From positions 5,843,501-5,907,500 of the forward strand of contig NZ_CP108462.1 in NCBI RefSeq assembly GCF_036226365.1: a stretch of 64,000 bases of DNA, written 5' to 3'. Shown piece after piece: positions 1 through 64,000 of the stretch (position 1 is its first letter; every line of letters starts with the position of its first letter). The notes below the pieces were generated by a model. The model was not told where the DNA came from and did no database searches. It worked only from the letters and a program-made list of their open reading frames with translations. Source of the DNA: Streptomyces sp. NBC_01262. Its GTDB lineage: Bacteria; Actinomycetota; Actinomycetes; Streptomycetales; Streptomycetaceae. Both the position numbers and the translations under genes were made by a program.

Positions 1-294
1 GTCAACCCGAACACGACGCTCAAGGCGTACCGCGAGCTGGAGCGCGAGGGGCTGGTCGAACCCCGGCCGGGGCTGGGCACGTTCGTGCGGCGGTCGCTGG
101 CCCGCCCGCAGGCGGCGGCCGACTCGCCGCTGCGGGGGGAGCTGGAGGAGTGGATGGACCGGGCCCGCGAGGCGGGGCTGGAGCGGGAGGACGTGACCGC
201 GCTGGTCACGTCGGTGCTGGAGGAGCGGTATGCCGGGACCACGGTGGCCGCCGGGAAGACGGAAGCGTCAGGAGCGAGGAGCACAGGTGAGTAG
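1..294 (+). CDS. GntR (YtrA-type) transcriptional repressor, C-terminal part
   Basis: The gene enters from the left edge and is open from base 1 to the TAG at 292-294, giving 97 codons. The start of the fragment carries the end of a GntR winged-helix domain: VNPNTTLKAYRELEREGLVE followed by the wing PRPGLGTFVRR. Only about 55 residues follow, so it lacks the large FadR/HutC effector domain. That short layout, with an ABC transporter directly downstream, is typical of the YtrA subfamily, which represses its own ABC operon. The stop overlaps the GTG proposed as the start of the next gene, so the two are probably translationally coupled. The N-terminus lies outside the window. Confidence 0.9.
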   Translation, partial: VNPNTTLKAYRELEREGLVEPRPGLGTFVRRSLARPQAAADSPLRGELEEWMDRAREAGLEREDVTALVTSVLEERYAGTTVAAGKTEASGARSTGE

Positions 295-1333
295 CGGGGA
301 CAGCATGTGGAGCGACGACGTGACGGATTTCCGTGACGCGGGTCTGGCGGGCGCCGCGAGTGGCGGAACCGGCGCCGGCGCCGGCGCCCGGGAGGAGTCC
401 GCGATCGAGGCGTACGGCATAGGAAAGAAGTACCGGCGGGGATGGGCGCTGAAGGACTGCTCCTTCCGGCTGCCGGCCGGCCGGATCTGCGGTCTGGTGG
501 GCCCCAACGGAGCCGGAAAGACCACCCTGATGGGGATAGCCGCCGACCTCCTGGAGCCGACCGCCGGCACCCTGCGGGTGTTCGGCTCGGCCCCGGGGTC
601 GGACGAGGCCAACCGCCGCACCGCGTTCCTCGCCCAGGAGAAGCCGCTGTTCCGGCGCTTCACCGTGGCCGAGACGCTGCGCCTGGGACGTGAGCTGAAT
701 CCCGGCTGGGACCAGCAGGCCGCCGAGAACATCGTCCGGGCGGGCAACGTGCCCTTCGACGCGAAGATCGGCACCCTGTCCGGCGGGCAGCGCACCCGCG
801 TCGCGTTCGCGCTCTCCTTCGGCAAGCGCCCTGACCTGCTGCTGCTCGACGAGCCGATGTCCGACCTCGACCCGCTGGTACGCCATGAACTCATGGGCAC
901 CCTGATGGCCGAGGCCGCCGAGCACGGCACCAGCGTGCTGATGTCCACCCACATGCTCGGCGAGCTGGAGAACGTCTGCGACTACCTGATGGTCATCGCC
1001 GACGGCGGACTGCGGCTCGCCGGTGAGGTGGACGAACTCCTCGCCGCCCACACCCTGCTGACCGGCGCCCGCACCGACGGCGAAACCGCCGGTGTGCCCG
1101 CCTCCCTCACCCGTCACACGGTCGTGGAGGCCCGCACCAGCGGACGCCAGGTCACCGCGATGGTGCGCCCGGCCGGACCGGTCGAAGGCGTCTGGCAGGC
1201 CGAAACCCCGAACCTGGAGGAACTCCTGCTCGCCTACCTGCGCTCCCCACAGGCCCCACCGCTGCTCACCGCCAGCTCCCAGGTCAGCGACCGGACCGGC
1301 GACCGGACCGGCGCGAAGGCGGTGGCGGCATGA
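287..1333 (+). CDS. ABC transporter ATP-binding protein
   Basis: ATPase subunit of an exporter-type ABC system encoded with its permease. It shows a Walker A loop (GPNGAGKTT, about residue 72), the signature LSGGQRTRVAFA, Walker B LLLLDEPMSDLDP and a switch histidine in STHML. The GTG at 287 is preferred because GAGGAG at 276-281 sits five bases upstream and the start overlaps the regulator stop; an ATG at 305 in the same frame is the alternative. The roughly 45-residue Gly/Ala-rich N-terminal leader before the ABC domain is poorly structured. The gene overlaps the permease by four bases (ATGA). By its neighbours it is probably controlled by the upstream YtrA-type repressor; the substrate cannot be read from the sequence. 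Confidence 0.9.
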   Translation: MSSGDSMWSDDVTDFRDAGLAGAASGGTGAGAGAREESAIEAYGIGKKYRRGWALKDCSFRLPAGRICGLVGPNGAGKTTLMGIAADLLEPTAGTLRVFGSAPGSDEANRRTAFLAQEKPLFRRFTVAETLRLGRELNPGWDQQAAENIVRAGNVPFDAKIGTLSGGQRTRVAFALSFGKRPDLLLLDEPMSDLDPLVRHELMGTLMAEAAEHGTSVLMSTHMLGELENVCDYLMVIADGGLRLAGEVDELLAAHTLLTGARTDGETAGVPASLTRHTVVEARTSGRQVTAMVRPAGPVEGVWQAETPNLEELLLAYLRSPQAPPLLTASSQVSDRTGDRTGAKAVAA

Positions 1334-2328
1334 CCACCATGACCAACGCCCAGGCTTCCCCCGTCACCACCGGCCCCGCCCGCCGGGGCCCGCGCCTCAG
1401 CGGTCTGAACTGGCTGGTCTGGCGCCAGCACCGGGCCACCTTCTGGACACTCATCGTCGGCACGGCCCTGGCCGTCGGCTGGATCGTCTACCAGCGCGGG
1501 CAGATGATGGACGCCCTCCGTGCCCTCGGGTGGCCCGGTCACCTGTCGGACGGCTGGGACATGAAGCTCAGCAGCGTCGCGTTCACGACGACCGGGTACG
1601 GCTTCGGCTTCCTCCCCATCGTGCTCGGTGTCTTCGTCGGCGCCCCGCTCATCTCCGGCGATCTGGAGAACGGCACGGCCAAGCTGGTCACCTCGCAGTC
1701 CGTGAGCCGCGTCCGGTGGATCGCCACCAAGCTCGCTATCACCGTCCTGGTGGTCGCCGTGGGCACGGCCGTGGTCGCCGGGATGTTCGGCTGGTGGTGG
1801 TCTCCGGTCAAGGGCGGGGAGAACTTCGCGTCGTGGACCTCCGGCGCGACCTTCGACAACACCGGACCGGTGCCGACCGCACTCACCCTGTTCATGCTGG
1901 TCAGCGGTGTCGCGATCGGCATGGTCCTGCGCCGCACCCTGCTGTCCATGGTCGTCACCTTCGGTTTCGCGGTCTTCGTGAAGATCGTCTGGTCGTACTT
2001 CCGGCTGGACCTGGGCAACGCCGTCACGATCACCACCAACAAGGGCGTCCTGGGCTCCCGCCCGACTCTGCCCAACACCGCCTATGAGCTGGACAGTTGG
2101 TTCACCACCGCTTCCGGGAAGCTCTACGGCTGGGGCACCTGCGTCACCGAGCCGGAAGCCAAGGTGCAGGGCTGCCTGGACGCGAAGGGCGTCGTGGGCT
2201 GGCGGGTCGATTACCTCCCCGCCTCCCAGATGGCCTCCATGCAGTGGTTCGGCGCCTCCATCCTGCTGGCCCTGACCGTCGTCCTCATCGCCTTCATCCT
2301 CGTCTGGGGCCGCAAGCGCATCGTCTGA
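1330..2328 (+). CDS. ABC transporter permease
   Basis: A 332-residue integral membrane partner of the preceding ATPase, starting at an ATG that overlaps its stop codon. Hydrophobic stretches occur near residues 37-55 (FWTLIVGTALAVGWIVY), around 95-110, 135-155, 180-215 and at the C-terminus (ILLALTVVLIAFILVWG), so five or six helices are likely. Residues around 107-122 read APLISGDLENGTAKLV, the motif seen in ABC-2-type permeases of YtrA-controlled and antibiotic-efflux systems. A large extracytoplasmic loop lies between about residues 225 and 300. It ends with a basic tail (WGRKRIV). No further cistron follows on this strand before the protease gene. Confidence 0.88.
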   Translation: MTTMTNAQASPVTTGPARRGPRLSGLNWLVWRQHRATFWTLIVGTALAVGWIVYQRGQMMDALRALGWPGHLSDGWDMKLSSVAFTTTGYGFGFLPIVLGVFVGAPLISGDLENGTAKLVTSQSVSRVRWIATKLAITVLVVAVGTAVVAGMFGWWWSPVKGGENFASWTSGATFDNTGPVPTALTLFMLVSGVAIGMVLRRTLLSMVVTFGFAVFVKIVWSYFRLDLGNAVTITTNKGVLGSRPTLPNTAYELDSWFTTASGKLYGWGTCVTEPEAKVQGCLDAKGVVGWRVDYLPASQMASMQWFGASILLALTVVLIAFILVWGRKRIV

Positions 2329-2586
2329 CGTAACGCCAGAACCACCGCATCACCGCACCACTGAACGTCTCGGCCCTCGTTGGCCCATCCCCGCAACGGC
2401 CGGCAGGCACCACCCCATCACCACGTCGTGCTGCCGGCCGTGCAGGGCCCGCTTCTCCCGCTTTGCCGGTGTCCCGGTGACCACACCCGGGTGCCCTCCG
2501 CGCCTCGATTGCGTGAACCATCACTCACTTCCGGCCGCACACCGCCTTGCCCGCGGTTGCCGAGCCATGCCTACGAAAGGCCTGAG

Positions 2587-5500
2587 TTGAAGCTGAACAG
2601 GAAACACAGGAAGCAACTGGCAGCCGGTGCCGTCGCGTCGGCGATGCTGGCCGCCACCGCGGCCGTGACCGGCGGTGCGGCCCAGGCCGCACCGGTCGCA
2701 GCCGCCCAAAGCACCGGCACCGGCAACGGCGCCGCGCGGACCGTCACCCTCGTCACCGGCGACCGGGTCACCCTGGACGCCGCCGGAAAGGTCACCCGCG
2801 TCGTGGCCGCCGAGGGCCGCGAGGGGACGGCGTTCCGCATCCAGCAGGCCGACGGCCACGCGTACGTCGTACCGCGGGACGCCGAGGCACTGATAGCGAG
2901 CGGCAAGGCCGACCGGCGGCTGTTCGACGTAACGCAGCTGGTGAGCCTGCACTACGACGACGCCAGGCGCTCCGACCTGCCGCTGATCGTCACCTACGCC
3001 AAGGGCAAGTCCCTTGCCGCCAGCGCGTTCTCGGCCTCCGGCACCCAGGTGCGCCGGAATCTGCCGAGCATCAACGGCGAGGCGCTGCGGGCCCGTAAGT
3101 CCCAGGGCTCGACGCTCTGGCAGACCCTCACAGGCAGTGGCTCAACGGCCCGTTCGCTCGCCGCGACCAGCTCCGCGAAGGTCGCGAAGATCTGGCTGGA
3201 CGGCAAGGTCAAGGCAAGCCTGGACAAGAGCGTCCCGCAGATCGGCGCACCGACCGCCTGGGCCGCCGGTTACGACGGCAAGGGCGTCAAGGTCGCCGTG
3301 CTCGACACCGGCATCGACGCCACCCACCCGGACCTGAAGGACCGGATCGACGCGGCGAAGAACTTCTCCGGGTCCGGGGCCGCCGACGACGTCGTGGACC
3401 GCGCGGGCCACGGCACACACGTGGCGTCGACCATCGCGGGCTCCGGAGCCGAGTCCGGCGGGAAGTACAAGGGGGTCGCCCCCGGGGCGCGGCTGGTGAT
3501 CGGCAAGGTGCTCGACGACTCCGGGGAGGGCGAGGAGTCCGGCATCATCGCCGGGATGCAGTGGGCCGTCACCGAGGGCGCCAAGGTGGTCAACCTCAGC
3601 CTCGGCGGCGGGGACACCCCGGGCACCGACCCCGTCGAGCAGGCGGTCGACGACCTGTCCGCCGGCTCCGGCACCCTCTTCGTCATCGCCGCGGGCAACG
3701 AGGGCCCCGACGCGGGCACCGTCGGCTCCCCGGGCAGCGCCGCCGCCGCTCTGACCGTGGGCGCGGTCGACCGGCAGGACGCCATGGCCGACTTCTCCAG
3801 CCGCGGCCCCACCGCCGACGGCAGCCTCAAGCCGGACATCACCGCGCCCGGCGTCGACATCGTCGCCGCGAAGGCGGCCGAGGGCTTCATGGGCGACCCG
3901 GCCGCCGACGGCTATGTCACGATGAGCGGCACCTCGATGGCGACCCCGCATGTCGCCGGCGCCGCCGCGATCCTCGCCCAGGAGCACCCCGACTGGACCG
4001 GCCGGCAGCTCAAGGCCACCCTCACCGCCTCCGCCAAGCCGACCTCGGGCGCCTCCTCGTACGCCCAGGGGGCAGGCCGCACCGACCTCGCCAAGGCGAT
4101 CACGCAGCAGGTCACCAGCAGCCCGGCCACCCTGAGCTTCGGCTCCCAGCAGTGGCCGCACGCCGACGACCGGCCCGTCACCAAGCAGGTCACCTACCGC
4201 AACACCGGTGACCAGCCGGTCACCCTCGACCTCGCCACCGACGGTGTCGCCCCCGAGGGCATGTTCACGGTCTCGCCCGCCCGGCTCACCGTCCCGGCGG
4301 GCGGCGAGGCGACCGCCACCGTCACCGCCGACAGCCGGATCGGCACCGCCGACGGCGAGTTCGGCGGCGCGCTGACCGCCACCTCCGCCACCACGTCTGT
4401 ACGCACCGCCATCGGCGTCCAGCGCGAGGTCGAGTCGTACAACCTGACCGTCAAGTACCTCGGCCTCGACGGCAAGCCCGTCACCGCCGACGCCGAGACC
4501 GGCGTCTACGGCCTGGACAACACCATCTGGACGGACATCTACGACGGGCCCGACGGCACGGTCACCGTCCGTCTGCCGAAGGGGGGTTACGCCCTGGAGG
4601 GCCGGATACCCACCGGCGCCGGCGCCGAGGATCTCGCACTGCTGATGCAGCCCAAATTCGCGCTGACCAAGGACACCACCCTGGTCATGGACGCCCGCAA
4701 GACCAAGCCGGTCCGTATCACCGTGCCCGACGCCGCCGCGAAGAACACCGACGCCATGCTCAACTACGTCGTCAACAACGACGGCAACGGCTACGGCGCC
4801 ACCTACACCGTCGACAGCTTCGGCAGCATCCGCTTCGGGCAGCTCGGCGCCAAGGTGCCCGCCGGCGAGGCGCTCGCGCAGTACAGCGGGACCTGGACGC
4901 ACGGCACCGTGAACTACCGGCTGGCCTGGAACCGCACCGGCGACCTGTCCGGCTTCACCCAGAAGCTGCGGCGCGCCCAGCTCACCAAGGTCAACGTCCA
5001 GGTCGGCGCCCTCGCCAAGGCCGGCACCGTCGACATCGTCGCCGCGCCGCTCCTGCCCGGTTCGGGCAGCTGGTTCGACTTCACCCCGACCAACCGCAAA
5101 CTGCCGCTGACCGGCACCGACTACGTACTCCCCAACGGCGTGAAGTGGCACTACGCCGCCTACGAGTACGGCCCGGCCGGCTCCGACGGCGAACCGGTCT
5201 CCGCCGCCGGCCAGTCCGCCGTCCCCCAGGCCTTCGCCTCCGGCAAGGACTACACCCTCCGCTTCAACACCGGCGTCGTCGGCCCCGCCCTCCCCTCCGG
5301 CACCCTCACCCCCGGCGACGCCCGCCCCGCCGCCCTCCGCCTCGGCGACACCTTCCAGGCGTACCTGCCCCTCTTCTCCGACGGCGCCGGCCACCTCGGC
5401 AGCTCCGCGTACACGAAGGCACGCAGCTCCCTCTACACCGGCCGCACCAAGATCTTCGCCACCACCACCCCCCTCGACGGCGAAACCACCTACACCCTCC

Positions 5501-5940
5501 CGCCCGGCGCCCGCACCTACCGCCTCACCACCGACATCTCCCGCTCCACGGCCCTCTTCCCCGTAAGCACCCGCATCTCCGCCGAGTGGACCTTCCGCTC
5601 CGCCCACATCCCCGGCACCACCCCCAAGCCCCTGCCCCTGTCCGCCGTCCGCTTCACCCCGAATCTCTCAGCGGCGAGCACGGCCAAGGCCGGCACCACC
5701 CTCACCGTCCCCTTCACCATCCAGGGCGCCGCCAAGCCCGCCACCCTGCACAAGCTCGCCTTCCAGGTCTCCTACGACAACGGCAAAACCTGGAAGAAGG
5801 CCCCCGTCCTCAACGGCAAGCAGCTCAAGCTCCACCACCCGGCCAAGGCCGGCACCGTCTCGCTCCGCGTCACCCTGACGGACGCGAACGGCAACACTCT
5901 GAAGCAGACCATCTGGCGGGCCTACCGCACGGTGAAGTAG
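2587..5940 (+). CDS. Secreted S8 family (subtilisin-like) serine peptidase
   Basis: A 1117-residue exported protease. The TTG at 2587 is chosen because GAAAGG lies six bases upstream and it places a classic signal peptide (LKLNRKHRKQ, a hydrophobic alanine-rich core, then AQA-AP) at the N-terminus; the open frame extends further upstream without a good start. The catalytic triad is visible: Asp240 in AVLDTGIDATHPDL, His275 in GHGTHVAST and Ser450 in GTSMATPHVAGAAA. The oxyanion Asn is in AAGNEG. After the catalytic domain come roughly 600 residues of beta-rich repeats of the kind seen in long Streptomyces S8 peptidases, ending in a bacterial Ig-like segment. A pro-domain probably occupies residues 45-215. 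It is monocistronic and probably degrades extracellular protein. Confidence 0.93.
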   Translation: MKLNRKHRKQLAAGAVASAMLAATAAVTGGAAQAAPVAAAQSTGTGNGAARTVTLVTGDRVTLDAAGKVTRVVAAEGREGTAFRIQQADGHAYVVPRDAEALIASGKADRRLFDVTQLVSLHYDDARRSDLPLIVTYAKGKSLAASAFSASGTQVRRNLPSINGEALRARKSQGSTLWQTLTGSGSTARSLAATSSAKVAKIWLDGKVKASLDKSVPQIGAPTAWAAGYDGKGVKVAVLDTGIDATHPDLKDRIDAAKNFSGSGAADDVVDRAGHGTHVASTIAGSGAESGGKYKGVAPGARLVIGKVLDDSGEGEESGIIAGMQWAVTEGAKVVNLSLGGGDTPGTDPVEQAVDDLSAGSGTLFVIAAGNEGPDAGTVGSPGSAAAALTVGAVDRQDAMADFSSRGPTADGSLKPDITAPGVDIVAAKAAEGFMGDPAADGYVTMSGTSMATPHVAGAAAILAQEHPDWTGRQLKATLTASAKPTSGASSYAQGAGRTDLAKAITQQVTSSPATLSFGSQQWPHADDRPVTKQVTYRNTGDQPVTLDLATDGVAPEGMFTVSPARLTVPAGGEATATVTADSRIGTADGEFGGALTATSATTSVRTAIGVQREVESYNLTVKYLGLDGKPVTADAETGVYGLDNTIWTDIYDGPDGTVTVRLPKGGYALEGRIPTGAGAEDLALLMQPKFALTKDTTLVMDARKTKPVRITVPDAAAKNTDAMLNYVVNNDGNGYGATYTVDSFGSIRFGQLGAKVPAGEALAQYSGTWTHGTVNYRLAWNRTGDLSGFTQKLRRAQLTKVNVQVGALAKAGTVDIVAAPLLPGSGSWFDFTPTNRKLPLTGTDYVLPNGVKWHYAAYEYGPAGSDGEPVSAAGQSAVPQAFASGKDYTLRFNTGVVGPALPSGTLTPGDARPAALRLGDTFQAYLPLFSDGAGHLGSSAYTKARSSLYTGRTKIFATTTPLDGETTYTLPPGARTYRLTTDISRSTALFPVSTRISAEWTFRSAHIPGTTPKPLPLSAVRFTPNLSAASTAKAGTTLTVPFTIQGAAKPATLHKLAFQVSYDNGKTWKKAPVLNGKQLKLHHPAKAGTVSLRVTLTDANGNTLKQTIWRAYRTVK

Positions 5941-5957
5941 CCCTGCTGCTATCCAGT

Positions 5958-6031
5958 AGGACTACACCCCTTAGGACTACACCCCTTAGGACTACACCCC
6001 TTAGGACTACACTCCTAAGGGGTGTAGTCCT
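5958..6031. repeat. 15-bp tandem repeat with one inverted copy
   Basis: Three perfect head-to-tail copies of AGGACTACACCCCTT lie at 5958-5972, 5973-5987 and 5988-6002. A partial fourth copy starts at 6003. One exact inverted copy lies at 6017-6031. The array fills almost the whole gap between the protease stop and the next gene. Confidence 0.95.
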
Positions 6032-6033
6032 AA
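5986..6033 (+). promoter_or_regulatory. Hairpin abutting the ribosome-binding site of the ATPase gene
   Basis: Bases 5986-6002 pair perfectly with 6017-6033 (17-bp stem, 14-base loop). The 3' edge of the stem overlaps the first two bases of the ribosome-binding site AAGGAG (6032-6037) of the gene starting at 6042. Competing pairings with the other direct copies are possible. It may terminate the protease transcript, control translation of the ATPase, or bind a protein. The role is inferred from structure and position only. Confidence 0.6.
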
Positions 6034-6041
6034 GGAGCAAC

Positions 6042-7559
6042 ATGCAGCGTCATACGCGTCCGGGCAAGCCGTCTCATGTCTTCGACCGTGGTGCCGAGTG
6101 GGAGGGCCTCGCGGCCTTCGCGAACCGGCCTCTGTCGCATGCCATGCTCGGGATCGTCAGTGGCAGGCGGCGCATGGGCAAGACGTATCTGCTGCGTGCC
6201 CTGGTCGAGCGGCATGGGGGCTTTTACTTCGGGGCCACGGCGGCGACGGAGGCGGAGTCGCTGCGTCAGTTCGCTGCGGCCCTCGCCGATCACGTGGGGT
6301 CCCCGGTTCCGTTCTCGTTCGCCACGTGGGACGACGCTGTTTCCTACCTGTTCGGGCTCGCCGCGCCCCGACGTGGGGAAGCGCCGCTGCTCGTGGTCAT
6401 CGACGAGTTTCCGTACCTGGCGAAGACCGCCCCGGAGCTGCCGTCCCTGATCCAGCGGGAGATCGACCGCTACCAGGTCGAGGAGAGCCGGATGCGGCTG
6501 CTCCTGTGCGGATCGGCGATGTCCGTGATGGGCGGTCTGCTCGCCAGTACCGCGCCCCTGCGGGGGCGGGCCCAACTGGAACTTGTCGTGCGCCCCTTCG
6601 GATACCGGGCGGCCGCCGAATTCTGGGGGGTCACCGACAGCCCGGCCCTTGCGGCCCGGCTCCATGCCGTGCTCGGCGGCACCCCCGCGTACCGGCGGCA
6701 GTTCCTGGCGGACGACGTTCCCGGCAGCCTGGAGGAGTTCGACGGCTGGCTTTGCCGCACGGTCCTGTCACCCTTCAGTCCTCTCTTCCGGGAGGCGCGG
6801 TATCTACTCGCCGAGGAGGCGGACATCCGGGACACCGCCCTGTATCACTCGGTCCTCGCCGCGGTGGCTCAGGGCAACACCACGCGAGGTGGGATCGCGG
6901 GGTACATCGGCCGTAAGTCGGTGGACATCTCGCATCCCCTCAACGTGCTGGAGGACAGCCACCTGCTGGTGCGGGAAGCGGACATCTTCCGGGCCGGGAA
7001 GTCGCAGTACCGCATCACCGAGCCGCTGATCAATTTCTACGAGGCCGTGATGCGACCCTCCTGGGCCCGGCTGGAGAGCGGCCAGGCCTCGGACGTGTGG
7101 GAACAGTCCGCGGAGCGCTTCGCCGCCCAGGTCGCCGGGCCGCACTTCGAGGCGATGTGCCGGGAGTACGTGCTCGGGCCGGGGCGGTCCCTGCTCACCT
7201 CGGCATTGGGGCAGGTAGGCGGCGGCGTCGTGACCGACCCGGCGGCACGGCGGCAGATTCAAATCGATGTCGCAGTGGTCGAACCCGGCTCGGGCGGGAG
7301 CAAGCCGGCGGTTCTCCTGCTCGGCGAGGCGAAGTGGGGCACGGTCATGGGACTGAGCCACCTGGAGCGGCTCACTCAGGCGCGGGAACTCCTCGCCGGG
7401 CGCGGTATGGACACCACTCAGTGCGAGCTCGCCTGTTTCAGCGGCGCAGGCTTCAGCGATGCCTTGCGAAGCGAAACGGCACGTAGCGACAACGGCGTAC
7501 TGCTCATTGGCCTCGAAGAGCTCTACGGTCGGACGGTTCCCACGCGACGCAGGAAGTAG
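6042..7559 (+). CDS. Archaeal-type AAA ATPase (ATPase_2 / DUF234-like)
   Basis: A 505-residue protein starting at an ATG five bases after AAGGAG. It opens with a variant P-loop in GIVSGRRRMGKTYLL (about residues 37-51). A Walker B follows in LLVVIDEFPYLAK, then a sensor-like LLLCGSAMSVMGG. A winged-helix region lies near residues 280-330 (GGIAGYIGRKSVDISHPLNV), and the C-terminal third contains a possible restriction-like fold with LLLGEAKWG near residue 430. This matches the archaeal ATPase_2 family with a DUF234-type C-terminal domain; physiological roles for bacterial members are largely unknown. The gene stands alone behind the repeat/hairpin region. The D/E-x-K-like element EAK is compatible with nuclease activity but not proof of it. 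Confidence 0.75.
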   Translation: MQRHTRPGKPSHVFDRGAEWEGLAAFANRPLSHAMLGIVSGRRRMGKTYLLRALVERHGGFYFGATAATEAESLRQFAAALADHVGSPVPFSFATWDDAVSYLFGLAAPRRGEAPLLVVIDEFPYLAKTAPELPSLIQREIDRYQVEESRMRLLLCGSAMSVMGGLLASTAPLRGRAQLELVVRPFGYRAAAEFWGVTDSPALAARLHAVLGGTPAYRRQFLADDVPGSLEEFDGWLCRTVLSPFSPLFREARYLLAEEADIRDTALYHSVLAAVAQGNTTRGGIAGYIGRKSVDISHPLNVLEDSHLLVREADIFRAGKSQYRITEPLINFYEAVMRPSWARLESGQASDVWEQSAERFAAQVAGPHFEAMCREYVLGPGRSLLTSALGQVGGGVVTDPAARRQIQIDVAVVEPGSGGSKPAVLLLGEAKWGTVMGLSHLERLTQARELLAGRGMDTTQCELACFSGAGFSDALRSETARSDNGVLLIGLEELYGRTVPTRRRK

Positions 7560-7574
7560 ATCCAGCCTTGGACG

Positions 7575-7970
7575 CTATCCCTCGAAGGGATCTTCAAGGG
7601 TGGGAATGCACGGGGACAGCAACGCCTCGGTATGTTCCGTCACGATTCCGCGAGCCAGCCGCAGGACGCGGACTTCGTTCCCGTGACCACGATCTTCGTC
7701 GTCGCGGACATGGAGGAGACCGTAGGAGCCTGGCGCGACTGAGCCGACATGGCTGAACAGGTCGAAGATCTCGGGCGAGGTGCGGTGGTTGGAGAAGCCT
7801 CCCAGGTGGATGAACGGCTCTCCGTTCATCCACCGAAGGTCGAGAAGGTATGGGCTGGCGATCTGCTGGATGCGGTGGCGGAGGCTCTCGACGATCTGCC
7901 TCAGCTGGGCGCTGTCATCGGCGTCCGCAGCGGTCTCACGAATCGTGATCCAGCCGTGGTATTCGAACAC
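7575..7970 (-). CDS. Imm7-family immunity protein
   Basis: A 131-residue protein starting with GTG. The opening MFEYHGWITIRET, followed by a central WMNGEPFIHLGGFSNHR and GSYGLLHVRDDED, is characteristic of Imm7, an immunity family attached to polymorphic toxin systems. It starts nine bases after the stop of the flavin-dependent oxidoreductase on the same strand, so the two are probably co-transcribed. No toxin gene lies beside it, so it is an orphan immunity protein, perhaps protecting against toxins of related strains. The family assignment rests on sequence recognition alone; the toxin it would neutralise is unknown. Confidence 0.75.
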   Translation of the reverse strand: MFEYHGWITIRETAADADDSAQLRQIVESLRHRIQQIASPYLLDLRWMNGEPFIHLGGFSNHRTSPEIFDLFSHVGSVAPGSYGLLHVRDDEDRGHGNEVRVLRLARGIVTEHTEALLSPCIPTLEDPFEG

Positions 7971-7979
7971 GACGGGAGC

Positions 7980-8909
7980 CTATCGTCGTAACTCCACGCG
8001 TATGGGCATGATGATCTCTTCGACGAGCCAGTGCGCGACCTGTGGGGGGTAGGGGCCTCGAAGGCTCAGCACGATGTGCGTCAGGCCGGCGCCGATGAGA
8101 TCGAGGATTGCCTTGCGGTCACCGGCCGGGTCGTCGTAGGAGACGATGTACTGCACGGAGCGGGTGATCGTCTGCGCGTCCCGGCCGACAGTCACGCAGT
8201 GTGCGTCCAGGACGCGGTTGCGTTGGGTGATGTAGGCGAGGGTGTTGTGCGGCGGGCCGGGGATGTTCCAGATGTCCGCGTGTTCGGCGACCAGGCGGAG
8301 GGTTCTGGTGCCCCAGCCACCGATGAGCAGTGGCAGGCCCGGCTGCTGGACGGGCTTGGGCTCGTTGCGGTTGCCCTTGAGGGTGTAGTAGCGGCCGTGG
8401 AAGTCGAAGACCTCCTCCGTCCACATGTGCTTGAGGATGGCGATGGTCTCGGCCAGGCGGGCGATGCCCTCGGCCGGCGGGACCAGGGTCAGGCCGTAGG
8501 CGTCGTACTCCGCTATGGCGGGGTTCTCGCCTGTGATGCCCCCGGCGTCGGGCGGCTGGTGGGTGCCGCCCACGCCGAGGCCCATGATCAGGCGGCCTTG
8601 GGAGATCACGTCCACCGTCGTGGCGATCTTGCCCAGGACGGCGGGCCGGCGGATCCGATTGCTGGTTACGAGCAGCCCCAGTCGGAGCCGTTGGGTCTGT
8701 GCGGCCAGGGCGCTCAGGAGCGTCCACCCTTCGAGGATCTGCCCGTTCCTGGGGCCTGCGATCGGCATCAGGTGGTCCCACAGCCATGCGTCCGCGATCT
8801 CCGGCAGGGCGTCGGCTTCCTGCCACACCCGGAGGATGTCCGCGTAGGGGACGTGCATCGGGGTGGTCTTGATGCCGAACGTCACACGGTGCTGGTGCTG
8901 GTCGGTCAT
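7980..8909 (-). CDS. LLM-class flavin-dependent oxidoreductase
   Basis: A 309-residue luciferase-like monooxygenase of the F420/FMN type. Typical elements are FGIKTTPMHVPYADILRVW at the N-terminus, AWLWDHLMPI, RLRLGLLVTSNRIRRPAVLGKIATT split by family helices, GRLIMGLGVGG and PLLIGGWGTRTLRLVAEHADIWN. The ATG at 8909 (MTDQHQHRV) is preferred over an in-frame start at 8969, because the latter would place coding sequence over the palindrome at 8947-8967. It is divergent from a MarR gene, a common arrangement in which the regulator controls the oxidoreductase. A rare TTA codon lies three codons before the stop, so bldA-dependent translation is possible. The substrate is unknown. Confidence 0.88.
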   Translation of the reverse strand: MTDQHQHRVTFGIKTTPMHVPYADILRVWQEADALPEIADAWLWDHLMPIAGPRNGQILEGWTLLSALAAQTQRLRLGLLVTSNRIRRPAVLGKIATTVDVISQGRLIMGLGVGGTHQPPDAGGITGENPAIAEYDAYGLTLVPPAEGIARLAETIAILKHMWTEEVFDFHGRYYTLKGNRNEPKPVQQPGLPLLIGGWGTRTLRLVAEHADIWNIPGPPHNTLAYITQRNRVLDAHCVTVGRDAQTITRSVQYIVSYDDPAGDRKAILDLIGAGLTHIVLSLRGPYPPQVAHWLVEEIIMPIRVELRR

Positions 8910-8946
8910 GGTGCACACCCGCCTTTCGGCTCGACGTGCCGCCGCT

Positions 8947-8967
8947 GGTGACGGCAATACCGTCACC
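8947..8967. promoter_or_regulatory. Palindrome in the oxidoreductase-MarR divergent promoter (site 1)
   Basis: GGTGACGG and CCGTCACC form perfect 8-bp arms around a 5-base centre, 38 bases upstream of the oxidoreductase ATG. This is a probable operator for the neighbouring MarR regulator. Confidence 0.6.
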
Positions 8968-8973
8968 ATAGAT

Positions 8974-8996
8974 GATCGTCAGCTCTGCTGACTATC
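8974..8996. promoter_or_regulatory. Palindrome in the oxidoreductase-MarR divergent promoter (site 2)
   Basis: GATCGTCAGC and GCTGACTATC are inverted with 9 of 10 matches around TCT. The site lies 23 bases before the MarR ATG and shares the GTCA core with site 1. Autoregulation by the MarR protein is the simplest reading. Confidence 0.6.
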
Positions 8997-9018
8997 AGTC
9001 CTGGGATACGATGCGGCC

Positions 9019-9468
9019 ATGACGGGCGACGCAACCTCCGAGGCCCTCCCCTCCCGCCTCGGCTACCTGCTCAAGCACGTGTACCTGCGGCTGACCGAGG
9101 CGTCCGCGCTGGCCCTGGCGCCGTTCGGCGTCGACGGCCGCGAGCTGGCGGTCCTGGCCGTCCTCGCGGCGGAATACCCGCTGTCCCAGTTGGAGGCGGC
9201 GGGCAGACTCGGTGTCGACCGCACGACGATGGTGGCGCTCATCGATGCTCTGGAGGCGAAGGGGCTCGTCGAGCGACACCGCAGCCCCCAGGATCGGCGC
9301 AAGAACACCGTCCAGCTGACCCCGACCGGTCAGGACCGCCTGCGCCAGGCCGAGCATGCCCGTGAGGAGATGGAGCGTCAGTTCCTCGCCCCGCTCGCGC
9401 CCTCGGACGCGAGTCAACTGGTCCGTTCTCTGCAGACCCTCGTCACCGCCCCGAAGGGCACCGGCTGA
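9019..9468 (+). CDS. MarR family transcriptional regulator
   Basis: A 149-residue regulator with the MarR winged helix. Helix 1 region is RLGYLLKHVYLRLTEAS. The recognition helix region is LSQLEAAGRLGVDRTTMVALIDALEAKGLVERHRSPQDRRKNTVQ, broken here as LSQLEAAGRLGVDRTTMV and IDALEAKGLVERHRSPQDRR, with the wing DRRKNTVQLTPTGQ. The C-terminal helix completes the dimer interface. It is divergent from the flavin-dependent oxidoreductase, with two palindromes between them. It most likely represses both genes until a phenolic or other small ligand binds. Length is normal for the family. Confidence 0.92.
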   Translation: MTGDATSEALPSRLGYLLKHVYLRLTEASALALAPFGVDGRELAVLAVLAAEYPLSQLEAAGRLGVDRTTMVALIDALEAKGLVERHRSPQDRRKNTVQLTPTGQDRLRQAEHAREEMERQFLAPLAPSDASQLVRSLQTLVTAPKGTG

Positions 9469-9559
9469 CGGCCGGAATGAAGATCCGCACGGATTCGGCG
9501 AGTTGTGAAGCGCACATGGGCCGCGCGTCTTCGCCGCCAACTAGGGGCGAGGGCTCCAT

Positions 9560-9721
9560 GACATCTCCCACCTCACCGCGCTCGGCTGGAAGCCCGAGGT
9601 TGCGTTGCACGACGGGATCGCCGCCGTCTACGCGGACTGGCCGGCGCAGCGGCGCGGCGCTGTGACTACGGGGTGGGAGCCCGACGGTTCGCGACGCCGC
9701 CCCGGCGCGGCGGTCTGGTGA
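9560..9721 (+). pseudogene. Fragment of a nucleotide-sugar epimerase/GDP-fucose synthase C-terminus
   Basis: In the frame starting at 9560 the translation reads DISHLTALGWKPEVALHDGI then AAVYADWPAQRR. This closely follows the end of NAD-dependent epimerase and GDP-L-fucose synthase proteins (typically a D-x-S-x-L-x-x-L-G-W-x-P segment followed by the terminal helix). No matching N-terminal Rossmann domain is found upstream, where the MarR gene ends. This is therefore a 3' gene remnant of about 35 recognisable codons, with the frame running on to a TGA at 9719-9721. No function is expected. Confidence 0.45.
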
Positions 9722-10382
9722 GTGTGATCTGGCGGACGAGTTGGTGGAAGCACGCCACGGTGGCGATGGTGGGAAGGCTGGCGACGGTTGCGCTGGTGAT
9801 CGTCCGGGGGGCCTGGTCGATGCACAGGACAATGGCGAATGCCGAGAAGAGGAGCACCACGCACCATGAGTGCGGGGCGCGCCGCTGGTGCAGGGCGGCA
9901 CGGAGGATGGAGAGCGAGGCGACCATCCAGGGGCCGTACACCAGGAGCGGCCACCAGTCCGCGACCTCGCGCGGGGCGGTGTCGGCCCCGGCCAGGTGGC
10001 GTAGGGGGTTGTGAGTCACTGCTCCTCCGAGCACGCAGACCGCGGCCACGATGGCTACCGTGACGCCTGTGGTCACGATGCTCAGCGTGTCCCCACGGGT
10101 CGGCTTGCGCCGGACGGTGCTGGCCTGCACTCTGCGGTGACGGTGCCGCCGGGACAGTGGGACCTCGCCGGAGCCGAGGCGGAGCGTGAACTCGGCGGTG
10201 TCCTCCTGCGTCACGGACGTTTCCAGGAGCTGGCTCCACTGGGCGTCCGCGCTCCAGCGCTCATTGACGCCGTCAAATCCCGGAGTGTTCTCATGGAAAT
10301 TCCGTGACTCGGAATGCGACGTTACGCCGAATTCATTGATCTCGATTCCCTGAGGATGGATGAAATCTCGCACGTCGTGCAT
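9666..10382 (-). CDS. DUF2637-like integral membrane protein
   Basis: A 238-residue protein with a charged N-terminal 110 residues and about four membrane segments in the C-terminal half (VTVAIVAAVCVLGGAV; WWPLLVYGPWMVASLSILRA; WCVVLLFSAFAIVLC; a weaker one near ASLPTIATVACFHQLV). WWPLLVYGPWMVASLSILRA matches the membrane core of DUF2637 proteins, which occur widely in actinomycetes and in integrative elements related to plasmid spread. The ATG at 10382 has AGGA upstream; the frame extends to 10493 without a better start. The basic tail TRPPRRGGVANRRAPTP is also typical. Role unproven. Confidence 0.7.
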   Translation of the reverse strand: MHDVRDFIHPQGIEINEFGVTSHSESRNFHENTPGFDGVNERWSADAQWSQLLETSVTQEDTAEFTLRLGSGEVPLSRRHRHRRVQASTVRRKPTRGDTLSIVTTGVTVAIVAAVCVLGGAVTHNPLRHLAGADTAPREVADWWPLLVYGPWMVASLSILRAALHQRRAPHSWCVVLLFSAFAIVLCIDQAPRTITSATVASLPTIATVACFHQLVRQITLTRPPRRGGVANRRAPTP

Positions 10383-10513
10383 GTGGGTCCTGTCCCGGAA
10401 TTCTTTTTGTGCGCAGGGGGCGGCTGGTTGCGCTTGTTGTGAACAGTTGCATCCCAGGAGGCGCGCATCACCTGTACCACCCCCTGCCGGCATTTACTGG
10501 TGGGCGGTCGTCG

Positions 10514-10777
10514 TCAGCTGTCCTGCTGCCATCCGACTTCCACTTGGGCAGCGTAATGATGGGAGAACTTGGCCTCGATGCGGGCCATCAGTTCGGTGAA
10601 TTCCCTCAGTTCCGCAGAGCAGTGGACGAGGGGGACTCGCTCGCCGTCGCGCTCAAGATATGCGTCCCGATGGTTGCCCGCCGCTCCGAAGTATCCGGGG
10701 ATGAAGACCCATCCTCCGAGCCACGAGCCGGCACTCATGGGAACTGTTGACGCACTATTCAGGTTGAACTCGCTCAT
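10514..10777 (-). CDS. Hypothetical protein, 87 residues
   Basis: A short open frame with normal composition: MSEFNLNSASTVPMSAGSWL followed by a Gly/Trp-rich stretch (GGWVFIPGYFGAAGNHRDAY) and a C-terminal amphipathic helix (ELREFTELMARIEAKFSHHY). No family is recognised. It lies upstream of, and on the same strand as, the DUF2637-like gene, but with a 131-base gap to its start. The region has lower GC than the surrounding housekeeping-like genes, which fits acquired DNA. Confidence 0.45.
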   Translation of the reverse strand: MSEFNLNSASTVPMSAGSWLGGWVFIPGYFGAAGNHRDAYLERDGERVPLVHCSAELREFTELMARIEAKFSHHYAAQVEVGWQQDS

Positions 10778-10955
10778 GCCTCGATAACGAACCTCAAGCG
10801 GATTCTGGTTACCGCCGTTCGGGTGATGCGGGGGAATGTGGTTTGTTCTCGGTGCAATGGGTGAGGATTAGTCGAAGAGCTTGACTCGCCCCTCTGGGGG
10901 GATGCTTATAAAAATTGACGCCGACTTGACTGAGATTGATACGGGCCGCCCGCTC

Positions 10956-11535
10956 TCAGATTTGCGGCGGAGGTATCCGGGCATAGGCAAGCCCTGTGCC
11001 CGTGCCACCGGGCGTGGTCACCGTGACCGGGACTGACAATGCGGCTCCTGGGGGTGCGATGGCGATGATCTTTGTATCGGAGAAGACGGTGAAAACAGCA
11101 AGTGTCGCGTCGAAGGCGACACTCTGGGCGAGGGTGAGGCTGGAGCCGGTCAGAGTGAACGTGTTACCGCCCGAGGCCGGGCCCTGGGACGGAGCGACGC
11201 TCGTGACGACAACCGGGACCGAGGTGTAGGCGTAGGGCACTCCATTACTGACGCCGCCGGGAGTGAGGACGGTGACCTGAGATTGGAACCGGTCAGGACG
11301 ACGGTTGTGCCACCGGCCGTGGGCCCGGAAGCGGGGTTGAGGGAGTTGCCGGCGGTGCTCACCGTGACCTGCACATCTGGGAGTCGGAGTTGACGGTGAA
11401 GGAAGTCGACGGCGTGGGTCCGAACCGGACCTGGGTGGCGCCCGTCAGGCCGCTGCCGGACACGGTGACGTGGGTGCCTCCGGATGTCGAACCCGATGCG
11501 GGGTCTACTGAGTTGACCACCGGCGTAGTCGTCAT
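10956..11535 (-). pseudogene. IPT/TIG-domain repeat protein, frameshifted
   Basis: Reading from an ATG at 11535, the translation begins MTTTPVVNSVDPASGSTSGG, then THVTVSGSGLTGATQVRFG, a typical IPT/TIG immunoglobulin-like repeat. It soon shifts frame. A second repeat (SGPTAGGTTVVLTGSN) and a third (VVVTSVAPSQGPASGGNTFT) appear in other frames. The third belongs to an intact 94-codon stretch ending at 10956. At least two frame changes are needed to join the parts. IPT/TIG proteins are usually secreted or surface proteins built of several such repeats. Here the array is decayed, or miscalled by small indels. Confidence 0.6.
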
Positions 11536-11606
11536 GAGTGCTCTCCAGAGGTAGTGGATGGACGGGCCCGGCCGATCCAGGGGGGATATTCGGCCGGAGC
11601 CCGCCG

Positions 11607-11878
11607 CTATGGGGGACCCCCGTGGTTCCCCCAGCTCGGAGGATGGATGGTGGGCGATCTCCGAGGTGCTGGGCTTCTCTCGGGTGCCGGCCAGATGCCG
11701 GGACCGGCCAGGTAGGTGAAGCCCGCGATCTCGGTGTCGCTGCCGGCGGGGTTGCTGACAACCACGTCGACCGCGCCGGTGCCCGCCGGTGTCACGGCGG
11801 ACAGTGTGGAACTGGCGCTCCCGTGATCGTCACCGCGGTGCCTTCGCCGGTCGACCCTTGGCTGGGCGAGATTGGCAT
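11607..11878 (-). pseudogene. IPT/TIG-domain fragment with internal deletion
   Basis: From an ATG at 11878 the translation reads MPISPSQGSTGEGTAVTITG, the start of an IPT/TIG repeat. It then jumps to another frame giving SSTLSAVTPAGTGAVDVVVS and NPAGSDTEIAGFTYLAGPG, the end of such a repeat. The middle of the domain is missing and the join is out of frame. This is the upstream neighbour of the other IPT/TIG remnant and probably part of the same former gene or tandem pair. Confidence 0.5.
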
Positions 11879-12026
11879 GAACGTTTCCTTGCTGGGTTCG
11901 GTGGCGGCGGGTCTGGGGAGTCCGGGTCCGCCGCGTCACCTGACCGGAGTTCTCGTGCCAACGAGGTTGGCGATGGCACCGCCCACGCCGCCTTCTGCGG
12001 CCTCGCCGCCCGCAGGGTCACCGCGT

Positions 12027-12233
12027 TCAGGGTGAGCGAACCGTAGGTGCCGGGGTAGCCGGCGGACCCGTTGACCTCAAGGATGCGGAATCGGCCGCGC
12101 CGGAGGCTCGCACGATGTCGGTGCCCAGACCGCTCATCGTGATCGGAGTGGTGATGACGGGGAGTGCTGACGGGCCGTTGCCGCTGCTGCCGTGCGCCGT
12201 CGTGATGGCTGAGATCTTGCGAGAAGCCCGCAT
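12027..12233 (-). pseudogene. Small unassigned gene, probably frameshifted
   Basis: An ATG at 12233 follows AGGGAGC at a suitable distance and opens MRASRKISAITTAHGSSGNG, then SALPVITTPITMSGLGTDIV. The frame closes at 12027 after a proline-rich, out-of-frame-looking tail. In an adjacent frame a sensible continuation appears (ILEVNGSAGYPGTYGSLTLN then AVTLRAA). This suggests one base was lost near 12080 and that the gene once encoded about 100 residues. It lies directly upstream of the IPT/TIG remnants on the same strand and may have formed an operon with them. No family is recognised. Confidence 0.35.
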
Positions 12234-12265
12234 TTTGATGCTCCCTGGACCTGAGTGGCGGGCCG

Positions 12266-12299
12266 CACCAGTCGGTGCCGGAATTGGCACCGACTGGTG
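12266..12299. promoter_or_regulatory. Perfect 14-bp hairpin upstream of the decayed IPT/TIG locus
   Basis: CACCAGTCGGTGCC at 12266-12279 is exactly inverted at 12286-12299 around a six-base loop. It lies 33 bases before the ATG at 12233, in the leader of the minus-strand locus. It could be an operator or an attenuator-like stem. No T-run follows. Confidence 0.5.
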
Positions 12300-12729
12300 G
12301 ATCCGTATCTCTCCGTGGAGGAGCTTGCCCAACGACGTTGGCGACCGAACTACCCTTCCCATTGACGGTTAATATCAACGAGTAGGCCGCCTGTCGTAAC
12401 TCCTCCGGGAGAGGGTGGGCGGCCCGCCGGTGTGGATATGCACAGCAAATCACCGAGGTCGATTCAATTCAAGGTGTTCGGGATTAGTCGTACTAGTGGT
12501 GGGCGTGGAATTGCGCCCACTCGGTGTACCACCCCTTGATGCCGACGCCGCAACCCCCCATTGCGCCCTGGCTGCTTCGGATAACGCGCTGAATACTTCC
12601 TCGCACCCCTGACCTGCTAGGTTCCTGAGTCACGGCAGCCCTCTCCTCGTCGGTTCCGAGGCGATCTGCGCGGCAGAGACCTGCGTAAGTCAAATTGCGT
12701 GCGTTTTGTTGCTGCCTTATCTACTGTGT
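12300..12729. other. Intergenic stretch without a supported gene
   Basis: Short open frames occur (for example 12493-12693 on the minus strand), but none has a convincing start, composition or recognisable domain. GC content is lower than in neighbouring genes. It probably holds the promoter of the acyl-AMP ligase locus to the right. Confidence 0.5.
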
Positions 12730-12755
12730 CCCACAGGTCGCTGTGGACCTGTGGG
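12730..12755 (+). promoter_or_regulatory. Inverted repeat in the leader of the acyl-AMP ligase locus
   Basis: CCCACAGGTC and GACCTGTGGG are perfect 10-bp arms around GCTGTG. The repeat is 40 bases upstream of the ATG at 12796 and 30 bases before its ribosome-binding site. Position and symmetry suggest an operator or leader hairpin. Confidence 0.5.
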
Positions 12756-12795
12756 TGTCACATTTCCCATGGGCATTCTCAGGCGGAGGAAATCC

Positions 12796-14216
12796 ATGAC
12801 TGATCAACCCTCGGACGGATGGTCTCCGCTTTTCACATCCGATATCGGCCGGATTCACTGCGGATACCGACGGGTTTCGACGACACACTCGTCGGCCATC
12901 TGGCGCGCGCCAGTCATTTGGTCCCCGATGCTCCCGCCTTCACTTTCGTTGACTACGGCACTGATTTCGCCGGCCGTCGTGAAACCGTCACCTGGGCCGA
13001 ACTCGATCACCGCGTGGAAACGCTCGCTCAGGCGCTGGCTCAAGCTGGAGCCACCGGCCAACGGGTCGCTGTGGTCGCGCCGCAGGGACTTGAGTACGTG
13101 ATCGGTTTCCTCGGCGCCCTGCGGGCGGGTGCGATCGCGGTACCGCTGTTCTCGCCGCATATGCCAGGCCATGAGGAACGGCTCGTCTCCGCGCTTCGTG
13201 ACGCGGGCCCGGTCTGCCTGCTCACAACGCGCAGAGCCAGAACCGCCGTCGCGGACTTCTGCACCAGTCGTCGCCTCCCCGGCGCTAACCGGGTGCTCGC
13301 CATTGGCGGCCCGTACCTCGCCGTGCTCCCGCAGACGGGGATCGACGAGTCGGAATCCGTCCGGCCCCGTCCTGAGGACTGTGCATATTTGCAATACGCA
13401 TCCGGGTCGACCAGGTCCCCGGCAGGTGTCGAAATTACTCATGCCAATGCTGTGGCCAACGTACGGCAGGCTCTCAAGGCCTTCGAGATCGACCGGGACC
13501 GGAACCAGATCGTCTCCTGGCTGCCCCTTTTCCACGACATGGGCCTGGTCCTGGCGATCGCCATCCCGGTCGTGGGCGCGGTCCACTCGGTCATTACGGA
13601 CCCGCTGGCATTCGTGCAGCACCCGGCCCGCTGGTTGCGGCTGCTCGCCGATCACCCGCGGGCTGTCACCGCAGCGCCGAACTTCGCCTACGACTACTGC
13701 GTGCGGCGGGTGCACGAATCGGCTCGGGACGGTCTGCGGCTGGACCACGTGTCCGTGATGATCAACGGGAGTGAACCGGTCCGGCCAGGCACTCTCAGCC
13801 GCTTCGAGCAGGCCTTCGCACCCACCGGTCGACACGACGGTTGCCTGTACGTCACGGGAAGGATCAAGGATCTGATCATCATCGACGGCACCAACCACTA
13901 CCCGCAGGACATCGAGGTGACCGTCCAGGAGGCGCACGAGACGATCCGGCATGACCGCCTCGTCGTCGTCGCCGAGCACTCCCGCCGACTCACCGATCCG
14001 CCCGTGGTGCGCGACGCCGTCGCTCGCGCCGTACGCGGGGCTGTCGCCATGGGACACGGCACGGCCCCGCACAACTCCGTACTCGCCCGCCCGGGCACGG
14101 TGCCGCGTACCAGCGGCGGCAAGGTCGCCCGCACCGCCTGCCGGGCCCGCTACCTGGCCGGAGTCTGGGCGTCGAGCATCGAATCGGACCTCACCGGCGC
14201 AAGGGAAGGGGAATGA
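12796..14216 (+). pseudogene. Fatty-acyl-AMP ligase (FadD32-like), frameshifted and internally deleted
   Basis: The translation has ANL-superfamily hallmarks: the A3 region LQYASGSTRSPAGVEITHAN, WLPLFHDMGLV, INGSEPVRPGTLSRFEQAFA, and the C-terminal YVTGRIKDLIIIDGTNHYPQ. Two lesions are visible. The best start (GGAGGA five bases before ATG 12796) is one base out of frame with the main ORF, which otherwise needs an ATG at 12819 with no ribosome-binding site. And about 130-150 residues that normally follow EQAFAPTG, including the A5 YGLAE and A7 TGD motifs, are absent at about 13830, where the frame jumps straight to RHDGCLYVTGRIKDL. The remaining 465 residues cannot form a complete adenylation site. 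It overlaps the next gene by four bases. Confidence 0.75.
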
Positions 14217-16903
14217 TCCCGCGCCAGGACCGCGATCACGGCGCGGACACGAGCACGGCGGCCGGACCGGGCGGGATCCAGGCGCTGGTGCGCCGCTTGG
14301 CATCGCTGTGCGGAGTGCTCCGGCGGACGGAAGGTGGCGTCACCGTGATCCACTGCGACACGGGAGCCGCCGGTTCGAGCGTGACCGGCCGGCTGGCCGG
14401 CCTGGAAGACGAGGCGTCGCCGGGCGTCGTACTGCTGTGCACCGAACCTCCCGGCACGAACGATGCCCGCGAGACGATCCTCACCGCCGTCGATGCTGCC
14501 CGTGTGCTCGCTGATACCGCTGGGGCCGGCCGGCCTTCCCGGCTGTTCCTCGTGCGCCCGTGTCTGGTCGACATCGACCATACGCCGGGGGCCTGGAACG
14601 ATCTCGCCCGCGAGCTGATCGCGGACGGCGACGCCGATCACGTCGCCTGGCGCACGGGCACCCGGTTCACAGCGCGGCTGGCCCGCAAGGATCCCGGCGA
14701 AGAAGCCGCCTCCGTGCTGTTCGCCCGCCCGCACGGCGCCTACGTGGTGACCGGTGGGCTCAGCGGTCTGGGTCTGGCCACCGCACGCCGCCTCGCCGAG
14801 CGCGGGGCGGGCCGCCTGGTGCTCAACGGCCGCCGCCCGCCCAGCGCCGAGGCCGAGGCCGTGCTGGGTGAGCTGCGGGCCCTCGGCACCGAAGTCGAGG
14901 TAGTGCTGGGCGATATCGCCGACCACGGCACCGCACGGGATCTTGTGGCTGCCGCTGTACGTAAGGGACACGCGCTGCGTGGTGTGGCACACGCTGCCGG
15001 CGTGCTGAGCGATGCCACGATCAGCGGGCTCACGCCCCAGGACCTGGACACCGTGTTCCGGCCCAAGGTCGACGGAGGCCGCAACATGGACAAGGCCACC
15101 GTCGGCCACGACCTCGACTGGTGGCTGGTGTTCAGCTCCGCGGCCGCTCTCCTGGGTTCACCGGGTCAGGCCGCGTACGCGGCCGCCAATGCCTGGCTCG
15201 ATGCGCTGGTGAACCAGCGACGGGCTCGCGGACACGTGGGTCATTCCATCGCCTGGGGGCCGTGGGCCGGGGCGGGCGCCGCGCCGGACATGACGGCCTT
15301 CGCCATCGAACCGCTCACCCCGGACGAGGGCCTCGACGCCCTTCAGCTCATCGTCGGAGGCGGACGGCCTTTCACCGGCGTCGTACACCTGGACGCGGAG
15401 CGTGTCGTCCGGGCCTTCCCGGGGATCGAGTCCGTGCCCTTCTTCGCCGACCTGATGAGCGGTACCGCCGAGGAGGCCGGTGACTGGAGCGGCGTCGACG
15501 AACTGAGGGGACTCGACAGCGAGTCCGCCCTGGCAGCGGTGCGCCGGAGACTCGCCCTGCGTACGGCGATGGTCATGGGGTTCGACGGCCAGGAGATCGA
15601 CACCACCGCGCCGCTCACGGAGCTCGGTCTCGACTCGCTCATGGCCGTGCGCATCCGCAACGCCGTCAAACAGGACTTCGGGACGGTCCTGCCGCAGACG
15701 CTGCTGCTGAGGGGAGGGAGTCTGGACGCGGTGGCAGTGGCACTGCTTGACGCACTCGATGTCAACGTCAAAGCGCACGGAGATCCGGCGGCGGAGGACG
15801 GGAATGTCAGAAGGAAGTCGCCCGTTTGGAGGACCGTTCGCCCCCGGGACGCGACCGAGCGGCTGGTGGCCGGCGTCTGGGCGCAGTTGTCGGGGTACCC
15901 GGCGCGGGACGTCCATCAGGAGCTGCGCTCGGTACGGGACGACCTGGAATCCGCCACCGACTTCGCCGAACGGATCCGGGCCCGGCTCGGCGGCAACGCT
16001 CCTGTCCCCTCCGTGGAGCAGATCCGCAGCAAGCCCACGGTGGCCGCCGTGGCCGATCTGATCCGTCCGGTGCTGGAAGGCAGCGGCGTCGACAGCTCGT
16101 CACTCCGGGTCCTGCGCGATCCCCGTCACCGGACCGACAGCAATCCCCTCTTCGCCTTCCACCCCGCCGGTGGGTCCACCCGCGTGTTCCTGCCGCTGAC
16201 CGCTCTCCTGCCGCTGGGCCTGCCCGTCTTCGGCCTGGACCGGGTGGATTCGCTGGTCACCGTCGAGGACAAGGCGCGGCACTACGCCACTCTCATCCGC
16301 CAGGCTCAGCGCACGGGCCCTTACCGGCTGCTCGGCTGGTCCTTCGGCGGGTGCCTGGCCTACCAGACCGCCATCCGGCTGCGGGAGATGGGCGAGGAGG
16401 TCGGATACCTCGGCCTGATCGACACCCTTCTGCCCGCCGCCCTGCCGGGCCCCGCGTCCGAGGAGATCCTGATGGGGCGGTTCGCGCAATTCACGGAGTA
16501 CGTCGAGACCGCCTACGGGCGACGTCTGGAACTGCCGTACGAGCAAATGGCGGACATGGACGAGCAGGAGCAACTCGACACGCTGATGCGGCATCTCGCC
16601 GACGCCGGACCGGACATGAGCCCGGGCGTGCTGGAGCACCAGCGCACCTCGTACATCGACGCCCGCATCGGTGAGCGCTACCGGCCACGCCCGTACCCCG
16701 ACCCTGTCGTCCTCTATCGCGCCCAGGAGGCGCAGGCGCTCACCACCGCGATCGATCCCCGTTACCTGCGGGACGACGCCGATCTGGGGTGGGCACCGCT
16801 GTGCCCCGGCCTGACGGTGGTCCCGGTACCCGGTGACCACCTGTCCCTGATCGATCCACCGCACGTGGACGTCATCGCCCGCCATCTCATCACCGCCCTG
16901 TGA
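14213..16903 (+). CDS. Truncated type I polyketide synthase module: KR-ACP-(degenerate ACP)-thioesterase
   Basis: An 896-residue protein, coupled to the ligase gene by ATGA. A ketoreductase spans about residues 175-350 (VVTGGLSGLGLATARRLAER; catalytic region FSSAAALLGSPGQAAYAAAN). A carrier domain follows with the phosphopantetheine serine in GLDSLMAVRI near 470. A second carrier-like segment near 540-625 has lost its serine (DDLESATDFAERI where family members have GGDSL). A thioesterase ends the protein: Ser in GWSFGG near 707 and His in PGDHLSLI. No ketosynthase or acyltransferase is present; the first 160 residues may be the structural half of the reductase. A long-chain condensing role like Pks13 is therefore not possible without partners elsewhere. 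Confidence 0.85.
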   Translation: MIPRQDRDHGADTSTAAGPGGIQALVRRLASLCGVLRRTEGGVTVIHCDTGAAGSSVTGRLAGLEDEASPGVVLLCTEPPGTNDARETILTAVDAARVLADTAGAGRPSRLFLVRPCLVDIDHTPGAWNDLARELIADGDADHVAWRTGTRFTARLARKDPGEEAASVLFARPHGAYVVTGGLSGLGLATARRLAERGAGRLVLNGRRPPSAEAEAVLGELRALGTEVEVVLGDIADHGTARDLVAAAVRKGHALRGVAHAAGVLSDATISGLTPQDLDTVFRPKVDGGRNMDKATVGHDLDWWLVFSSAAALLGSPGQAAYAAANAWLDALVNQRRARGHVGHSIAWGPWAGAGAAPDMTAFAIEPLTPDEGLDALQLIVGGGRPFTGVVHLDAERVVRAFPGIESVPFFADLMSGTAEEAGDWSGVDELRGLDSESALAAVRRRLALRTAMVMGFDGQEIDTTAPLTELGLDSLMAVRIRNAVKQDFGTVLPQTLLLRGGSLDAVAVALLDALDVNVKAHGDPAAEDGNVRRKSPVWRTVRPRDATERLVAGVWAQLSGYPARDVHQELRSVRDDLESATDFAERIRARLGGNAPVPSVEQIRSKPTVAAVADLIRPVLEGSGVDSSSLRVLRDPRHRTDSNPLFAFHPAGGSTRVFLPLTALLPLGLPVFGLDRVDSLVTVEDKARHYATLIRQAQRTGPYRLLGWSFGGCLAYQTAIRLREMGEEVGYLGLIDTLLPAALPGPASEEILMGRFAQFTEYVETAYGRRLELPYEQMADMDEQEQLDTLMRHLADAGPDMSPGVLEHQRTSYIDARIGERYRPRPYPDPVVLYRAQEAQALTTAIDPRYLRDDADLGWAPLCPGLTVVPVPGDHLSLIDPPHVDVIARHLITAL

Positions 16904-16954
16904 CCCCTTCACCGCCCGCACACGACCGATACGACAGCCACGAAGGAAGAAAAC

Positions 16955-18028
16955 TTGGCCCTCCGACGGACTCCTCTGCATCGCCGTGCCTTTTTCGGGA
17001 CGCGTCGCTTCTGGATCTCACACAGGCTCGGCACGGTGGCGGCCTTTCTGGGCTGTCTGACGGCGGCCACGACGCTGACCGCCTCCCCGGGTGCCGCCAT
17101 GACGGGGACCGACCCGCAGACCGTGGACACCTCGCATGTCCAGGCTGACAACGGCGCGTACGTCGCCGAGACCAAGCAGCTCGGAGAACGTGTCATCGAC
17201 CTCGGCATCGACTCCCCGTCGCTGGGCACGAAGGTGCCCGTGCGGGTGATCCTTCCTCCGAGCTGGTCCCCGGACTCGGGTCGCACCTTCCCCACCCTGT
17301 ACCTGCTTCAGGGGGCGAGCGACGACTACACCTCATGGACGCGGGAGACCGATATCGAGGAACTGGCCTCGCAGGCGGACGTGATCATCGTGACACCCGA
17401 GGGCGGCCGGGCGGGCTTCTACACGAACTGGTGGAACTACGGCCAGAAGGACGGCCCGGACTGGGAGACCTTCCACACCGAGGAACTGCCGCAGATCCTG
17501 GAGCGCGGATTCCGTGCGAACGACCGGCGTGCGGTGATCGGAATGTCCGAGGGCGGCCTGGGCGCCCTCAACTACGCCGCACGCCACACGGGGGAGTACG
17601 TCTTCGCCGGCTCCTTCAGCGGCGTCACCGACCTTGACGACCAAGCGCTGCGTTCGGGGATTGTGCTCACCTGCGCGCGCGAGGGCGTGGACGCGATGCG
17701 GCTGTGGGGCGATCCGGTCAGGAACCGGGCGTTGTGGGACGCGCACAACCCCGCGCGCATGGTCAGCCGGTTCCGTGGCGTCAAGGTGCATCTCTCCGCC
17801 GCCGCGGGCCTGCCCGGGCCCCTGGACCGGAACACCCCACGGGAAGCGGGCCTGCTGGAGGCCCCGTCCTACCAGCCGACCGCCAGGTTCGCCGACCGGC
17901 TCCGCAGGGCCGGGGTCGACGTCACCTCCAACCTCTACCTGACGGGCACGCACTCGTGGCCGTACTGGGCGCGGGAGTTGCACGTGGCGTGGCCTTCCGT
18001 GCTCTCCGCGCTCCAGGTCTCATCGTGA
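16955..18028 (+). CDS. Antigen-85-like secreted esterase/acyltransferase
   Basis: A 357-residue alpha/beta hydrolase beginning at TTG 16955 with GAAGGAAG upstream. The N-terminus has arginines and a hydrophobic stretch ending in ASPGAA, consistent with export. The core follows the esterase D/Ag85 family: VRVILPPSWSPDSGRTFPTL, YLLQGASDDYTSWTRETDI, the nucleophile serine in GMSEGGLGALNYAARH and a late histidine in LTGTHSWPYWARELH. Ag85 proteins transfer mycolyl groups to the cell envelope; related Streptomyces proteins are mostly uncharacterised esterases. It lies 51 bases after the polyketide synthase, and the trio ligase-synthase-esterase parallels the mycobacterial fadD32-pks13-Ag85 set. It appears intact although its neighbours are damaged. 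Confidence 0.85.
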   Translation: MALRRTPLHRRAFFGTRRFWISHRLGTVAAFLGCLTAATTLTASPGAAMTGTDPQTVDTSHVQADNGAYVAETKQLGERVIDLGIDSPSLGTKVPVRVILPPSWSPDSGRTFPTLYLLQGASDDYTSWTRETDIEELASQADVIIVTPEGGRAGFYTNWWNYGQKDGPDWETFHTEELPQILERGFRANDRRAVIGMSEGGLGALNYAARHTGEYVFAGSFSGVTDLDDQALRSGIVLTCAREGVDAMRLWGDPVRNRALWDAHNPARMVSRFRGVKVHLSAAAGLPGPLDRNTPREAGLLEAPSYQPTARFADRLRRAGVDVTSNLYLTGTHSWPYWARELHVAWPSVLSALQVSS

Positions 18029-18081
18029 CTTCGCACAGGACTTCCCGGTCTTCGGCGGAAGCGAAATCGCACCTTGAATTC

Positions 18082-18114
18082 CTTCCGGGTGCGTGCGCTG
18101 TCCGCACCCGGAAG
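18082..18114 (+). terminator. Hairpin terminator after the esterase gene
   Basis: CTTCCGGGTGCG and CGCACCCGGAAG form a perfect 12-bp stem with a nine-base loop, 53 bases after the esterase stop. Confidence 0.7.
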
Positions 18115-18141
18115 AAACGACCGACGAGCAGTAATCGTGAT

Positions 18142-18381
18142 CTATCCGGTCGACGGCGGCCAACCGAGGCATTGAGCCACGATCCTCGTCCATTCCTCAT
18201 TGGACTGCCCGGGGACCATGCGTCCTGCCGTCCACCAGCGCATCATGAGCTCAAGGTAGATCGGCTCGTCCATATGGAATGCCGCGTCACCGTTGTGAAC
18301 GTCGGCTGTTTCCCTGCGCGGGATCACTACCTGCGCCGAGAGGTCGGGAGCTGACATATGCGGCCTAACGAGGTACGGCAT
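18142..18381 (-). CDS. Small hypothetical protein downstream of the NsdA-like gene
   Basis: A 79-residue open frame on the same strand as the NsdA-like regulator, 59 bases after its stop. The translation is well composed: a second in-frame ATG (18357) begins MSAPDLSAQVVIPRRETADV, and the C-terminal half contains EPIYLELMMRWWTAGRMVPG and EEWTRIVAQCLGWPP. Neither start has a good ribosome-binding site. No family is recognised. The conserved-looking tryptophans and its place beside a regulator make a small accessory protein plausible. Confidence 0.45.
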   Translation of the reverse strand: MPYLVRPHMSAPDLSAQVVIPRRETADVHNGDAAFHMDEPIYLELMMRWWTAGRMVPGQSNEEWTRIVAQCLGWPPSTG

Positions 18382-18440
18382 GTCAAAGAAACCATCTGTC
18401 TGCTCGTGTCATTCCATCGAGAAAATTTCACTCTGGTGGC

Positions 18441-19844
18441 TCAGTCGGCGTTCAGTAGCGCACCCGCTTCGGTTTTCTCCAACCAGGCCTCGAATTCGTG
18501 TCGCACTGCGGCTTCCTGTCCGAATTTTCTGAGCTGGTATCGGAAAATCTTCAGGTACTCGACACTGAGATTGGACCGCAGATGAACGATTAGTCTTACT
18601 GCTTGCTTCGCTGTATCGCAGCCCGCATCCAGTTCCCTGGCAAGAATCTGTGCCGTGGCCATCAGAAGCAAGTCGATCGCACGTCGTCGCACCCGGTATT
18701 CAGGATGTCCCGAAAGCGCCTCCTCCGCTTTGCGTACGGCGGGCTCGGGCCGGTTGAGGTCGATGTAGCAGTGGGCCAGCTGATCGGCGAGGTAGGCCCC
18801 GTCGAAGTGAGCGATCCACTCGGGTTCGTTGGCGGGATCAGCCTGTTCGAGGGCCTCCACAGCCCTTCCGACGGCAAGACTGCACGCCTGGTTGTCCCCC
18901 AGCAAGGCATATCCGCGTGCCTCTGCCGCGTAGAGACAGGCCTGCGTGGTGAGGGTGGCGTGACCGCGAGTCCCTTCCCGTGCCGCCCGGGCGAGCTGCG
19001 CGACCTCTCGCGGATAACCGAGGGAGGGGGCCACACGACTCATTCCGGCAGCCAGTACGTAGCCACCGTAACCGCGGTCGCCCGCCGCTTGGGCCAGCCG
19101 CAGTGCCTGGATGTAATAGCGCTGAGCCTGGCCGGGCTTGCCACTGTCGACCGCCATGTAGCCCACGAGTTCGGTCAGGCGTGCTGCTGCGGCGTAGAGC
19201 CGTCGCCCGGCTCTCTCCTGGTACGAGCCCTTCAGCAGGCAGGAAACGACGCTGTTGAGGTAGTGCACGGCGATCGTACGTACATGCCCGCTGCCGAACC
19301 GGTGATCGAGGTCGGCCAGATGGCAAGTGGCCTTGGTCATCAACTCGATATCAGCCCTGCCGATCCGCTGGCCTCCGACTCGCGTGACTGTGGAGTCCAG
19401 GTCGGTGATCAGCCAGTCACGGCTCGGTCCCAGCAGCGCGGAAACGGCCACGGTTGAACCGGCGTGGAGATTCTGGCCGCCGGCATCGCTGCGCCACAGT
19501 TCACATGCCTGCTCAATCGCGCCCGTGAGAGCCGGGGCGAACGTCAGCCCGATGCCCGATGCCTGCTGCTGCCGGTTGTTCGACATGCCGATCTCCTCGA
19601 CCGACACCGCGCGGCCGAGCTTGTGCCCGAGTACCTCGGCGATGATCACCGGAGTCAGCCCCCGTGGCTTCTGCCCCCGTAGCCAGCGGCTGACCGAAGT
19701 CTTGTCGTACCGCAGGTCGAGCCCATGCTCGACACCGCTCATGTTGACGCGGCGGGCCAGTCCTACATTCGAGCAGCCTGCTTCGTTGATGAGAGCCTGC
19801 AGCCGTTCGTTGGGCTGGCGTTCCACAAGCGGTCGAGCGGCCAT
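18441..19844 (-). CDS. NsdA-like transcriptional regulator with TPR repeats
   Basis: A 467-residue protein opening MAARPLVERQPNERLQALIN, an N-terminus typical of NsdA, the Streptomyces negative regulator of differentiation and antibiotic production. A helix-turn-helix-like region lies at about residues 20-65 (LARRVNM... YDKTSVSRWLRGQKPRGLTP). A long alpha-helical TPR-type region follows with diagnostic stretches DLDHRFGSGHVRTIAVHYLN, GYMAVDSGKPGQAQRYYIQA and LAQAAGDRGYGGYVLAAGMS. Because chromosomes usually carry several paralogues, this may be one rather than nsdA itself. It is transcribed away from the low-complexity region to its right, so its promoter lies just beyond 19844. Confidence 0.8.
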   Translation of the reverse strand: MAARPLVERQPNERLQALINEAGCSNVGLARRVNMSGVEHGLDLRYDKTSVSRWLRGQKPRGLTPVIIAEVLGHKLGRAVSVEEIGMSNNRQQQASGIGLTFAPALTGAIEQACELWRSDAGGQNLHAGSTVAVSALLGPSRDWLITDLDSTVTRVGGQRIGRADIELMTKATCHLADLDHRFGSGHVRTIAVHYLNSVVSCLLKGSYQERAGRRLYAAAARLTELVGYMAVDSGKPGQAQRYYIQALRLAQAAGDRGYGGYVLAAGMSRVAPSLGYPREVAQLARAAREGTRGHATLTTQACLYAAEARGYALLGDNQACSLAVGRAVEALEQADPANEPEWIAHFDGAYLADQLAHCYIDLNRPEPAVRKAEEALSGHPEYRVRRRAIDLLLMATAQILARELDAGCDTAKQAVRLIVHLRSNLSVEYLKIFRYQLRKFGQEAAVRHEFEAWLEKTEAGALLNAD

Positions 19845-21308
19845 GTCGATGCCCCTCCAATGATATTCAGTCGCTGACTAAAATTGACGATGCATAAGAT
19901 TTGCTGATCCGCTGCCACCGGTTTTAACAACGTCGGCCCGTGTGCGCGAGATGCTGGCAAGCGTGGGTGCTCTGCGGAGAGGTTGATGCGAGAGGCGGAG
20001 ATGGGGGCGCTTGCCCGAAGTTCGCGCTCTCTGTGACTCAGGTCTGAAACGCGCATGTCAAATCGACCCTCGGCGCGACTGAATTGACGCGCCGAACCCC
20101 GAAGGGCTGCTCCCTCGAGAGCGGCACGAGCGGCGGGTGGAAGTGGCCCGGTGCTATTTCGCGCGGTATCCGCGTTCGTCGTGGATAGCCCCACTCGATC
20201 CTGCGAAGCGCGAGCGGGCAAGCCTTCTCTCTGGTAGCGCGCTGCCTGATTCGGGCCGAGATAATCGGCTCGCGCGGCGATGGGCGCGCTCGGCCTCAGA
20301 GGTAGGCGGCAGAGTGCGGCTGGAGTAGGTCGGTCGAGAGTCGACCCCTTGGCTCGGCTGATTCGTTCACCGGCGCTGTTGCGCGTGGACATGGGGGGAT
20401 TCGGTCCGCGGTCGTCATGACTCTGCCGTTCGTCGGGGATGGAGCTCCCGTGCGCGCGGTGTGGGCGTCACCAATCCACAGGTGCCTAGTCGTCGTATGG
20501 GTCTCGCTTTGCGTGGGCCGGTTGGCCGCACGCTGGGCGGAACCCACGTGGCGCCCACACGGGCCGGGCAGATCCGTGTGGCAGAGTCGGTCCGGGAATC
20601 ACCCCAGAACGCAACGAACGCCGCCAATAAGGTAGCGACATTACATTCAGTGTTCAAGTCGATACGTTCGATTACTGGACCCTGCGCCCTGGGTGGAGAG
20701 GTGGGCCGGAAACCGCCAGGTGGCCCGCTCTGCTCGGCGATTGCACTCCTGATCCGGCCCTGGAAAGCCCTTGTTGTGCCGATGTGGGCGCTGGCAGGGC
20801 GTGAACTCCCTTCCATTGGGTGAGATATGCGACGTTGTGTCTCTTCTGACTTGCTTCCGGTGCGTCTTGTGGCGTTGGTGCCGGGCTGCCGAACGACGCG
20901 GCGCGCGCCGTACGCACCCTCGCTCAGATGGAGGTACTCCCGCGCGGTGATCCCGGTGCTGACGGGGAGCGGGTCGAACATCACCCCGCAGAACCCGACA
21001 GCTGTCGCCCGGGCGGGGTGCTTGACCAGTCATCCTTGAGGGGGCCGTCGACGGCGCCGAAGAGTGCGGCCGGGGTGCGTACGGTGTCGTTCCCTGCCTC
21101 GCGAAGACGCGATCGTGCTCGACTGCGAGGGCCTGTCCAAACTCGTCAATGATCACGCACCTGTAGTCGTAGTTCCGGGCCGGTCTGGGCTCCCAAGGGG
21201 ATCTGCCCCGCCGCGCAGCGAGCCAGATGCCGGAAGGCTTTCACCCGAGAGTCGCGTCATCCGTCCACAACCTCCCGAGACAGGGCGACCAGCGGGGAAG
21301 ATGGCCTC
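19845..21308. other. 1.46-kb stretch with no supported intact gene
   Basis: Open frames exist on both strands, but their composition (Arg/Pro/Ser-rich, no plausible starts) and lack of domains argue against coding. One minus-strand segment near 20860-20984 (FDPLPVSTGITAREYLHLSE) looks protein-like yet ends in poor sequence. A PIN-domain-like scrap is listed separately. The stretch is best read as the promoter of the NsdA-like gene plus degraded DNA. Confidence 0.5.
21106..21165 (+). pseudogene. Possible PIN-domain toxin N-terminal scrap
   Basis: Twenty codons read DAIVLDCEGLSKLVNDHAPV. This resembles the first strand and helix of VapC-like PIN nucleases in actinomycetes (VVLDAEGLS followed by a helix) and contains the first conserved aspartate. 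No continuation of the domain, and no antitoxin, is visible nearby. If correct, it is a remnant of a toxin-antitoxin pair. Confidence 0.3.
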
Positions 21309-21680
21309 ATGACAAAGCTGTCCGTATGGCCGGTCCGTCGAGCCTCCTCTGGTTCGCTCCTGTCGTTGTGGTCGCAGGACTCTGTGTTGTCGATCGGCTC
21401 GGTTGGATCGGTGCTGTCCGTGGGGTCCATCGGTTCGGCCTTGTCGGTCGGTTCGATCGGAAGTGCTCTGTCGGTCGGTTCGATCGGTTCCTCCCTGTCG
21501 CTGATCTCAACCGGGTCGTGGCTGAGTACAGGATCGTTGTTTTCCGCGCAGTCACGGTGGTCGGTGCTGTCCTGGCGTTCCTCTCGCGGTTTCCTGGCCA
21601 TGGGAGCGGTAGGGGCAGCGGCCGGAGGCGCCCTGCTGGTGGCCCAGATGCTGCACAAGGCCGAAGCCGGTACTGAATAA
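21309..21680 (+). CDS. Small serine-triplet repeat protein with C-terminal membrane helix
   Basis: A 123-residue protein of unknown family. From Ser13 to Ser91 serine occupies every third position without interruption, 27 serines in a row of S-x-x triplets. The variable positions are mostly small or hydrophobic: LL, VL, IG, VG, AL, TG. The core is three near copies of SVGSIGSAL. The last 30 residues form one membrane-length segment (FLAMGAVGAAAGGALLVAQM) and a short polar tail. The DNA is also repetitive, with units of about 27-33 bases. ATG 21309 follows GGGGAAG. No Cys is present and there is no signal-peptide cleavage motif, so a tail-anchored orientation is possible. A strict period of three suggests a polyproline-II-like or other regular helix. 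Function unknown. Confidence 0.75.
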   Translation: MTKLSVWPVRRASSGSLLSLWSQDSVLSIGSVGSVLSVGSIGSALSVGSIGSALSVGSIGSSLSLISTGSWLSTGSLFSAQSRWSVLSWRSSRGFLAMGAVGAAAGGALLVAQMLHKAEAGTE

Positions 21681-21768
21681 CCTTGATCAGGTTGAGAGGT
21701 TGTTTCGCTCGGCGTTTCAGACCGGGATGAGGGTTTGGTGCCGTGGTGCGGGGTTGCGCCGGAAGATG

Positions 21769-21790
21769 GCCGCCTCGCCGGCGAGGCGGC
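21769..21790. terminator. 22-bp perfect palindrome
   Basis: GCCGCCTCGCC and its exact complement GGCGAGGCGGC are contiguous. The palindrome lies 89 bases after the stop of the serine-triplet gene and could terminate it. Confidence 0.45.
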
Positions 21791-21847
21791 GGGACATCAG
21801 GTCGGCACGACCGCTCCGGCGCCGTGATCCGCCCAGCAAGAATGATC

Positions 21848-21888
21848 AAGGCCCAGGTTCCCGGTTCTCGCCGGCTGACCTGGGCCTT
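21848..21888 (-). terminator. Hairpin beyond the partial tRNA copy
   Basis: AAGGCCCAGGT and ACCTGGGCCTT are perfect 11-bp arms around a 19-base loop. It lies 21-61 bases beyond the 3' side of the partial tRNA-Arg copy and is where the terminator of the original tRNA gene would be expected. Confidence 0.55.
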
Positions 21889-21908
21889 CGTCGTACGTCG
21901 CGCCGCGA

Positions 21909-21960
21909 GGGCGCTGTGTGCCCCAGGCAGGATTCGAACCTGCGACACCGGCTTTAGGAG
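21909..21960 (-). repeat. Partial copy of tRNA-Arg(CCU) 3' half (left att-like repeat)
   Basis: The 52 bases at 21909-21960 match 28415-28466 with one mismatch (T versus C at 21917/28423); the inner 43 bases (21918-21960) are identical. They cover the tRNA from the anticodon loop to the discriminator base. To the right of 21960 the similarity to the tRNA stops. This is the usual structure left when an element integrates into the 3' half of a tRNA gene. Confidence 0.85.
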
Positions 21961-21993
21961 TGGGATCGAATCCTTGACCGGGAGTGATCACCC

Positions 21994-22036
21994 GTGCCGG
22001 GTGGTGCTGTCCGTGCAGGTCAGCACCACCCGGCAC
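21994..22036. terminator. Perfect 16-bp hairpin at the left end of the cassette
   Basis: GTGCCGGGTGGTGCTG at 21994-22009 is exactly inverted at 22021-22036 around an 11-base loop. It lies downstream of the minus-strand exporter operon and just inside the left att-like repeat. It may terminate the operon or have been a recombinase arm site. Confidence 0.55.
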
Positions 22037-22134
22037 GGCCCCCGGCCCTGTGGCCTGACAGTGGGTGCCGCTCTGTCCGCTCACGCATCGCGCACGCATC
22101 CAGGGCCTTTGACCACCGAACCCTGTGTCTTTCG

Positions 22135-22242
22135 TCAGGCGGTCGGCTTGAGGCGATCCGTGACGAGCTGGAGGATGTCGGGGCCTGCTGTCCCTGTTCG
22201 TTGAGCGAGACCGATGACGACCGGTTTCGTAGCGCTGCTCAT
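22135..22242 (-). CDS. Possible 35-residue protein coupled to the exporter permease
   Basis: An ATG at 22242 overlaps the permease stop by four bases (ATGA) and opens a 35-codon frame, MSSATKPVVIGLAQRTGTAG followed by PDILQLVTDRLKPTA, ending at 22135. The coupling and the sensible, non-repetitive composition argue for translation. It may be an intact small protein or the front of a gene truncated when the cassette formed. No family is recognised. Confidence 0.35.
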   Translation of the reverse strand: MSSATKPVVIGLAQRTGTAGPDILQLVTDRLKPTA

Positions 22243-24848
22243 TCGGTGGTGCCCATCGCCACGACCGGGCTGACCTGGGCCGCGCGGCGGGCGGGCAGCA
22301 GTCCGGCGAGCGCGGTGACGCCCACCAGGCCCAGGAAGACCACCAGCAGTTGCCCGTACGGCAGGAGCAGCGGCGCATCGATGTTGAGTACCCGGATCGT
22401 CAGCCAGGCGTAGGGCACGCCGAGGGCCAGACCGAGGACGCCGCCGATGACGCCGTACAGGCCGGCCTCCATGCCGATCATGAGGCGGAGCCCGGACCGG
22501 CCGAGTCCCAGGGCGCGCAGCAGTCCCGATTCCCCGGTGCGTTCCAGCACGGTGAGGCCGGTCGTAGTGCCGACGCCGATGACGGCCATGAGCACGGTGA
22601 GCCCGAGCAGACCGAGCGACATGGTGGCCATGACGCCGATATCGGCGTTGCTGTTGTCGCGGTCCTCGGCGAGGACGCGCAGGTCGGCACCACTGTCCGG
22701 GCCCACTGTCCGCTGGATCGCCGTCTCCGCCGCGTTGCGCGCCGCCTGCCCACGCGCGGCGGCATTCGCCAGGACCCCGGTCCGCAGCCGTGAAGCGCCC
22801 ATGTGGTCCAGGTCGGTGGGCGCGACGATCACGTCGGCGTTGAGTGGTGCATTGCCGGGCAGGGTGGCGGCGACGGTCGCGCGGACGGTGCCCTTCTTCG
22901 CCGAGGGGAGGGTGAGGGTGAGGCTGTCGCCCGCCGTCACGCCGAGCTCCTTGGCGAGCTGGGCATCCACGATCACCCGGCCCGGTCCGAGATCGCTCAG
23001 GGTGCCGTCGGCCGGGTACAGCCGCCGTGAGGAGGGCAGAGCGGCCAGGTCCACATCGGTGGCCACCGCGTCGGTTCCGCCGACGGTGATCTCGGGCATC
23101 CGGTAGTCGGTCGCGTCGGCCAGCTCGGGCAGGGCCTTGATCCGTCGTACGACCTCGGAACTGAGACCCTTGTCGCCGCCGATCAGATCGAAGTCCGCGG
23201 GTGCCTCGACCGCGGATTTCCGGTCCATCGAGCCCTGCAGGCTCGCGAGGCCGACGAGGGTGCCGGAGACCAGAGTGACGCCGAGCGCGACGACGACCGA
23301 CACAGCCGCAGCGCGGCGCGGCGCGCCGCCGACGCCGCCGACGGCGAGCGTGCCGGTGGGTCCCAGCCGGCGCAGCGGCCATCCGGCGACGGCCAGCACC
23401 GGGCGTACGAGCAGCGGGCCCAGGACGACCAGCGTGAGGAAGGCCAGGGCGCCCGAGAGGACGGTAACCGTCAAGCCCCCGGTCGAGTCGTAGCTCTGGT
23501 CGCCCGGTTCCGGCAGATCGCTGAAGATCACGCCGATCAGTCCGAGGGCGCCGGCGCCGAGGAGCAGCCCGGTGCCCAGGCGCGCCAGGCCGATACCGCG
23601 TTCGCCCGCCACGGTTCCGGCACGGCGCAGGGCCAGCAGAGGAGAGACATCGGATGCCGACAACGCGGGGGCGAGGACCGCGCCGGCCGTCACCAGTACT
23701 GAGCCCAGTACAACCGCCAGGGCCGTGAGAACGGGCACTCCGGGCGTCGAGAGGCTCTGTCCGGCGGCGCGCACGAACGCCGGGGTGGCATGTCCGGCGC
23801 CGAGTGCCAGCAGTACTCCGGCCGTACCGGCGACCAGGCCCACCAGCGCGCCCTCGATGGCGAGTGCCCGGACGAGCTGGCCGCGGTGGGCTCCGATGGC
23901 GCGCAGGAGGGCCAGTTGGCGTAGCCGTTGCGCGAAGACGATCCGGAACGCAGACGTCGCAACGAGGGCGGCCGCGACCACGGAGACGGCCAGGAACATC
24001 GTGATGAGCTGGAAGATGTCCGCGTACTGTTCCACCGCCGCCCGGGCTTCCTGGGCCCGTACGGTGTCGCCGGGGACGAAGTCGGCGGCCGCACCGGGAG
24101 CGCGCTTGAGCAGCGGACGCAACCGCTGGGAGAGCGTTGCTGCGGAGACCCCGGGTTCCGCGCGGATGTCGAGCCGCGGATATCCCCGCGTACGGCTCAT
24201 CGCGTTGAGGGTGGTGGCGGGGGCATAACCGGTGGCGTACCGGTCGGAGCCCGCCTCCACCACCCCTGTGACGGTCACGGTGACCGTCCTCGTCTTCTCG
24301 GAGTCCTTCTCTTGAGGGAAGAGCATGCCGATCCGGTCGCCGGGTTTGATGGCCAGTTGCCGCGAGGCCTGACGGTTCACGGCCACCTCGCGGGGGCCGT
24401 CCGGGTAGTGGCCCGCCACGACCCGTACCCGCGACAGCCGCCCGTGGCCCGGATCGCCCTGAAGTTGCAGAGAGCGTGCGAGGGTGCCGGTGAGGGGGAA
24501 CTCCACCCCGTTCAGGGTCCGGGCGGCCACCTCCGCCACACCGGGCACTGCCCGGATGGCTCCGATCTCCGCGTCGGTGATGGCCGCCGTGTCCAGGTCC
24601 GCGGACACGACCAGGCTGGTCGCCGCGGGGGTGCCTGCGAAGTGGTCGAGGACGGTTCGTTCGGTGATCTGCTGGGCCATCACGGTGCCGAACACGACGA
24701 ACGCGGCGACGAGCACCGCCAGACCGGTCATGACGAGCCGGCCAGGACGGACCAGCATCCCGGTGAGCTGGGTGCGCAGCACGGCGACGCTCGGTCCCGG
24801 TTGCCGGCTCGGTTCGCGGCGCGGTTCTCCGCTCGGTCCCCGGCTCAT
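22239..24848 (-). CDS. FtsX/MacB-type ABC transporter permease
   Basis: An 869-residue permease coupled to its ATPase by ATGA at 24845-24848. Layout: a first transmembrane helix near residues 36-60 (RLVMTGLAVLVAAFVVFGTV), an extracytoplasmic domain to about 280, an FtsX core of helices near 285-425 (IFQLITMFLAVSVVAAALVA; VLTALAVVLGSVLVTAGAVL), a linker with two more helices, then a second domain and a final FtsX core at the C-terminus (GVMATMSLGLLGLTVLMAVI; LIGMEAGLYGVIGGVLGLAL). The duplicated FtsX arrangement is typical of actinobacterial exporters placed beside a two-component system, often linked to antimicrobial peptides or envelope stress. Substrate not identifiable. Confidence 0.9.
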   Translation of the reverse strand: MSRGPSGEPRREPSRQPGPSVAVLRTQLTGMLVRPGRLVMTGLAVLVAAFVVFGTVMAQQITERTVLDHFAGTPAATSLVVSADLDTAAITDAEIGAIRAVPGVAEVAARTLNGVEFPLTGTLARSLQLQGDPGHGRLSRVRVVAGHYPDGPREVAVNRQASRQLAIKPGDRIGMLFPQEKDSEKTRTVTVTVTGVVEAGSDRYATGYAPATTLNAMSRTRGYPRLDIRAEPGVSAATLSQRLRPLLKRAPGAAADFVPGDTVRAQEARAAVEQYADIFQLITMFLAVSVVAAALVATSAFRIVFAQRLRQLALLRAIGAHRGQLVRALAIEGALVGLVAGTAGVLLALGAGHATPAFVRAAGQSLSTPGVPVLTALAVVLGSVLVTAGAVLAPALSASDVSPLLALRRAGTVAGERGIGLARLGTGLLLGAGALGLIGVIFSDLPEPGDQSYDSTGGLTVTVLSGALAFLTLVVLGPLLVRPVLAVAGWPLRRLGPTGTLAVGGVGGAPRRAAAVSVVVALGVTLVSGTLVGLASLQGSMDRKSAVEAPADFDLIGGDKGLSSEVVRRIKALPELADATDYRMPEITVGGTDAVATDVDLAALPSSRRLYPADGTLSDLGPGRVIVDAQLAKELGVTAGDSLTLTLPSAKKGTVRATVAATLPGNAPLNADVIVAPTDLDHMGASRLRTGVLANAAARGQAARNAAETAIQRTVGPDSGADLRVLAEDRDNSNADIGVMATMSLGLLGLTVLMAVIGVGTTTGLTVLERTGESGLLRALGLGRSGLRLMIGMEAGLYGVIGGVLGLALGVPYAWLTIRVLNIDAPLLLPYGQLLVVFLGLVGVTALAGLLPARRAAQVSPVVAMGTTE

Positions 24849-25642
24849 CGGGTGCCCGTCCGGTTCTGCAGCGCGTCGGTGACCGACGCCCGGGTCGGGG
24901 TGTCCAGATCGTCGACGATCCGGCCGTCGGCGAGGACGAGGGCGCGGTCGGCGTAGGCGGCGGCGCCTGGGTCGTGGGTCACCATGACGACGGTCTGCCC
25001 GAGATCACGCACCGATTTGCGGAGGAAGTCGAGCACTTCGGCGCCGGAGCGCGAGTCCAGATTGCCGGTGGGCTCGTCGGCGAAGACCACGGCGGGCCGT
25101 GCCGCCAGAGCGCGGGCCAGCGCCACCCGCTGCTGCTGGCCGCCGGACAGCTCACCGGGCCGGTGGGTCAGCCGGTCGCCGATGCGCAGAACGCCGACGA
25201 GGTGGTCGACCAGCTCCTGGTCGACGTGTCGGCCGGCCAGGTCGAGCGGCAGCGTGATGTTCTGCATCGCGGTCAGCTGTGGCAGCAGATTGAACGACTG
25301 GAAGACAAAGCCGATTTTGTCGCGCCGCAAGGTGGTCAGCGCCCGGTCGGACAGGCCGGTGAGTTCCGTATCGCCGATCAGTACCCGTCCGGAGGTTGCC
25401 GTGTCGAGACCGGCCAGGCAGTGCATGAGCGTGGACTTGCCGGAACCGGACGGGCCCATGATGGCGGTGAACCGCGCCGGGGCGAAGCCGACGGTCACGC
25501 CGTCCAGCGCTCGTACTCCGGTGCCGTCCAGGCCGTAGACCTTGACGAGGTCCTCCGCACTGACAGCGCCGGCAGCGCCGACAGTGGCGGCAGCGTCCTG
25601 GGAAATGCTTTCCTTTTTGTGCGCAACGGCGCGGATACCCAT
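24845..25642 (-). CDS. MacB/LolD-type ABC transporter ATP-binding protein
   Basis: A 265-residue ATPase. ATG 25642 (MGIRAVAHKK) is preferred over the in-frame ATG at 25666 because AAGGGGAA lies eight bases before it, inside what would otherwise be coding sequence. Motifs: Walker A GPSGSGKST, Q-loop FVFQSFNLLPQL, signature LSGGQQQRVALARAL, Walker B VVFADEPTGNLDS and H-loop VMVTHDPGAA. SFNLLPQLTAMQNITLPL is diagnostic for the MacB/LolD subfamily that powers FtsX-type permeases. It is the first gene of the exporter pair; a small membrane-anchored protein lies 33 bases upstream on the same strand. Confidence 0.92.
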   Translation of the reverse strand: MGIRAVAHKKESISQDAAATVGAAGAVSAEDLVKVYGLDGTGVRALDGVTVGFAPARFTAIMGPSGSGKSTLMHCLAGLDTATSGRVLIGDTELTGLSDRALTTLRRDKIGFVFQSFNLLPQLTAMQNITLPLDLAGRHVDQELVDHLVGVLRIGDRLTHRPGELSGGQQQRVALARALAARPAVVFADEPTGNLDSRSGAEVLDFLRKSVRDLGQTVVMVTHDPGAAAYADRALVLADGRIVDDLDTPTRASVTDALQNRTGTR

Positions 25643-25675
25643 GGTCGGATTCCCCTTGTACGTCATGGAATGCGT

Positions 25676-26107
25676 TCAGGACGCGATGGGCGGGAACACG
25701 AGGGTGCGTTTGGCGTCGGTGCAGTGCGCATTCGCGGTGTCCGCCACCTCAGCCAGTTCTTGCTTCGTCGGCGCCGCTGTCTGTCCCGTCACCCTGTCGG
25801 CGGCCCAGTCTTCGTACCTGGCGACCGTCGCGCCGAGATAGCCGTCCTTCATCTTTGCCTTGCGCAGGTTGTGCATGTCGAGATGCCACTTCGTGGCGGC
25901 TGCTTTGTCCTGGGGAATCTTCTGCGCACTGTCGATGATCTTCTGGGCCAGGGCGCAGTCCGCGGCCGATGCCTGGCTCGGCTCATTGTGCTGCTTCCAC
26001 CAATAGGAACCGCCGACCCCAACCGCCGCCACAATAAAGACCGCGACGATCCCGAATGCCATCAGCTTCTTGCTGTTCCGGATTCCGGCCTGCTCCGCGA
26101 TAACCAT
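25676..26107 (-). CDS. Membrane-anchored small protein of the exporter cassette
   Basis: A 143-residue protein starting at ATG 26107 with CTGGAG upstream. One strong transmembrane segment lies near residues 14-35 (KKLMAFGIVAVFIVAAVGVG). A predicted extracytoplasmic domain of about 105 residues follows, with two cysteines (ADCALAQKIID and ANAHCTDAKRTL) that could form a disulfide. No family is recognised. It sits between the response regulator gene and the exporter genes on the same strand. A sensor accessory or an exporter partner is plausible, but this is inference from position. Confidence 0.7.
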   Translation of the reverse strand: MVIAEQAGIRNSKKLMAFGIVAVFIVAAVGVGGSYWWKQHNEPSQASAADCALAQKIIDSAQKIPQDKAAATKWHLDMHNLRKAKMKDGYLGATVARYEDWAADRVTGQTAAPTKQELAEVADTANAHCTDAKRTLVFPPIAS

Positions 26108-26263
26108 CTGCTGTCTCCAGAGAATTGTAGAAAGACGCTCGTTCGTGTCGTCAACAATTCTTGCCGGGCAGGCCTTCGGGCACATCGGATGGGGAAACGA
26201 CCCAGGGGGTCGAGCGTGTACGACCCGGGTCGTACACCGGAGGGTCCGGGTCCTACGCCGGGA

Positions 26264-26980
26264 TCACCCGGCCGACCGGACCAGCCCGATCTCGTACGCC
26301 AGCACGACGGCCTGCACCCGGTCGCGCAGCTCCAGTTTGGTCAGGATCCGCCCGAAGTGCGTCTTCACGGTCGTCTCCGCGACGTACAGGCGGGCGGCGA
26401 TCTCGGAGTTGGACAGCCCCTGGGCGACCAGCTCCAGCACGTCCCGCTCCCGATCCGTCAGGATGGCGAGCCGGTCGTCCGCCTTCTGCGGCTCGGCCGG
26501 CGTCAGCTGTCCGGCGAACCGGTCGAGCAGTCGACGGGTCACCCGGGGAGCCACGACGGAGTCGCCCGCCGCCACCACGCGGATCGCCGCGAGGAACTCC
26601 TCCGGGGGCACGTTCTTGATCAGGAAGCCGCTCGCGCCGGCCTGCAGCGCGGCGAACGCATCCTCGTCGGTGTCGAACGTGGTGAGTACGAGGATCTTGG
26701 GCGGATCCGGGCGCTCGCCGAGCCGCTTGGTGGCCTCCACGCCGTCCATGACCGGCATGCGGATGTCCATGACGACGACATCGGCCGCAGTCCTGTCCAG
26801 CAGCGCGAGCGCCTCCGCCCCGTCCCCCGCCTCCCCGACGACATCGATATCGGGCTGCGCGTCCAGCACCATGGCGAACCCGGCGCGTACCAGCGGCTGA
26901 TCGTCCACCACGACCACCCGGATCGGCCGCTCTTTACGGTCCCTGTTGTCCCTGTTATCCCTGCTGTCCGTGCCGTTCAT
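26264..26980 (-). CDS. NarL/LuxR-family response regulator
   Basis: A 238-residue regulator. The receiver domain carries the acidic pair in VVVVDDQPLVRAGF, the phospho-acceptor aspartate in VVVMDIRMPVMDG, the conserved threonine in VLTTFDTDE and the lysine in GFLIKNVPPEEF. The C-terminal LuxR helix-turn-helix reads LTDRERDVLELVAQGLSNSE then IAARLYVAETTVKTHFGRIL. The ATG at 26980 overlaps the histidine kinase stop by four bases. An N-terminal run of NRDNRDRK repeats precedes the receiver. It probably controls the exporter genes downstream. Confidence 0.93.
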   Translation of the reverse strand: MNGTDSRDNRDNRDRKERPIRVVVVDDQPLVRAGFAMVLDAQPDIDVVGEAGDGAEALALLDRTAADVVVMDIRMPVMDGVEATKRLGERPDPPKILVLTTFDTDEDAFAALQAGASGFLIKNVPPEEFLAAIRVVAAGDSVVAPRVTRRLLDRFAGQLTPAEPQKADDRLAILTDRERDVLELVAQGLSNSEIAARLYVAETTVKTHFGRILTKLELRDRVQAVVLAYEIGLVRSAG

Positions 26981-28191
26981 GCCGCCGTCCTCACCGGAAG
27001 CTCGACCTTGATCTGCCAGCCCGGGCCGAGCCGGGGGCCGGCGGTGAACCGGCCGCCGTGCACATCGACCCGCTCCCGCATGCCCACGAGCCCGTTGCCA
27101 CCCGACCCGGGCACCACCGGGGTGGAACCGGCCAGCTTGCCGGCCCCGTCGTCGACGACCTCCAGTACGGCGGTGCCCTCGTCGAATTTCAGCGTGACGG
27201 TGACCTGGGCCTCGGGGCCGGCGTGCCGCAGCGCGTTCGTCATGCCCTCCTGGGCGATCCGGAAAAGCGTCAACTCGTCGGCGGCCGAGAGCCCCTGCGG
27301 CTCGCTCTCGATGTCCAGATCCACCTGGAGTCCGGCGGCGCGGGCCCGCTCCACCAGCAGTTCGAGATGGGCCAGGCCGACACGGCGACGGTCGGCGCCG
27401 GCGTCGGCTTCGGCACCGGTCTCCTTCGTGCCGCGCAGTACCTCGACGATCCGGCGCATGTCCTCCAGCGCGTCCCGCCCGGTGCCCGCGATCGTCTGCA
27501 TCGCCTTGCGGGCCTTGTCCTGGTCCGCCTGGATCGCGTAACTGGCCCCGTCGGCCTGGACGATCATCACGGCCAGGCTGTGCGCCACTACGTCGTGCAG
27601 CTCGCGGGCGATCTCCGCGCGCTCCTCGGCGGCGGCCAGTTGCGCGAGATGGGCCCGCTCCCGCTCCGCGGTAGCGGCACGCTCCTCCAGCGCGGCCACA
27701 TACAGTCGGCGGGTCCGCAACATGTACGCGGTCAGCCATACCGCCGCGCAAATGCCGGTGATGGTCAGGCACTCGTTGAGGCTGTCCAGGCCCTCATCCG
27801 AGGTGAGGGAGTCGAAGTCGAACCCACCGAACGCCACCATGGTGCCGACGATGACGATGCCGCCGGCGACGTACGCCTTCCACATCTGCCCGGTATGGCT
27901 CACCACCGTCACCATGGCGATGAGGATGGCCACGTCGTACCCGGTGACATCACCCGTCAAGGGCTCGGGAAACAATGTCGCCAGTAGACTCTGCGTCAGG
28001 GCGAGGGCGGAAACGACCGTCATCACGGTCATGGGAGCGCGTCGGCGGAACACCACGGCCAACGCCATCGAAAAGCCGATGAGCTTGTCGTAGCCCGTGT
28101 CGTAGAACAACGTCGAATAGGCCACCAGCACCGCGACGGCCAGGTCGTAAACCTTGTGAATCCACGGTTCCGACAGCGTCCGGCGCATCAT
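26977..28191 (-). CDS. Two-component sensor histidine kinase (HisKA_3 type)
   Basis: A 404-residue kinase if read from the ATG at 28191 (MMRRTLSEPWIHKVYDLAVA); the open frame extends to 28323, but the extra 44 residues look non-coding. Five or six hydrophobic segments occupy residues 15-165 with almost no extracytoplasmic domain, so sensing is probably intramembrane. The phospho-acceptor histidine lies in ARELHDVVAHSLAVMIVQAD. The HATPase domain ends the protein (ALRHAGPEAQVTV; VVDDGAGKLAG; GNGLVGMRERVDVHGG). Such kinases commonly pair with NarL-type regulators and ABC exporters, as here. Confidence 0.92.
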   Translation of the reverse strand: MMRRTLSEPWIHKVYDLAVAVLVAYSTLFYDTGYDKLIGFSMALAVVFRRRAPMTVMTVVSALALTQSLLATLFPEPLTGDVTGYDVAILIAMVTVVSHTGQMWKAYVAGGIVIVGTMVAFGGFDFDSLTSDEGLDSLNECLTITGICAAVWLTAYMLRTRRLYVAALEERAATAERERAHLAQLAAAEERAEIARELHDVVAHSLAVMIVQADGASYAIQADQDKARKAMQTIAGTGRDALEDMRRIVEVLRGTKETGAEADAGADRRRVGLAHLELLVERARAAGLQVDLDIESEPQGLSAADELTLFRIAQEGMTNALRHAGPEAQVTVTLKFDEGTAVLEVVDDGAGKLAGSTPVVPGSGGNGLVGMRERVDVHGGRFTAGPRLGPGWQIKVELPVRTAA

Positions 28192-28346
28192 GGCCGCCAG
28201 AGTACAGGACCCGAACAACCCAGCCTGCTTCCCGAGGCCGGCCTCGCCATCGCCGAGGCTGCAGTCCCGGCCCGGAGTCCTGCCGGATGATGCTGATCCT
28301 TTGGGAGATATTCGGGAGATCAACTCTCCGTCCGCTCACGCATTCG

Positions 28347-28370
28347 GCCTCGGACGAGCTCGTCCGAGGC
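28347..28370 (-). terminator. 24-bp perfect palindrome beyond the tRNA gene
   Basis: GCCTCGGACGAG is followed directly by its complement CTCGTCCGAGGC. It lies 55-78 bases past the 3' end of tRNA-Arg on the minus strand and is likely its present terminator, supplied from inside the cassette. Confidence 0.6.
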
Positions 28371-28414
28371 GGAACAGGACCCCTCCCTGGGGGAGAAACC
28401 CCAGTTCAGCGGTC

Positions 28415-28466
28415 GGGCGCTGCGTGCCCCAGGCAGGATTCGAACCTGCGACACCGGCTTTAGGAG
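28415..28466 (-). repeat. Right att-like repeat within the intact tRNA-Arg gene
   Basis: Direct-repeat partner of 21909-21960 (51 of 52 bases identical). It begins just beyond the tRNA 3' end and reaches into the anticodon loop of the complete gene. The two copies bracket about 6.45 kb. Confidence 0.85.
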
Positions 28467-28497
28467 AGCCGTGCTCTATCCCCTGAGCTACTGGGGC
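28425..28497 (-). tRNA. tRNA-Arg(CCU)
   Basis: A complete 73-nt cloverleaf. The acceptor arm GCCCCAG pairs with CTGGGGC and the discriminator is A. The D arm is GCTC...GAGC. The anticodon stem CGGCT/AGCCG encloses the loop CTCCTAA (anticodon CCT). The T arm is GCAGG-TTCGAAT-CCTGC. CCA is not encoded. Its 3' half is duplicated at 21918-21960, marking it as the integration target of the cassette on its 3' side. Confidence 0.95.
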
Positions 28498-28750
28498 CGG
28501 GATGTGTGGGTAAAGGTGTGGGAAATAACCTATACCGGGCGGATCCCAGACTCTGAAGCCGCCAACATCCACGACGCGGTGCCCCGCTGCTGCGGTGCAC
28601 CGCCCAAAGTGTAGCGGTTGGCGACGGTGCGTTGAGGTGTCTCGATCGGTGGTCCGGTGAGGTCGGCCGTCCGGGGGCCCTGTGGGCTGGCCTGAGTGTG
28701 GGAGGAGGCGCCCCGGACTGTCAGCAGGGCATAGCTGGTCTGCTGTGCGG

Positions 28751-30248
28751 CTACCTGGTGCGTCGCTCGATGCCCAGGGCTACCGAATTCTTGGCCCCTG
28801 CGTACCCGAGGTAGATGAGCAGGGCCCCGTCCGCACCGTACGCAGGGACCCTGCGGAGGCGATGTGTCTCATCGAGGGTGGAGAATCCGGATTCGCTGTC
28901 CTGGCGGAAGCCGGTGAGGCGTTTTCCGGCGTCCGTCACCGGTGGAATGATTCGAAGGTGTTCGGTTCTGTTGAACCTCATCCTCTTTGTTCTCGGGTCT
29001 ATCGTTCGATCTTCGCGAGTCTCGTATACTGGAATTCTTTCCACGTGCGGGCCGTTGCGGCAGGGGATCTGCAGGATGTGGTAGAAACGGCTTTCCTCCC
29101 CGCCTCTGTGCTCGATCTCCCGAACGGGGATCGGGTTGTAAAGCGTCTTTCCCTCCACGGTGATGAATCGCTCACAGGTGCGACCTTCGGCCGCGTAGAC
29201 GTCGTGGGCGCAGCCTGTGGCTTCGTAGCGGTACTTTTTCAAGGGCTGGGGCTTCAGTCCGTCGTACTGTCGCGTGAAGACCAGGAAACCTTCTCTGATC
29301 AGACGACCTCGGTGGACTCCGCGCCAGGCCTTGTCAAAAACTGCGACGCGGGCTCCTGGGGCGCGTGCGCGGATCTCCAAGGCGAGGCGGAGTGCGACTT
29401 TGGCTTCCTCCTGTCGTTCTGGGTCCAGTTCCTCGGACTGATGGCGTGCCGTGTCCATATTGAGGATGACACGGCTGTGCGGTGAGCATTCGCCGCGAAC
29501 CGAGAAGTTGACGAGTCTGTTGCCGTAGATTTCCCGGTCTCCGCCTTCGATCTGGATTGTGGCGTCCGGATCGACTCGGTGATATTGCACCTCGCCGGTT
29601 TTCTCATCGACTGTGAGTTCTTCGGTCTGGTCCGAGGCAGGACGGACAACGGTTCCGTCACCGGTGATCACCTGGCTGCGGTGGGGGCGGACCAGGGTTC
29701 CTTTACGGATTTCTGCGAGCAGTCCCTGAGCGAGGGCCTGGGCTATCCAGGCGTCGCGACTGGCCTCCCGGAGCTCGTGGAGGGCGTCGAGCATCTTGGG
29801 CCGAAAGTCGTGCCAGTGGTGCCGCTGCGGGCCAGCCTCGGGGAGGCTGTCGGCCTTGGCGTCACCGAGTCGCTGTCGGACGCCCTCACGGACGGTTTTC
29901 CACATGTGCCCGTGTTGCAGGTTGGCGCAGGCCATCTCGGCGGTGTCGAAGATCGAGATGGAGGCAAGAAGGATCAGGTAGATGAGGGGGGTAGGCGGGA
30001 GGGCGTCCACGGTCCCCTGGGGCGCGCCTCGGAAAGACTTGATCGGCTACCTCGTACAGGTAGGGATTGGCGACAAGGAGTTCGAGGCGCTCCAGCGCTG
30101 ACAGTGTGCGCGCAGGAGGACCTGGGGGCGTGACGCGGTTATCACCTAGGGTGTTTGTTCGACTGTGAATTGTCACCTTCTTCGACCTGTCGCTGTGGGC
30201 TTGTTTGACGAGCCCGACGCCGCCCAGACGATCTGCAGTTACGGCCAA
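28751..30248 (-). pseudogene. Transposase-like DDE protein with a frameshift in a C-run
   Basis: The main frame (28751-30010) gives about 410 residues with candidate catalytic aspartates in VITGDGTVVRP, ILNMDTARHQ and VAVFDKAWRG. It begins inside the protein (LIYLILLASISIFDTAEMAC). The missing front is in a second frame from about 30248 (LSALERLELLVANPYLYEVA then DQVFPRRAPGDRGRPPAYPP). The join falls at six C residues on the coding strand (29986-29991) and needs a +1 shift or removal of one C. Either a programmed frameshift or a disabling indel could explain this. The family resembles actinomycete transposase-like genes that are often left unnamed; terminal inverted repeats were not found. 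Confidence 0.6.
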
Positions 30249-30295
30249 CCGGGCGGGTCCATCCCCTGGGCGACTGGGGTTCGGGGCTCGAGCGG

Positions 30296-30344
30296 AACGG
30301 CCTCCGGTGCGGGACGATCTTCGTGTCCCGCACCGGAGGCCGTT
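30296..30344 (-). terminator. Strong hairpin terminator of the toxin-immunity operon
   Basis: A perfect 20-bp stem (AACGGCCTCCGGTGCGGGAC at 30296-30315 with its complement at 30325-30344) and nine-base loop, starting 12 bases after the immunity gene stop. It also separates the operon from the transposase-like gene. Confidence 0.85.
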
Positions 30345-30355
30345 TGCCGGTCTGG

Positions 30356-30994
30356 CTACCGCCCAGTCAGCACCTCCACATTGGTGAAGAAGAACTCAGC
30401 GAATCCGAACCGCTCTCCCAGCGCGACGTAGCGCTCGAACTGGGTGCGACTGATCGGGACCCGGTACCTCAGCATCGCCCTCAGGAAGAGCCGGAAACCG
30501 AGATCCGGGCCGACCTGGTGCACGGCCGACTCCAGTGCGGGCACCACACCCGAGACCTCGCACTGGGGCCAGTTCATGGTCTTGTCCGTCAACGCCGGCC
30601 CTGCTATCAGGATCTCGTCGAGTACGGCCCCGGTCAGCGCATCCGGAGCAGGCACCGGGACAGCGGCCGTGAAATCCGGATCGTCCTGCTTGATCCGCTC
30701 GACGCAGACATCCACTATCTCCCGCAACCAGGCCCGTCCGTCGGTCCCCACGGCGTCGAGGTCGTGGTTCCGCTCCGTCGACGCATGCCACAAGGCGGTG
30801 ACAGCCCACGTAGGAAGCGACGAGTGCAGTACTCGCAGTGTGTCCTCCAAAATGGCGCGCGCGTCATAATCGGCACTCTCAGCGACCACATCCCGCGCGG
30901 ACAAGGTACCGGTGAGCCCGGTGCGCCAATCCTGATGGAACCTCTCGGTCAGACCCGTGAGGCCGAAGTCGAAATCAGCAAGTTCTTCCCGCAT
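30356..30994 (-). CDS. Candidate immunity protein for the RNase A-like toxin
   Basis: A 212-residue soluble protein with no recognised family, beginning MREELADFDFGLTGLTERFH. It starts 10 bases after the toxin gene stop on the same strand with GTGAGG upstream, and the operon ends directly after it at a 20-bp hairpin. Immunity genes of polymorphic toxins sit exactly in this place, so the role is inferred from position. The composition is mildly acidic with several tryptophans and aromatic residues (FRLFLRAMLRYRVPISRTQF; ERFGFAEFFFTNVEVLTG). No signal peptide or membrane segment is visible, consistent with cytoplasmic binding of the toxin domain. Confidence 0.65.
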   Translation of the reverse strand: MREELADFDFGLTGLTERFHQDWRTGLTGTLSARDVVAESADYDARAILEDTLRVLHSSLPTWAVTALWHASTERNHDLDAVGTDGRAWLREIVDVCVERIKQDDPDFTAAVPVPAPDALTGAVLDEILIAGPALTDKTMNWPQCEVSGVVPALESAVHQVGPDLGFRLFLRAMLRYRVPISRTQFERYVALGERFGFAEFFFTNVEVLTGR

Positions 30995-31004
30995 TGCTCA
31001 CACC

Positions 31005-34000
31005 TCACTTGGGATAGGAAGTCCAGATGATGAATCCGTTCGGGTGTTTGACTCCCAGCCGCTTCGTCTTCTTGACCACAATGACGTAGTCGTTCCCTGC
31101 CGCGCGCGGGGCGGCGCTCTTGGAGTAGACGGTGCCCGCCGAGGTCACGCCGCTCAGCTTGCCCTCGAGCGTCCTCTCAGGAGCGCCGTTCGGGTCCGCC
31201 AGCCACTTCTGGAAAGCCTTCCTGGCCTTGTCATCGGCCATCAACGCACTCATGCGCTCGTTGATGGCCCGCTGCGCGAGAGCGAGGTTGGTCCACACGG
31301 AGTTCGTGCCCTTTTCATCAACGAGTTGGGCCAACTTCTGTGGAGTCGGGCTGACGTGTTCGCTGATCGTGTGGGCCCAGTCAGGGAACTGCGCCTCGTC
31401 TGCGGCCAGGTTGAGGCAGTTGTGCACCAGCAGGTCCTGTGCCCGCGCACCGGACGTGCGGACATAGAACGTGTGCAACTCGTCCACGGTCAGGTCGTAG
31501 ACCCGCTCAGGGGCGATGCTGACGCGATCGGTTATACCGGTGACAGCGCGGGTGGTGCCGTCGGCCGACTGGAGCAGGTCGCCCGGGTGGAGTTCCGACA
31601 CGAAGATCCAGCCGTGCTGCACCGTGTACACCTGGTGCTGCGGCGTGCTGGTCAGGCTTCCGCCGCCCGTGAAGGCGACGTCCATCAGATGGCCCGTGTC
31701 GTGTGCGAAGGGTGCGAGCACGGGCTCGGCACGGTTCGCACCCGTCTCCGGATCGGACGCCCACACCTGATCGCCTGCCTTGAGCGCGCTGATCGCCCGG
31801 TGCGATCCGTCCGCCATCAGGACCTGGGTGCCGCCCGAGAAGCTCTGCGTGGTGCAGGCACTGAAGATGTCCCGAGCCAAGTTGGCCTCGACTTGCAGCT
31901 GGGCCACAGCTGCGGCGTCCAGATCGAGTGCGCGTAGTGCGTTGAACGCCTCGTCGATGCCGATGCCGGTGCGCAGTGCCGCGTCGAAGGAGCGGATCAG
32001 GTCGATCGCGGCGAGGAGCTTCTGCGGCGGGGTGAACCAGGCCGCCGAGAGCAGGCAGCCTTCGACGCTGCCGTTGGAGCAGTCCTCGAAGTCGCCGGTG
32101 AGGGTGTCCCACAGGCCCTGGAGCACCGCGAGGTCGACCGTGCTGGCGACGTCCCAGGTGGTGAAATGTTGGGTGAGGCGCATGCTGTGCCGGCTGGTGT
32201 CGCTGTCGAGGTAGGTGATCGCCTCGGGCGGGCAGGTGATCAGGGTGGCGTCGGAGCCGATGGTGTCGCTGTCGCAGAAGTAGAAGTCCAGGGTCAGGTC
32301 GAAGGTGAGCAGAAATGTGACGTCGCAGCCGCTGTTGGCGGGGCCGAGCACGCAGTCGTTCTGCGGTACGGGATCGCCGATCGGGGTGATGTGCTCTGCG
32401 GTGAACATGCCGGCGACGCCGGTGGACCCGCCGGTGACGAGGGTGTCCTGGGCCCGCTGGTTCTCTGTGCGGGTGGCGGCGTCCTGGGCGTCCTTGGCGG
32501 CCTGTTGGGCGTTGGCGGCGGCGGTCTCTGCGGCGGCTGCGTCGGCTTCTGCCTGGTCGGCGACAGTGCGTGCGGTGGCCGCGTCGCTCTCGGCCGCTGT
32601 GGCGGCGCTGCGGGCGGAGGCGGCGTCCTGTTCGGCTGCGGTGGCGGAGCTGCGGGCGTCGGTGGCGTAGCCGCCGGCGGTGGTGGAGGCGTTGGCGGCG
32701 GCTGTGGCGTCGTCGGTGGCCTGCTGGTTGTAGGCGATGGTGTGGGTTTCGGCGGTGACGGCGGCCTTGGCGGCGGTGGCTGCTTCGGCTGCCGAGGCAC
32801 GGGCCTTGTCGGCCGAGGCGACGGCTTTAGCGGCCGATGCGGCTGCGTCGGCCGCGGCGGTGGCCGCTGCCTTGGCGTCGGCGCTCGCTGCGGCGGCCAG
32901 GGCGGCGGCTTCGGTGGATGCCTGGGCGGCCTTGGCCTGGGCGAGGGCGGCCTGCTGCTCGGCGATGGTCTTGGCGGCCTGTCCGGTCAGGACGGCCAGA
33001 CCTGCCGAGGAGTCGGTCTCGGCGTAGGGGGAGCCGAGTTCGATGGCGTCGTTGGCCGGTTTGACGACCTGGGCCGCCGAGTCGCGGGCTGCCACGGCTG
33101 CTTGGGCGGTGGCGTAGGCGAAGCCCGCGGTCAGGACCGCGGACGCCGCCGCCGCGCTGGCCTCGACTTGCGCGGTGATCGCATTGGCCTTGGCCTCGGC
33201 GGCCTTGGCGTTGGCGGTGTCGGCCAGTGCCTTGGCGGTGCGGGCGTTCTGCCCGGCGGCCTCGGAGGAGGCGATCGCGTCGGCCGCAGCGGCATGCGCC
33301 GTCTTCACGGCCGCGGTGGTGATCGCCACATCGGACTTCGCCTTGTCCGAGGCGGCCTTGGACCGCGCGGCGGCGGCCTCGGCCTTCGTCGCGGCCTCGT
33401 CGGCCGCAGTTGCGGCGGTGGTGGCGTCGTCGGCGGCGGCACGGGCGTTGGTGGCGGCGGTGGTCGCGTCGTTCGCGGCCGACCGGGCCCGGTCGGCCGC
33501 GGCCTGGGACGCCTCTGCCGCGTCCGTTCCCTCGTCCGCCGCCGCCTTGGCCTCCAGGGCGTCGGCCCGGGCGGAGAGTGCGTCACGATTGCGTTCCGCG
33601 GTCAGGGCCTTGTTCCGTGCGATGGTGGCGGTGTTTTCGGCCGCTACCGCCTCGTCCTTCTTGCCGGCGGCGGTGGCGCCCGCAGTCTGGGCGGCGCTGA
33701 GCGCGTTGGCGGCGGCTGTTCGCTGGGTCTGGGCGGTTTGCTCGGCGGTGGCGGCCTTGGAGCGTTCGGACGCGGCGATGTCGCGCTGGGTCTTGGCCTT
33801 GTCGCGTTCGGCCTCGGCGGTGGCGCGCTGTGCCTTGGCGTCCGCGGCCGCGGTCTTCGCCGTGGCCTCGGCTGCTTCGGCCTTGGCCTGGGCGGCCTTG
33901 GCCTTGGTGGCGTTCTCGGCGGCCTTGGTTGCCTGGACCGCGGCGCCGTCGGCGGCGGCCTTGGCCTGGTCGGCAGCCTCCTGGGCGGCTGCCCGGCGGA

Positions 34001-35441
34001 ATTCGGCCTGCGAGGCGTGAGCCTGGGTCTGGGCGAGCGCCATCTGTGTCTTGCTGTCGGCGGCCGAGGCGCGGGTGGCGTTGGACGCGGTCTCGGTGGC
34101 CTTGGCCACCGCCGTCGCGGCGGCAGCAGACGCCTTGGCGACCTGCGCGGCCTGCTGGCCGTAGAGCAGGCCCCGGCCGCGCGGCTGCCCGGCGGCGTCG
34201 GCGATCGTGTACGCGGCCTGCTGCGCTGCGGCGGCCTTGGCGGCCTGCACCTTGGCGTCCTGCGCGGCCCGCGCGGCCACGAACTCCCGGCCCAGCGCCA
34301 TGGCCTGCGCCTTGACGATGTCCGACGCGACCTTCGTGAACACCGCCGCGGTGGGGTAGTCCGCGTTGGCCGAAGTCTGCTTCAGCCAGTACACCTGCCA
34401 GTCCGCAAGCCGGCTGGCGATGATGGACTGGCCCAGCGACTCGCCCAGCGCCTGGGTGGCCACCTGGAGGTCGGCCGCGGCGGCGGCTTCTGCGCCCAGG
34501 ATGGCGTCGCGCTGGGTCTTCTGCCCGTTGACCTCGGCGGCCCACTCGGTGGAGGCCGCCGCCAGCTCAGGGCCAAGCACGTTGTGCGGGTCCGGCGGGT
34601 TGTCCGTGCTGCACGAGGCGTAGCGCGCCTTCAGCGCCTCGACGTCGAGGCGGAACTCCATGGTGTCCGCAGTGGGCGCCGTGGTCGGGAAGCCGCCGCT
34701 CTGCAGGAAGATCCGTGCGTCGTCGGCGTACATGTCGTGCATGAACGTCATGTCTTCGAGCGCGCGCAGATCGTCGGAGTCGCGCGAGGAGTCCGTGTAT
34801 CTGGCGGCTGCGATCTTGTTGACCGCGTTCACCGAATCCGTGCTGGCCGGTGGCGTCCGGTCCGTGGAGAACAGGTCGTCCTCGTCCAGCCAGAACTGCT
34901 CGGAGATCCAGCCGGACAGGCCCGTCGTGCTGAAGGGGTTGTCCTTCTCCTCCACCCACTGGAAGCCGGTCACGGTGTAGCCGGCCGGCGGGGTCACGGA
35001 GAGGGACTTCTCCCACTCGGTGTGCCGGTCGTACAGCTCGTCCATCTTGGCGTCGGCGTACGCCTGGTCGGAGTCGAAGGCGACGGCGAGCGGCGGCTCG
35101 GGACTCTTGACGTACGCGATGTCGGCTGCCGTCAGCAGGTCGGCGTCCGTACCGTTGAGCGCGGTCCTGGCGGTGGACTTCAGTGCCTGGCCGCCCTTGC
35201 GCTGCATCGTGGTCATCACGCACTGGGCGGCCCGCACCGTGGCGGCTGCGTCCAGGTCGTAGCCGGCGGGCGCGTCATCGGTGGCCGCGACGGGAGCGGT
35301 GTGCGGCAGCGGGACGGAACTGGGACCTGCGAGGAGCACGGCGGTCGCCGCCACCACCGCGGTCGAGGTGAGCAGCCGCGAGCGTCTTAAGCGCCGCCGA
35401 GAGGTTCTGGAGATCTGGGGGAGTGGCGTGTTGCCAGTCAT
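31005..35441 (-). CDS. Secreted polymorphic toxin: Ala-rich coiled coil, Hint domain, RNase A-like C-terminus
   Basis: A 1478-residue exported protein. Residues 1-50 form an Arg-rich signal peptide with a hydrophobic core (LLTSTAVVAATAVLLAGPSS). A conserved folded region reaches about 310. Roughly 320-1010 is an alanine-rich heptad-like coiled coil. The Hint (intein/hedgehog-like) domain spans about 1196-1342 (SFSGGTQVLMADGSHRAI; TSTPQHQVYTV; LTVDELHTFYV) and ends LLVHNC at the expected self-cleavage point. The usual catalytic Cys next to SF is Gln here, with a Cys three residues earlier. The last 136 residues carry AHTISEHVSPTPQKL, LALAQRAINERM and FIIWTSYP, matching bacterial RNase A-like CdiA-CT toxins. 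The immunity candidate follows directly. Confidence 0.85.
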   Translation of the reverse strand: MTGNTPLPQISRTSRRRLRRSRLLTSTAVVAATAVLLAGPSSVPLPHTAPVAATDDAPAGYDLDAAATVRAAQCVMTTMQRKGGQALKSTARTALNGTDADLLTAADIAYVKSPEPPLAVAFDSDQAYADAKMDELYDRHTEWEKSLSVTPPAGYTVTGFQWVEEKDNPFSTTGLSGWISEQFWLDEDDLFSTDRTPPASTDSVNAVNKIAAARYTDSSRDSDDLRALEDMTFMHDMYADDARIFLQSGGFPTTAPTADTMEFRLDVEALKARYASCSTDNPPDPHNVLGPELAAASTEWAAEVNGQKTQRDAILGAEAAAAADLQVATQALGESLGQSIIASRLADWQVYWLKQTSANADYPTAAVFTKVASDIVKAQAMALGREFVAARAAQDAKVQAAKAAAAQQAAYTIADAAGQPRGRGLLYGQQAAQVAKASAAAATAVAKATETASNATRASAADSKTQMALAQTQAHASQAEFRRAAAQEAADQAKAAADGAAVQATKAAENATKAKAAQAKAEAAEATAKTAAADAKAQRATAEAERDKAKTQRDIAASERSKAATAEQTAQTQRTAAANALSAAQTAGATAAGKKDEAVAAENTATIARNKALTAERNRDALSARADALEAKAAADEGTDAAEASQAAADRARSAANDATTAATNARAAADDATTAATAADEAATKAEAAAARSKAASDKAKSDVAITTAAVKTAHAAAADAIASSEAAGQNARTAKALADTANAKAAEAKANAITAQVEASAAAASAVLTAGFAYATAQAAVAARDSAAQVVKPANDAIELGSPYAETDSSAGLAVLTGQAAKTIAEQQAALAQAKAAQASTEAAALAAAASADAKAAATAAADAAASAAKAVASADKARASAAEAATAAKAAVTAETHTIAYNQQATDDATAAANASTTAGGYATDARSSATAAEQDAASARSAATAAESDAATARTVADQAEADAAAAETAAANAQQAAKDAQDAATRTENQRAQDTLVTGGSTGVAGMFTAEHITPIGDPVPQNDCVLGPANSGCDVTFLLTFDLTLDFYFCDSDTIGSDATLITCPPEAITYLDSDTSRHSMRLTQHFTTWDVASTVDLAVLQGLWDTLTGDFEDCSNGSVEGCLLSAAWFTPPQKLLAAIDLIRSFDAALRTGIGIDEAFNALRALDLDAAAVAQLQVEANLARDIFSACTTQSFSGGTQVLMADGSHRAISALKAGDQVWASDPETGANRAEPVLAPFAHDTGHLMDVAFTGGGSLTSTPQHQVYTVQHGWIFVSELHPGDLLQSADGTTRAVTGITDRVSIAPERVYDLTVDELHTFYVRTSGARAQDLLVHNCLNLAADEAQFPDWAHTISEHVSPTPQKLAQLVDEKGTNSVWTNLALAQRAINERMSALMADDKARKAFQKWLADPNGAPERTLEGKLSGVTSAGTVYSKSAAPRAAGNDYVIVVKKTKRLGVKHPNGFIIWTSYPK

Positions 35442-35540
35442 CGGAAAGCGTCAGCCGATCTGTCGTCGGAGAACGGAAGGATGTACGGCACAGGCGCGGG
35501 GCGTCCCCGCGCGGGGCCGGAACGCAGCCGGGTGCGTGGC

Positions 35541-36470
35541 TCAGAACAGGGCGTTGTAAGCGGTCCAGCCGCTGGTCCCGATCTGAACGCGGGCACTGAA
35601 CGGGCCGGTGGTGGAGCCCGTTCCCTTGTAGAGCCACAGCGCGCCCGCCGAGTCGACGGCAATCAGGTCCGTCTTTCCGTCCCCGTTGTTGTCGCCGGTG
35701 GAGAAGACCGAGACGTAATCGATCCAGCCGGTGGTGGCCGCGGTGATCGTGGTGCCCAGGACCGCGTCAGCCGTCGCATTGCCCGTACCGGGGTAGATCA
35801 GCAGGTTTCCGGAACTGTTGCGCGTGACGAGGTCGGCAAGGCCGTCGCCGGTGTAGTCACCGCGCCCGGCGATGACGCTCATGCCGTTCCAGCCCGTGGA
35901 GTTCTTCATCCGGATCCGGGGCTGCAACGTGCCGTCGGGCTTGCCCTGGTAGAGCCAGATCACGCCGGATGTGTCGCGGGCCAGCAGGTCGGGCTGAACG
36001 CTGCCGCCCATGTTGCCAACGGAGAGGATGAGGTTGTAGGCGTCCCAGCCGGTCCCGAGCACCTTGGTGTCGGTTCCGCGCTCGGCCGTGTAATAGAGAG
36101 AGCCACCGACCCGGTAGTAGACATCGTTGCCCTTGCCGCTGTCGGACACGTTGGCCTGCACGATCGCGGAGGCCACGGCATAGCCGGTGCCCATGTCCAC
36201 CTTCGTCTGCCAGCCGCCCGTGCCGGTGGGCTCGTAGTCATAGAGATGGCCGTCCGACGCGCGGCCGAAGAGCGGGAACATCACCGGACCCGGGGCCACG
36301 GCCTGGGCGACCGCCGCGTCGGCGACGCTGCCCGTCCGGTCCGACGGACCATCAGATGAGACGGACGCCAGGACTGAGCCCGCCGCCAGTCCGAGGGCCA
36401 GAATGCCGGCCACCAGACTGGCTGCCCGCGTCACCGCCCGGCGTAACGGGCGGGGCACTTGGAGGATCAT
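35541..36470 (-). CDS. Secreted FG-GAP/VCBS repeat protein
   Basis: A 309-residue protein read from ATG 36470 (MILQVPRPLRRAVTRAASLV). A signal peptide of about 40 residues precedes a set of beta-propeller blades with calcium-binding FG-GAP elements: RGDYTGDGLADLVTRNSSGN, GDNNGDGKTDLIAVDSAGAL, and more diverged blades before them. Two or three C-terminal blades have WLYKGTG/LIYPGTG ends. It lies 99 bases upstream of the toxin gene on the same strand, and may be co-exported with it or help display it; this is inferred from proximity. Such proteins are common and often uncharacterised in Streptomyces. Confidence 0.82.
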   Translation of the reverse strand: MILQVPRPLRRAVTRAASLVAGILALGLAAGSVLASVSSDGPSDRTGSVADAAVAQAVAPGPVMFPLFGRASDGHLYDYEPTGTGGWQTKVDMGTGYAVASAIVQANVSDSGKGNDVYYRVGGSLYYTAERGTDTKVLGTGWDAYNLILSVGNMGGSVQPDLLARDTSGVIWLYQGKPDGTLQPRIRMKNSTGWNGMSVIAGRGDYTGDGLADLVTRNSSGNLLIYPGTGNATADAVLGTTITAATTGWIDYVSVFSTGDNNGDGKTDLIAVDSAGALWLYKGTGSTTGPFSARVQIGTSGWTAYNALF

Positions 36471-36789
36471 GAACTCGGGGGGCCTCTCGGCTTGTCGCGG
36501 CGCGAACAAGCGCGCAGGCATGCCGAACTGACTCGATCCCCCGGCGCTGTCCCGCGCGCCGGGGTTCCAGACCACGGCGACTGTCATGCTAGTGACAAAT
36601 CCCGGAAGGTTCAGCGAGTTTACGCCCGCCTGCGGAGGACGGTTCCGTCGCCCCCCGTGAACGGGGCTGGCTTTGGCGACTGCCCCGGTCCGTTAGCCCG
36701 GTTTTTCGGGGGTTTCCCATCCGCACCGCCAGGCCCTTCTCTGACGACGGAACCTGTGGTCCTGTGAATGAGCGCAAGGTGCCCAGAGC

Positions 36790-36939
36790 GACGGCGAGTT
36801 GTACCTCGCGGGTGTCTCCCTCGCCAGTACGGTCCCGTCCATCCTCCATGCACTGGAACGGCGACTGCAGACCCGTAGCCTCGTCCGGATCCTCGTGATC
36901 AAGCCCGCCTCACCGGCCGAGAACAGGCTGGGCATGTAG
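36790..36939 (+). pseudogene. Fragment resembling a DUF5919-type domain
   Basis: Forty-nine codons read DGELYLAGVSLASTVPSILH, ALERRLQTRSLVRILVIKPA and SPAENRLGM before a TAG. This resembles the N-terminal half of a DUF5919-like domain found in some actinomycete regulators (strand, helix, then VRILVIKP). There is no start or helix-turn-helix domain upstream. The fragment lies among other scraps between the FG-GAP gene and 37.4 kb. Confidence 0.3.
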
Positions 36940-37035
36940 GCCGACCACGTCCGCCGGACCGTGCCAGTGGTTCGACTTTCATATGGACCAGATCGAGGCC
37001 CTGTGGGCCAACGCTGCGCCGTGGCCCACGGTGCC

Positions 37036-37212
37036 CTAGCTGTTCTGACCCATACGGCCGCGCTCATCGGGCGTGCCGTTCGTCACGTAGCGCGAGTAGT
37101 CCTTGACGCCGTACGCGGCCATCATCGCGCGCCCGTACGGCACGGAGTCCTGGTACAAGTAGTCCGTGTCGATCTCGACTCCGCGAATCTCCTTGTCGCG
37201 GGGGTCGGTCAT
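37036..37212 (-). CDS. Small ORF, 58 residues, possibly a gene fragment
   Basis: ATG 37212 opens MTDPRDKEIRGVEIDTDYLY, then QDSVPYGRAMMAAYGVKDYS and RYVTNGTPDERGRMGQNS before a TAG. The composition is protein-like and unlike the scraps around it. The sequence reads like the N-terminus of a longer protein cut short. No ribosome-binding site is obvious, and no family is recognised. Confidence 0.35.
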   Translation of the reverse strand: MTDPRDKEIRGVEIDTDYLYQDSVPYGRAMMAAYGVKDYSRYVTNGTPDERGRMGQNS

Positions 37213-37291
37213 TGCCTGGAGGAGTTTGAGCGCCTACAGACCTACGCCTTCTCTGCTGCCACGCCCCCTCCTGGTGGGTGCTGTTCGTCGG

Positions 37292-37402
37292 GGCTGGGGG
37301 CCGTCCGAAATCGCGGCGGAGTACGGCGTGACTGGGGAGATGGCTCGATTCCGCTACAACGCGACAGGTGTGGCCAAGCAGATCCGTAGAGGATCTGTCT
37401 GA
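37292..37402 (+). pseudogene. C-terminal remnant of an ImmA/IrrE-type peptidase
   Basis: Thirty-six codons read GWGPSEIAAEYGVTGEMARF then RYNATGVAKQIRRGSV before the stop. ImmA/IrrE metallopeptidases of actinomycete phage and element regions end in a similar helix pair (A-x-E-x-x-V-x-x-x-M-x-x-x-R-Y-N-x-T-G). The HEXXH-containing front of the domain is absent. This suggests a lost XRE-ImmA module at this spot. Confidence 0.4.
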
Positions 37403-37436
37403 AGTCTCCAGTACGGGGCCAACCTGTACCTGTGCT

Positions 37437-37895
37437 TCATGCAATCCGGCGGGCTGCCGCACCGGCGATCTCCTCGGCGCTGAAGTCACGCATCAGGGAG
37501 TTCAGCCGACAGTCCAGGCGTCTTTTTCTTTGCGACCGGTCACGTGCGAGAGCCTCCAGAATGGCCTGGCCGAGGTATGTCTCTGGCGACTGCTGTGCGG
37601 TTTCGGCCTGGATTCGCAACCTTTCGGCGGTCTCGCAGGACATCTGGATGCTCATGAGGCGCTTTCCGTCGGGCCCTGGGAACAGGCTGCAGACAACATC
37701 GATGGGGAGAGAATCCTCCAGCCTCTTCCAGATCTTCTGGACCGCCCGGTTCTCGTTTTTCGCGGACACCAGAACCGCGATGTTCTTGCTGTCTCCGGAT
37801 GGAGCCAGGCTCATGTCGCTCTTCCGTTCGGCTGCCCGCAGTTCGAGACTGCAGACGGTTCGGGTCAGGATGATCTCGATAGCATGCAGGGCCAT
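37437..37895 (-). CDS. Hypothetical protein, 152 residues
   Basis: Sequence: MALHAIEIILTRTVCSLELR, a Lys/Glu-rich central part (NIAVLVSAKNENRAVQKIWK), MSIQMSCETAERLRIQAETA and a C-terminal helical, basic tail (LGQAILEALARDRSQRKRRL). No family is recognised. It lies 35 bases downstream of the gene at 37931-38392 on the same strand, so they are probably co-transcribed. GC content is lower than in the stress block to the right, in keeping with acquired DNA. A two-gene accessory unit such as toxin-antitoxin or defence is possible, but nothing in the sequence proves it. Confidence 0.6.
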   Translation of the reverse strand: MALHAIEIILTRTVCSLELRAAERKSDMSLAPSGDSKNIAVLVSAKNENRAVQKIWKRLEDSLPIDVVCSLFPGPDGKRLMSIQMSCETAERLRIQAETAQQSPETYLGQAILEALARDRSQRKRRLDCRLNSLMRDFSAEEIAGAAARRIA

Positions 37896-37930
37896 GGAAC
37901 ACTCCCGGTGTGACGGATGAATATGTAGGG

Positions 37931-38392
37931 TCAGTAAAGAGTGATAGGGCCATCTGGCAACCAGCCCTCCATGTATCCAGTAGCGATGAGAACTGCGCCT
38001 TCGGGACTAATTTCTCGTCTACGTGATTTGAGATCATCGATCCCCCATCGAGCGTGTGTTGTGGATATCCGCTGAATTGCTGCAGACTGGCTTTCGTTGA
38101 TGCGAACAATAAATACGCGGGAAGCCGTTGGTCGGTCATATTCCCAGTTGTCACCGTAACGGGACTGGTGAAGCCCGTGCAGGGATCCGTATTCGGGGTC
38201 GTGGATACCGAAGCGGTCGGCGAGGAATCGAGTCGCCTCGCCCTTAAAATCGGCGCCGGCATTGATCCGGACCTGTGGAACCGTCCACCCGCTGCAGCAA
38301 GCGCCGCACAGCGTGAGGCGGTCCTGGTCGTCCAGGAGCAGTAGGTAAGCGCGGCGATCGAAGCGCGGCCATGGGATGTACGGGGCAGGCAA
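37931..38392 (-). CDS. Possible degenerate NUDIX-like protein, 153 residues
   Basis: Begins MPAPYIPWPRFDRRAYLLLL then DDQDRLTLCG, the first strands of a Nudix fold. Near residue 45 NAGADFKGEATRFLADRFGI occupies the place of the Nudix box but lacks the full R-E-x-x-E-E signature, so pyrophosphohydrolase activity is doubtful. The C-terminal half (SRVFIVRINESQSAAIQRIS; ARWGIDDLKSRRREISPEGA) also follows the Nudix pattern of strand then W-x-x-x-x-E-L helix. It is the first gene of a probable two-gene unit with the hypothetical at 37437-37895. The assignment is tentative. Confidence 0.5.
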   Translation of the reverse strand: MPAPYIPWPRFDRRAYLLLLDDQDRLTLCGACCSGWTVPQVRINAGADFKGEATRFLADRFGIHDPEYGSLHGLHQSRYGDNWEYDRPTASRVFIVRINESQSAAIQRISTTHARWGIDDLKSRRREISPEGAVLIATGYMEGWLPDGPITLY

Positions 38393-38690
38393 AGTTCAAG
38401 CCTGCACTGATGCTACTCAAGTAGCAACTTGGATGCCGCCCGCAGGGTGAACACTGTTGAACCCTGTGGGCCACAAGCTGTCGCTGGCGGGCGATTCGGC
38501 GGGTGGGCCGTGCACAGGTGACAGCGAATCAGCGGTGTGCCCTGTCATGCCAACACCTTGCGTGAGCTGCGAAAACGCAGACGACGCGTTTGGGATTTGA
38601 GGGTGCGACGTTCAGAGCGGCTGCAGTGTATGGGTCCTGACCTGCGGCTACGGAATTTCCCACATATCCCACTGGGGCCAAGGAGCTGTC

Positions 38691-39071
38691 ATGAAGGCGC
38701 TCGTTTTCGATGGTCCCGGCAAGTCGGCCTGGCAGGAGGTGCCGGACCCCGCCATCGTGGATCCCGCCGATGTGATCGTGCGTGTCGAGGCCGTCACGAT
38801 CCGCGGGACCGATCTGCACATCCTCAAGGGCGATGTGCCCGAGGTGCGTCCCGGCACTGTGCTCGGGCACGAGGCCGTCGGCGAGGTGCTGCGGATGCCG
38901 GCTGACGGCCGGCTCCCCGCGTCGTCGCTGGTCACCCACACCTTCGAGCTCGACGCCATGGAGGAGGCGTACGACGTCTTCGCACGGGCGGCCGACACCG
39001 GAGCGCTCGAGGTCGTACTCGGCGGTGAGCGGCACGACTCGTTGAGTCGGGCGACCGCCAACGCAACGTGA
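38691..39071 (+). pseudogene. Zinc alcohol dehydrogenase with its core deleted
   Basis: The first 66 residues (MKALVFDGPGKSAWQEVPDP; RGTDLHILKGDVPEVRPGTV; LGHEAVGEV) are the GroES-like start of a medium-chain alcohol dehydrogenase. They run straight into the normal C-terminus (LVTHTFELDAMEEAYDVFAR then AADTGALEVVLGG) at about 38895-38910. Roughly 220 residues, including the entire Rossmann cofactor domain, are missing in frame. The first zinc ligand, usually Cys in ICGTDLHILKG, is Arg (IRGTDLHILKG). The protein cannot be a working dehydrogenase. It has a good ribosome-binding site (AAGGAGC) and may still be translated. Confidence 0.8.
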
Positions 39072-39288
39072 CAGCCATGACTGAGCGGACCGGTCCGCAA
39101 GGACCGATGGGCGACGTCGGACGGCCTCTGACCCTGCGGGGCGGTTAGCTCGGCGTCACCCTGGAGAAGGCGGCCGAGCGCTTCCGCGCGGCGCCCGGAT
39201 ACTCGCACACCCTTGAGTACCCGCCCGAGGTCGCGTTCGACATCGCCTCCGCGGTTCCGTCGTCACCACCGCAGGAAGGGATACGCCC
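39072..39288. other. Short stretch with a possible gene fragment
   Basis: The frame after a TAG near 39148 reads LGVTLEKAAERFRAAPGYSH then TLEYPPEVAFDIASAVPSSP. It looks protein-like but has no start and no recognised family. It directly precedes the CBS protein and probably includes its promoter. Confidence 0.3.
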
Positions 39289-39741
39289 ATGAAGGTATCC
39301 GAATTCATGAACTCGCCGGCTGTCACGGTGCCCGCGGACAGCTCTGCCCGGCAGGCCGCTCTGCGCATGGAGGAGAGCGCGGTCGGCTCCCTGCTCGTCG
39401 AGAGCGGCGGCCGGCTGAGGGGTGTCCTCACCGACCGGGATCTGGTGGTCCGCTGCCTCGCCGGGGGCGCCGATCCCGACACCCCGGTGTCGGAACTGAT
39501 GTCCGCGCCCGCCGCCACTCTTGACGTCACCGACGACGTCGCGGCCGCCTACCGCGCGTTCCGGCGGTCCGGGGTCCGGCGGCTGCCCGTTCTGGACGGT
39601 CACCGCATCGCGGGCGTACTGGCTGTGGACGACTTGTTCCTGGACGTGTTCCAGCACCTCGCGGACCTCCTCGGGCCGGTCGCCTGGTCGGTCCTGCGGG
39701 ATCCGCCCGAGCCGCTCCTGGCCTCGCCGGAGCAAGGCTGA
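39289..39741 (+). CDS. Tandem CBS-domain protein
   Basis: A 150-residue protein made almost entirely of two CBS motifs forming one Bateman module: residues 1-58 (MKVSEFMNSPAVTVPADSSA; GSLLVESGGRLRGVLTDRDL) and 68-125 (SELMSAPAATLDVTDDVAAA; VRRLPVLDGHRIAGVLAVDD). Such modules bind adenine nucleotides and sense energy state. The GAAGGG upstream supports the ATG. It opens the stress block, back-to-tail with the convergent site-2 protease gene, which also ends in CBS domains. Partners are not indicated by the sequence. Confidence 0.9.
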   Translation: MKVSEFMNSPAVTVPADSSARQAALRMEESAVGSLLVESGGRLRGVLTDRDLVVRCLAGGADPDTPVSELMSAPAATLDVTDDVAAAYRAFRRSGVRRLPVLDGHRIAGVLAVDDLFLDVFQHLADLLGPVAWSVLRDPPEPLLASPEQG

Positions 39742-39774
39742 CGGCGGAACCCCGCCAGCCCAGGACTTCCGTGT

Positions 39775-40914
39775 TCAGTGCGGCAGCCACGGTCCGGAGT
39801 CGCTGTCGTGCCTCCCCAGCAGGCGCATGAGGTCGTGCGGGGTGACGATGCCGGTCAGGCGGCCGTCCTCCATGGCCAGGATGCGCAGCCCGGCCTGCGT
39901 GCGCACCCGGTCGAGGACGTCGTTGAGGTACTCGTCGGGTGCGGCGGTCGTGCACTGCGCGAGCGGTGTGGCCAGGTCGCGTACGCGGACCGTGGTACGG
40001 CGGTCGGCGGGCAGCAGGGCGATGTGCCGCATCGTGACGATGCCGCTGGGCCGGCCGTCGACGTCGACAAGGGGCACGGCCGAGTGGTGGGCGCGCGTCG
40101 CGTGGTCCTGGACGAAGCGGTCCACGGTCAGCCAGTCCGGGGCGGTGAAGACACGGCGGGACATCGCGTCGGCCACCCGCACTCCCCGCAGGGCGACGCG
40201 GAGCACGGCGCGCTGTCTTTCGGCGCCGGCGGCCAGCGCGACGAACAGGCCGATGGCAGCCAGCCACAGCCCGCCGGCCGATCCGCGCAGGGCCGCGAAC
40301 CAGCCGACGGTGACCAGCAGCAGCCCGAGCACCTGCCCGGCCCGGTCGGCCGCGAGCTCCGCCCGGTCGCGTTCCCCGGTACGCCACCACAGCGCTGCCA
40401 GCACCACCCGGCCGCCGTCCAGCGGTATCGCCGGCAGTAGGTTGAAGGCGGCCAGCAGCAGATTGGCCCATCCCAGCCAGAGCAGCACGGCGGCGGGCAG
40501 CTCCCAGCCGGCCGTGATCGCGCGCACCCCGAGCCCGGCGGCGAGCGCGACGCCGCCCAGCAGCAGGCTGGTCAGCGGTCCGCCGGCCGCCACCGCGAGG
40601 GCTGTACGGGCGGTCTGCGGCCGTCCCATCCGGGTGATCCCGCCCATGGCCCACAAGGTCACGTCCTCGACCGCGATGCCGCTGCGGCGGGCGATGGCCG
40701 CGTGCGCCGCCTCGTGCAGCAGCAGGCTGCCGGTCAGCAGCACGGATCCGATCACGCCGGCTGTCGCGTAGGCGACGTCCGAACGGCCGGGCACCCAGTC
40801 GGGCAGCGTGCTGTGGCCCAGCCCGTAGCCGATCAGCACCACGAGCAGCGGCACGCTCCAGTGCATGCGCAGCGGCACCCCGAGAATCCGGCCGATCCTG
40901 ACCGAGTTGTTCAT
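39775..40914 (-). CDS. Site-2 protease family (M50) metallopeptidase with C-terminal CBS pair
   Basis: A 379-residue membrane protein. The zinc motif HEAAH lies in SLLLHEAAHAAIARRSGI near residue 67 and the second motif NLLPAIPLDGGRV near 158. About six helices cover residues 18-235 (VPLLVVLIGYGLG; VIGSVLLTGSLLL; ALAVAAGGPLTSLLLGGVAL; LGLLLVTVGWFAAL; LWLAAIGLFVALAAG). The last 130 residues are two CBS motifs (AMSRRVFTAPDWLTVDRFVQ; ATPLAQCTTAAPDEYLNDVL). This is the layout of cytoplasmic-CBS site-2 proteases, which cleave membrane-bound regulators and may respond to adenine nucleotides. It lies 24 bases after the CBS-BON gene on the same strand. Confidence 0.92.
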   Translation of the reverse strand: MNNSVRIGRILGVPLRMHWSVPLLVVLIGYGLGHSTLPDWVPGRSDVAYATAGVIGSVLLTGSLLLHEAAHAAIARRSGIAVEDVTLWAMGGITRMGRPQTARTALAVAAGGPLTSLLLGGVALAAGLGVRAITAGWELPAAVLLWLGWANLLLAAFNLLPAIPLDGGRVVLAALWWRTGERDRAELAADRAGQVLGLLLVTVGWFAALRGSAGGLWLAAIGLFVALAAGAERQRAVLRVALRGVRVADAMSRRVFTAPDWLTVDRFVQDHATRAHHSAVPLVDVDGRPSGIVTMRHIALLPADRRTTVRVRDLATPLAQCTTAAPDEYLNDVLDRVRTQAGLRILAMEDGRLTGIVTPHDLMRLLGRHDSDSGPWLPH

Positions 40915-40938
40915 CGGCTCAGGTCCGTCCCGGGCCCG

Positions 40939-41781
40939 TCAGGCCGCTATGAGGTGGTCGTTGACGTCGACGACGTCGTCGATGTCCTGGATCGCGGCGA
41001 GCAGCTTCGGTATCAGGTCGGAGTCCAGTCGGCCGTTCAGCCCGACCACACCGTTCGCGACGGTCACCTCGAACCTGCTCGGATCGAGGAGGAAGTCGTG
41101 CCGGATGATCCGGGACTCGATCTCCTCGCGGATCTTCGTGTCGTCGCGTACCAGGGCCCGTACGAGATCGATCCGGCTCACCACGCCCACCAGCCGGTTT
41201 CGGTGGTCCACGACCGGCAGCCTCTTCAGGCGCGAGCGTGCGGCCAGCCAGGCGGCGTCGGCCACGGTCGTGGAGGGGCGGACGGTGACCGCCGGGGTGG
41301 TCATCAGGGTGGACGCGGTCTCGCCGCGGCTCTTCTCGAACAGGCGGTGCTCGCGCAGCCGCCGGATCGGTCCGGGGTGCTGTGGTGCCGCCGTCAGCGC
41401 GGCCCTGGCCAGCAGGTCCGACTCGGAGACCACCCCGGTCACCCGGTCCTCGGCGTCGACGACCGGCACTGCGCTCAGGTGTTCCCGGGACAGGATGTGG
41501 GCAATCTCCAGGAAGGGCGTCTCACCGGAGACCGACACGGCCGGCACGCTCATGACGTCGCGTACGCAGGGGACCGGGACCTTCGGCTCCGGGCCGGGCG
41601 TCGGCGTCGTCTCCCGCGGTTGCGGGGGCTCTTCGCCCGCCCGCGCCGAGGACACGGCGGCGACTGCGCCGAGGTAGCGGCGCAGCACGTCCTGGCGGTG
41701 CTCCTCGTCGGGCCGCCAGGGGCGTCCGGGCATGGCGTGACGGGCGTCGTTCCCTACCGAATGGCGTTCGAAGTCGCTCAT
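40939..41781 (-). CDS. CBS-pair protein with C-terminal BON domain
   Basis: A 280-residue protein. Residues 1-70 are a charged leader. Two CBS motifs follow (VRDVMSVPAVSVSGETPFLE; SVVPVVDAED-type LSAVPVVDAEDRVTGVVSES; and TTPAVTVRPSTTVADAAWLA with LKRLPVVDHRNRLVGVVSRI). A BON domain ends the protein from about 200 (FEVTVANGVVGLNGRLDSDL; DDVVDVNDHLIAA). The ATG has GGGAGG five bases upstream. CBS-BON proteins recur in actinobacterial stress regulons; a second copy is at 56807. The divergent region to the V/A-ATPase operon contains one of the shared 15-bp palindromes. Confidence 0.9.
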   Translation of the reverse strand: MSDFERHSVGNDARHAMPGRPWRPDEEHRQDVLRRYLGAVAAVSSARAGEEPPQPRETTPTPGPEPKVPVPCVRDVMSVPAVSVSGETPFLEIAHILSREHLSAVPVVDAEDRVTGVVSESDLLARAALTAAPQHPGPIRRLREHRLFEKSRGETASTLMTTPAVTVRPSTTVADAAWLAARSRLKRLPVVDHRNRLVGVVSRIDLVRALVRDDTKIREEIESRIIRHDFLLDPSRFEVTVANGVVGLNGRLDSDLIPKLLAAIQDIDDVVDVNDHLIAA

Positions 41782-41849
41782 GACAACCTCCCGGAGGTGG
41801 CGGGCTCGGCTTCACCACCAGTCTCGCGCCAAGTTCCGGGAGGGGATCA

Positions 41850-41864
41850 GGGTCGGACGGTCCC
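41850..41864. promoter_or_regulatory. 15-bp stress-block palindrome (site 1)
   Basis: GGGTCGGACGGTCCC; its reverse complement fits GGGRCC-N4-GRCCY. It lies between the divergent CBS-BON gene (69 bases from its ATG) and the V/A-ATPase operon (98 bases from its first GTG). Confidence 0.55.
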
Positions 41865-41961
41865 TGGCCGGGGACGGGGCGGCCCATTTGTGACGGGGCG
41901 ATTCCTTCTAGCGTGGATGGAGCGTGGGCGGAGAGCCGGGGGCCGACGGAGGAGAGCGGTT

Positions 41962-42423
41962 GTGGCGCGATTCCGGGATTTCCTGACGCGGTTCCGGCCG
42001 GTCGGCCTGCCGGGTCCGGCCGCGGCAGGCGGCGTGCCGGCTGACCGCACCGCCGAGCTGGCCGCTGAGCTGGAGCCGCCGCTCGCCCTGCTGGACACCA
42101 TCGAGGCCGAGTCGCGCAGCGTGCGCGAGAACGCGGCCCGGGAAGCTGCCCGGCGCCGTGAGGAGGCGGAACGTACGGCCGCGGAGATCGTCGGCCGGGC
42201 TCGGGCCCGCGCGTCCGGTGAACGCGCCGAGAGCGCCGAACGGCTCCGCATGGCCGGCCGGGCCGAAGCCGCCGAGCTGCGGGCTGCCACGGAACGTGAC
42301 CTCGACGTCGTACGCGGCCGTGTCGCGCGCCGCCTGCCCGCCCTGGCCGACCGGATCGTGGCCGGGGTGACCGAGGAGCTCCGGCGGGGGCCAGGGAGGC
42401 CGCCGTGGGCGCCGGGTGGGTAG
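41962..42423 (+). CDS. V/A-type ATPase peripheral-stalk (G/H-like) subunit
   Basis: A 153-residue protein from GTG 41962, seven to nine bases after GGAGGAGAG. The central part is a long charged helix rich in Ala, Arg and Glu (SVRENAAREAARRREEAERT; AEIVGRARARASGERAESAE), as in subunit G/H of V/A-ATPases, which pairs with subunit E to form the stator. Helical periodicity runs from about residue 30 to 135. It is the first gene of a nine-gene operon and overlaps the next by 19 bases. Assignment depends mainly on context and coiled-coil character. Confidence 0.65.
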   Translation: MARFRDFLTRFRPVGLPGPAAAGGVPADRTAELAAELEPPLALLDTIEAESRSVRENAAREAARRREEAERTAAEIVGRARARASGERAESAERLRMAGRAEAAELRAATERDLDVVRGRVARRLPALADRIVAGVTEELRRGPGRPPWAPGG

Positions 42424-43323
42424 CGGGCGTGACCCGCGCCAGGTCCATGGTGTCGCGGCGCCTGGGCGCTCCCGGGATCCGGGACGTGGCGGGCGCCGCC
42501 ACCCTCGGCGACGCCGTGAAGTACTTGGGCGCCACCGCCTACGGTCATGACCTCGCGCCACGGGCCGGGCTCGCCGCTGCCCAGCGGTCGGTCGCGGCGA
42601 CGTTGCTCTGGCACCTTCGGGTGCTCGCCGGCTGGCAGCCACGTACAGGTACGGCCGCCCTGCGGCTGCTCGCTTCCGGCTTCGAAATCGCCAACATCGA
42701 CGCCCGGCTGCGGGCGCTGTCGGCCCCCGAGCAGCCACCAGGGCCGCCGCCGTACCGTCTCGGCGCGCTCGCCACCGCCTGGCCGAGGCTGTCGGCCGCC
42801 ACCTCGCCCGACGGGCTACGGGCAGGGCTGGCCGGGTCCGCCTGGGGCGACCCGGGGGACGGCTCCCCGGCAGCGGTGGCCACGGGCCTGCGGATCTCGG
42901 CCGCCCAGCGCACCGCGGCGGCGGTACCGCAAGCCGCGCGGTGGGCGGCCGGGCGCCTCGCGCTGCTGGTGGGCCGTGAGGTGTTCCTCACCGGGCGGCG
43001 GCTGACCGAGCCGTCGACCCGTCGCGCCGCCCGGGTGCTGGGCCCGGAAACGATGGGTGCCGGGTCCTGGGCCGAGTTCGCCGGGCGTCTGCCGGCCACC
43101 GCCCGCTGGGCCGTGGCCGGCGTCGAGGAGCCCGCCGGCCTGTGGCGGGCCGAGCTGCGCTGGTGGACGCGGCTGGAGCAGGACGGACTGGAGCTGCTGC
43201 GCGACGCCGGCCTGGACTCCTCACCGGTCGTGGGCGCTGTCGCGGTGCTCTCGGCCGACGCGTGGCGGGTCCGGGCCGCCCTCGAGCTCGCCGCACGCGG
43301 CGGTGGATCGCCGGAGGTCCTCG

Positions 43324-43337
<14 letters not shown>
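42405..43337 (+). CDS. V/A-type ATPase subunit C (AC39/d-like)
   Basis: A 310-residue, mostly helical protein starting at GTG 42405 with GGGAGG five bases upstream. It contains the domain pattern of subunit C/d, the cup that couples the rotating central stalk to the membrane ring: an N-terminal GVTRARSMVSRRLGAPGIRD, then AATLGDAVKYLGATAYGHDL and GFEIANIDARLRALS, and a C-terminal half with WRAELRWWTRLEQDGLELLR. GFEIANIDARLRAL corresponds to the family's E-x-x-N-(L/I)-x-x-(L/I)-(L/I)-R segment. It overlaps both neighbours, so all are translated from one message. Confidence 0.82.
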
Positions 43338-45194
<1,857 letters not shown>

Positions 45195-45196
45195 CC

Positions 45197-45418
45197 ATGG
45201 GCCGCGTCGCCGCCATCGGCGAGCAGACCCGGGTGGCCGGGCTGGCGCTGGCCGGTGTTACCGCGCTGGTCGCCGAGGAACCGGACGCCGTGCGCCGGGC
45301 CTGGCGGGAACTGCCGCCCGACACCACCCTGGTGATCGTCACCCCGGCCGCCGCACGCGCCCTGGATCCGGGCCGGCTGGAGGGCACCGGTCCCCTGGTC
45401 GAGGTGATGCCGTCGTGA
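45197..45418 (+). CDS. V/A-type ATPase subunit F
   Basis: A 73-residue protein from ATG 45197, two bases after subunit K. MGRVAAIGEQTRVAGLALAG followed by VTALVAEEPDAVRRAW matches the beginning of subunit F of V/A-ATPases, with the conserved G-E and G-(F/L)-x-L-A-G elements. A final strand carries TTLVIVTPAAARAL. Usual length is about 100 residues, so this version is trimmed at the C-terminal end, which forms the regulatory helix in other systems. It overlaps subunit E by four bases. Confidence 0.85.
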   Translation: MGRVAAIGEQTRVAGLALAGVTALVAEEPDAVRRAWRELPPDTTLVIVTPAAARALDPGRLEGTGPLVEVMPS

Positions 45419-45939
45419 GGCCCACCGCCCCGGACCAGGCGGCCGCCTTGGCGCCGGTGCGCTCCGAGTTGCTGCGGGCCGCCCACGAAGAGGCCGACGC
45501 GCTGCTGTCCGCCGCAGACGGGCAGGCCGCCGCGACACTGGCGCGGGCCCGGGCCACCGCCGAGGCCGTCCTCGCGCAAGCCCGGCGGGAGGGAGAGGCG
45601 GACGCCGCCCGGTCCCGTGCCGCGGAACTCACCCGTGCCCGCCGTGACGCCAGAGCCGCCCACCTGGCCGTACGCAGGCAGGCGTACGAGGAGCTGCGCC
45701 GACACGTCACCGATCAGGTGCTGCGACTTCGGTACGCGGACGGCTGTCCGGCCCTTCGCGACCGGCTGACCGAGCATGCCCGCCGCCTCCTCGGCCCGGA
45801 CGCCCGCATCGTGGAGGACCCGGGCGGCGGGGTGGTGGCGCATGCCCCGGGCCGTCGGGCCGACCTCACCCTGGGGGCGTTCGCGGCCCGTGCGCTGGAC
45901 CGCGCCGGCGGGGAGGCGGAGGCCTTGTGGACGCCGTGA
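45415..45939 (+). CDS. V/A-type ATPase subunit E
   Basis: A 174-residue stator subunit from GTG 45415. The N-terminal two-thirds is a continuous charged helix (LAPVRSELLRAAHEEADALL; EAVLAQARREGEADAARSRA). A short alpha/beta C-terminal domain follows (DARIVEDPGGGVVAHAPGRR; ADLTLGAFAARALDR), as in the E family, whose C-terminus caps the A3B3 head. It should pair with the G/H-like subunit at 41962. It overlaps subunit F and subunit A, in keeping with tight translational coupling. Confidence 0.85.
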   Translation: MRPTAPDQAAALAPVRSELLRAAHEEADALLSAADGQAAATLARARATAEAVLAQARREGEADAARSRAAELTRARRDARAAHLAVRRQAYEELRRHVTDQVLRLRYADGCPALRDRLTEHARRLLGPDARIVEDPGGGVVAHAPGRRADLTLGAFAARALDRAGGEAEALWTP

Positions 45940-47651
45940 CGGAGATCCTGCGGGTGGCCGGGCCGCTGGTCGAGCTGGCTTACACCGACGGCACCGCCAT
46001 GAGCGACGTCGTCTCCCTCGGCGAGGCCGGTCTGCCCGGCGAGGTCGTGGCGATCGGGGACGGCGTCGTCACGGTCCAGGCGTACGAGTACACCGGCGGC
46101 CTCGCCCCCGGCCATAGCGCCCGCCTGCACGGCAGCCCGCTGTCCGCCCGACTCGGGCCGGGGCTGCTCGGCGGGATCTTCGACGGCCTGCTGCGCCCAC
46201 TGGCCGACAGCGGCGAGTGGCTGCTGCCCGGTGCGAACACGGCGGACGACGGACGGACGTGGCGCTTCTCGCCCCGCGCCGCGGCGGGAGACCAGGTGCC
46301 GCAGGGCGGCGTCCTGGGCGAGGTCGCGCAGGACGGTCCGATCCCCGTACGCGTCCTCGTGCCGCCCGGCGCGGGCGGCACGGTGGAGCGGATCGCCGCC
46401 GACGGAACGTACGACGCGGACACGGTGGTGGCCGTTATCGCGGGCCAGGAGGTCCGGCTGACCACCGACTGGCCGGTCCGCCGCCCCCGCCCGGTCCGCG
46501 AACGCCTCGGCGCGCGGCAGCCGCTGACGACCGGGCAGCGGGCTATCGACCTGCTCTTCCCGGTCGCCCGGGGCAGTACGGTCGCGGTGCCCGGCGGGTT
46601 CGGCACCGGCAAGACGATGCTGCTGCAGCAGATCGCCAAGTGGTGTGACGCCGACGTCATCGTCTATGTCGGCTGCGGCGAGCGCGGCAACGAGATGGCC
46701 GATGTCATCACCGAGCTGGCCGCGCTCGACGACCCGCGCACCGGGGGCCGGCTCGCCGACCGCACGGTGACCATCGCCAACACCTCCAACATGCCGATGA
46801 TGGCCCGTGAGGCGAGTATCTACACCGGCGTGACGGTCGCCGAGTACTTCCGCGACATGGGGCTCGATGTCGTCGTCATCGCCGACTCGACCTCGCGCTG
46901 GGCCGAGGCGCTGCGCGAGTTCGCCTCCCGCACCGGCGCGCTGCCCGCCGAGGAGGGCTATCCGGCGGGCCTGGCCTCGGCGATCGCCGCCTTCTACGAA
47001 CGGGCCGGCGCCGTCACCACACTCGGTGGCGCCCAGGGCTCGGTCACGGTGATCGGCGCGGTCTCCCCGCCCGGCGGTGACCTGACCGAGCCGGTCACCG
47101 CCCACACCGAGCGGTTCGTACGCTGCCTGTGGACGCTCGACCGCGACCTTGCCTATGCCCGCCACTACCCGGCGGTCTCCTGGGCCGGCTCCTTCTCCCG
47201 CGACGTGGGCACGCTGGCCACCGGAGACACGGCGGAGCGGCGCGGGAAGGTCGCCGGGCTGCTGGCCGAGGCGGACCGGCTGGCCGACCTCGTCGACCTG
47301 ATCGGCATCACCGCCCTGCCGGCCCAGGAGCGGATCAGTGTGCTCGCCGGGCGCCTGATCCGCGAAGGCGTCCTCCAGCAGAGCGCCCTGTCGGCCAACG
47401 ACTCCTTCTGCGGCACGGAGAAGACGGCCGCCCTGGTCGACGCCTTCCTGACGGTCATCGATCGCTGCCGCGAGCTCGCCGACGCCGGGGTGCCCGTATC
47501 CGCCGTGGAGGAAGCCGACTTCGGCCCGTTGCTGCGCGCCCGCGAGGAGACGGGACCGCACGACCCGGACGGCGTCATGACTCGGCGGGACGCCATGCTC
47601 GCGTCACTGGCATCGCTCGCGGGACCGGGGGATCCGAGGGAGGGGACATGA
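45927..47651 (+). CDS. V/A-type ATPase catalytic subunit A
   Basis: A 574-residue catalytic subunit from GTG 45927. N-terminal barrel: ILRVAGPLVELAYTDGTAMS and DVVSLGEAGLPGEVVAIGDG. The non-homologous region specific to A subunits follows (SPRAAAGDQVPQGGVLGEVA). The P-loop is GGFGTGKTMLLQQIAKW, with Gly-Gly in place of the usual Gly-Pro. The catalytic glutamate lies in YVGCGERGNEMADVI. Further motifs are ADSTSRWAEALREFA and GDLTEPVTAHTERFVR. Normal length. It forms the A3B3 head with the next gene product. Confidence 0.95.
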   Translation: MDAVTEILRVAGPLVELAYTDGTAMSDVVSLGEAGLPGEVVAIGDGVVTVQAYEYTGGLAPGHSARLHGSPLSARLGPGLLGGIFDGLLRPLADSGEWLLPGANTADDGRTWRFSPRAAAGDQVPQGGVLGEVAQDGPIPVRVLVPPGAGGTVERIAADGTYDADTVVAVIAGQEVRLTTDWPVRRPRPVRERLGARQPLTTGQRAIDLLFPVARGSTVAVPGGFGTGKTMLLQQIAKWCDADVIVYVGCGERGNEMADVITELAALDDPRTGGRLADRTVTIANTSNMPMMAREASIYTGVTVAEYFRDMGLDVVVIADSTSRWAEALREFASRTGALPAEEGYPAGLASAIAAFYERAGAVTTLGGAQGSVTVIGAVSPPGGDLTEPVTAHTERFVRCLWTLDRDLAYARHYPAVSWAGSFSRDVGTLATGDTAERRGKVAGLLAEADRLADLVDLIGITALPAQERISVLAGRLIREGVLQQSALSANDSFCGTEKTAALVDAFLTVIDRCRELADAGVPVSAVEEADFGPLLRAREETGPHDPDGVMTRRDAMLASLASLAGPGDPREGT

Positions 47652-49030
47652 GCGAGTGGGACGGGATCGAGTACACGGCTGTCACCGAACTGCGCGGTCC
47701 GCTGGCCGTGGTCACCGGCGTCAAGGGCGTCGGCTGGGACGAGTTCGTGACGATCACGCTCGGCTCCGGGGAGCAGCGGCACGGGCTCGTACTGGAGGTG
47801 AACCGCGAACTCGCCGTCGTACAGGTCCTGGAGGACACCGCCGGCATGGACCCGGCGCGGGTGCGGATGGCCTTCGCCGGACAGCCGTTGCGGATACCGG
47901 TCGGGCCGGGATGGCTCGGGCGGGTGTGCAACGGCCGGGGAGAGCCGCTGGACGGCGGCCCGCCGGTCTTCGCGTCCGCCACGGCCGCCGTCGGGGGCAA
48001 TCCGATCAACCCGGTGCGGCGCGAACCGCCCGCCGAGCCGGTGCTCACCGGCGTCGGGGCCGTGGACGCCCTCACCACCCTCGTACGGGGCCAGAAGCTG
48101 CCGGTGTTCTCCGTCGCCGGACTGCCGCATCTGGAGCTGGCCACGCAGATCGCCGCCCAGGCCACGGCCGCCGGAGAAGCGTTCAGCGTGGTCTTCGCCG
48201 GGATGGGCCTCACCCACGCAGACGCCTCGTTCGTACGGGACGCGCTGGAGGAGCGGTCCGCCGCCGGCGAACTGGTCCTGCTGCTCAACACCGCCGACGA
48301 CCCGGTGATCGAACGTATCCTCACCCCGCGCATCGCCCTCACCGTCGCCGAGAACCTCGCCTTCGACGGCGGCCGGCACGTCCTGGTCGTCATGACCGAC
48401 ATGACCAGCTACGCCGAGGCGCTGCGCGAAGTCTCCGCCGCCCGGGGCGAGATCCCCGCCCGCCGCGCCTACCCCGGCTACCTCTACAGCGACCTCGCCT
48501 CGCTGTACGAGCGCTGCGGCCGCCTCATGGGGCGGCCGGGGTCCGTGACGGTCCTGCCCGTCCTCACGATGCCCGCCGGTGACATCACGCACCCGGTCCC
48601 GGACCTGACCGGCTACATCACGGAGGGCCAGATCGTGCTGTCCCGGCAGACGCACGCGCTGGGCGTGTACCCGCCGATCGACGCCCTGTCCTCGCTGTCC
48701 CGCCTGATGCGCAAGGGCGCCGGACCCGGACGCACCCGCCCGGACCACCTCGACGTCGCCGCCCAGCTCCTGGCGGCGGTCGCCCGCGCCCGGCAGGTGC
48801 GCGAACTCGCCGACCTGGTGGGGCAGGCCGCCCTGAGCCCGACCGACCGCCGGTACCTGGACTTCGACGAGGCCTTCCTGCGCCGCTTCGTCGACCAGCG
48901 TCGCGACGAGCCCCGTCCCCTCGACGACACCCTGGAGCGGGCCTGGCAGGTGCTCCTCACCCTGCCGCGCAGCCAGCTGTCCATGCTGCCCGCCGCCCTC
49001 CTCGACGCGCACGGCGCGGAAGGAGCGTGA
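47648..49030 (+). CDS. V/A-type ATPase regulatory subunit B
   Basis: A 460-residue non-catalytic nucleotide-binding subunit, coupled to subunit A by ATGA. It has the B-type markers EYTAVTELRGPLAVVTGVKG, NPVRREPPAEPVLTGVGAVD, a degenerate P-loop FSVAGLPHLELATQIAAQAT (no GKT), MTDMTSYAEALREVSAARGE and PARRAYPGYLYSDLASLYER, broken here into its two conserved parts. The C-terminal helical domain ends with RSQLSMLPAALLDAHG. Family length is 455-470, so it is complete. Confidence 0.95.
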   Translation: MSEWDGIEYTAVTELRGPLAVVTGVKGVGWDEFVTITLGSGEQRHGLVLEVNRELAVVQVLEDTAGMDPARVRMAFAGQPLRIPVGPGWLGRVCNGRGEPLDGGPPVFASATAAVGGNPINPVRREPPAEPVLTGVGAVDALTTLVRGQKLPVFSVAGLPHLELATQIAAQATAAGEAFSVVFAGMGLTHADASFVRDALEERSAAGELVLLLNTADDPVIERILTPRIALTVAENLAFDGGRHVLVVMTDMTSYAEALREVSAARGEIPARRAYPGYLYSDLASLYERCGRLMGRPGSVTVLPVLTMPAGDITHPVPDLTGYITEGQIVLSRQTHALGVYPPIDALSSLSRLMRKGAGPGRTRPDHLDVAAQLLAAVARARQVRELADLVGQAALSPTDRRYLDFDEAFLRRFVDQRRDEPRPLDDTLERAWQVLLTLPRSQLSMLPAALLDAHGAEGA

Positions 49031-49653
49031 CCGCCATGGCCGCCATGGCACGCATCCCCCCAGGACGGGCCGGCCGCCTGCGCCTGCGGCACAGCCTGGA
49101 CGTCGCGCAGCGCGGCGCCGACCTTCTGGAACGCAAACTCCAGATCCTCCGCTCGGAGCAGGAGCGACTGCTCCGGGCCGAAGAGACGGCCGCCGTCGCT
49201 TGGCGGGACCGGCTGGCCGACGCCGAGACCTGGCTGCTGCGCGGCCTCGTCCTGGGCGGCGAACAGGCGCTGGACGCCACCGCGTCGGGCATCTGCCCGG
49301 CGCGGGTCACGGTTGAGTGGACCTCGTCCATGGGCGTACGCCACCCCTCGGCCGCCTCCTGCACGGTTCCGGTGCGGCCACCGACCGCGACCGCACCGGC
49401 CAACGCGGCCCTGACGCATGCCGAGACCGCCTACCGGGAGGCGGTCTCGGCGGCCGCCGATCACGCGACGGCCGCGGCAGCGGCCCGCATCGTCGGTGCC
49501 GAAGTGCTGAGCACCCGTCAGCGGGCGCGGGCCCTGCAGCGGCACTGGATCCCACGCCTCCAGGCCGCTCTCGCGCACGCCGAACTCGCCCTGGAACAGG
49601 CCGAGCACGAGGACGCCGTCCGGCGGCGCTGGGCCGCCCGGATGCGGGGCTGA
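49027..49653 (+). CDS. V/A-type ATPase central-stalk subunit D
   Basis: A 208-residue rotor subunit from GTG 49027 (GTGA overlap). Two long antiparallel helices are clear: N-terminal LRLRHSLDVAQRGADLLERK with LQILRSEQERLLRAEE, and C-terminal RIVGAEVLSTRQRARALQRH with WIPRLQAALAHAELALEQAE. The family's R-x-x-L-x-x-A-x-x-G-x-x-L-L-x-x-K-(L/R) pattern and the N-A-L-E-type RALQRHWIPRL segment are recognisable. It is the last gene of the operon; the convergent universal stress gene begins 14 bases later, with no strong terminator seen in the gap. Confidence 0.9.
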   Translation: MTAMAAMARIPPGRAGRLRLRHSLDVAQRGADLLERKLQILRSEQERLLRAEETAAVAWRDRLADAETWLLRGLVLGGEQALDATASGICPARVTVEWTSSMGVRHPSAASCTVPVRPPTATAPANAALTHAETAYREAVSAAADHATAAAAARIVGAEVLSTRQRARALQRHWIPRLQAALAHAELALEQAEHEDAVRRRWAARMRG

Positions 49654-49667
49654 GGGAAACCGGGCGG

Positions 49668-50522
49668 TCAGCGCCGTGGGACGACGGCAACGGGACATGG
49701 CGCGTGGTGCAGCACGGCGTGGTTGACCAGGCCGAGTTGCAGCCCGCTGAGGCCGTGCCTGCGGCGGGCGCCGACGACGAGCAGGTCGGCGGTCTCGGAG
49801 CCGCGCAGCAGGGCCTGGCGTGCGGAGCCCTCCACGGTCTCCTGCCGTACGGCGACCTGCCAGCTGGCGGCCGTCGGGCTGTCCAGTACGTCGGCGAGCA
49901 GACCTTCCGCACGGCGCGCGGGGGTGTCCGCCGCGGTGGACGCCTCATCTGCCGGATGGCGCCAGGCGTGCACGGCCAGCAGTTCGGCGTCGCGTGCCCG
50001 GGCCTCGCCGAAGGCGAAGGCCACCGACTGCGAGTCCTCCGCGGCCTCACCCACGCCGAGGAGGACCCGCCGGAAGTGGCCCTGCCGGTTGGGCTCCGCT
50101 CCCCGGACCACGACGGTGGGGCAGACGGCCCGTCCCGCGACGCCGAGACTCACCGACCCGAGGAGCATCGTGGTGAGCGGGCCACGCCCTCGGAAGCCGA
50201 CCACCACCGCGAAGGCGTCCTGCCCTTCCCGGACCAGGGCCTCCACCGGGTCGGCGGCCAGTACGTCGACGGAGAGCTTCACGTGGGGGTCACGCTGTGC
50301 TGCCCGCTGCTCGGCCATGGCGAGAATGTTCTCGGCCATCACCTGGGGCGCCGGGCGCATCGCGCTCAGCGACGGCACATAGCCCTCGTACCGCTCCCAC
50401 AGGGAGGCGTGGACGATCCGCAGGGCACGGCCGTGGCGGGCCGCCTCGTCCACGGCCCAGTCCAGTGCCTGCAGGGCAGGGCCCGAGCCATCCACGCCCA
50501 CTACCAGGGGGAACTCCATCAT
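49668..50522 (-). CDS. Universal stress protein, two UspA domains
   Basis: A 284-residue tandem UspA protein. The ATG at 50522 is favoured by GAGAGG five bases upstream; a GTG two codons earlier is possible. Domain 1 begins PLVVGVDGSGPALQALDWAV and ends at the ATP-binding signature VVGFRGRGPLTTMLLGSVSL, VAGRAVCPTVVVRG. Domain 2 begins RVLLGVGEAAEDSQSVAFAF and ends VVGARRRHGLSGLQLGLVNH, AVLHHAPCPVAVVPR. Both G-2x-G-9x-G-(S/N) nucleotide motifs are largely present; the second has NH instead of S. Tandem USPs bind ATP and accumulate in slow-growing or hypoxic actinobacteria. Confidence 0.93.
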   Translation of the reverse strand: MMEFPLVVGVDGSGPALQALDWAVDEAARHGRALRIVHASLWERYEGYVPSLSAMRPAPQVMAENILAMAEQRAAQRDPHVKLSVDVLAADPVEALVREGQDAFAVVVGFRGRGPLTTMLLGSVSLGVAGRAVCPTVVVRGAEPNRQGHFRRVLLGVGEAAEDSQSVAFAFGEARARDAELLAVHAWRHPADEASTAADTPARRAEGLLADVLDSPTAASWQVAVRQETVEGSARQALLRGSETADLLVVGARRRHGLSGLQLGLVNHAVLHHAPCPVAVVPRR

Positions 50523-50846
50523 TGCCACCTCTCAGGCCCGGATGCGAGCGCCGACGACGCGCTGTGGCCACGCATGCGCCGCTCGCGGCACCGTGAGGTG
50601 GGCGACCGCGCCGCGCTCGGCGCACCCGGGCGTGCCGATCGTGTTGTTCCGGAGAGGACTTGCGCGTGCGATCTCGGGCCAGGTGACCCGCCCTCCGCCC
50701 GTTGCTCGGCCGGAAACGCATGTCTCTCCAGGACATCACCGGCCGCGCCATCCCGCCACACGGAACCCGGCATGACCCGGACGGTGTCCGGCGACCCCTA
50801 TTCGGCCGCTGGGCTGGTCGGCTTCCCACCATGCGTGCGTCGCGGC

Positions 50847-51836
50847 TCAGGCGAAGTCGAGAACGTCCGGCAGCGGGCGGCGTGGTGTCGCGGGGGCTTG
50901 GGGACCGTAGCCGAGGCGCAGCACCATCTGGACGTATCCCATGGCCGACTGCGGGTCACGCACCGTCCAACGAAGATCGGACCATTCGAGGGCGTGGGAG
51001 GTAAGCGAGGTGGACAGCCCGTTCAACGTGGCCAGGAGCAGGACGCGCTCCATCGCCTGACCGCCGCACAGCCACTCCCTGCGGCCGTCACCGACCGTGC
51101 CCAGCAGGGCAAGATGCGGTGATCTCTCGAACTCGGCCGTGCCGCGGTCGGCCACCCGGCGCCTGCCCGCAAAGTCGCGGACCGGGGCCCGCCCACCCCG
51201 CTTGCGGGGCCCGAGTGCGGACTCGGGGATCCCGTCGGCTGCCGTGGCTGCGGCTTCGGCGCCGATATGGATCCAGCGGGCCAGGTCGTCGGAGCGGCCC
51301 GGGTCCGTCGCGTCGCGTCCCTCCGCGTCGTGCACCAGGTCCAGCAACGTCTGTACATGCCACTCACCGGGGAAGACCAGCTGCGCTCCCTCCCTATGGG
51401 CGGCTTCGGCCAGGGCTGCCTTCACGGCGGTGGGGATGTCCCTGTCCTCGAACGGATGACGGCTGGTGTGCCGGCGCCGGATGGCGGGATACAGAGCGGC
51501 GAGGGCGCTGTCGGGGCGCGCGGTCCCGGCCAGCCGGACCGTGGCAAGCAGTTGCGGATCCGCAGGTGTCGGCAGTAGCTCGGTGACCGGATCCCAGCCC
51601 GCGCGGGCGGCGGCCACACGCAAATTGAACAGGGCCGCACCACAGCCGATGTGGAGGGCACGGGTATCGGGGTCGGAGTGCGGCATGGTGCGTTCGAGGT
51701 CCGAGCGCACGTGGAACGCGCCGTCCGCGCGGATGAAAAGAAACCGCCACGGCTGCGCATTGTGCATGGACGGGGCAGCTGTGGCGTCGTCGACCAGGGC
51801 GGTCACAGTCTTCGTATCGAGTGTTCGGACCGACAC
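50847..51836 (-). CDS. Acg-like nitroreductase-family protein
   Basis: A 329-residue protein from GTG 51836 behind GGAGGGAGG. It starts VTALVDDATAAPSMHNAQPW then RFLF, and contains RALHIGCGAALFNLRVAAAR, RRRHTSRHPFEDRDIP and GQAMERVLLLATLNGLSTSL. These mark the Acg family (Rv2032 type), flavin-binding relatives of nitroreductases that belong to the DosR regulon in mycobacteria and are proposed to store FMN rather than reduce substrates. Its position among USP, Hsp20 and CBS genes fits that setting. No separate catalytic function can be read from the sequence. Confidence 0.88.
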   Translation of the reverse strand: MSVRTLDTKTVTALVDDATAAPSMHNAQPWRFLFIRADGAFHVRSDLERTMPHSDPDTRALHIGCGAALFNLRVAAARAGWDPVTELLPTPADPQLLATVRLAGTARPDSALAALYPAIRRRHTSRHPFEDRDIPTAVKAALAEAAHREGAQLVFPGEWHVQTLLDLVHDAEGRDATDPGRSDDLARWIHIGAEAAATAADGIPESALGPRKRGGRAPVRDFAGRRRVADRGTAEFERSPHLALLGTVGDGRREWLCGGQAMERVLLLATLNGLSTSLTSHALEWSDLRWTVRDPQSAMGYVQMVLRLGYGPQAPATPRRPLPDVLDFA

Positions 51837-52133
51837 CGGGGGCCTCCCTCCGGCATACCGACGGATCGCTAAGGCGATCCGGCTATGCCTCCACTATTCC
51901 ACGATGGGCCCGGCCTGCTCCCCGGAGCCGGCGATGCCGAATTCGGCGGAACCGTAGTTCTCAACGGTGGTACCTGCCCTGGCGGACACCGTTCCTTTCC
52001 GCAGCGGGCCGTCAGCTTTGCAGGCGGGTCTTTGCAGCGCCGGGCCAGGCGTCGGCCTCGGCGGCACGCCCCGCAGCCGCAGGGGCGGCCAGGCAGACGG
52101 CGTTGCGCGCAGACCCCCTCAGCCTCGCAAATC
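51837..52133. other. Divergent intergenic region before the aldolase gene
   Basis: No supported gene. An imperfectly placed inverted repeat GGATCGC-TAAG-GCGATCC lies near 51865, close to the nitroreductase start. The right end leads into a 15-bp palindrome listed separately. Promoters for both flanking genes are expected here. Confidence 0.45.
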
Positions 52134-52148
52134 GGGACCAACCGGCCC
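52134..52148 (+). promoter_or_regulatory. 15-bp stress-block palindrome (site 2)
   Basis: GGGACCAACCGGCCC, ending 36 bases before the aldolase ATG. It shares 14 of 15 bases with site 4 (56724-56738). Confidence 0.55.
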
Positions 52149-52184
52149 TTCCGGGCTCCTGGATCCTCATGCGACCTTCGAGAT

Positions 52185-53099
52185 ATGAAGACGCAATCAG
52201 GCAACTACGGCGCCGGGCTCGGCACGGGGAAGAAGGCGCGCCTCAACCGGATTCTCCACCAGCACGGCATGCGGAACGGCACCGCGATATTCCTGCCGTA
52301 CGACCACGGCCTGGAACACGGCCCCCGTGACTTCTTCGCCAACCCCGCCGTGAGCGACCCGGCCTACATCATCCGGCTCGCGCTGGAGGGAGGGTTCAAC
52401 GGCATCGCCCTCCAGATCGGGCTGGCCGAGAAGTTCTACTGGGACTTCGCCGGCGAGGTCCCACTGGTCCTGAAACTGAACGGGAAGACCGACATCCCCT
52501 CCGATGCCGAGGCCCTGTCCCCGCTGCACGCATCCGTCGCCGACGCGGTCCGCCTCGGCGCCGACGCTGTCGGCTACACGTTGTACGTCGGCACCCCGGC
52601 CCAGGAAACAGACTTCCGGCAGTACCGACAGGTCCGCGAAGACGCGCAGCGGTTCGGCATGCCGCTGATCGTGTGGGCCTACCCACGAGGCGCCGCCGTC
52701 GAGGCGAAAGGCGGCAAGGACTCCTTCTACGCCGTCGACTACGCCGCGCGCACGGCAAGCGAACTCGGCGCCGACATGGTCAAGGTGAACTTTCCCCACC
52801 CGGAGAAGGTCTCCGGGGTCAAGGAGGCCTACCAGCACGAGTTCTCCCCCGCCCAGGCCATCGACGCGGTGGTGCGGTCCGCGAACCGCACCCTGCTGCT
52901 GGTCTCCGGCGGAGAGAAGGCAGGAGACGGGGCCATGCTGGAAAAGGCACGCCAGGCGATGGAGGCAGGCGCCACCGGGCTGATCTTCGGCCGCAACGTA
53001 TGGCAGCGCGAGCACGATGAATCGCTCCGGTTCGTCGCCAGGCTCCAGGAGATACTCGCCAAGTACCCCCAAGCAGGCGCCCGCGGCATCGGTGCGTGA
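52185..53099 (+). CDS. Class I fructose-bisphosphate aldolase (DhnA/FbaB type)
   Basis: A 304-residue aldolase of the DhnA/FbaB family, which uses a Schiff-base lysine and cleaves fructose 1,6-bisphosphate. Recognisable elements are AIFLPYDHGLEHGPRDFFAN, NGIALQIGLAEKFYWDFAGE, LVLKLNGKTDIP, the lysine-containing strand GADMVKVNFPHPEKVSGVKE, VSGGEKAGDGAML and GATGLIFGRNVWQRE. The ATG at 52185 has only a weak GAG upstream, but upstream in-frame starts add sequence with no family character. A shared 15-bp palindrome lies just before it. In this stress block it may replace the usual class II enzyme under energy-limited conditions (inference). Confidence 0.92.
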   Translation: MKTQSGNYGAGLGTGKKARLNRILHQHGMRNGTAIFLPYDHGLEHGPRDFFANPAVSDPAYIIRLALEGGFNGIALQIGLAEKFYWDFAGEVPLVLKLNGKTDIPSDAEALSPLHASVADAVRLGADAVGYTLYVGTPAQETDFRQYRQVREDAQRFGMPLIVWAYPRGAAVEAKGGKDSFYAVDYAARTASELGADMVKVNFPHPEKVSGVKEAYQHEFSPAQAIDAVVRSANRTLLLVSGGEKAGDGAMLEKARQAMEAGATGLIFGRNVWQREHDESLRFVARLQEILAKYPQAGARGIGA

Positions 53100-53118
53100 G
53101 GACGCCGCGTCCGCAGCC

Positions 53119-53154
53119 GCACCGGGCGGACGGGGATTACCGTTCGCCCGGTGC
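53119..53154. terminator. Convergent hairpin terminator between aldolase and Hsp20 genes
   Basis: GCACCGGGCG at 53119-53128 pairs exactly with CGCCCGGTGC at 53145-53154 (16-base loop). It lies between two converging stop codons and can serve both. Confidence 0.7.
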
Positions 53155-53164
53155 GTAGGGTCGG

Positions 53165-53590
53165 TCAGTCGTGCGCGACCTCGATGTGCTTGGCCTGGGC
53201 CTTCTCCTGGCCGAGCCCCACACTGACAGTGAGCATGCCGTCGGTGTACTGGGCGCGGACGTCGTCCTCCTTCGCGCTCTTGGGCAGGGCGATACTGCGA
53301 GTCAGAGAGCCGTACCGGATCTCGCAGCGGTGCTTGTCCACGTCGCGCTCACTGCGCTCGGCCTTGATGGTGAGGACGCCTTCCTCGACGGTGACGTCCA
53401 GGTCCTTGTCCGGGTCGATGCCGGGAATCTCCGCCCGGATGACGTACCGGTCGTCCTTGGTGTACTCCTCGATCTTCATGTCGTACAGGCCGGCCAGCTG
53501 GGGCCAGGCGAAGTGCGGCGGGAGGGTCTCGAACCATTCGGGCAGATCCGGGAACGTGATTCGGTGCTGCCTGTGTGCGAGTGCGGGCAT
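53165..53590 (-). CDS. Hsp20/alpha-crystallin family small heat-shock protein
   Basis: A 141-residue chaperone from ATG 53590 with AAGGAGG eight bases upstream. The alpha-crystallin domain covers about residues 40-135: MKIEEYTKDDRYVIRAEIPG, VTVEEGVLTIKAERSERDVD, and YGSLTRSIALPKSAKEDDVR with AQYTDGMLTVSVG. The G-x-L containing MLTVSVGLG end replaces the more usual I-x-V/I motif position (KHIEVAHD follows). The short N-terminus contains LPEWFETLPPHFAWP. It most resembles the HspX-like group found with USP and nitroreductase genes in actinobacterial dormancy regulons. Confidence 0.93.
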   Translation of the reverse strand: MPALAHRQHRITFPDLPEWFETLPPHFAWPQLAGLYDMKIEEYTKDDRYVIRAEIPGIDPDKDLDVTVEEGVLTIKAERSERDVDKHRCEIRYGSLTRSIALPKSAKEDDVRAQYTDGMLTVSVGLGQEKAQAKHIEVAHD

Positions 53591-53670
53591 GACTGCCGCC
53601 TCCTTGATTCCTCGATTCCTCAGTGAGGTTCCGATACATCCAGTCCACTGCGCGCCTCGTTCGAGAGGCA

Positions 53671-53685
53671 AGGCCGAACGGGCCC
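53671..53685 (-). promoter_or_regulatory. 15-bp stress-block palindrome (site 3)
   Basis: On the minus strand GGGCCCGTTCGGCCT, 81 bases upstream of the Hsp20 ATG. Confidence 0.5.
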
Positions 53686-53820
53686 ATGGTGGAGGTCCGA
53701 CAGTCCCTCCCACGTCGTCGTCGCAGATCCGTGAATCGGCACGTGACCGTGGCCGCCGTCCGGTGACCGCAGGGGCCCGACGTCGGGCCGCCGGCGCGGT
53801 GTCGCAGCGCCTGGGCGCTG

Positions 53821-54702
53821 TCAGTCGGCGTGGTGCGGGACGACGATGAGCGGGCACCGGGCGTGGTGCAGGGCGCCCTGGCTGACCGAGCCGAGCAGTA
53901 GACCGGGGAACCCTCCCAGGCCCCGGCTGCCCACCACCAGGGCCAGCGCGTACTCCGCCGCCTCGGTGAGCACCTGCACCGGATGTCCTCGGATGATCTC
54001 GTGCCGGAGTTCCACCTGCGGATATTTGTCGCGCCATCCTGCCGTGGACTCCGCCAGCGGCCGCAGTACCTCCTGCTCCAACACGTCCATGGGAACGCCG
54101 CTGGGGAACGGGGGCTGCCACGCCGACACCGCGATCAGACGGGCATCGCGGAACGCGGCCTCCTCGAAGGCGAACCGCACCGCCTCCGTCGACACGGCCG
54201 AACCGTCGACACCCACCACGAGATGCGGCCGCTCGTGCGTGACCTGCTCCGGCTCCCCGACCACGACGACCGGGCAGGGCGGGTGCGCGACCAGCGGCAG
54301 GCCCACCGCCTCGCGGCTGAACAGCTCCCGTACGACGCCCCGGTGCCGTGACCCGATCACCACCATGGAGCTGCCCGGTGCCCGCGCCCGCAGAACCTCC
54401 GCGGGTGAACCGTTGGCGAGTTCGGCCACCACTGTGAGCCCCGGATGCCGCTGAACGGTGAAGTCCCGCGCTTCCTCCAGCACCGGGGCGTACGCCGCAC
54501 GGATCGCCGGGCCCCACGACGTCCACAACGTGCTCAGCTCCGCGGAGCCGTCCGCCAGATCGGGCGCGTCGACGGCGATCACCAGATGCAGCGGCAGGCG
54601 CCGGCGCGCCGCCTCGTCAGCCGCCCATGCCAGGGCGAGCCTGGCGGAGGGCATGGCGTCCAGCCCGACGACGACGGCCCCGCGCTCAACTGACGTTCCC
54701 AT
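53821..54702 (-). CDS. Universal stress protein, two UspA domains
   Basis: A 293-residue tandem UspA protein from ATG 54702 with GGAGGAG upstream. Domain 1: AVVVGLDAMPSARLALAWAA to VVIGSRHRGVVRELFSREAV, GLPLVAHPPCPVVVV. Domain 2: HLVVGVDGSAVSTEAVRFAF to VVGSRGLGGFPGLLLGSVSQ, ALHHARCPLIVVPH. The second domain has the full G-2x-G-9x-G-S ATP-binding signature; the first is degenerate. It is a paralogue of the gene at 49668. Like that gene it lies downstream of other stress genes and is transcribed alone. Confidence 0.93.
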   Translation of the reverse strand: MGTSVERGAVVVGLDAMPSARLALAWAADEAARRRLPLHLVIAVDAPDLADGSAELSTLWTSWGPAIRAAYAPVLEEARDFTVQRHPGLTVVAELANGSPAEVLRARAPGSSMVVIGSRHRGVVRELFSREAVGLPLVAHPPCPVVVVGEPEQVTHERPHLVVGVDGSAVSTEAVRFAFEEAAFRDARLIAVSAWQPPFPSGVPMDVLEQEVLRPLAESTAGWRDKYPQVELRHEIIRGHPVQVLTEAAEYALALVVGSRGLGGFPGLLLGSVSQGALHHARCPLIVVPHHAD

Positions 54703-54766
54703 ATCCGCTCCTCCTCGAATCCGGGCCTCGGCCGCCCCGGCCGCATTGCCGTTCCGTCCGGATGGA

Positions 54767-55083
54767 TCACTCGTCCCGGAGACCGGGCACCCGCAACGGA
54801 CTGCGGGCTTCATCGACGTCGGCCAGCTGAGCGATCATGTCCCGGTACTCCCACCGGTCCAGGACGCCTGTGAGACGGCCGGTGACGATCAGCTGCTCGA
54901 TTTCCTCCGCGGAAGGTCACCGCGCGCCACTGTCCGCGATCCGCCCCGCAGGTGCCTCCCGCGACAGCTGGCGAGCCGGTGGCCGACCGGACCGCCGTGC
55001 CGGGCCCGCACGCCCCGCGAGCGCCCGGGCAGCAGCATCCCGAGCAGCGGCATGAGGACGAGGAAGATGACGATGACGGTCAT
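54767..55083 (-). pseudogene. Small membrane protein, probably frameshifted
   Basis: From an ATG at 55083 the translation starts MTVIVIFLVLMPLLGMLLPG, a single hydrophobic segment, followed by an Arg/Gly-rich tail that looks out of frame. In an adjacent frame between about 54905 and 54767 a well-formed helical end appears: EIEQLIVTGRLTGVLDRWEY then RDMIAQLADVDEARSPLRVP. Joining the two gives a membrane-anchored protein of about 100 residues with a short C-terminal helical domain. At least one base has been lost or gained between them. It lies just upstream of the universal stress gene. Confidence 0.4.
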
Positions 55084-55520
55084 GGCGACCACCTCCCGCC
55101 GGGAACGGCGTAGGTTCCTGCCCGCCCGCACGGCAGCCACCGCGAGGCCCCTGTCCCAAGCCTCCACCCATCCGATCTCCCGTGCCCACTCAACCGTGTC
55201 GTCCAGCGTGCACTGCCCGACTGGGCTCCCTCGGCCTGACCGGCATGGAGACCCGTGAGGACGCCCTGTGGCTCGCCACGGCGCCGCTTCCGGAACCGGG
55301 GGAACGGGGGGTGGGTCTGCACGTGCGTGCCGGGCACCTGGCCATCAGCGTGCCAAATCCGGCGAGACGCCGACCCGCGTGATCCTCAGCGGCCATGGCT
55401 TCACGGTCACCCCCTGCGACTCCCACACGGTTGTACGACACCGCCTCGCACGATGCCCCGCCGCCCGGATCAGGCGACGATGGTCATGACGACGAGGGAG
55501 AAGCGATCCCGGAGGAAGCC
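55084..55520. other. Intergenic stretch with no clear gene
   Basis: Short open frames on both strands lack convincing starts. One plus-strand segment near 55230-55380 (LGLTGMETREDALWLATAPL) looks protein-like but has no recognisable family or ribosome-binding site. The right end contains the promoter of the gene at 55521. Confidence 0.4.
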
Positions 55521-56153
55521 ATGGTCACGAAGGCCCCGCCCCTGACCGACACACCGCTGCTGCTGGACGGCGTCCTGCCGGACTTCCGCTTCACCCGCCT
55601 GGAGACCACGGCGGTCGCGGCCCCACCGGGCGTGGTCTTCGACGCAGCACGTGACCTGGACCTGCTCAGCGTCCACTCCCCGCTGTTCGACGCGGTGACC
55701 TGGGTGCGCGCCATGCCGGACAAGGTCCTGGGCCGCACCCCGCCGCCTCTCCCCTCGATACGCGTCGCCGACCTGTTCGACCTCGCGTACAAGGGCGAGC
55801 AGCCCTGGCTGCCACTGGGCGAGGTCCCGGGCCGTGAGCTGGTCTTCGGAGCGGTCGGCAAGGTGTGGCGGCCGTCCATCGAATGGCGGTGGATCACGGC
55901 GGAGAACTTCACCGCCTTCGACGACCCGGGCTGGGCCAAGATGGCCGCCTCCCTCGTCGTCCACCCATACGGCGAGCGGCGGTCCCTGCTGACCTACGAG
56001 GCCCGCACCGCCTGCACCGACCCCAACTCCACCGCGCACTTCCTGCGCTACTGGACGCTCGTCTCGCGCGGCGTCGGCATCGTGCTGCGCGCCGCCCTCA
56101 AAGCGGTCAGAGAGGCCGCGGAAACGGGAGTGGGAGAAGAAGTGAGGAGCTGA
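55521..56153 (+). CDS. SRPBCC-like hypothetical protein
   Basis: A 210-residue protein from ATG 55521 with GGAGGAAG upstream. The pattern of a long N-terminal helix (AAPPGVVFDAARDLDLLSVH) and successive strands (ELVFGAVGKVWRPSIEWRWI; KMAASLVVHPYGERRSLLTY; EARTACTDPNSTAHFLRYWT) ending in a long C-terminal helix (VSRGVGIVLRAALKAVREAA) fits a helix-grip (SRPBCC) ligand-binding fold. No catalytic motif is visible. It lies five bases before the flavodoxin gene and is probably co-transcribed with it. Function unknown. Confidence 0.7.
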   Translation: MVTKAPPLTDTPLLLDGVLPDFRFTRLETTAVAAPPGVVFDAARDLDLLSVHSPLFDAVTWVRAMPDKVLGRTPPPLPSIRVADLFDLAYKGEQPWLPLGEVPGRELVFGAVGKVWRPSIEWRWITAENFTAFDDPGWAKMAASLVVHPYGERRSLLTYEARTACTDPNSTAHFLRYWTLVSRGVGIVLRAALKAVREAAETGVGEEVRS

Positions 56154-56158
56154 GCACC

Positions 56159-56710
56159 ATGCGAGTGGTGATCGTTTACGAAAGCCTGTTCGGCAATACG
56201 CGGGAGGTCGCCGAGGCCGTACGCGACGGTGTCCGGCGAGCCCGGCCCGACGCAGATGCCGACTGCCTGCGCGTGTCCGAGGCCGGCCCCGAGCAGATCG
56301 GCTCGGCCGACCTCCTCGTCGTCGGCGGCCCGACGCACATGCGGGGCATGACCACCCGCATGTCCCGGAAGATGGGGCTCAAGACCGAGGAGAATGAACG
56401 CACGGAAGACCCCGCTGCCGGTCATGAGCCCGACCAGGGCGCGGAAGGGCCGGGGATTCGCGACTGGTTCCACGACATCCCGCGCGACGCGCACGGCGCC
56501 CACGCCGCCGCTTTCGACACCCGTGCCGACTTCCGTCTCGCCGGAGGCGCGGCCCCTGCCATCGCCCGTCGGCTGCGGGGCCACGGCTACGACGTCGTCG
56601 CCGAACCCGAGGGATTCATCGTCGAGGACTCCGACGGTCCGCTGCGCCAGGGCGAGGCCACCCGGGCCGCCGAGTGGGGCGCAGGAATGCTCGACGCCGT
56701 CGGGTCCTGA
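56159..56710 (+). CDS. Flavodoxin-family protein
   Basis: A 183-residue flavodoxin from ATG 56159. The FMN phosphate loop is VIVYESLFGNTREVAEAVRD (T/S-x-x-G-N-T pattern). The second FMN-contacting region is LLVVGGPTHMRGMTTRMSRK. The C-terminal third holds DTRADFRLAGGAAPAIARRL and GHGYDVVAEPEGFIVEDSDG followed by PLRQGE, typical of the longer actinobacterial type. It could carry electrons or regulate redox-linked stress functions. It follows the SRPBCC-like gene closely. Confidence 0.92.
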   Translation: MRVVIVYESLFGNTREVAEAVRDGVRRARPDADADCLRVSEAGPEQIGSADLLVVGGPTHMRGMTTRMSRKMGLKTEENERTEDPAAGHEPDQGAEGPGIRDWFHDIPRDAHGAHAAAFDTRADFRLAGGAAPAIARRLRGHGYDVVAEPEGFIVEDSDGPLRQGEATRAAEWGAGMLDAVGS

Positions 56711-56723
56711 TGTCCCCGGACCT

Positions 56724-56738
56724 GGGACCGACCGGCCC
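56724..56738 (+). promoter_or_regulatory. 15-bp stress-block palindrome (site 4)
   Basis: GGGACCGACCGGCCC, 68 bases before the CBS-BON ATG at 56807. It differs from site 2 by one base. Confidence 0.55.
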
Positions 56739-56806
56739 TGTGCGCAGCAGGACCGGTCGCCAGAGCGTCGAGAGCAGGTACCCGGCTGCCAGGAGGAGTG
56801 ACGATC

Positions 56807-57502
56807 ATGCTGCAGCATCGCACCGTGCAGGACCTGATGACCCACGACGTCGTACGGGCACGCCCGGACACCTCGTTCAAGGCGGTCGTGGCACTGCTCA
56901 CCAACAACGACGTCACCGCCGTCCCGGTCGTCGACGGCCTGAATCGCCCGATCGGCGTGGTGTCCGAGGCCGACCTGCTCCGGCACGAGGCCGCCCTGCC
57001 GGACCCCGGTGGACACGCCCCCGCGCCGCCAACAGCTCCGCATGACCGTGGCCGTTCGGAGGCCGACACCGCCCGGGGCCTGATGAGCGCACCGGTGGTC
57101 ACCGCCAGGCCGCAGTGGAGCATCGTCGAGGCGGCTCGGGCCATGGAACAACACAAGGTGAAGCGACTGCCCGTGGTGGACGAGACCGGAAAGCTCACCG
57201 GCATCATCAGCCGCAGCGACCTGCTGCGGATCTTCCTCCGACATGACCAGGCCATCCACGACGAAATCGACCACGATGTCCTGCGCGGGACCCTGCAGAC
57301 CGCCCAGGACGCCGTACAGGTCACGGTGGTCGACGGCGTCGTGACCCTGCGCGGAAAGGTCGCGACCAGCAGCCTGGTCCCCCTCGCCGTACAGCTGTGC
57401 CGCGCGGTCGACGGGGTCGTGACCGTACACCAGGAGCTCGGCTTCGACGTCGACGACGGCAGCGAGGCCGGGCCGGATGCGCAGGAGCGCCCCGGGCCTT
57501 GA
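56807..57502 (+). CDS. CBS-pair protein with C-terminal BON domain
   Basis: A 231-residue protein from ATG 56807 with AGGAGG ten bases upstream (a GTG at 56798 is too close to it). CBS motif 1: TVQDLMTHDVVRARPDTSFK; VTAVPVVDGLNRPIGVVSEA. CBS motif 2: LMSAPVVTARPQWSIVEAAR; VKRLPVVDETGKLTGIISRS. The BON domain reads LQTAQDAVQVTVVDGVVTLR then GKVATSSLVPLAVQLCRAVD. It is a paralogue of the protein at 40939 without the long leader. CBS modules bind adenine nucleotides; BON domains often bind lipids or oligomerise. Confidence 0.92.
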   Translation: MLQHRTVQDLMTHDVVRARPDTSFKAVVALLTNNDVTAVPVVDGLNRPIGVVSEADLLRHEAALPDPGGHAPAPPTAPHDRGRSEADTARGLMSAPVVTARPQWSIVEAARAMEQHKVKRLPVVDETGKLTGIISRSDLLRIFLRHDQAIHDEIDHDVLRGTLQTAQDAVQVTVVDGVVTLRGKVATSSLVPLAVQLCRAVDGVVTVHQELGFDVDDGSEAGPDAQERPGP

Positions 57503-57519
57503 CGGGTCAGGCCCGGGGC
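57489..57519. terminator. Convergent hairpin terminator
   Basis: GCCCCGGGCC and GGCCCGGGGC are perfect 10-bp arms around an 11-base loop. The stem overlaps the stop codons of the converging CBS-BON and P-type ATPase genes. Confidence 0.7.
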
Positions 57520-59990
57520 ATGGGCGTGCCGGCGGGCCGTGAGGACCTGTGCTCAGCGCGGGCGGCCCAGAATCCGGCGACTGCGGCGGACAGGGCGGCC
57601 GTGAGGCCGATCCAGGACGGCGGCGAGGTGTGCAGCACGCTCTGCAGGAACGGCAGGTACAGCGCGGCGGCACCCAGACCGGCCGAGGCCAGGACCGCGG
57701 CGGGCAGGAACGGGTTCTCCCGGGTGAACAACCGCTCCCGCAGGCCCAGTACGACACCGAGCTGGGCGGCGAGCAGGGCGAGGAACAGGGTCGTCTGCCA
57801 AGGCTGTCCCGCGTGCCGCACCCACAGCGCCGCCGCCAGGCTCGCGGCGGTTACCAGGGTGCCCAGGCGCAGCACCCGCTGCCACAATCCGGCGCCCAGA
57901 ACGTGCTGCCCCGGCGGGCGCGGTGGTCGCCGCATGGCGTTCGCGGAAACCGGTTCGGCACCCATGGCGACACCGGTGAGGCCGTGTGTGAGCAGGTTGA
58001 TCCACAGGATCTGGCCGGCCCGCAGCGGCAGGGCGAAACCGAGGAACGGGCCGAACAGCATGACGAGGATCTCGGCCACGCCGCCGGCCAGGGCGTAGAG
58101 CAGGAAGCGCCGGATGTTGTCGTACACCCGGCGGCCTTCCTGGACGGCCGAGACCACCGTGGACAGTTCGTCGTCGGCGAGTACCAGGTCGGCGGCCTGG
58201 CGGGCGACCTCGGTTCCCCGGCGACCCATCGCCACGCCGATGTCGGCCTGTCGCAGCGCCGGGCCGTCGTTGACGCCGTCGCCGGTCATGGCGGTGACCG
58301 CTCCCCGGGCCTGCCATGCCTCCACGATGTCGAGCTTCTGCTGCGGCGTCGTACGGGCGAACACGCGCACCTGGGTAGGGTCGCCGGCCTGTCCGCCGGC
58401 CTGTCCGCCGGCCAGTTCGCGGCCCGTGATCACTGCACCGCCGCCGTCCGGGCCGAGGACGCCGACCCGGGTGGCGATCGCGCGGGCGGTGGCCGGATGG
58501 TCGCCGGTGATCAGTATTGGGGTGATGCCGGCCAGGCGGCAGGCTGCGATGGTGTCCGCGGCGGCCGCCTTGGGCGGGTCGCTGATCGCTGCCAGGCCCA
58601 GCAGCCGCAGCCCCGACTCCGCGTCCTCGTACCCGGCGGGCAGGCCGTCACGGACCGCCGATGCCACGGCCAGCACCCTGTAGCCGTCGGTGGACAGCGC
58701 GTCGGCGGCCCGCCGGGCCCGCTCCAGCGTCTGCGGGCTGTCGTCGAGGACCGCGCTGTCCAGGACCGCCTCCGGTGCGCCCTTCAGGCAGATTTCGATT
58801 CGCCCGGACGGCGTGCGATGCCAGGTCGTCATCCGTTTACGAAGGCTGTCGAAGGGTGCTTCACCAACGCGCGGGCGGGTGCGGGTCAGCTCGTCGCGGT
58901 CACGGCCGGCCTTGGCTGCCGCCGCAAGCAGTGCGGCCTCGGTGGGGTCGCCGAGCGCGGTCCAGCGGTCGCCTTCCTGCGGCCCGGGCGGAGGGTGGCC
59001 GTGCCCTCGGCGGTCCAGACCCGCTCCACGACCATCCGGCCCTCGGTGAGGGTGCCGGTCTTGTCAGTGGCCAGCATGGTGACCGAGCCGAGGGTCTCCA
59101 CGGCGGGCAGCCGCCGTACGACGGCGTGGCGGGCGGCCATGCGCCGCGCCCCGAGCGCCAGCCCGAGGGTGACGACAGCGGGCAGTGATTCGGGGACGGC
59201 GGCCACGGCGAGACTGATCGCCGTCACCGCCATGATCTCCAGGGACTGGCCGCGGGCCAGACCCAAAGCGAAGACAACCAGGCACAGCACCACCGTGACC
59301 AGGGCCAGCACCCGGCCGAGACCAGCCAGTCGGCGCTGCAACGGGGTCAGTTGCTGCCGGGGCTGCAACGCGGCGGCGATCCGGCCGAGCGCACTGTGCA
59401 CCCCGGTGGCGGTGACGGCGGCGACCGCCCGGCCGCGTACGACCACCGTGCCCGCCCGCAGCCGTGTGGCGTCCGGGTCGGCGGCATCCACGTCCTTGTC
59501 CACCGGCACCGATTCGCCGGTCAGGGCCGACTCGTCCACGAGCAGTGCGGATGCCTGCGTCAGGTCCGCATCCGCGGGGACGATGTCGCCCTCGCCGAGC
59601 AGCAGTACGTCGCCCGGCACCACGGCTGCCGACGGCACTCCCCGCTCGGCGCTGCCGCGCAGCACGCGGGCGGTCGGTGCGGTCATCGCGGACAGCGCCG
59701 CTACCGCGTTGTCGGCCCGGACCTCCTGGATCACCCGACCGTAGTGTTGACCACGATCACCAGGGCGATCACTGTCGCGTCGGGGTGGTCCCCGGTGGCC
59801 ACGGTCAGTACGACGGCGGCCAGCAGGACCAGGATCAGTGGGTCCCGCAACTGGGCGGCGATCCGCGACCACAGGGGGATCCGGTGCTGCCCGCCCACCT
59901 CGTTGGGGCCGTACTCCATCAGCCGCCGGGCGGCCTCGTCCTCGGTGAGGCCGCCCGGGCGTGTGAGGCGTCGGCGGACGTGCGGGTCAT
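57507..59990 (-). pseudogene. P-type cation-transporting ATPase with three apparent frameshifts
   Basis: Joined, the frames give about 825 residues of a Ca2+/cation P-type ATPase: N-terminal LTEDEAARRLMEYGPNEVGG, the TGES region VDESALTGESVPVDKD, the phosphorylation site MLATDKTGTLTEGRM, and ATP-domain MTGDGVNDGPALRQADIGVA. The best start (ATG 59990, GGAGG five bases upstream) is one base out of frame with the following segment (shift near 59950). A second shift falls at GGG near 59740, after VIVVNTTVG. A third falls at GGG near 58990, after TATLRPG. All three are repaired by adding one G/C. Either the gene is inactivated or the sequence has homopolymer errors. Confidence 0.8.
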
Positions 59991-60008
59991 GGTCGCCTCC
60001 GGGGCGGG

Positions 60009-60154
60009 TCAGACGGCGATCCGGGCCTGCAGCAGCCCGTGAGCGATCAGGAACGCGAGGTCCAATGCGGTGGCCAGGGCTCCTCCTCCGGTTCGCTGCC
60101 GCCCGTGTCCAGACGGAACGGCGGGTCGACGTCCGTCATCACGGCTGCGGACAT
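60009..60154 (-). pseudogene. Small unassigned ORF with a one-base shift
   Basis: From ATG 60154 the reading MSAAVMTDVDPPFRLDTGGS then EPEEE shifts by one base to LATALDLAFLIAHGLLQARI ending AV at 60009. Corrected, it encodes about 50 residues with a hydrophobic C-terminal helix. It precedes the P-type ATPase by 18 bases on the same strand and follows a shared 15-bp palindrome, so it may have been the first cistron of that operon. No family is recognised. Confidence 0.35.
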
Positions 60155-60212
60155 ACAGCCAGCGTGGCCGCCGACGGCAGTTGCCGCGAGTGCCGCACGG
60201 GACCGCATCACA

Positions 60213-60227
60213 GGGCCCTGCGGCCCC
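60213..60227 (-). promoter_or_regulatory. 15-bp stress-block palindrome (site 5)
   Basis: On the minus strand GGGGCCGCAGGGCCC, 59 bases upstream of the small ORF at 60154 and about 220 bases before the P-type ATPase start. Confidence 0.45.
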
Positions 60228-60307
60228 GGTGGGGCCGCTTGCCGATCTGCCGGTTGGCCACCCCTCACCGATGAGATTCAGGACGCGGCACGTTCGGCCA
60301 CGGCACC

Positions 60308-60553
60308 TCACTGCGCATGGGCGACGAGGAAGTCGGCGCTGCTGGACAACGTGGTGAGCTGCGGGGTGTCCTCGTCGTCAATGCGGATGCCGGTGCGTTC
60401 GCTGAGGGCCTCGACGAAACTCAGGAAGTCCAGCGAATCCATCTCGAGTGCGTCGCGGAACGCGTCGTCGGACCCCAGAGCGGTGAAGTCCGCATCGGGG
60501 ATGGTGCGGGCGATCGATTCCTTGACGAGGTCCAGCGCTTCGGTTCGGTTCAC
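60308..60553 (-). CDS. Acyl carrier protein
   Basis: An 81-residue carrier protein from GTG 60553, overlapping the E2 gene by four bases. The phosphopantetheine serine is in LEMDSLDFLSFVEALSERTG (DSL motif), about residue 39. The N-terminal helix (RTEALDLVKESIARTIPDAD) and acidic surface are typical, and length is normal for a stand-alone ACP. Finding an ACP as the final cistron of a 2-oxoacid dehydrogenase operon is unusual: it suggests that an acyl group made by the complex is passed to the carrier rather than only to CoA. That is inference from gene order. Confidence 0.9.
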   Translation of the reverse strand: MNRTEALDLVKESIARTIPDADFTALGSDDAFRDALEMDSLDFLSFVEALSERTGIRIDDEDTPQLTTLSSSADFLVAHAQ

Positions 60554-61935
60554 AGCTGCTCCGGGTTCTGCAGGAGGCGGTCGACCGCTGTCAGGTAGCG
60601 GGCTCCGACGGCGCCGTCGGTCGCTCGGTGGTCCGCCGACAGAGTGGCTATGACGACAGGCCTGATGCCGAGCAGGCCGTCGACGGCGCACGGCCGGTCG
60701 ATGACCCGTCCAAAGCCGACCAGAGCCACCTGCGGGGGGTAGATGACACCGAGGACGCTCTCCACACCCTGATCCCCGAGATTGGTGACCGTGATGGTGG
60801 AGTCGGACACCTCGGAACCGCGCAGCCGGCCAGTGCGGGCGCGGGCGACCAGGTCCTTCAGGGCGGTCATCAGCTGCGGGAGTGGGAGAGCGTCGGCGTT
60901 GCGCAGCGCCGGGGCGACGAGCCCGCCGCCGCGCAGGGACACGGCCACGCCGAGGTGCACGCCATCGCCATCCGTGAAGTGGTCATCGGTCCAGAAGCCG
61001 TTGAGCTCGGGGACCTCCCGAGCTGCGCGGGCCGCGGCCTTGAGCAGCAGGGCTGCGGGAAGCAGCCGTTCGCTGACCGGGCTGCGCCGGTTGTGCTCAT
61101 GCAGCCAGCGCATGGCGGCGGCCATGTCGACGGTCGTGGACAGGTAGTAATGCGGAATCTCGCGGTTGGCGCGGGCCATCAGTCCGGCGATCGCCTGGCG
61201 CATTGCGGCTGCCCGGTCCTCGGAAGAACTCACCGGGGCGGCGATGCGGCGCGAGGGCGGGGCTGCGGTTGCCGGTCCCGGAGCTGCCTTGCGCACGTCG
61301 ACGGCGCGAACGGCACCGTCCGCCCCGGTCCCCGTCACTGCGGCCAGGTCGACCTCCAGCTCAGTGGCGAGCCTTCGGGCGAATGGGGTGGCCCGTACGC
61401 GCGATGGCGGAGTGACAGCCCCGGCGGCTGCGGCTGCTCGCTCGACGTCGCTTCGGGTGACGCGCCCTCCGGGCCCGGATCCTTGGAGGGTCTCCAGTTC
61501 GATGCCACCGCGCTCCGCGAGGTGCCGCAGCAGGGGGCCCGCCTCGACATGTCCGCGCTCGTGGGCGGCGGACGGTACGGGAACCCGGGCGGGTTCGGGC
61601 CGAGCGGGGGGCGTCGCTCGTTTCGGCGCCGGCCGGACCGGTCGTTTCTTCCCGGCTTTCCCGGCCTTCCGAGGTTTCTCGCGTTTCCTGGGGCTTTCCG
61701 CGGCCGGCTCGATCAGCGCGAGCGCCGTGCCGACCGGCACCGTCGTGCCCGGCTCGACGAGCAGCTTCCCCATGGTGCCGGTCTCGAAGCACTCCACCTC
61801 GATCATGGACTTGGAGGTCTCGACGACCGCGACGGGATCGCCCTTCTGAACCTGGTCACCCGGCTGAACCAGCCACTCCTGGAGAGTGCCCTCGTCCATA
61901 TCGGCGCCCAGGGACGGCATGGTGAATTCGGCCAT
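60550..61935 (-). CDS. 2-oxoacid dehydrogenase E2, dihydrolipoamide acyltransferase
   Basis: A 461-residue E2. One lipoyl domain (1-76) has the modified lysine in VVETSKSMIEVE; the family more often has E-T-D-K-A. A Lys/Pro/Ala-rich linker follows. Peripheral-subunit binding segments read AGPLLRHLAERGGIELETLQ with GSGPGGRVTRSDVERA, and ATPFARRLATELEVDLAAVT, giving two such domains. The catalytic core starts near 235 and ends with SADHRATDGAVGARYL, carrying the active-site histidine and aspartate (H-R-x-x-D-G). The order E1alpha-E1beta-E2-ACP on the minus strand has 2-base gaps or overlaps. No E3 is encoded here. Substrate (pyruvate, acetoin or branched-chain) cannot be fixed from sequence. 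Confidence 0.93.
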   Translation of the reverse strand: MAEFTMPSLGADMDEGTLQEWLVQPGDQVQKGDPVAVVETSKSMIEVECFETGTMGKLLVEPGTTVPVGTALALIEPAAESPRKREKPRKAGKAGKKRPVRPAPKRATPPARPEPARVPVPSAAHERGHVEAGPLLRHLAERGGIELETLQGSGPGGRVTRSDVERAAAAAGAVTPPSRVRATPFARRLATELEVDLAAVTGTGADGAVRAVDVRKAAPGPATAAPPSRRIAAPVSSSEDRAAAMRQAIAGLMARANREIPHYYLSTTVDMAAAMRWLHEHNRRSPVSERLLPAALLLKAAARAAREVPELNGFWTDDHFTDGDGVHLGVAVSLRGGGLVAPALRNADALPLPQLMTALKDLVARARTGRLRGSEVSDSTITVTNLGDQGVESVLGVIYPPQVALVGFGRVIDRPCAVDGLLGIRPVVIATLSADHRATDGAVGARYLTAVDRLLQNPEQL

Positions 61936-61937
61936 GG

Positions 61938-62936
61938 TCAGTCCACCGCCCTGTGTGCCGCCGCGACGATGTCGGTGGTCTGCGGCAGGGCGGCTTCCTC
62001 AAGCCGCCGGGCGTACGGGATGGGAACCTCTGCGCTGCACACCCGCTCCACGGGGGCGTCCAGTTCGTAGAACGACTGCTCGGCGATGCGGGCGGACACC
62101 TCAGCGGCGAGACTGCCGGTGCGCCAAGCCTCATCGATGATCACGACTCGGTGAGTACGGGTTACTGAGGCGGCGATGGCCGCGTCGTCGAGCGGCCGCA
62201 GCGTGCGCAGGTCGATCACCTCGGCGCTGATGCCCTCGGCAGCCAGTTCGTCGGCCGCGGCAAGGGCCTTGGGCAGTGACCCCCCGTACGTGATCAGGGA
62301 AATGTCGGTGCCGGGCTTGCGAACCGCCGCGTGATCCAGGTCCGCGGGGGCGGTGAGCGGAGCAAGCTCACCGGAGGCGTTGTAGAGACTTCCGTGCTCG
62401 AAGATCAGTACCGGATCGGGGTCGGCCAGTGCCGGGGCCAGCATGTGGCGTGCGTCCTCGATGGTCGCGGGTGCCAGGACGCGGATGCCGGGGATGTGCG
62501 CGTACCAGCCCTCCAGGCTGTGGGAATGCTGCGCGGCGAGTTGCCGGCCCGCGCCCGTGGTCATGCGGATCACCAGCGGTACGGGCAGTTGGCCGCTCGA
62601 CATGTGCAGCAGGGTGGCGGCGTTGTTGAGGATCTGGTCGAGGGCGAGCAGGCTGAAGTTCACGGTCATGATCTCGACGATCGGTCGCATCCCGGCCAGG
62701 GCCGCGCCGATGCCCGCGCCCACGAACGCGGACTCCGACAGCGGGGTGTCGCGAATCCGTTCCGGTCCGAACTCCTCCAGCAGGCCGAGGCTGATGCCAA
62801 AGCATCCGCCGTACCGGCCCACGTCCTCGCCCATGAGAAAGACCCGGTCATCGGAGCGCAGGGCCTCCCGCAGGGCCTCACGCATCGCCTCCCGGTACGT
62901 CGTCTTCCGCTCCTCTTGGTGCTCGCCGGCGCTCAT
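61938..62936 (-). CDS. 2-oxoacid dehydrogenase E1 beta subunit
   Basis: A 332-residue thiamine-diphosphate enzyme subunit. Diagnostic segments are [80 protein letters not shown] and [20 protein letters not shown]. The C-terminal domain holds [20 protein letters not shown] and [20 protein letters not shown]. The GED glutamate that activates the cofactor is present. It lies two bases from both flanking genes. It resembles pyruvate/acetoin dehydrogenase E1 beta most closely. Confidence 0.94.
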
Positions 62937-62938
62937 GG

Positions 62939-64000
62939 TCAGCTCACCCCCGCCGAGGCACTGGTGACATGGAGGAGCAGGTCTTCGACCGGCTCCTCGG
63001 GTGCCTGTTCGGCCGCTTCGACGGCGCGGTCGACCTCGTCGGTGACCCGGCGCTCGAGGTTGGCGAGCTCCTTGTCGCCCAGTTCACCGTTCTCGCGCAT
63101 GCGGTCCATGAGCCGGGTGATCGGGTCCTTTCCCTTCCACTGCTCGACCTCCGCTTTGTCCCGGTAGCGGTCCGGGTCATACATGGAGTGGGCGCGGAAA
63201 CGATAGGTGCGCAGCTCCAGGAAGTGCGGCCCGGCGCCGGCCCGGATGCTCATCGCTGCCCGGCTGGCGGCCTGCTCCACGGCTTCGACGTCCATGCCGT
63301 CCACGGCCCAGGCGACCATGCCGTACGAGGCGGCTCGCATGGCCAGGTCGGTCTGTGCCTCGTGCCGTTCGATGGCTGTGCCCATGGCGTAGAGGTTGTT
63401 CTCGCAGACGAGCAGCAGCGGCAGGTTCCACAGGGCGGCGAGGTTCGCCGTCTCGTGGAACTCGCCCTCGGCGAAGGCCCCGTCGCCGAAGAAGCAGCAG
63501 GTGACGCGGGTCCGTCCGCGCATGCGGTCGGCGAGCGCCAGACCGGCGGCCAGTGGGAGCCCGCCGGCGACGATTGCGTTGCCGCCGTAGAAGCGGCGGC
63601 TCGCATCGAACAGGTGCATCGACCCGCCCCGGCCCCCGCTGCAGCCGGTGGTCCTGCCGTACATCTCGGCCATGACGGCCTCGGCCGGGATGCCACGGGC
63701 CAGCGCGTGGCCGTGGTCGCGGTAGGTGGAGACCACCGCGTCCTCAGGCGTCAGCGCCTGGCTGACACCGACCGCGACGGCCTCCTCCCCGATGTAGAGG
63801 TGGACGAAGCCGCGGATCTTCGCGGCGCTGTACAGCTCGACGCACCGCTCCTCGAAGCGCCGGATGCGCAGCATGGCCTCCAGCAGATCCATCGTGTGCT
63901 CGGTGGCCGCCCGGCCGACGGGAGACTCCGTCCCTGCGCTCGGCTTGCTCGTCGCGGCCTTTTTCGCCGACTTCGGGGTCGTCGCCGAGGCCTTCCGCTT
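62939..64000 (-). CDS. 2-oxoacid dehydrogenase E1 alpha subunit (N-terminus beyond window)
   Basis: The frame is open from the stop at 62939 to the right edge. The conserved domain begins at [20 protein letters not shown] (an ATG at 63892), but the frame continues upstream through a Lys/Ala/Ser-rich stretch with no stop. The true start is therefore probably outside the window, or the ATG is used internally. The thiamine diphosphate motif is [20 protein letters not shown] then [11 protein letters not shown]. Other E1 alpha markers are [31 protein letters not shown] and [20 protein letters not shown]. The basic N-terminal extension resembles that of Streptomyces E1 proteins. Confidence 0.93.

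Follow-up and report, generated by a model that had tools for sequence, protein, structure and literature searches.

Background

In His-Xaa-Ser repeat proteins, every third residue of a long stretch is serine. A strict three-residue period marks snow flea antifreeze protein and other polyproline-II bundles, which have an invariant glycine and turns between the strands. RTX nonapeptide beta-rolls and other beta-solenoids combine a 9-residue superperiod with small residues, one leucine per unit and a long unbroken repeat, and an unbroken run rich in V, I, S, L and G suits a beta-solenoid. Small proteins with no evident N-terminal signal and one C-terminal helix are found among the tail-anchored proteins of Streptomyces, with 20 candidates tabulated for S. 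coelicolor (PMC3087755).

The window, i.e. the whole stretch of 64,000 nucleotides analysed here, contains a gene for a protein that resembles each of these systems in part. With HxsA4 it has in common the serine at each third residue over a long stretch, but residues 13-91 hold no histidine, and the NCBIfam score of 17.1 bits lies below the cut-off of 55; a match to DLW-39 is weaker still. HxsA4 (NF038313) is the sole NCBIfam model matched at E ≤0.01 among 51 family members (28 of them, best 0.00085, window protein 0.0076). The radical-SAM maturase HxsB exceeds its cut-off in none of eight carrier genomes, the window's genome included; sub-threshold matches occur in all eight, and also in 12 of 14 control genomes. 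A His-Xaa-Ser system was rejected on the low score, the histidine-free lattice and the lack of an HxsB above cut-off. The RTX beta-rolls and other beta-solenoids share all the features listed above with the lattice, yet here the repeat is a serine lattice without the calcium aspartates of the RTX type, and a solenoid fold is proposed rather than observed. The polyproline-II bundles agree in their strict three-residue period and differ in that the invariant residue here is serine and the lattice has no break; moreover, its V and I disfavour polyproline II. The tail-anchored proteins of Streptomyces are alike in size, in lacking an evident N-terminal signal and in their single C-terminal helix, but none of the 20 tails printed in that table (PMC3087755) is alike by eye, and the helix is optional in the lattice family.

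The first-pass annotation could assign the lattice to no nameable family, and no Pfam or NCBIfam model describes it above cut-off. Pfam yields no match at E 0.01 for the 51 members, nor does the window protein match any Pfam family at E 1; PADLOC has no match, and a profile of the 51 members against solved structures gives weak matches only (eight at E up to 1, best 0.069). Searches of open-access PubMed Central by repeat peptide strings and by topic found no such protein, which may be described elsewhere. Judged by its sequence, the serine-lattice protein is a new family, placed by no library searched here; this concerns the family and not its function.

The serine lattice and its C-terminal tail

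The gene and the features around it are listed in Table 1.

Table 1. Features of the serine-lattice locus in the window
Feature	Coordinates	Strand	Basis
Integrase relic, tyrosine type, short	21053..21102	+	84% identity over 50 bp to G210 integrase gene
Widest stretch around the gene in common with any of the 80 other loci (maximum extent of the transferable unit)	21163..21786	+	blastn
-10-like hexamer GAAGAT, presumed leaderless promoter	21297..21302	+	ends 6 nt before ATG; homologue motif [CT]ANNAT
Serine-lattice ORF, 123 aa, ATG to TAA	21309..21680	+	ORF reading; 80 fetched homologues; dN/dS 0.09
Serine lattice, residues 13-91, 9-residue superperiod SxL-SxG-SxG	21345..21581	+	superperiod measured on 34 distant homologues
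Putative C-terminal membrane helix, residues 95-116	21591..21656	+	hydropathy; low-confidence AlphaFold2 model
Truncated 3' copy of tRNA-Arg(CCT), attachment-site scar	21912..21960	-	contiguous with whole tRNA in G210
Intact tRNA-Arg(CCT)	28424..28497	-	ARAGORN

The serine period noted at first sight is exact: Ser13 to Ser91 comprise 27 serines in an unbroken i+3 register, against a longest run of 9 in 20,000 composition-preserving shuffles. The pairs between the serines are VL, IG, VG, AL and the like, as described. Across 34 distant homologues, glycine at the third position of the triplet is autocorrelated at three triplets (0.41) and six triplets (0.32) and slightly negatively correlated at one, two, four and five. 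The third position thus tends to an L-G-G order, and the repeat is a nonapeptide, SxL-SxG-SxG. The core has the same length in 79 of 81 sequences and is exactly 9 residues shorter in the other two. Serine is the most constant lattice residue, and several V, I, L and G positions likewise show little or no variation.

A single membrane helix had been proposed to follow the lattice. In the window protein the hydrophobic stretch is indeed present: mean Kyte-Doolittle hydropathy over residues 95-116 is 1.57, and a low-confidence AlphaFold2 model draws residues 91-120 as a helix. The lattice itself is hydrophobic as well, with 19-residue windows reaching 1.38. The stretch is, however, not constant in the family. 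A single C-terminal hydrophobic segment, the criterion for a tail anchor (hydropathy of at least 1.5 over 18 residues), is found in 77 of 81 close and 20 of 34 distant homologues; among the failures, the close homologue L039 is cut by a contig end, the distant L094, L104 and L106 are borderline, and L109 ends at a stop. With 14 of the 34 distant tails below threshold, it is the lattice and not the helix that defines the family. Two distant homologues without helix (L098, L099) have a different lattice ending, a common tail that ends in CHCQT. AlphaFold2, run once with an alignment of 51 of the 81 sequences and once for residues 13-95 alone, returned no strands and no usable model (pLDDT 49.3 and 49.7).

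Distribution of the family

A scan across genomes of 84,980 species, sensitive to close relatives only, yielded 96 of them; the best 80, which were retained and read, comprise 79 named Streptomyces and one 'Actinobacteria bacterium OK074'. Sampled searches gave matches at the level of the genus (24 of 35 genomes), the class (34 of 197 genomes, 20 of 91 genera) and the phylum (14 of 198 genomes). The genome of the window itself is among those counted, as are some matches that are weak or false. Because such searches score only a limited set of candidates in each genome, absences in them are soft. The distant sequences read here are the matches from these searches that were assigned a locus, and most retain the three-residue lattice, among them four from outside the class (L127-L130). 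Rows were dropped as wrong-frame or chance matches (L114, L132, L134), as low complexity (L131), as frame-broken (L126, L133), as a second view of L130 (L135) or as repeats of fetched species (L086/L087). The first-pass annotation would have given up its reading if no related genome held a homologue with conserved frame and period three; related genomes keep both. No copy of the family was found in phage, plasmid or viral collections. One genome (G220) possesses two good family matches, at C2:3998718-3998984 (E 2.7e-27) and 373240-373506 (E 1.4e-21), a possible copying event.

Coding strand and selection

The serine-lattice ORF is a genuine plus-strand gene under strong purifying selection. 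Over up to 400 sampled pairs from 79 of the 81 sequences (80 fetched homologues and the window), the sense frame has a median dN/dS of 0.091 and one antisense frame a median of 0.313, while all four remaining frames exceed 1.5. Diversity at the three codon positions is 0.096, 0.026 and 0.331 in the equal-length core (79 of 81 sequences). The lattice frame might alternatively be the by-product of an opposite-strand gene with EPIEPTD-type repeats (window 21257-21658), the frame that the codon-bias gene caller chose. This antisense frame is open in 78 of the 79 core sequences and has its wobble position in common with the sense frame, so that neither openness nor codon-position diversity can decide the strand. 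The dN/dS values can, and an opposite-strand gene was rejected on them; in addition, the -10-like motif directly precedes the sense ATG, and the lattice serines of 33 distant homologues are encoded by AGY in 95 of 770 cases and by TCN in the rest, a mixture which indicates that serine itself is kept, and in the sense frame only. We regard an antisense gene as highly improbable.

Start codon and presumed promoter

Leaderless mRNAs arise from about 21% of the primary start sites of S. coelicolor, where TANNNT is the -10 motif (PMC4895711). Upstream of the serine-lattice gene, 75 of 81 sequences have the motif [CT]ANNAT with its end 6 nt before the ATG (positions -12 to -7), and in two more the distance is 7 nt; in L073 and L079 the motif precedes an upstream ATG once the start is moved by eye, for a total of 79 of 81. 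The same motif in the same place precedes 6 of 817 neighbouring gene starts (starts from the gene caller). Similar motifs precede many, though not all, distant homologues. With a -10-like hexamer 6-7 nt before the ATG in 79 of 81 sequences, the mRNA is probably leaderless, its 5' end at or adjoining the ATG. The true exceptions are L025 (CAGACT) and the window itself (GAAGAT); nearly all close homologues have CANNAT, and the substitution in the window hexamer suggests that this copy may be weakly expressed.

Many chromosomal sites and no constant neighbour

Promoter motif and ORF together make up a unit of roughly 0.4-0.6 kb; in this form the gene is found at many places in the chromosome, and it moves alone. 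Flanks were compared by blastn of window 15309-27680 against the 80 loci (E 1e-5, at least 40 bp). Beyond the widest shared stretch (Table 1), only a tRNA-Arg scrap (L002, L014) and generic regulator and ABC genes are common to other loci. If loci with a common flank (within 6 kb, 250 bp at 70% or above) are counted as one site, the 81 copies occupy about 42 sites, a count that depends on the flank threshold, may be inflated by diverged flanks and includes a few loci cut by contig ends. In Streptomyces there are ten flank-sharing groups of 2 to 17 loci, and the other loci are single. Among pairs at 90-95% DNA identity, 6 of 78 are at a common site (pairs differing by 40 or more bases in length left out).

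The largest group comprises 17 loci beside ettA, an ABC-F gene (the L040 copy exceeds the EttA cut-off); by clustering, ettA is the next gene downstream in 15 of them. The ettA site lacks the serine-lattice gene in all eight genomes fetched for comparison (blastn and tblastn; G133 gives a single chance match of 15 residues). The gene is present elsewhere in five of these genomes (G000, G112, G057, G018, G073), and no convincing copy was found in G133, G039 and G210. In the window's genome, the flanks of the ettA site are 109 bp apart. When L045 and L040 are compared with the empty site of G112, flank homology breaks off some 31 nt ahead of the ATG; past the stop it begins again after about 22 nt in L045, whereas L040 has roughly 0.7 kb of additional sequence there. 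Other flank comparisons give wider limits, and the ends of the unit vary between comparisons. The shared unit is too small for a recombinase and has no defined ends, which does not fit an insertion sequence or integrative element.

Conserved gene neighbourhoods, a check that the first-pass annotation suggested, did not emerge at the phylum level: no constant partner gene was found in 35 loci across the phylum (L150 was dropped, its lattice not being found by the script). One neighbour cluster, of ABC ATPases, is common to 10 of the 35 loci including the window, and nine clusters are common to three loci each, at scattered distances. An NsdA-family regulator is encoded on the minus strand of the window (18441-19844), 1.5 kb from the serine-lattice gene; it scores over the subfamily cut-off and far below the NsdA and NsdB equivalog cut-offs. 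The window also contains a tandem repeat of four copies of the 15-base unit TAGGACTACACCCCT (5957-6020). The mobility, together with the 9-residue superperiod and the leaderless promoter motif, goes beyond what had been noted for this gene before.

The tRNA-Arg(CCT) scar and the origin of the window copy

A tRNA integration site had been placed next to the gene. A truncated tRNA-Arg(CCT) scar does lie about 230 bp past the stop, but the intact tRNA is 6.7 kb away. In G210, a sister genome whose ettA stretch is 95.5% identical to that of the window's genome, the counterpart of window 21804-21960 continues into an intact tRNA-Arg(CCT), with a tyrosine integrase gene adjoining, the protein of which matches PF00589. 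The integrase relic of the window is also recognised by tblastn (16 residues at 94%, E 1.4e-5), and the serine-lattice gene sits between this relic and the scar. Window 21961-28423, about 6.5 kb, is inserted at the 3' end of tRNA-Arg(CCT) and encodes an FtsX-like permease, an ABC ATPase, a LuxR-type response regulator and a histidine kinase; no integrase was seen among the genes called in it.

The position of the window copy between relic and scar raises the alternative that the gene does not move by itself and is a cargo of tRNA-integrating elements, its many sites being decayed islands. In L014, a tRNA-Arg scrap of 24 nt lies at almost the same distance, and a tRNA gene is present in the fetched stretch of 16 of the 80 loci, in 14 of them within 3 kb. 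The 16 of 80 is, however, a raw count; eight of the 16 cases fall in two site groups, and the tRNAs of L024 and L030 are of odd length and may be false calls. An integrase ORF lies near only 3 of the 81 loci according to a local integrase profile (which missed one near L001), and the copies at the ettA site have no adjoining integrase except L043 and L068. Integrases being rare and half of the tRNA cases falling in two site groups, integrative elements explain a part of the pattern at best, and we consider the cargo reading unlikely.

The window's genome probably obtained its copy laterally from a Streptomyces-type donor, as a comparison against one gene, ettA, suggests; the direction is inferred. 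In G210, a draft of 410 contigs, no match to the gene was found in the genus sample. For 10 Streptomyces species, identity to the window's genome at fourfold sites is 0.73-0.83 in the serine-lattice gene against 0.58-0.70 in ettA, while ettA of G210 reaches 0.77; in L001 the two values nearly meet (0.73 vs 0.70). Over all 80 homologues, fourfold-site identity of the gene spans 0.40 to 0.87; a high value is thus not inherent in the gene. The 130 nt upstream reach a global identity of up to 0.89, but random stretches average 0.70 in the same loose alignment; the argument for transfer therefore leans on the fourfold sites and not on the upstream identity.

Discussion

As a tentative model, which may prove right though we would not rely on it, the serine-lattice protein is a tail-anchored, self-associating nonapeptide beta-solenoid scaffold on the inner (cytoplasmic) face of the membrane. 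The 27 triplets would be wound into nonapeptide coils that make up a regular rod, a serine-laddered beta-solenoid, and such rods would associate with each other. Where present, the C-terminal helix and the arginine-bearing junction before it would hold the rod on the cytoplasmic membrane face, and the N-terminus would be inside, a topology taken from the positive-inside rule. The rod might act alone, as a membrane-bound scaffold or an assembling effector, and for this no neighbour gene would be needed. Against the model stand the AlphaFold2 runs, which gave a pLDDT of 49 with and without alignment and drew no strands. Since the helix is below threshold in 14 of 34 distant homologues (three of them borderline), tethering cannot be general; the hydrophobic lattice might itself enter or coat the membrane.

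Two other readings of the function have to be weighed against this scaffold. The lattice could be a mostly unfolded, evenly spaced array of serines that is modified by a widespread enzyme, through phosphorylation, glycosylation or RiPP-type maturation, with the modified array as the functional form. That serine is the most constant residue, that AlphaFold2 finds no fold and that 28 of 51 members weakly match the His-Xaa-Ser repeat model are all consistent with such an array, which would nevertheless have no need for the near-invariant V, I, L and G positions. It also lacks a constant neighbour of any kind in 35 loci, and no carrier genome has an HxsB over cut-off, weaker matches being present in unrelated controls as well; we hold it to be quite unlikely. 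Alternatively, the lattice could insert or assemble in the membrane and harm the cell or a competitor, after the model of single-gene toxins, abortive-infection or bacteriocin-like systems. An effector of this kind would explain the mobility of a single gene and its patchy presence (24 of 35 genus and 34 of 197 class genomes), and lattice and tail are both hydrophobic. We judge it distinctly unlikely: there is no match in PADLOC, no constant antitoxin or immunity neighbour, no copy in the phage, plasmid or viral collections and no signal peptide apparent by eye.

Constant selection without constant neighbours points to a self-contained benefit. The widest reading, in which we have low confidence, is that of a phylum-wide set of self-sufficient genes, each a leaderless promoter with one ORF, that relocate and cross genera without visible recombination machinery and encode a serine-laddered, usually membrane-anchored nonapeptide solenoid of new architecture. 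If true, it would add an architecture absent from the profile libraries searched. The failure of AlphaFold2 with 51 sequences makes the family a fair test case for structure prediction of repeat proteins. The family also poses the question of how a gene of about 0.4 kb with its own promoter changes site and species so often while its protein stays nearly fixed.
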